In this document: piece after piece, positions 1 through 12,082 of the stretch | Numbering within the stretch: position 1 is the first letter of the stretch | Layout of the letters: each line of letters opens with the position of its first letter | From: Clostridiales bacterium | GTDB taxonomy: Bacteria > Bacillota > Clostridia > Oscillospirales > Acutalibacteraceae | Length of the DNA: 12,082 bases | Direction: 5' to 3' | Assembly: GCA_014799585.1 (NCBI GenBank) | Contig: JAAVHU010000007.1 | Coordinates: 23,516-35,597, forward strand | Position numbers and translations under genes: made by a program | Notes under the pieces: model-generated | What the model was told of the DNA's origin: nothing | The model's input: only the letters and a program-made list of their open reading frames with translations | The model's database searches: none

Positions 1-221
1 TTAATAAGATTTGTGCCGTTCATAATTAAGATGGCATTTCTGTCATAATATTCATACGGCTCAACATTTACCTTACCATCCTTGATTTCAACATAGAATA
101 TTCCGCTTACTTTGCCCTCAACATTAAACTGATATGCAAGAGTTCCCGGAACAGAGCTTACATCTACATCCTTAAATCTGTTTCTAACGGTTTCAACGAT
201 TGATTCATAAGTCATTGCCAC
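1..221 (-). CDS. SCP2 sterol-binding-domain-like protein, N-terminal part (cut by window edge)
   Basis: Reading from the GTG at 221 or the ATG at 215 gives about 71-73 codons with no stop before the left edge, so the C-terminus is missing. The visible part begins MTYESIVETVRNRF, followed by alternating strand-like segments (LAYQFNVEG, GIFYVEIKDGKVNVEPYEY, then RNAILIMNG). This is the usual opening of small stand-alone SCP2-like proteins of Firmicutes, which have a hydrophobic lipid-binding pocket and mostly unknown ligands. The family is recognised from the GxFYVEIKDGKVxVEPYEYYD pattern; the cellular role is not known. A strong GGGAGG ribosome binding site at 231-236 is 9 nt from the GTG but 15 nt from the ATG, so I prefer GTG at 221 (protein starting MAM). 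The gene lies 95 nt downstream of spoVAC on the same strand, and a candidate promoter in the gap suggests it need not depend on spoVAC. Confidence 0.7.
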   Translation of the reverse strand, partial: MAMTYESIVETVRNRFKDVDVSSVPGTLAYQFNVEGKVSGIFYVEIKDGKVNVEPYEYYDRNAILIMNGTNLI

Positions 222-254
222 AACAAAAGACCTCCCAAATTTTATTATACATTT

Positions 255-283
255 ATATTAACATATAATAAAATCATATTCAA
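255..283 (-). promoter_or_regulatory. Candidate promoter for the SCP2-like gene
   Basis: On the minus strand TTGAAT (278-283) and TAATAT (255-260) are separated by 17 bp, upstream of the GGGAGG site at 231-236. A second TATAAT at 244-249 lacks a good -35. The small dyad CAACAAT-TT-ATTGTTG (281-296) overlaps the -35 hexamer. The region is very AT-rich, so chance matches are likely. Confidence 0.35.
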
Positions 284-316
284 CAATTTATTGTTGCGGC
301 TTTCAAAATTTTTTTA

Positions 317-760
317 TCAGTACAATTTAAAAATATAAATAATCAATCCGTATAAAACCGAGCTTCCAACACCATAAACAATTACAGGGCCCGCAATGGA
401 AAACATCTGAGCAGCTGTGCCAAGCACCATACCCTCGTGCTTAAATTCAAGAGCAGGAGAAACAACTGAATTTGCAAAGCCTGTTATAGGAACAACCGTG
501 CCTGCTCCTGCATGGCGGGCAATCTTATCAAAGATACCGATACCTGTTAAAATTGCGGTTATAATAATGATAATGCTTGGAGTTGCAATTTTAACTTCTT
601 TTTCGTTAAGCCCTGCATTTTGAAAAACCATATTTAAAAGCTGAGCAAATGTACATATAAGTCCGCCTATCAAAAATGCTTTAATACAATTTAAAATGAT
701 AGGAGAATTCGGGCTTGCTTTGTCTGCCATTTTGCTGTATTCGTCTTTACTGATACTCAT
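317..760 (-). CDS. spoVAC: Stage V sporulation protein AC (SpoVAC)
   Basis: This 147-residue hydrophobic protein belongs to the SpoVAC/SpoVAEB family. In Bacillus, SpoVA proteins sit in the inner spore membrane and move Ca-dipicolinic acid into the forespore and out at germination; SpoVAC has been described there as a channel-like component. The short charged N-terminus (residues 1-20) is followed by a hydrophobic segment containing AFLIGGLICTFAQ (28-40), a second at about 62-76, the family signature GAGTVVPITGFANS (85-98), and C-terminal hydrophobic stretches (about 110-145). The length matches the usual 150 or so residues. The GAGGTG site at 768-773 is 7 nt before the ATG. In most spore formers spoVAC is directly followed by spoVAD and spoVAEB. 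Here an SCP2-like gene follows it, and the other two genes are 1.1 and 4.9 kb away. No clear sigma-G promoter was found upstream by eye. Confidence 0.93.
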   Translation of the reverse strand: MSISKDEYSKMADKASPNSPIILNCIKAFLIGGLICTFAQLLNMVFQNAGLNEKEVKIATPSIIIIITAILTGIGIFDKIARHAGAGTVVPITGFANSVVSPALEFKHEGMVLGTAAQMFSIAGPVIVYGVGSSVLYGLIIYIFKLY

Positions 761-815
761 TTATTAACACCTCATTAAGTATTATTTAATATATGTTAAC
801 AAATATACAAATCTC

Positions 816-844
816 TTGACAATTTATATAATAATTTGTAATAT
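816..844 (+). promoter_or_regulatory. Strong sigma-A-type promoter for the ABC ATPase gene
   Basis: A perfect TTGACA (816-821) is followed after 17 bp by TAATAT (839-844). Transcription would begin near 851, giving a leader of about 25 nt that includes AAAGGA (862-867), 9 nt from the ATG. It is the best vegetative-type promoter in the window and is divergent from spoVAC. Confidence 0.8.
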
Positions 845-876
845 AGAGCTATACTTATAGTAAAGGAATTAAAATT

Positions 877-1623
877 ATGCACCTTATAGATGTAAGAGAT
901 GTTTATAAAATATACAATCCCGGTGAAAATCAGGTTAATGCACTTGACGGTGTTTCCATAACCATTGATGAGGGTGAATTTGTTGCTATCATCGGTCAAT
1001 CGGGTTCAGGTAAATCAACGCTTATGAATATGCTCGGCTTGCTTGATACGCCAACAAGCGGTGAGTATTATATTAACGGAACTCTGCTTGACGATTTAAC
1101 GGATGATCAAATGAGTGAAATCAGAAATAAGCAGATTGGCTTTATCTTTCAGGGCTTCAACCTTATTGCTTCATTGAATGCAATTGAAAATGTTGAGCTT
1201 CCGCTTGTTTACAGAGGAATTTCAAAAGCTGAAAGAAGAGAGATTTCAGAAGCGGCTTTGAAAAAGGTTGGTCTTGAAAAAAGAATGCACCATCTGCCCG
1301 CTGCTCTTTCGGGAGGTCAGCAGCAAAGAGTTGCCGTTGCAAGAGCAATTGCCGCAGCACCGCCTGTTATTCTTGCAGACGAGCCAACAGGTAATCTTGA
1401 CACACGCTCAACAAAAGATGTTATGCAGATTCTTCATAATCTTAAGGATGAGGGCAGAACGGTTATCGTTATCACCCACGATAATGAAATTGCTGAACAG
1501 GCAGAACGTGTTATTCGTATCCGTGATGGCAGAGTTGTTGAGGATTACATCAACCCTGGATATGAGGAAAAATACGGAAGAGAATCTAAAAAAGATAATA
1601 AAAACCCAATTGATGAAGGTTAA
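877..1623 (+). CDS. ABC transporter ATP-binding protein, MacB/LolD type
   Basis: This complete 248-residue nucleotide-binding subunit would hydrolyse ATP at the cytoplasmic membrane face to drive an FtsX/MacB-type permease. All motifs are intact: Walker [10 protein letters not shown] (about residues 39-47), Q-loop region [10 protein letters not shown] (about 88-97), signature [10 protein letters not shown] (about 143-152), Walker [13 protein letters not shown] (about 163-174) and H-loop VIVITHDNE (about 196-204). EPTGNLD and the short [11 protein letters not shown] segment are typical of the MacB/LolD/FtsE-like group that exports lipoproteins, peptides or antibiotics, or acts in cell-envelope signalling. 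The basic, charged tail after about residue 220 (ending [11 protein letters not shown]) is a modest extension. The gene has its own promoter and is followed 8 nt later by a strong terminator, so it is monocistronic. No permease gene lies in the window and its partner is unknown. Confidence 0.9.
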
Positions 1624-1630
1624 AAAGAAT

Positions 1631-1678
1631 AAATCACCTGCTTATTGTAAAAAATATAGCAGGTGATTTTTTGTTTTT
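1631..1678 (+). terminator. Rho-independent terminator of the ABC ATPase gene
   Basis: A perfect 12-bp stem (AAATCACCTGCT at 1631-1642 with AGCAGGTGATTT at 1658-1669) has a 15-nt loop and runs into TTTTTTGTTTTT. It lies 8 nt after the TAA and isolates the ABC gene from spoVAEB, which therefore needs its own promoter. Confidence 0.9.
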
Positions 1679-1696
1679 ACAAAAAATCAAATTGTA

Positions 1697-1731
1697 TTGA
1701 CCTCAAAATTTGCCTATGGCATAATTTTGAG
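1697..1731 (+). promoter_or_regulatory. Candidate spoVAEB promoter inside a 30-bp palindrome (possible operator)
   Basis: TTGACC (1697-1702) and CATAAT (1720-1725) have exactly 17 bp between them and would start RNA near 1732. A near-perfect dyad covers the spacer and the -10: CTCAAAATT (1702-1710) pairs with AATTTTGAG (723-731 past 1000, i.e. 1723-1731), and TGCC (1711-1714) pairs with GGCA (1718-1721), leaving loop TAT and one bulged T. Such placement is typical of a repressor operator. Because transcription would start just past the dyad, it is more likely to act as DNA than as RNA. The assignment rests on sequence pattern only. Confidence 0.5.
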
Positions 1732-1739
1732 ATGTCTAA

Positions 1740-1819
1740 ATTCACATCACGCCTTATCTGGCTACTGTAAGGAATTTGTGATTTTTGATTACTATTGTAG
1801 CCAGAAAGGCTATGTGAAT
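1740..1819 (+). repeat. Long imperfect inverted repeat in the spoVAEB 5' leader, burying the Shine-Dalgarno
   Basis: Three stacked helices total 22 base pairs: ATTCACAT (1740-1747) with ATGTGAAT (1812-1819); GCCTT plus T (1751-1755, 1757) with AAAGGC (1805-1810), with A1756 bulged; and CTGGCTAC (1758-1765) with GTAGCCAG (1797-1804). The apical loop is about 31 nt. The only ribosome binding site-like sequence before spoVAEB, AAAGG at 1805-1809, is entirely within the stem, and the structure ends 4 nt before the ATG. It could be a translation-control RNA element or a remnant of a small palindromic repeat. Confidence 0.6.
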
Positions 1820-1823
1820 AATT

Positions 1824-2180
1824 ATGATATTTTTAAAAGCATTTATTATAGGCGGATTAATCTGTGTAATCGGTCAGCTTCTGATTGATTTAACAAAGCT
1901 TACCCCTGCAAGAATACTTGTACTTTTCGTTTGTCTTGGTGTTCTCTTCGGCGCATTCGGATGGTATGATAAACTTGTTGACTTTGCAGGTGCAGGCGCA
2001 ACCATTCCATTAACGGGCTTTGGAAACGCACTTGCAAACGGCGTTAAGGAAGCCATACAAAAGGACGGATTTATCGGCATTATAACGGGTGGCTTTTCAG
2101 CCTGTGCAGGCGGCGTAACCGTTGCCGTTCTTTCAGGACTGATTGTTTCATTAATAGCAAAGCCAAAGGATAAAGGATAA
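1824..2180 (+). CDS. spoVAEB: Stage V sporulation protein AE (SpoVAEB)
   Basis: This 118-residue membrane protein is a paralogue of SpoVAC with the usual SpoVAEB length. It shares AFIIGGLICVIGQ (6-18) and GAGATIPLTGFGNA (56-69) with SpoVAC's AFLIGGLICTFAQ and GAGTVVPITGFANS. Further hydrophobic segments lie at about 30-47 and 85-110, and the tail is short and basic (KPKDKG). In Bacillus it is a SpoVA component needed for dipicolinic acid uptake into the spore. The ATG at 1824 is forced: the upstream in-frame ATG at 1812 is followed directly by TGA. The only Shine-Dalgarno-like sequence is AAAGG at 1805-1809, 14 nt away and paired in the upstream inverted repeat, so translation may be weak or regulated. 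The gene stands alone on the plus strand, away from spoVAC and spoVAD, and ends at a bidirectional terminator. Confidence 0.9.
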   Translation: MIFLKAFIIGGLICVIGQLLIDLTKLTPARILVLFVCLGVLFGAFGWYDKLVDFAGAGATIPLTGFGNALANGVKEAIQKDGFIGIITGGFSACAGGVTVAVLSGLIVSLIAKPKDKG

Positions 2181-2183
2181 ACA

Positions 2184-2214
2184 AAAAAGGAACAGTTTAA
2201 CACTGTTCCTTTTT
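2184..2214. terminator. Bidirectional terminator between spoVAEB and the DUF4275-like gene
   Basis: A perfect 13-bp stem (AAAAAGGAACAGT at 2184-2196, ACTGTTCCTTTTT at 2202-2214) has a 5-nt loop and A/T runs on both sides, so it can stop transcription from either direction. On the minus strand the right arm is the last codons of the DUF4275-like gene, and its TAA starts in the loop. Confidence 0.88.
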
Positions 2215-2727
2215 CTTTTTATAAAAATAAGGGCCACACCAACCATCTTCGTGTGTGCGTGAATATGCCCAAGAAAAATCTTCTGCCGTTATAACAAAAT
2301 CACACCAGCCAGCAACGTAATTACATAAATCAATGATATCCTGCTCATCTAAATCTTCTGCATTCTTTAGTTTTACTGCAAATCTTTTATTTGCCTCAAA
2401 AACAAGAGTGCAGTTCTCTTTTCTTAATTTATTAAATTCATCCGTTGGGTTTTCCATTGTTTCAACAAGTTCAAAACTGAAAAGATGCCAAAGATAATCA
2501 CCGCAATCAGTACAAACACTATAAGCCTTTTCTTTTATAGAAGCACTTACATTCTTAGGAAGAATATTATCTATCCACAACTTTTTATACTCTTTCGTTT
2601 CTTTGTCATTTAATATTTCATAGCTCAATCCTGTATTAAATTTTAAATATTCTAATTCTTTAATAAGCTCTTCTTTTTTTAGTTCATAGCCTTTTTTAAC
2701 TTCATCAACAAAATCTTCCCATTTCAT
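2197..2727 (-). CDS. DUF4275 family-like protein
   Basis: This 176-residue soluble protein resembles the DUF4275 family, whose function is unknown. The resemblance, recognised from memory, is in GDYLWHLFSFE (about residues 76-86), the stretch CTLVFEANKRFAVKLKNAEDL (quoted in part: LVFEANKRFAVKL, about 107-119) and the C-terminal motif ITAEDFSWAYSRTHED followed by GPYFY (about 146-169). The N-terminal 30 or so residues are charged and helical (KKGYELKKEELIKELEYL). The six cysteines, including CTDCG, do not form an obvious metal site. AAGGAA at 2738-2743 is 10 nt before the ATG. The final codons lie in the terminator stem shared with spoVAEB. The gene is divergent from the TetM-NYN fusion and has its own candidate promoter. 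There is no sign that it works with the spore genes. Confidence 0.62.
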   Translation of the reverse strand: MKWEDFVDEVKKGYELKKEELIKELEYLKFNTGLSYEILNDKETKEYKKLWIDNILPKNVSASIKEKAYSVCTDCGDYLWHLFSFELVETMENPTDEFNKLRKENCTLVFEANKRFAVKLKNAEDLDEQDIIDLCNYVAGWCDFVITAEDFSWAYSRTHEDGWCGPYFYKKKKEQC

Positions 2728-2762
2728 TTGCTATTTCTTCCTTTAGGAGTTTCTTTATAATT

Positions 2763-2791
2763 AATATAACATATAACACATTTTTGCACAA
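2763..2791 (-). promoter_or_regulatory. Candidate promoter for the DUF4275-like gene
   Basis: On the minus strand TTGTGC (2786-2791) and TATATT (2763-2768) are 17 bp apart, placing the start near 2756 and leaving AAGGAA (2738-2743) in a short leader. The surrounding DNA is AT-rich, which weakens the call. Confidence 0.45.
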
Positions 2792-2815
2792 CAAATATTG
2801 TATTGTTATAATTAA

Positions 2816-2844
2816 TTTACATTCAAAACACTTTATGATATGAT
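2816..2844 (+). promoter_or_regulatory. Promoter for the TetM-NYN fusion gene
   Basis: TTTACA (2816-2821) and TATGAT (2839-2844) are separated by 17 bp. RNA would start near 2851, leaving only about 23 nt of leader with GGGGTGAG just before the ATG at 2874. There is no room for the leader-peptide attenuator known from tet(M). Confidence 0.6.
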
Positions 2845-2873
2845 ATATAAAATTGTTTCAGCGGGGTGAGAAA

Positions 2874-5459
2874 ATGAAAAAGATTGTTGTTGGCGTATTA
2901 GCACATGTTGACTCTGGAAAAACTACGCTTTCCGAAGCATTATTATATCAATCAGGAAGCATAAATAAACTTGGACGAGTAGACCACAGGGATTCTTTTT
3001 TAGACACATTTTCTCTTGAACGTGACCGCGGAATAACGATTTTTTCAAAACAGGCTGTTTTGAAATACAAAGACACGGAATTCACCTTGCTTGACACACC
3101 GGGGCATGTTGATTTTTCTGCTGAAACCGAACGAACACTGCAAGTGCTTGATTACGCAATTTTAGTAATCAGCGGAACAGACGGTATTCAGAGCCATACA
3201 CAGACGCTTTGGAAATTATTATCCAAATACAATGTTCCCTGCTTTATTTTCATAAACAAAATGGACTTGGATGGTGCAGACCAAGACCGCATTTTAACTG
3301 AACTTAAAGCAAAATTCAATGACGGATGCGTTGATTTCGGTTGCAGTAATCAATCAGATTTATATGAAAACATTGCTGTATGCGATGAAAAACTTTTAAA
3401 TCAATATTATGAAAATGAAACCTTAAACAAAAACGATATTATAAATTGCATTAAAGAAAGAAAAATATTTCCCTGTCTTTTTGGTTCGGCATTAAAGCTG
3501 AACGGTGTTGAGGAATTTTTAGACTGCTTATATGATTACACAACAATGCCTAAATACACAAATGAGTTTGCAGGCAAGGTTTATAAAATCTCAGAAGATA
3601 AAGGACAGCGGTTAACTTTCTTAAAAGTTACAGGCGGAAGCCTTAAGGTTAAAGAAATTCTGAAATCAGACAAGAATAAAAATTCTGAAAAGGTAAATCA
3701 GATAAGAATTTATTCCGGAGAGCGGTTTTCAACGGTTGATGAAGCCGTTGCAGGTACGATTTGTGCTGTAATGGGAATTACCTTTACACAGTCGGGAGAC
3801 GGCTTAGGTACTGAAAAAAACAGCAGTTTACCTGTCTTAGAGCCTGTGCTTACATACAAATTGAATTTACCCGATACGGTTGATGCACATACAGCACTTG
3901 CCAAAATGAAAATACTTGAAAACGAAGATCCACAGTTAAAGGTTGTATGGAATGAACGGCTCAGCGAAATTCAAATTCAGCTTATGGGCGATATTCAGCT
4001 TGAGGTTCTTCAAACGATTATTCGTGAACGTTTTGGAATAGAAGCAACTTTCAGCAAAGGCAACATCATATATAAAGAAACCATATCCGACAAGATTGAG
4101 GGTATCGGTCATTTTGAGCCATTAAGACATTACGCCGAAGTTCATCTTTTGATGAAGCCTGCTAAAAGAGACAGCGGACTGATTTTTAAAGTTGACTGTA
4201 AAGAAGAAATACTTGACAAGAATTGGCAAAGGCTTATATTAACTCACCTTTATGAAAAAACACATATCGGTGTTTTAACAGGCTCGCCGATAACGGATAT
4301 GGAAATTACACTTGTTTCGGGCAGAGCTCATGCCAAGCATACCGAGGGTGGAGATTTCAGACAGGCTACCTACAGAGCTGTGCGGCAGGGACTTCGTTCT
4401 GCAAACAGCATTTTGCTTGAGCCGATTTATGAATTTGAATTGGAAGTTCCAACAGAAAATATAGGCAGAGCAATGACGGATATTCAGCGGATGTTCGGAA
4501 ACTTCAATCCGCCTGAAACAATCGGCGAATTTTCGGTTATCAGCGGTACGGCACCCGTTTCAACTATGTATGATTATTCAAGGGATGTTATGCAGTACAC
4601 CCACGGCAGAGGAAAGCTGATGTGCAGTTTAAAAGGCTACGAGCCTTGCCACAACACGGACGAGGTCATCCAAGAAATCGGATATGATTGTGATGGTGAT
4701 ACAGACAATCCTTGTGATTCCGTTTTCTGTTCGCACGGTGCAGGCTACAATGTGAAATGGAATGAAGTAAAAAGCCATATGCACCTGCCGAGTATATTAT
4801 CTGCACCAAAAAGTGAATATGTTAACACGGAAAGCAAAATAACATTTTCAAATTATAAAGACAAAAGTAATCTTTTTGCTCTTGATAAAGAGCTTATGCA
4901 GATTTTTGAGCAAACCTATGGTCCTGTTAAAAGCCGTTCTAACAATCCCGCTCAAAGTCATTTCACTTTTACCGAAAGCACGGAAAAGAAAAAATATAAA
5001 GGTAAGAAAACACCGAACTATGACGGCAAAGAGTATCTGCTTGTTGACGGCTACAATGTTATTTTTTCTTGGAACAATCTTAAGGATATAACAACAGAAG
5101 ATCTTGATGCAGCAAGAAATACGCTTATCAATATTCTTTGCAACTATCAGGGCTATAAAAGGTGTGAGGTCATTCTTGTTTTTGATGCGTACAAGGTTAA
5201 GGGCAATAACCGAGAGGTTGAAAAGGTAAACAATATAAATATTGTCTATACAAAGGAAGCTGAAACGGCGGATTTGTATATTGAAAAGGTATCACACGAG
5301 CTTGCAAAAAAGCATAGAGTCAGAGTTGTTACCTCTGATGCACTTGAACAGCTTATCATCCTCGGCAACGGTGCATTGCGTGTTTCTTCAAGAGAATTCC
5401 TTGCAGAAATTGAACAGGCAGAAGAAGATATACGTGAAATCATTTCTCAAAGGCATTAG
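2874..5459 (+). CDS. TetM-like ribosome-binding translational GTPase fused to a C-terminal YacP/Rae1-type NYN nuclease domain
   Basis: This 861-residue protein starts at the ATG at 2874, next to GGGGTGAG; an in-frame TTG at 2853 lacks a site. The N-terminal part is an EF-G/TetM-class GTPase with G1 AHVDSGKT (10-17), G2 RDRGITI (50-56), G3 DTPGH (74-78), G4 NKMD (128-131) and G5 GSA (204-206). EF-G-like domains II-V follow to about residue 590 (HGRGKLMCSLKGYE near domain V's end). Residues 590-720 form a Cys/His-containing segment (VFCSHGAGY) and a basic linker. Residues 720-861 match B. subtilis YacP/Rae1, an endonuclease that cuts mRNA in the ribosomal A site: LLVDGYN (722-728), VFDAYKVKG (D771), TKEAETAD (D800), VTSD (D822) and GNGALRVSSREF. 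TetM-family proteins enter the A site, so the two halves should reach the same place. Loop 484-495 (RAHAKHTEGGDF) lacks TetM's SPVSTP residues, so tetracycline protection is doubtful. The gene is monocistronic. Confidence 0.88.
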   Translation: MKKIVVGVLAHVDSGKTTLSEALLYQSGSINKLGRVDHRDSFLDTFSLERDRGITIFSKQAVLKYKDTEFTLLDTPGHVDFSAETERTLQVLDYAILVISGTDGIQSHTQTLWKLLSKYNVPCFIFINKMDLDGADQDRILTELKAKFNDGCVDFGCSNQSDLYENIAVCDEKLLNQYYENETLNKNDIINCIKERKIFPCLFGSALKLNGVEEFLDCLYDYTTMPKYTNEFAGKVYKISEDKGQRLTFLKVTGGSLKVKEILKSDKNKNSEKVNQIRIYSGERFSTVDEAVAGTICAVMGITFTQSGDGLGTEKNSSLPVLEPVLTYKLNLPDTVDAHTALAKMKILENEDPQLKVVWNERLSEIQIQLMGDIQLEVLQTIIRERFGIEATFSKGNIIYKETISDKIEGIGHFEPLRHYAEVHLLMKPAKRDSGLIFKVDCKEEILDKNWQRLILTHLYEKTHIGVLTGSPITDMEITLVSGRAHAKHTEGGDFRQATYRAVRQGLRSANSILLEPIYEFELEVPTENIGRAMTDIQRMFGNFNPPETIGEFSVISGTAPVSTMYDYSRDVMQYTHGRGKLMCSLKGYEPCHNTDEVIQEIGYDCDGDTDNPCDSVFCSHGAGYNVKWNEVKSHMHLPSILSAPKSEYVNTESKITFSNYKDKSNLFALDKELMQIFEQTYGPVKSRSNNPAQSHFTFTESTEKKKYKGKKTPNYDGKEYLLVDGYNVIFSWNNLKDITTEDLDAARNTLINILCNYQGYKRCEVILVFDAYKVKGNNREVEKVNNINIVYTKEAETADLYIEKVSHELAKKHRVRVVTSDALEQLIILGNGALRVSSREFLAEIEQAEEDIREIISQRH

Positions 5460-5460
5460 A

Positions 5461-5486
5461 AAAGGCACGGAATAATCCGTGCCTTT
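5461..5486. terminator. Bidirectional terminator between the TetM-NYN fusion and the spoVAD operon
   Basis: A perfect 10-bp stem AAAGGCACGG (5461-5470) / CCGTGCCTTT (5477-5486) has a 6-nt loop and lies between the two converging stop codons (5459 and 5488). The T run is short on either strand (TTTCTTATTT on plus, TTTTC on minus), so efficiency may be moderate. Confidence 0.8.
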
Positions 5487-5487
5487 C

Positions 5488-5658
5488 TTATTTCAATTTA
5501 AAATCTGTTATTGATTTTCCTGTGCCTGTTATCAGAAAAATGGCTTGGAGAACAAGGATGATTACAGCAACAACTCTGACAGCAGTAATGATGGCATACA
5601 AGCTATCCACAAACTTTTTGAATGCTCCGAAAACTTTTATATTATTCTTTAAATCCAT
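5488..5658 (-). CDS. Small single-pass membrane protein (56 aa) translationally coupled to spoVAD
   Basis: I do not recognise this protein. The ATG at 5658 lies one base after the spoVAD stop (TAG, 5660-5662), and its GGAGG (5665-5669, 6 nt spacing) is inside the last spoVAD codons, so translation is probably coupled. The 56 residues begin with a basic amphipathic stretch (MDLKNNIKVFGAFKKF), followed by one long hydrophobic segment at about 20-44 (YAIITAVRVVAVIILVLQAI in its core) with a lone Arg28, and a short polar tail (GKSITDFKLK). There is no signal-peptide cleavage site or lipobox, so it is probably an N-in membrane anchor. Because it sits where spoVAEB normally follows spoVAD, a role in the inner spore membrane is a reasonable inference, but nothing in the sequence proves it. 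The overlap with a perfect ribosome binding site argues against a chance ORF. Confidence 0.72.
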   Translation of the reverse strand: MDLKNNIKVFGAFKKFVDSLYAIITAVRVVAVIILVLQAIFLITGTGKSITDFKLK

Positions 5659-5659
5659 A

Positions 5660-6661
5660 CTACACCTCCAAAAGCACTGCATGGGCAACACCGGGAATGG
5701 GATTTCCCTGCTTGCTTGAGGTTGGGGACATCAATGCACCCGTTGCAACAAAAAGCACTTTTTTCAGCTTATTTTTTTTCATTTTCTTCATAATATGAGA
5801 GCAAAGCACAGAGCCTGAACAGCCACAGCCCGATCCACCGCTGTTTACATCCTGCTCTTCAAGGTCATAAATGAGCAATCCGCAGTCTTTGTGTTGTTTT
5901 CTGATATCAACCCCATGTTCATTTTCCATAAGCTCATACAGAAGTTCAGAGCCCGTTAAGCCCAAATCTCCTGTTAAAATCATATCGTAATCAGACGGCT
6001 TGGTGTTTGTGTCCCTCAAAAATTCATATATGGTCTTTTCCGCAGCAGGTGCCATAGCCGCACCCATATTATTTGCATCTGTTATGCCCATATCACAGAT
6101 TGTGCCGATTGATACTGCTTTGATTTTTATTCCGTCCCCCATGGAATGAATAACGGCAGAGCCTGCTCCCGTTACCGTCCACTGCGCGCTTGGCGGCCTT
6201 TGTCCGCCATATTCAAGCGGAAAGCGGAACTGCCTTTCAGACGAACAGAAATGGCTTGAAGTTGCCGCAACAACGCAATTTGCACCTGCATCCACAAGCA
6301 TTGAACCGACGCTGAGCGAAAGTGCCATCGTTGAACAAGCACCATAAAGACCGATTGACGGTATCTGCAAATCCTTTATTGCAAACGCACTGCCCATACA
6401 CTGATCAAGCAAATCACCGCTTAGAATAAAATCAACATCAGACGAGCTCACCTTTGCATTTGCAAGTGAACGAATAATTGCGTCATTCAGCATTGCCGAC
6501 TCAGCAAGCTCATATGACTGCTGCCCCATTGTTGTATCTTCAAAAATTGCATCAAAATCAGAAGCAAGCGGACCTTCACCCTCTTTTTTACCGCAAACAC
6601 CTGCCGAACCTGTTATGACAGGAGGATTATCAAAAAATATTGTTTTTCCTTTTATGTTCAT
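5660..6661 (-). CDS. spoVAD: Stage V sporulation protein AD (SpoVAD)
   Basis: This 333-residue protein has the thiolase-like fold of SpoVAD, which in Bacillus lies on the outer face of the inner spore membrane and binds dipicolinic acid for delivery through the other SpoVA proteins. Recognised segments are PPVITGSAGVCGKKEGEGPL (13-32), GSAFAIKDLQIPSIGLYGACSTM (91-113, with Cys109 at the thiolase-cysteine position), TSSHFCSSERQFRFPLEYGG (134-153), QRPPSAQWTVTGAGSAV and the C-terminal GALMSPTSSKQGNPIPGVAHA. The length matches the usual 335-340. The ATG at 6661 is chosen because GAGGTG is 6 nt upstream; the in-frame GTG at 6670 lies inside that site. The gene is separated from spoVAC and spoVAEB and is followed after one base by a 56-codon membrane-protein gene. 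Confidence 0.95.
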   Translation of the reverse strand: MNIKGKTIFFDNPPVITGSAGVCGKKEGEGPLASDFDAIFEDTTMGQQSYELAESAMLNDAIIRSLANAKVSSSDVDFILSGDLLDQCMGSAFAIKDLQIPSIGLYGACSTMALSLSVGSMLVDAGANCVVAATSSHFCSSERQFRFPLEYGGQRPPSAQWTVTGAGSAVIHSMGDGIKIKAVSIGTICDMGITDANNMGAAMAPAAEKTIYEFLRDTNTKPSDYDMILTGDLGLTGSELLYELMENEHGVDIRKQHKDCGLLIYDLEEQDVNSGGSGCGCSGSVLCSHIMKKMKKNKLKKVLFVATGALMSPTSSKQGNPIPGVAHAVLLEV

Positions 6662-6708
6662 AAAAAACACCTCGGTAATATCTTAACCGAAAAAATTGCA
6701 TTTATTGT

Positions 6709-6738
6709 TTGCATTTTTAAAATTTTGTGAGATAATAT
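6709..6738 (+). promoter_or_regulatory. Promoter for the PHP-domain phosphatase gene
   Basis: TTGCAT (6709-6714) and TAATAT (6733-6738) are 18 bp apart; GATAAT at 6731-6736 gives a 16-bp alternative. RNA would start near 6745, followed by AGGAG (6751-6755), 7 nt before the ATG. It sits in the 101-bp gap divergent from spoVAD. Confidence 0.55.
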
Positions 6739-6762
6739 GAAAGAAATGATAGGAGAAAAAAT

Positions 6763-7530
6763 ATGCAGAATTTTCATACACATACTTATAGATGCCATCA
6801 CGCAAAAGGAACAGACCGTGATTACATTGAAGCAGCCATAAAAGCAGAATATACCGAAATCGGCTTTTCAGACCATGTTCCGTATCTATTCCCTACCGAG
6901 CATTATTCGGATTTTCGTATGAGGCCCGAAGAAACGGAAGAATATGTAAACAGTATCAGAGCCTTGCAAGAGGAATATAAGGATAAAATAAAAATCAGAC
7001 TTGGATTTGAAGTTGAATACTATCCACAGCTTTTTGATAAATTGCTTAACTTTTTAAAACCATTTCATTACGATTATCTGATTCTAGGCCAGCATTTTAC
7101 AGAAAATGAATATGATGAAAATGCATTTTACAGTGGTCACAAAACCAACAACATTGAAATATTAGACACCTATATTCAACAAACTTTGGACGCATTAAAA
7201 ACAGGTGAGTTTTTATATTTTGCCCACCCTGATTTGATTAATTACACAGGCGATAAAAAGATTTATGAAGAAAAAATGCGTTATTTCGTTAAAGAGCTTA
7301 AGAAACTTAACATTCCGCTTGAATGTAATTTTTTAGGCTTTTGGGATAAAAGAAATTATCCGAATAAAACCTTTTGGAAACTTGTTGCAGAAGAGCAAAA
7401 CCCTGTTGTTATCGGACTTGACGCACATCAACCCGAGGTTTACCTTGATAAAAAGAGGCTTGATGAAATGAAAAAATTTCTTGATGATTTAGGCATTGAG
7501 CCGATTGAATGTTTAGATGTAACAAAATAA
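6763..7530 (+). CDS. PHP-domain phosphatase, HisJ/HisK histidinol-phosphatase family
   Basis: This 255-residue member of the PHP metallophosphoesterase family would use a trinuclear metal site to remove phosphate from L-histidinol phosphate (step 8 of histidine synthesis). Likely metal ligands are visible in order: HTHT (H5, H7), FSDH (D37, H38), GFEVEYYP (E83), LGQHF (H111), AHPDL (H155) and GLDAH (D220, H222). The length fits the 255-275 usual for monofunctional HisK/HisJ proteins. AGGAG is 7 nt before the ATG. No other histidine gene is nearby and the gene is monocistronic with its own promoter and terminator. Because the family also contains phosphatases of other substrates, the exact substrate is inferred. 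It is divergent from spoVAD across 101 bp. Confidence 0.78.
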   Translation: MQNFHTHTYRCHHAKGTDRDYIEAAIKAEYTEIGFSDHVPYLFPTEHYSDFRMRPEETEEYVNSIRALQEEYKDKIKIRLGFEVEYYPQLFDKLLNFLKPFHYDYLILGQHFTENEYDENAFYSGHKTNNIEILDTYIQQTLDALKTGEFLYFAHPDLINYTGDKKIYEEKMRYFVKELKKLNIPLECNFLGFWDKRNYPNKTFWKLVAEEQNPVVIGLDAHQPEVYLDKKRLDEMKKFLDDLGIEPIECLDVTK

Positions 7531-7561
7531 AAACTGGCGGAAATAGATTCCGCCAGTTTTT
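7529..7561. terminator. Terminator after the PHP phosphatase, probably bidirectional
   Basis: AAACTGGCGGAA (7531-7542) pairs perfectly with TTCCGCCAGTTT (7548-7559), extended by two A-T pairs, with a 5-nt loop. Plus-strand RNA ends in TTTTTCATTTTT and minus-strand RNA in TTTTTATTTTG, so it can also serve the converging methyltransferase gene. Confidence 0.9.
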
Positions 7562-7614
7562 CATTTTTAAATCATTTGTATTCGGTGAGATGTGTAATTT
7601 GATAATATAAAGGC

Positions 7615-8286
7615 TTATTTAATTGCAACGATTACAGAAAATTTTTGATAGGAATAAACACATTTTACAACCTTAAACTTACAAGTTTTTAACATATCTA
7701 CTTCCTGTTCAACAGAGCATTCTCTATCTAATTTCCTGCGTTCTTTCCATAACTCTATATCTTTATTTGTTAATCCGCTATTAGCTAATTGATTTTCCCA
7801 ATAAGTGTTAAACCAATTATTCATTTCTGGCTGACCGGCACAAAACTGGTCATAATTTATGAATACACCGCCACTCGGCAAATGGTCATATATTCTTGAA
7901 AATAACTTCTTTTTATCCATATCTTCTAAATGATGAATTGATAAAGCAGATATAACCGTATCAAAAATAGTATCAGGCAGTTTATCATTATAGTTTTCTA
8001 CTTGATACGAAATATTTTCAATACTATCAAATCTTTTTCTGGCAACATTTAACATTTCATCAGCAATATCAACAAGCACATATTCAGAATTCGGACATTG
8101 CTGGTACCAAAAATAAGTTAATAGTCCTGTTCCTGCACCCAAATCTATAATTCGTTTTGGCTCATCTATATTTGAAATAATAAACTCTGTTGTATTCCTG
8201 TAAAAATCATCAAAGCAAGAAATAAATTTTCTACGATTATTATCATATTCTTCTGCAATCAAATTGAACTGATCTTCTATATTCAT
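7615..8286 (-). CDS. Class I SAM-dependent methyltransferase
   Basis: This 223-residue cytoplasmic enzyme has a Rossmann-type methyltransferase domain that transfers the methyl of S-adenosylmethionine to an unknown acceptor. It shows IIDLGAGTG (46-54, AdoMet-binding motif I), the acidic end of strand 2 VLVDIA (D73), and the post-motif strand TVISALSIHHLED (about 109-121), then LPSGGVFINYDQF (about 136-148). The N-terminal FNLIAEEYDNNR is the usual lead-in of Methyltransf_11/25-type enzymes. The segment after about 150 (WFNTYWENQLANSGL) is a helical insert probably shaping the substrate pocket. GGAGAG at 8295-8300 is 8 nt before the ATG, and a good promoter lies just upstream. Substrate class (small molecule, tRNA or protein) cannot be told. 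Confidence 0.85.
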   Translation of the reverse strand: MNIEDQFNLIAEEYDNNRRKFISCFDDFYRNTTEFIISNIDEPKRIIDLGAGTGLLTYFWYQQCPNSEYVLVDIADEMLNVARKRFDSIENISYQVENYNDKLPDTIFDTVISALSIHHLEDMDKKKLFSRIYDHLPSGGVFINYDQFCAGQPEMNNWFNTYWENQLANSGLTNKDIELWKERRKLDRECSVEQEVDMLKTCKFKVVKCVYSYQKFSVIVAIK

Positions 8287-8329
8287 TTATCTTACTCTCC
8301 GTCAAAATTCCGATTTATCTGTTAATAAA

Positions 8330-8358
8330 ATTATAATAGAAAATCAATCAAAGAACAA
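8330..8358 (-). promoter_or_regulatory. Promoter for the methyltransferase gene
   Basis: On the minus strand TTGTTC (8353-8358) and a perfect TATAAT (8330-8335) are 17 bp apart, in the gap between the YjbR-like gene and the methyltransferase gene. It implies that the methyltransferase gene is transcribed on its own. Confidence 0.6.
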
Positions 8359-8375
8359 TTTTGTTTTTCCATTGA

Positions 8376-8744
8376 TTATTCTATATTTCCTAAAATCTCT
8401 TTTTGTTTTTTCTTACTAAAACTTTTAAGAACGAGATTATAAGACTTATCAAGCATTTCTTTCAGCAAATCATCAGGAACATTTCCATCTGCTTCTACTG
8501 AATTCCAATGCATCTTATTCATATAATATCCGGGAATAATATCTTCATACTGCTTTCTTAAAAAATCGCCCTCGCTTGGTTCAAGCTTTAAGGTTATATA
8601 TTTCGGCTTATCGTTATCATCGAGACATACAGCGGCAAACATTTTATCCTCTATTTTATATCGAATCCAATTCCACTCTGCCTGCAAATCTTTTGAAACA
8701 CCTGCTTTGCTTAGCAAGAATTCATCAATCCAATTATACTTCAT
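8376..8744 (-). CDS. MmcQ/YjbR family protein
   Basis: This 122-residue protein has the length and pattern of the MmcQ/YjbR (DUF419) family, whose fold resembles a double-wing DNA-binding domain; the true role is unknown. Recognised elements are the N-terminal helix, KMFAAVCLDDNDKPKYITLK (34-53), LEPSEGDFLRKQYEDIIPGY (53-72), then MNKMHWNSVEADGNVPDDLL (74-93) and a C-terminal helix LDKSYNLVLKSFSKKKQKEI (about 97-116). The KxHWN(S/T)V core is the clearest family mark. A weak GAGAG site precedes the ATG. The hairpin that ends the gat operon lies only 25 bp upstream and no convincing promoter fits between, so expression may come from readthrough. Confidence 0.82.
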   Translation of the reverse strand: MKYNWIDEFLLSKAGVSKDLQAEWNWIRYKIEDKMFAAVCLDDNDKPKYITLKLEPSEGDFLRKQYEDIIPGYYMNKMHWNSVEADGNVPDDLLKEMLDKSYNLVLKSFSKKKQKEILGNIE

Positions 8745-8768
8745 TTGATACTCTCTTTCATATAAAAC

Positions 8769-8799
8769 AAACGCCTTAACTCTTAAAATTAAGGCGTTT
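8769..8799 (-). terminator. Terminator of the gatCAB operon
   Basis: AAACGCCTTAA (8769-8779) and TTAAGGCGTTT (8789-8799) form an 11-bp stem with a 9-nt loop, 7 bp after the gatB stop. On the minus strand it runs into GTTTGTTTTAT, an interrupted U tract, so it may leak. The plus strand would run into TTTCATTTTTT, but no plus-strand gene ends here. Confidence 0.75.
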
Positions 8800-8805
8800 C
8801 ATTTT

Positions 8806-10239
8806 TTATCCTAAAATTTCTTTTAAAACCTTTGTTACCTCTGCGGCGGGGGCTTTACCTCTTAACGCACGCATAGACTGACCGATAAGGAAATTGAAAG
8901 ATGCTTCCTTACCGCCCTTATATTCATCCACTGCCTTCTGATTATTTGCAAGCACTTCATCAATAACAGCTTTGATTGCACCTGTATCGGAAACCATTTC
9001 CATATTGTTTTCCTTAACATAATCAGCAGGAATAACATCATTTTCAAACACAGCCTTAAACACCTTTTTAGCTGAATCACGGCTGATTTTATTGCCATTC
9101 AGAAGATTGATAACCTCACCGAGAGAATCCATACGGAAGCTCATATTTTCAGGCAAAAGCTGATTTTCATTCATCATTTTCATCAGCTCGCCCATAATCC
9201 AGTTGGCACTATCCTTTGGATTCTTAGTTATCTCAACTGTTCTTTCAAACAATTTAACATAAGCAACGGAAGAGAATATCATTGAAATATCATATTCGGA
9301 AAGGCCGAATTCAGACATATAACGCTCTTTCTTTGCCTCAGGAAGCTCAGGAAGATTTTCTTTAATACTATTTACATATTCATCAGTAAGCTGAACAGGA
9401 GGCAAATCAGGATCAGGGAAATACTTATAATCCTGTGCATCTTCCTTACTTCTCATTGCATAAGAATAGCCTTTTGAATCATCCCAACGGCGTGTTTCCT
9501 GAACAACAGTTCCGCCGTCTTCAATAAGCTCTATCTGACGCTGAGCTTCGCTTTCAATTGCATTATGGATTGCTTTGAAAGAGTTTATATTTTTCATTTC
9601 CGTTCTTGTGCCATACTCTGTACTGCCCTTTTCCATAACGGAAACATTAACATCGGCACGAAGCGAGCCTTCCTGCATTTTACAGTCAGACACACCGCAG
9701 AACTGAAGAATAGAACGAAGTTTTTCAACATATTCAACAGCTTCATCAGCAGAAGCAATGTCAGGCTCTGAAACGATTTCAAGAAGCGGAACACCACAGC
9801 GGTTATAGTTTACAAGCGTGCAGTCTGACCATTCATCGTGAATGAGCTTACCTGCATCCTCTTCCATATGAATTTCGTGAATTCTAACCTTTTTCTTTCC
9901 GCCGTTAATACTATCGTTAATTTCAATATAACCGTTTCTGCAAATTGGAAGATAAAGCTGGCTAATCTGATAAGCCTTTGGCAAATCAGGATAGAAATAG
10001 TTTTTTCTATCAAATTTATTATACATTGTGATTTCACAATTTGTTGCAAGACCTGTTCTTACTGCAAATTCAAGCACCTTTTCGTTTAAAACAGGAAGTG
10101 TGCCCGGCATACCTGAGCAAATTTCACAAACGTGTGTATTCGGCTCACCGCCAAACTCCGTTGTGCAGGAGCAGAAAATTTTAGTTTTGGTTGCAAGTTC
10201 GGTATGAACTTCAAGACCGCATACGGTTGAATATTCCAT
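8806..10239 (-). CDS. gatB: Asp/Glu-tRNA amidotransferase subunit B (GatB)
   Basis: This 477-residue protein is the tRNA-binding and kinase-like subunit of the GatCAB amidotransferase, which converts Glu-tRNA(Gln) to Gln-tRNA(Gln) and Asp-tRNA(Asn) to Asn-tRNA(Asn) in the cytoplasm. The cradle domain shows VCGLEVHTEL (6-15; E10 and H12 are metal-site positions), a zinc knuckle with C23, C25, C38 and C41, the KNYFYPDLPKAYQISQ segment (about 69-84), RCGVPLLEIVSEPD (about 147-160) and GSLRADVNVSV (about 196-206). The C-terminal YqeY-like tail begins at about 330 and ends FNLIGQSMRALRGKAPAAEV. Length is normal. It is the last gene of the operon, 12 nt after gatA, with GGAGGAG before the ATG. Confidence 0.97.
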   Translation of the reverse strand: MEYSTVCGLEVHTELATKTKIFCSCTTEFGGEPNTHVCEICSGMPGTLPVLNEKVLEFAVRTGLATNCEITMYNKFDRKNYFYPDLPKAYQISQLYLPICRNGYIEINDSINGGKKKVRIHEIHMEEDAGKLIHDEWSDCTLVNYNRCGVPLLEIVSEPDIASADEAVEYVEKLRSILQFCGVSDCKMQEGSLRADVNVSVMEKGSTEYGTRTEMKNINSFKAIHNAIESEAQRQIELIEDGGTVVQETRRWDDSKGYSYAMRSKEDAQDYKYFPDPDLPPVQLTDEYVNSIKENLPELPEAKKERYMSEFGLSEYDISMIFSSVAYVKLFERTVEITKNPKDSANWIMGELMKMMNENQLLPENMSFRMDSLGEVINLLNGNKISRDSAKKVFKAVFENDVIPADYVKENNMEMVSDTGAIKAVIDEVLANNQKAVDEYKGGKEASFNFLIGQSMRALRGKAPAAEVTKVLKEILG

Positions 10240-10251
10240 ATTTTCTCCTCC

Positions 10252-11718
10252 TTAAACAAGATTTGGTTTCTGCTTATGATAGTCTGTTGCAGACTGATAA
10301 GCATTACCTGCTGAAAGAATTGTTTTTTCATCAAACGGTCTGCCGATAAGCTGCATACCAACAGGCATATTGTTTTTATCAAAGCCACAAGGTAATGCAA
10401 GGGACGGCAAGCCCGCAATATTAATCATAACTGTATAAATATCACCAAGATACATAGCAAGCGGATCACTTAAGCCCTCGCCCATTTTAAGCGCAGTTGT
10501 TGGCGCAACAGGGCCAAGAAGAAAATCATACTTTTCAAATGCTTCGTTGAATGCCTGAACAATAAGACCTTTAGCCTTAAGAGCCTTGATATAGTAAGCA
10601 TCAAAATATCCGCTTGAAAGCACGAAGTTACCAAGCATAATACGTTTTTTAACTTCCATACCGAAGCCCTCTGAACGTGATTTGAAGTAAACATCTCGAA
10701 GATTATCAGCCTCAGGAGATTTATAGCCATACTTGATACCATCAAATCTTGAAAGGTTTGAGCAGGCCTCTGCACAAGCTATAATATAATAGGTTGGAAT
10801 TGCATATTCAACAATAGGCATTGAGAATTCCTCAACCTCAGCACCAAGGGATTTGAGCGTTTCAGCAGCGTTCATAACGCTTTTAGCAACATCCTCATCA
10901 ATACCCTCACCGAAATAATCACTTGGAATACCTATCTTTTTGCCCTTTAAATCTGTTGTATTCTTAATATCATCAAGGCTGAACGGATTGCTATTCATTG
11001 AAGTTGCATCCTTATCGTCTTTTCCGCTGATAACAGAAAACATTGCTGCAACATCAAGAGCATCCTTACCGATAGGGCCAATCTGATCAAGAGAAGAAGC
11101 ATAAGCAATAAGACCATAACGGGAAACAGCACCATAGGTTGGCTTTAAGCCCGTTACACCGCAGAAAGAACAGGGCTGACGGATTGAACCGCCTGTATCA
11201 GAGCCAAGCGCAATAACGCTTTCATCGGCAGCAACAGCCGCAGCCGCACCGCCCGAAGAACCACCCGGAACTCTTGAAACATCCCAAGGATTCTTTGTTG
11301 CACCATAGAATGAGGTTTCCGTTGTTGAACCCATTGCGAATTCATCCATGTTTACCTTACCGCAAGGAACAATGCCTGCTGCATCAAGCTTTTTAATAAC
11401 AGTTGCATCATACGGCGGTTTAAAGTTGTGAAGAATTTTGGAAGAGCAGGATGTTATATCCCCTTTTGTGCAGATATTATCCTTAATTGCAACAGGAACA
11501 CCTGCAAGAACAGAGGTTGCATCTCCGCTTTCAATAAGTTTCTGCGCCTTTTCAGCTTTTTCAAGAGCAAGCTCTTTATCAAGATGTGTATAACAATTAT
11601 AGGTTTTATCCTTTTCTTCAACTGCCTTAGCAACGGATTGAACAGCATCCATGGCAGTAAATTCTTTATTTCTGATTTTTTCAGCCACTTCAAGAGCGGT
11701 CATTTCATAAATTTCCAT
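10252..11718 (-). CDS. gatA: Asp/Glu-tRNA amidotransferase subunit A (GatA)
   Basis: This 488-residue glutaminase subunit of GatCAB is an amidase-signature hydrolase that frees ammonia from glutamine (or asparagine) and passes it to GatB. The Ser-cisSer-Lys triad is intact: K79 (PVAIKDN), S154 (PGGSSGG) and nucleophile S178 (SDTGGSIRQP). Other family marks are CGKVNMDEFAMGS (119-131), NPWDVSRVPGG, FCGVTGLKPTYGAVSRYG (about 184-201), SSLDQIGPIG, and near the C-terminus AGLPSLALPCGF and MPVGMQLIGRPFDE. The length is that of normal GatA. The ribosome binding site GGAGG follows the gatC stop directly, and the intergenic gap is 14 nt. I see nothing unusual in the sequence. Confidence 0.97.
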   Translation of the reverse strand: MEIYEMTALEVAEKIRNKEFTAMDAVQSVAKAVEEKDKTYNCYTHLDKELALEKAEKAQKLIESGDATSVLAGVPVAIKDNICTKGDITSCSSKILHNFKPPYDATVIKKLDAAGIVPCGKVNMDEFAMGSTTETSFYGATKNPWDVSRVPGGSSGGAAAAVAADESVIALGSDTGGSIRQPCSFCGVTGLKPTYGAVSRYGLIAYASSLDQIGPIGKDALDVAAMFSVISGKDDKDATSMNSNPFSLDDIKNTTDLKGKKIGIPSDYFGEGIDEDVAKSVMNAAETLKSLGAEVEEFSMPIVEYAIPTYYIIACAEACSNLSRFDGIKYGYKSPEADNLRDVYFKSRSEGFGMEVKKRIMLGNFVLSSGYFDAYYIKALKAKGLIVQAFNEAFEKYDFLLGPVAPTTALKMGEGLSDPLAMYLGDIYTVMINIAGLPSLALPCGFDKNNMPVGMQLIGRPFDEKTILSAGNAYQSATDYHKQKPNLV

Positions 11719-11732
11719 TCTATCCGCCCTCC

Positions 11733-12020
11733 TTAATCAACTGTTTTCGGAACAACAAAGGCTCCGTCCTGACTCTCAGGTGCGTTTGCAACGATTTCAT
11801 CAGGCGTCATTGAAGCCTTTACTTCATCGGCACGAAGCACATTTGTAAGCGGGAATGAATGGCTCATTGCTTCAACACCCTCTGTGTCAAGCTCATTCAA
11901 CTTGTCTATATAAGTAAGAATATCCTGCAATTCATTGCCAACCTTTTTTTCTTCCTCTTCGGAAAGGGTTATTCTTGCAAGGGATTCAAGATATTTAATT
12001 AATTCGGGAGTAATCTTCAT
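11733..12020 (-). CDS. gatC: Asp/Glu-tRNA amidotransferase subunit C (GatC)
   Basis: This 95-residue protein is the small GatCAB subunit that wraps around the GatA-GatB interface and stabilises GatA. Features are the N-terminal KITPELIKYLESLARITLSE (2-21), the central ELQDILTYIDKLNELDTEGV (30-49) and the C-terminal LRADEVKASM (62-71) with PESQDGAFVVPKTVD (81-95); this RADE...FVVP pattern is diagnostic. AAGGTGG lies 8 nt before the ATG and inside the possible end of an upstream frame that stops 2 nt before gatC. It begins the gatC-gatA-gatB order. The presence of GatCAB suggests that this organism forms Gln-tRNA(Gln), and perhaps Asn-tRNA(Asn), indirectly. Confidence 0.96.
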   Translation of the reverse strand: MKITPELIKYLESLARITLSEEEEKKVGNELQDILTYIDKLNELDTEGVEAMSHSFPLTNVLRADEVKASMTPDEIVANAPESQDGAFVVPKTVD

Positions 12021-12022
12021 TG

Positions 12023-12082
12023 TTAATCCACCTTATAAATATTTTCGAGGGCAGGACAACCAAACTTATATTGTTTGGCTAA
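12023..12082 (-). CDS. Possible C-terminal end of a gene upstream of gatC
   Basis: One minus-strand frame is open from the right edge to TAA at 12023-12025, giving 19 residues (LAKQYKFGCPALENIYKVD). The other two frames stop early or run out of frame into gatC. The stop lies 2 nt before the gatC ATG and covers its ribosome binding site, the arrangement expected of a coupled operon gene. The piece is too short to identify, and could be plain leader sequence instead; a 6-bp hairpin (CCAAAC at 12060-12065, GTTTGG at 12073-12078) lies in it without a T run. Confidence 0.35.
   Translation of the reverse strand, partial: LAKQYKFGCPALENIYKVD

Follow-up and report, generated by a model that had tools for sequence, protein, structure and literature searches.

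In ten Clostridiales, Tet proteins have been described as having gained a YacP-like NYN domain, and an RNase-based resistance mechanism was suggested (Atkinson 2015, PMC4342817, in the extracts drawn on here). The nuclease itself, under the name Rae1, figures in extracts of later work as a translation-dependent mRNA endonuclease (PMC6613710, PMC11780869, PMC10100781). According to the same extracts, an efp swarming defect is suppressed when either rae1 or yacO (rlmB), its neighbour in the operon, is lost (PMC6613710), and B. subtilis Rae1 was proposed for long-stalled ribosomes in a discussion of chloramphenicol (PMC10100781).

The window analysed here, a stretch of 12,082 nucleotides, belongs to a bacterium related to gut Clostridia. 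ORF reading and Pfam place on its forward strand, as for all features below, a gene (2874..5459) for a protein of 861 amino acids that joins an EF-G/Tet-type translational GTPase to a Rae1/YacP NYN nuclease; the frame is unbroken from 2874 to 5456, and the stop codon occupies 5457-5459. The GTPase half comprises a G domain (residues 1-225, 2874..3548; PF00009, E = 6e-52), domains II and III (residues 230-395, 3561..4058; PF22042 and PF14492), domain IV (residues 396-511, 4059..4406; PF03764, and conservation compared with an EF-G control) and domain V (residues 512-594, 4407..4655; PF00679), the individual Pfam matches being GTP_EFTU 4-223, EF-G_D2 232-311, EFG_III 323-394, EFG_IV 397-511 and EFG_C 514-594. 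All five G motifs are there: D13, G15, K16, T17, DTPGH (74-78), N128, K129, D131, G204 and A206 occur in 51/51 fusions, and H11, T55 and S205 in 49, 50 and 47 of them. With domains G, II, III, IV and V and intact G motifs, the protein is a translational GTPase of the EF2 type. Against the Protein Data Bank, the whole protein matched TetO (E = 1e-74), EF-G and TetM.

Beyond domain V, the alignment delimits a family-specific C-terminal extension (residues 595-640, 4656..4793, containing ...SVFCSHGAGYNVKW...MH). A linker follows (residues 641-719, 4794..5030), poorly conserved (0.37) and modelled with very low confidence (pLDDT below 50 over most of residues 612-713), and within it lies a short motif, LFALDKELMQIFEQTYGPVK (residues 667-686, 4872..4931), the core pattern of which matches 29 of the 51 fusions. 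The NYN domain (residues 720-861, 5031..5456) is matched by NYN_YacP (PF05991) at residues 722-859, with E = 1.3e-50 and over positions 1-140 of the 166 in the profile, and by the B. subtilis YacP structures 5mq8 and 5mq9 (E = 8e-28). D725, D771, D800, D822, N728 and E804 show no variation in the sequences compared (51/51 fused, 32/32 free). By its profile match and its predicted acidic active site, the NYN half is a member of the NYN_YacP/Rae1 family. In the AlphaFold model (mean pLDDT 75.8) the domains are well folded, and its 50 top-ranking Foldseek matches consist almost entirely of EF-G and close relatives, many of them on ribosomes; we read the model without any claim on where the nuclease is placed, because its pTM is only 0.48.

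The fusion is real and conserved, and has been retained over many families. Within the genus of the window it is found in 30 of 37 genomes, the window's own included and three of them carrying fragments only; the remaining 7 gave no NYN_YacP match. A class sample of 194 genomes, filtered at 97% completeness except for the window's own genome (68%), contains it in 70, four of which have it broken in the assembly, by a frame change or stop (G102, G246) or over contigs (G228, G212). At a threshold of 1e-100, P0001 finds a match in 27 of the 299 genomes of a phylum sample, a count that mixes fusions with NYN-less relatives and includes some genomes of the same class. Alignment and trees rest on 51 fetched fusion proteins, picked for spread, with two NYN-less rows omitted (L170, partial; G259, in two pieces). 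A sequencing error at the junction was considered and rejected, the fusion being intact in many genomes: the NYN domain is in frame in 37 of the 38 members of one alignment (A1, window included), and the exception is a naturally NYN-less Lactobacillus protein. An earlier note on this DNA had described a complete GTPase with all five G motifs running in frame into a complete YacP/Rae1 domain with four aspartates (D725, D771, D800, D822). The Pfam domains G to V, the motif counts, the NYN_YacP match and the invariance of the aspartates bear this description out; the frameshift or stop near codon 715 that it had flagged as a danger is not the explanation, and the domain search that it proposed found the fusion conserved, in class and genus alike.

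Is the protein a Tet protein? On the NCBIfam profile NF012153 (Tet), the fusion scores 431.6 bits, against a cut-off of 775. A second fusion (432), four NYN-less relatives (393-442) and three intermediate Tet-like proteins (561-606) are also below, whereas the control rows L174 (1001) and L194 (853) are above. Nor does the fusion group with the known Tets in the tree, where two canonical-type Tet rows and one EF-G row served as comparison. With a Tet score below the cut-off, a Tet tip loop that is replaced and a separate clade, we reject, as far as these tests go, its identification as a tetracycline-resistance protein. The expectation of the earlier note that annotation pipelines would make this call does not hold, at least for NCBI's, the fusion being far below the NCBIfam cut-off; a 60% identical protein of Monoglobus pectinilyticus is annotated 'translation factor GTPase family protein', not tetracycline resistance. 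Its label 'TetM-like' is loose, as the fusions have a clade of their own and different domain IV tips. Open-licence literature, from which most subscription journals are missing, yielded no experiments on the fusion; the note's remark that no experimental description was known is in agreement with this, although the fusion itself had already been printed (Atkinson 2015, PMC4342817, extracts).

Two tip loops of domain IV were located by alignment, GIGHFEPLRHYAEVH (residues 410-424, 4101..4145) and GRAHAKHTEGGDFR (residues 483-496, 4320..4361). In the former, H413, E415, P416, H419, Y420 and E422 are present in 51/51 fusions and in 16/16 aligned NYN-less relatives. The Tet loop YYSPVSTPADFR is missing from the fusions, a conserved xHxKHTxGGDFR standing in its place. 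The Tet tip YYSPVS holds a proline that we take to be near the drug site; K488 of the fusion aligns with it, and the aligned position is K in 50 of the 51 fusions and R in one. The other tip, GHFEPLRHYAEV, is in this comparison peculiar to the family, and so is the C-terminal extension with SVFCxxG, which the NYN-less relatives share but none of the Tet and EF-G rows in the alignment has.

EF-G reaches the A site and the decoding centre with its domain IV. Among 27 fusions, this is the most conserved GTPase domain (0.82 vs 0.64-0.69 elsewhere), whereas in the EF-G of the same 27 genomes it is not outstanding (0.83 vs 0.80-0.93 elsewhere), these control rows beginning at a chosen Met, so that they may lack the first residues, and G190, with no full EF-G locus, being omitted. 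As domain IV stands out in the fusion and not in EF-G, the part that in EF-G extends to the decoding centre is specially constrained. Domain IV is likewise ahead in the NYN-less relatives (0.75 vs 0.57-0.65 elsewhere), so that the constraint does not hinge on the nuclease; the existence of such relatives, and the constraint they share, argue that the GTPase is not a mere delivery handle.

The GTPase tree places the 51 fusions together with 16 NYN-less relatives, 67 rows in all, in one group (100/99), apart from the Tet, intermediate and EF-G rows; the outgroups consist of only two canonical-type Tet rows and one EF-G row, the EF-G branch is flagged as long, and the trees were drawn with a midpoint root. 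The fusions are themselves a clade (100/100), in which the sole NYN-less row is a protein of Lactobacillus hamsteri, a species whose genome gave no NYN_YacP match. The NYN tree likewise unites the fused domains (100/100), together with one free NYN, that of G265, which is located away from rlmB and has no detectable GTPase remnant beside it. This gene looks like a fission product of the fusion, the sole such case among the 32 free NYN rows of the tree. Conversely, one fused NYN (F_L178, from G254) falls among free Rae1 on a long branch, and could possibly be a second fusion event or an artefact. When it is omitted, GTPase and NYN distances co-vary across the other 50 fusions (Mantel r = 0.75, 0/2000 permutations as high). 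We infer that nearly all rows can be explained by a single old fusion event and, after it, loss, replacement and a fission. NYN-less GTPase relatives occur in at least 15 of the 194 genomes and separate tet-like genes were counted in the same way, both counts being lower bounds, as the best four candidates per genome were scored at E 1e-60. Four of the 15 genomes are devoid of any NYN; a strict partnership of NYN-less GTPase with free Rae1 was rejected (11/15 co-occur, p = 0.096, not significant).

A new result of this analysis is that the fusion and free Rae1 are mutually exclusive. Of the 194 genomes, 70 have the fusion, 62 only a free NYN_YacP gene (open frames of 160-216 amino acids), 62 lack either form and no genome combines the two; a Fisher test, which ignores shared ancestry, gives p = 7e-16. 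The exclusion is in part a one-copy rule, because NYN_YacP is single-copy in every genome that bears it, with exactly one match over the cut-off in each of 132 genomes. Fused and free forms alternate, moreover, within the genera g56, g51 and g111 (in g111 with the fusion split over contigs), and since the genomes are related and the gene one-copy, this alternation is a better argument than Fisher's p. A sample of 393 genomes contains two with extra NYN matches: G340, outside the 194, combines the fusion with an intact rae1, located in the slot between rlmB and sigH, and G426 has the fusion and fragments of a second NYN copy.

This slot tells more about the replacement. In G270, G162, G202, G219, G109 and G151, the free rae1 gene has rlmB on one side and a sigma factor gene on the other; we name the latter gene sigH by position, and Pfam finds sigma-70 regions 2 and 4 in it. 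A mini-RNase III gene (mrnC) is upstream in 6/6 of these loci and a cysteinyl-tRNA synthetase gene further upstream in G270, G162, G202 and G219. G162 and G219 have one extra ORF between these two genes. In G173 and G130, rae1 adjoins sigH and another stretch separates them from rlmB. The fusion gene is situated outside the slot and does not have the rlmB-rae1-sigH position. Among 13 fusion carriers examined, nine (G081, G230, G176, G294, G247, G254, G246, G134, G248) have sigH after rlmB with no intact rae1 in the slot, and four (G191, G298, G049 and the window's own G000) have rlmB in different surroundings. One of the nine, G246, has a fusion that is itself interrupted. The slot of G081 holds a rae1 pseudogene in two parts, one interrupted by 6 in-frame stops and the other lying in a different frame, and no match covers the first 47 residues. 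A 14th carrier, G426, has in this slot a remnant with a stop and about 60 unmatched middle residues. Both remnants are closest, among 83 NYN queries, to the free Rae1 of G109, a genome of the same genus as G081 that has free rae1 only and no fusion. The slot pattern looks like the reciprocal loss of two redundant genes, and it is mainly for this reason that we take the fused nuclease to do the job of Rae1.

Upstream of the fusion, a consensus scan found a promoter-like TTTACA-17-TATGAT with TG before the second hexamer (2816..2844, 10/12 matches); such sites number 13 in the region against 8.8 +/- 2.8 in shuffles, which is only suggestive. If used, it would leave a leader of an estimated 25 nt or so, suggestively too short for a tet-type attenuator. 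A Shine-Dalgarno-like GGGGTGAG (2863..2870), read from the sequence and presumed to be functional, precedes the ATG by 3 nt, and a scan placed a terminator-like hairpin of 11 pairs (5461..5486) immediately 3' of the stop codon; here the argument is position, not count (2 found vs 2.2 +/- 1.5 in shuffles). Putative ribosome binding site, promoter and terminator, all three consensus matches, suggest a one-gene unit with no long leader. The fusion shares the window with neighbouring spoVA genes, an ABC ATPase, DUF4275, a PHP protein, a methyltransferase and YjbR; neither an Rfam nor a tRNA scan gave a match anywhere in the window. Of 18 same-genus loci, 6-7 have spoVA genes as well and 7 have ABC ATPases, members of a large superfamily that also turn up in 2/20 other fusion loci and 5/16 NYN-less loci. 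A conserved operon partner was rejected, as no specific partner recurs across families and no neighbour links the fusion to ribosome rescue.

We think it rather likely that the fusion is a single-chain Rae1, relocated in the genome and carried by its own ribosome-binding GTPase, which cuts mRNA on paused ribosomes. This reading rests on the completeness of both halves, the conserved catalytic residues, the retention of the fusion over many families and the exclusion with free Rae1, and also on the empty or decayed rae1 slots and the constraint on domain IV. The GTPase half would dock in the ribosomal A site, most likely of paused ribosomes, as EF-G and Tet do, with the conserved tips of domain IV extending to the decoding centre. 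Docking would bring the tethered nuclease to the A-site mRNA, its presumed substrate, which it would cut, and GTP hydrolysis would probably release the factor. In carrier lineages, the fusion would have taken over from the free Rae1 encoded after rlmB; this swap lends weight to the idea of a ribosome-directed nuclease put forward in the earlier note. Counting against a single-chain Rae1 are the NYN-less GTPases, G340 with both forms, the 62/194 genomes with neither and the lack of a rescue-linked neighbour. More tentatively, and as a possibility that we would hesitate to favour, the protein may be a GTP-clocked mRNA endonuclease of a GTPase subfamily apart from Tet and EF-G, in which the tips (HFEPLRHYAEV, KHTEGGDF) and the HGAG extension sense an A site that is empty or blocked, and binding and hydrolysis of GTP set the moment at which the tethered Rae1 cuts; this endonuclease would have displaced free Rae1 in many Clostridia.

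The two halves may also do separate jobs. The GTPase would then act on ribosomes alone, for instance to resolve pauses or to displace a ligand; the Rae1 domain would only be carried along since both act on paused ribosomes, cutting without GTP control. We regard this as rather unlikely. It is consistent with the 16 aligned NYN-less relatives that retain the same domain IV tips and extension, with the NYN-less GTPases that have no NYN at all beside them (4 of at least 15 genomes, plus L. hamsteri), with the long and poorly conserved linker, and with the free NYN of G265, which comes from inside the fused clade and suggests that the nuclease can live apart again. However, the fusion is retained across many families and fission concerns only 1 of the 32 free NYN rows. 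A role in rRNA or tRNA processing, where the GTPase would bring the nuclease into position on ribosomal RNA or on precursor RNA, was an early proposal for the NYN domain (cited in Atkinson 2015, PMC4342817, extracts). The position of free rae1 beside rlmB, an rRNA methyltransferase gene, and near the mini-RNase III gene fits such a role; we nevertheless hold it to be highly improbable, given that the later extracts describe Rae1 as a translation-dependent mRNA endonuclease (PMC6613710, PMC11780869, PMC10100781), and that the 62 of 194 genomes with neither fusion nor free Rae1 point to an NYN_YacP that is dispensable for RNA maturation.

An antibiotic-linked protection of the ribosome, in which the GTPase expels a drug from the A site (tetracycline or another ligand) while the nuclease clears the mRNA or cuts rRNA, is in our opinion quite unlikely. 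The family relationship to Tet proteins speaks for it, as do the RNase-based resistance suggested in the extracts of Atkinson 2015 (PMC4342817) and the proposal, in the chloramphenicol discussion, of B. subtilis Rae1 on long-stalled ribosomes (PMC10100781, extract). Yet the fusion, the second fusion scanned and the four NYN-less relatives all remain below the Tet cut-off, and xHxKHT replaces the YYSPVS tip. At least 7 of the 70 fusion genomes have a separate tet-like gene, which matches only residues 1 to about 592 at some 30% identity. In addition, the region upstream of the fusion gives no sign of a long attenuation leader, and presence in 30 of 37 genus genomes would be unlike an acquired resistance gene.

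If the single-chain Rae1 reading is right, about a third of the class genomes sampled encode a translation factor that takes its own mRNA cutter to the ribosome. Rae1, for which A-site entry is only proposed, would gain a natural GTPase partner in cis, and a protein group so far filed under tetracycline resistance would be explained. It would also be a warning that a Tet-like hit in a metagenome is not necessarily a resistance gene.

Compared with Tet(M) and Tet(O), the fusion has the same domain order G-II-III-IV-V and about 29-30% identity over 590 residues, but it is without the Tet tip loop, carries the extra C-terminal extension and the NYN domain, and forms its own clade. EF-G is similar in the Foldseek resemblance of the model and in a domain IV about equally conserved, but differs in the tip loops; an EF-G match over the cut-off is also present in 28/28 fusion genomes checked. 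With Rae1/YacP of B. subtilis (PF05991; 5mq8, 5mq9) the fusion shares the whole NYN domain and the conserved acids, and it is found in place of the free gene; free Rae1, in contrast, has about 170 amino acids and no GTPase, and in the genomes examined its gene adjoins sigH, mostly right after rlmB, whereas the fusion gene is elsewhere. The NYN-bearing 'Tet' proteins in the extracts of PMC4342817 have an identical domain architecture and very probably belong to the same family. There they are reported from ten species and classed as Tet, whereas in this analysis they prove frequent, share a separate clade with NYN-less relatives, and exclude free Rae1. The fused architecture has thus been in print since 2015; what is new here is the replacement of Rae1 and the distinctness from Tet.

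The fusion gene lies among genes of the SpoVAC/SpoVAEB and SpoVAD families, which occupy positions 317-760, 1824-2180 and 5660-6670 of the window. Because these genes are on differing strands, and because the ABC transporter ATPase gene (877-1623) and the fusion gene intervene between them, the spoVA group of the window looks broken up. Counting the window itself, spoVA-related genes are found near the fusion in six to seven of 18 same-genus loci. Among the listed ORFs adjoining the ATPase gene, there was no obvious permease for it. Immediately before the fusion gene, on the opposite strand, is a gene for a DUF4275 protein (2197-2727), and the minus-strand segment 8806-12020 looks, by eye from the ORF list, like gatB, gatA and gatC.

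In one carrier genome (G247, loci L259 and L180), the fusion gene lies close to the two genes that usually flank free rae1: sigH is about 3.5 kb away and rlmB about 4.7 kb. The other 12 carriers in which rlmB was located do not show such closeness.

Within the fusion protein, the otherwise poorly conserved linker contains a short motif, LFALDKELMQIFEQTYGPVK (4872-4931), whose core pattern matched 29 of the 51 aligned fusions in a pattern search. It is possible that this motif serves for docking to some partner.

As for GTPase copies elsewhere, the free-Rae1 genome G162 also has two NYN-less copies of the fusion's GTPase family (L159 and L160), and a Spirochaetes MAG (L078) carries a tandem pair of EF-G-like GTPase genes, at 736-2931 (731 amino acids) and 3082-5142 (686 amino acids) of that locus. 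The GTPase part of the fusion has a C-terminal extension with SVFCSHGAG, ending in MH (4656-4793), which was not found in the Tet and EF-G rows of the comparison and is common to the fusions and their NYN-less relatives.
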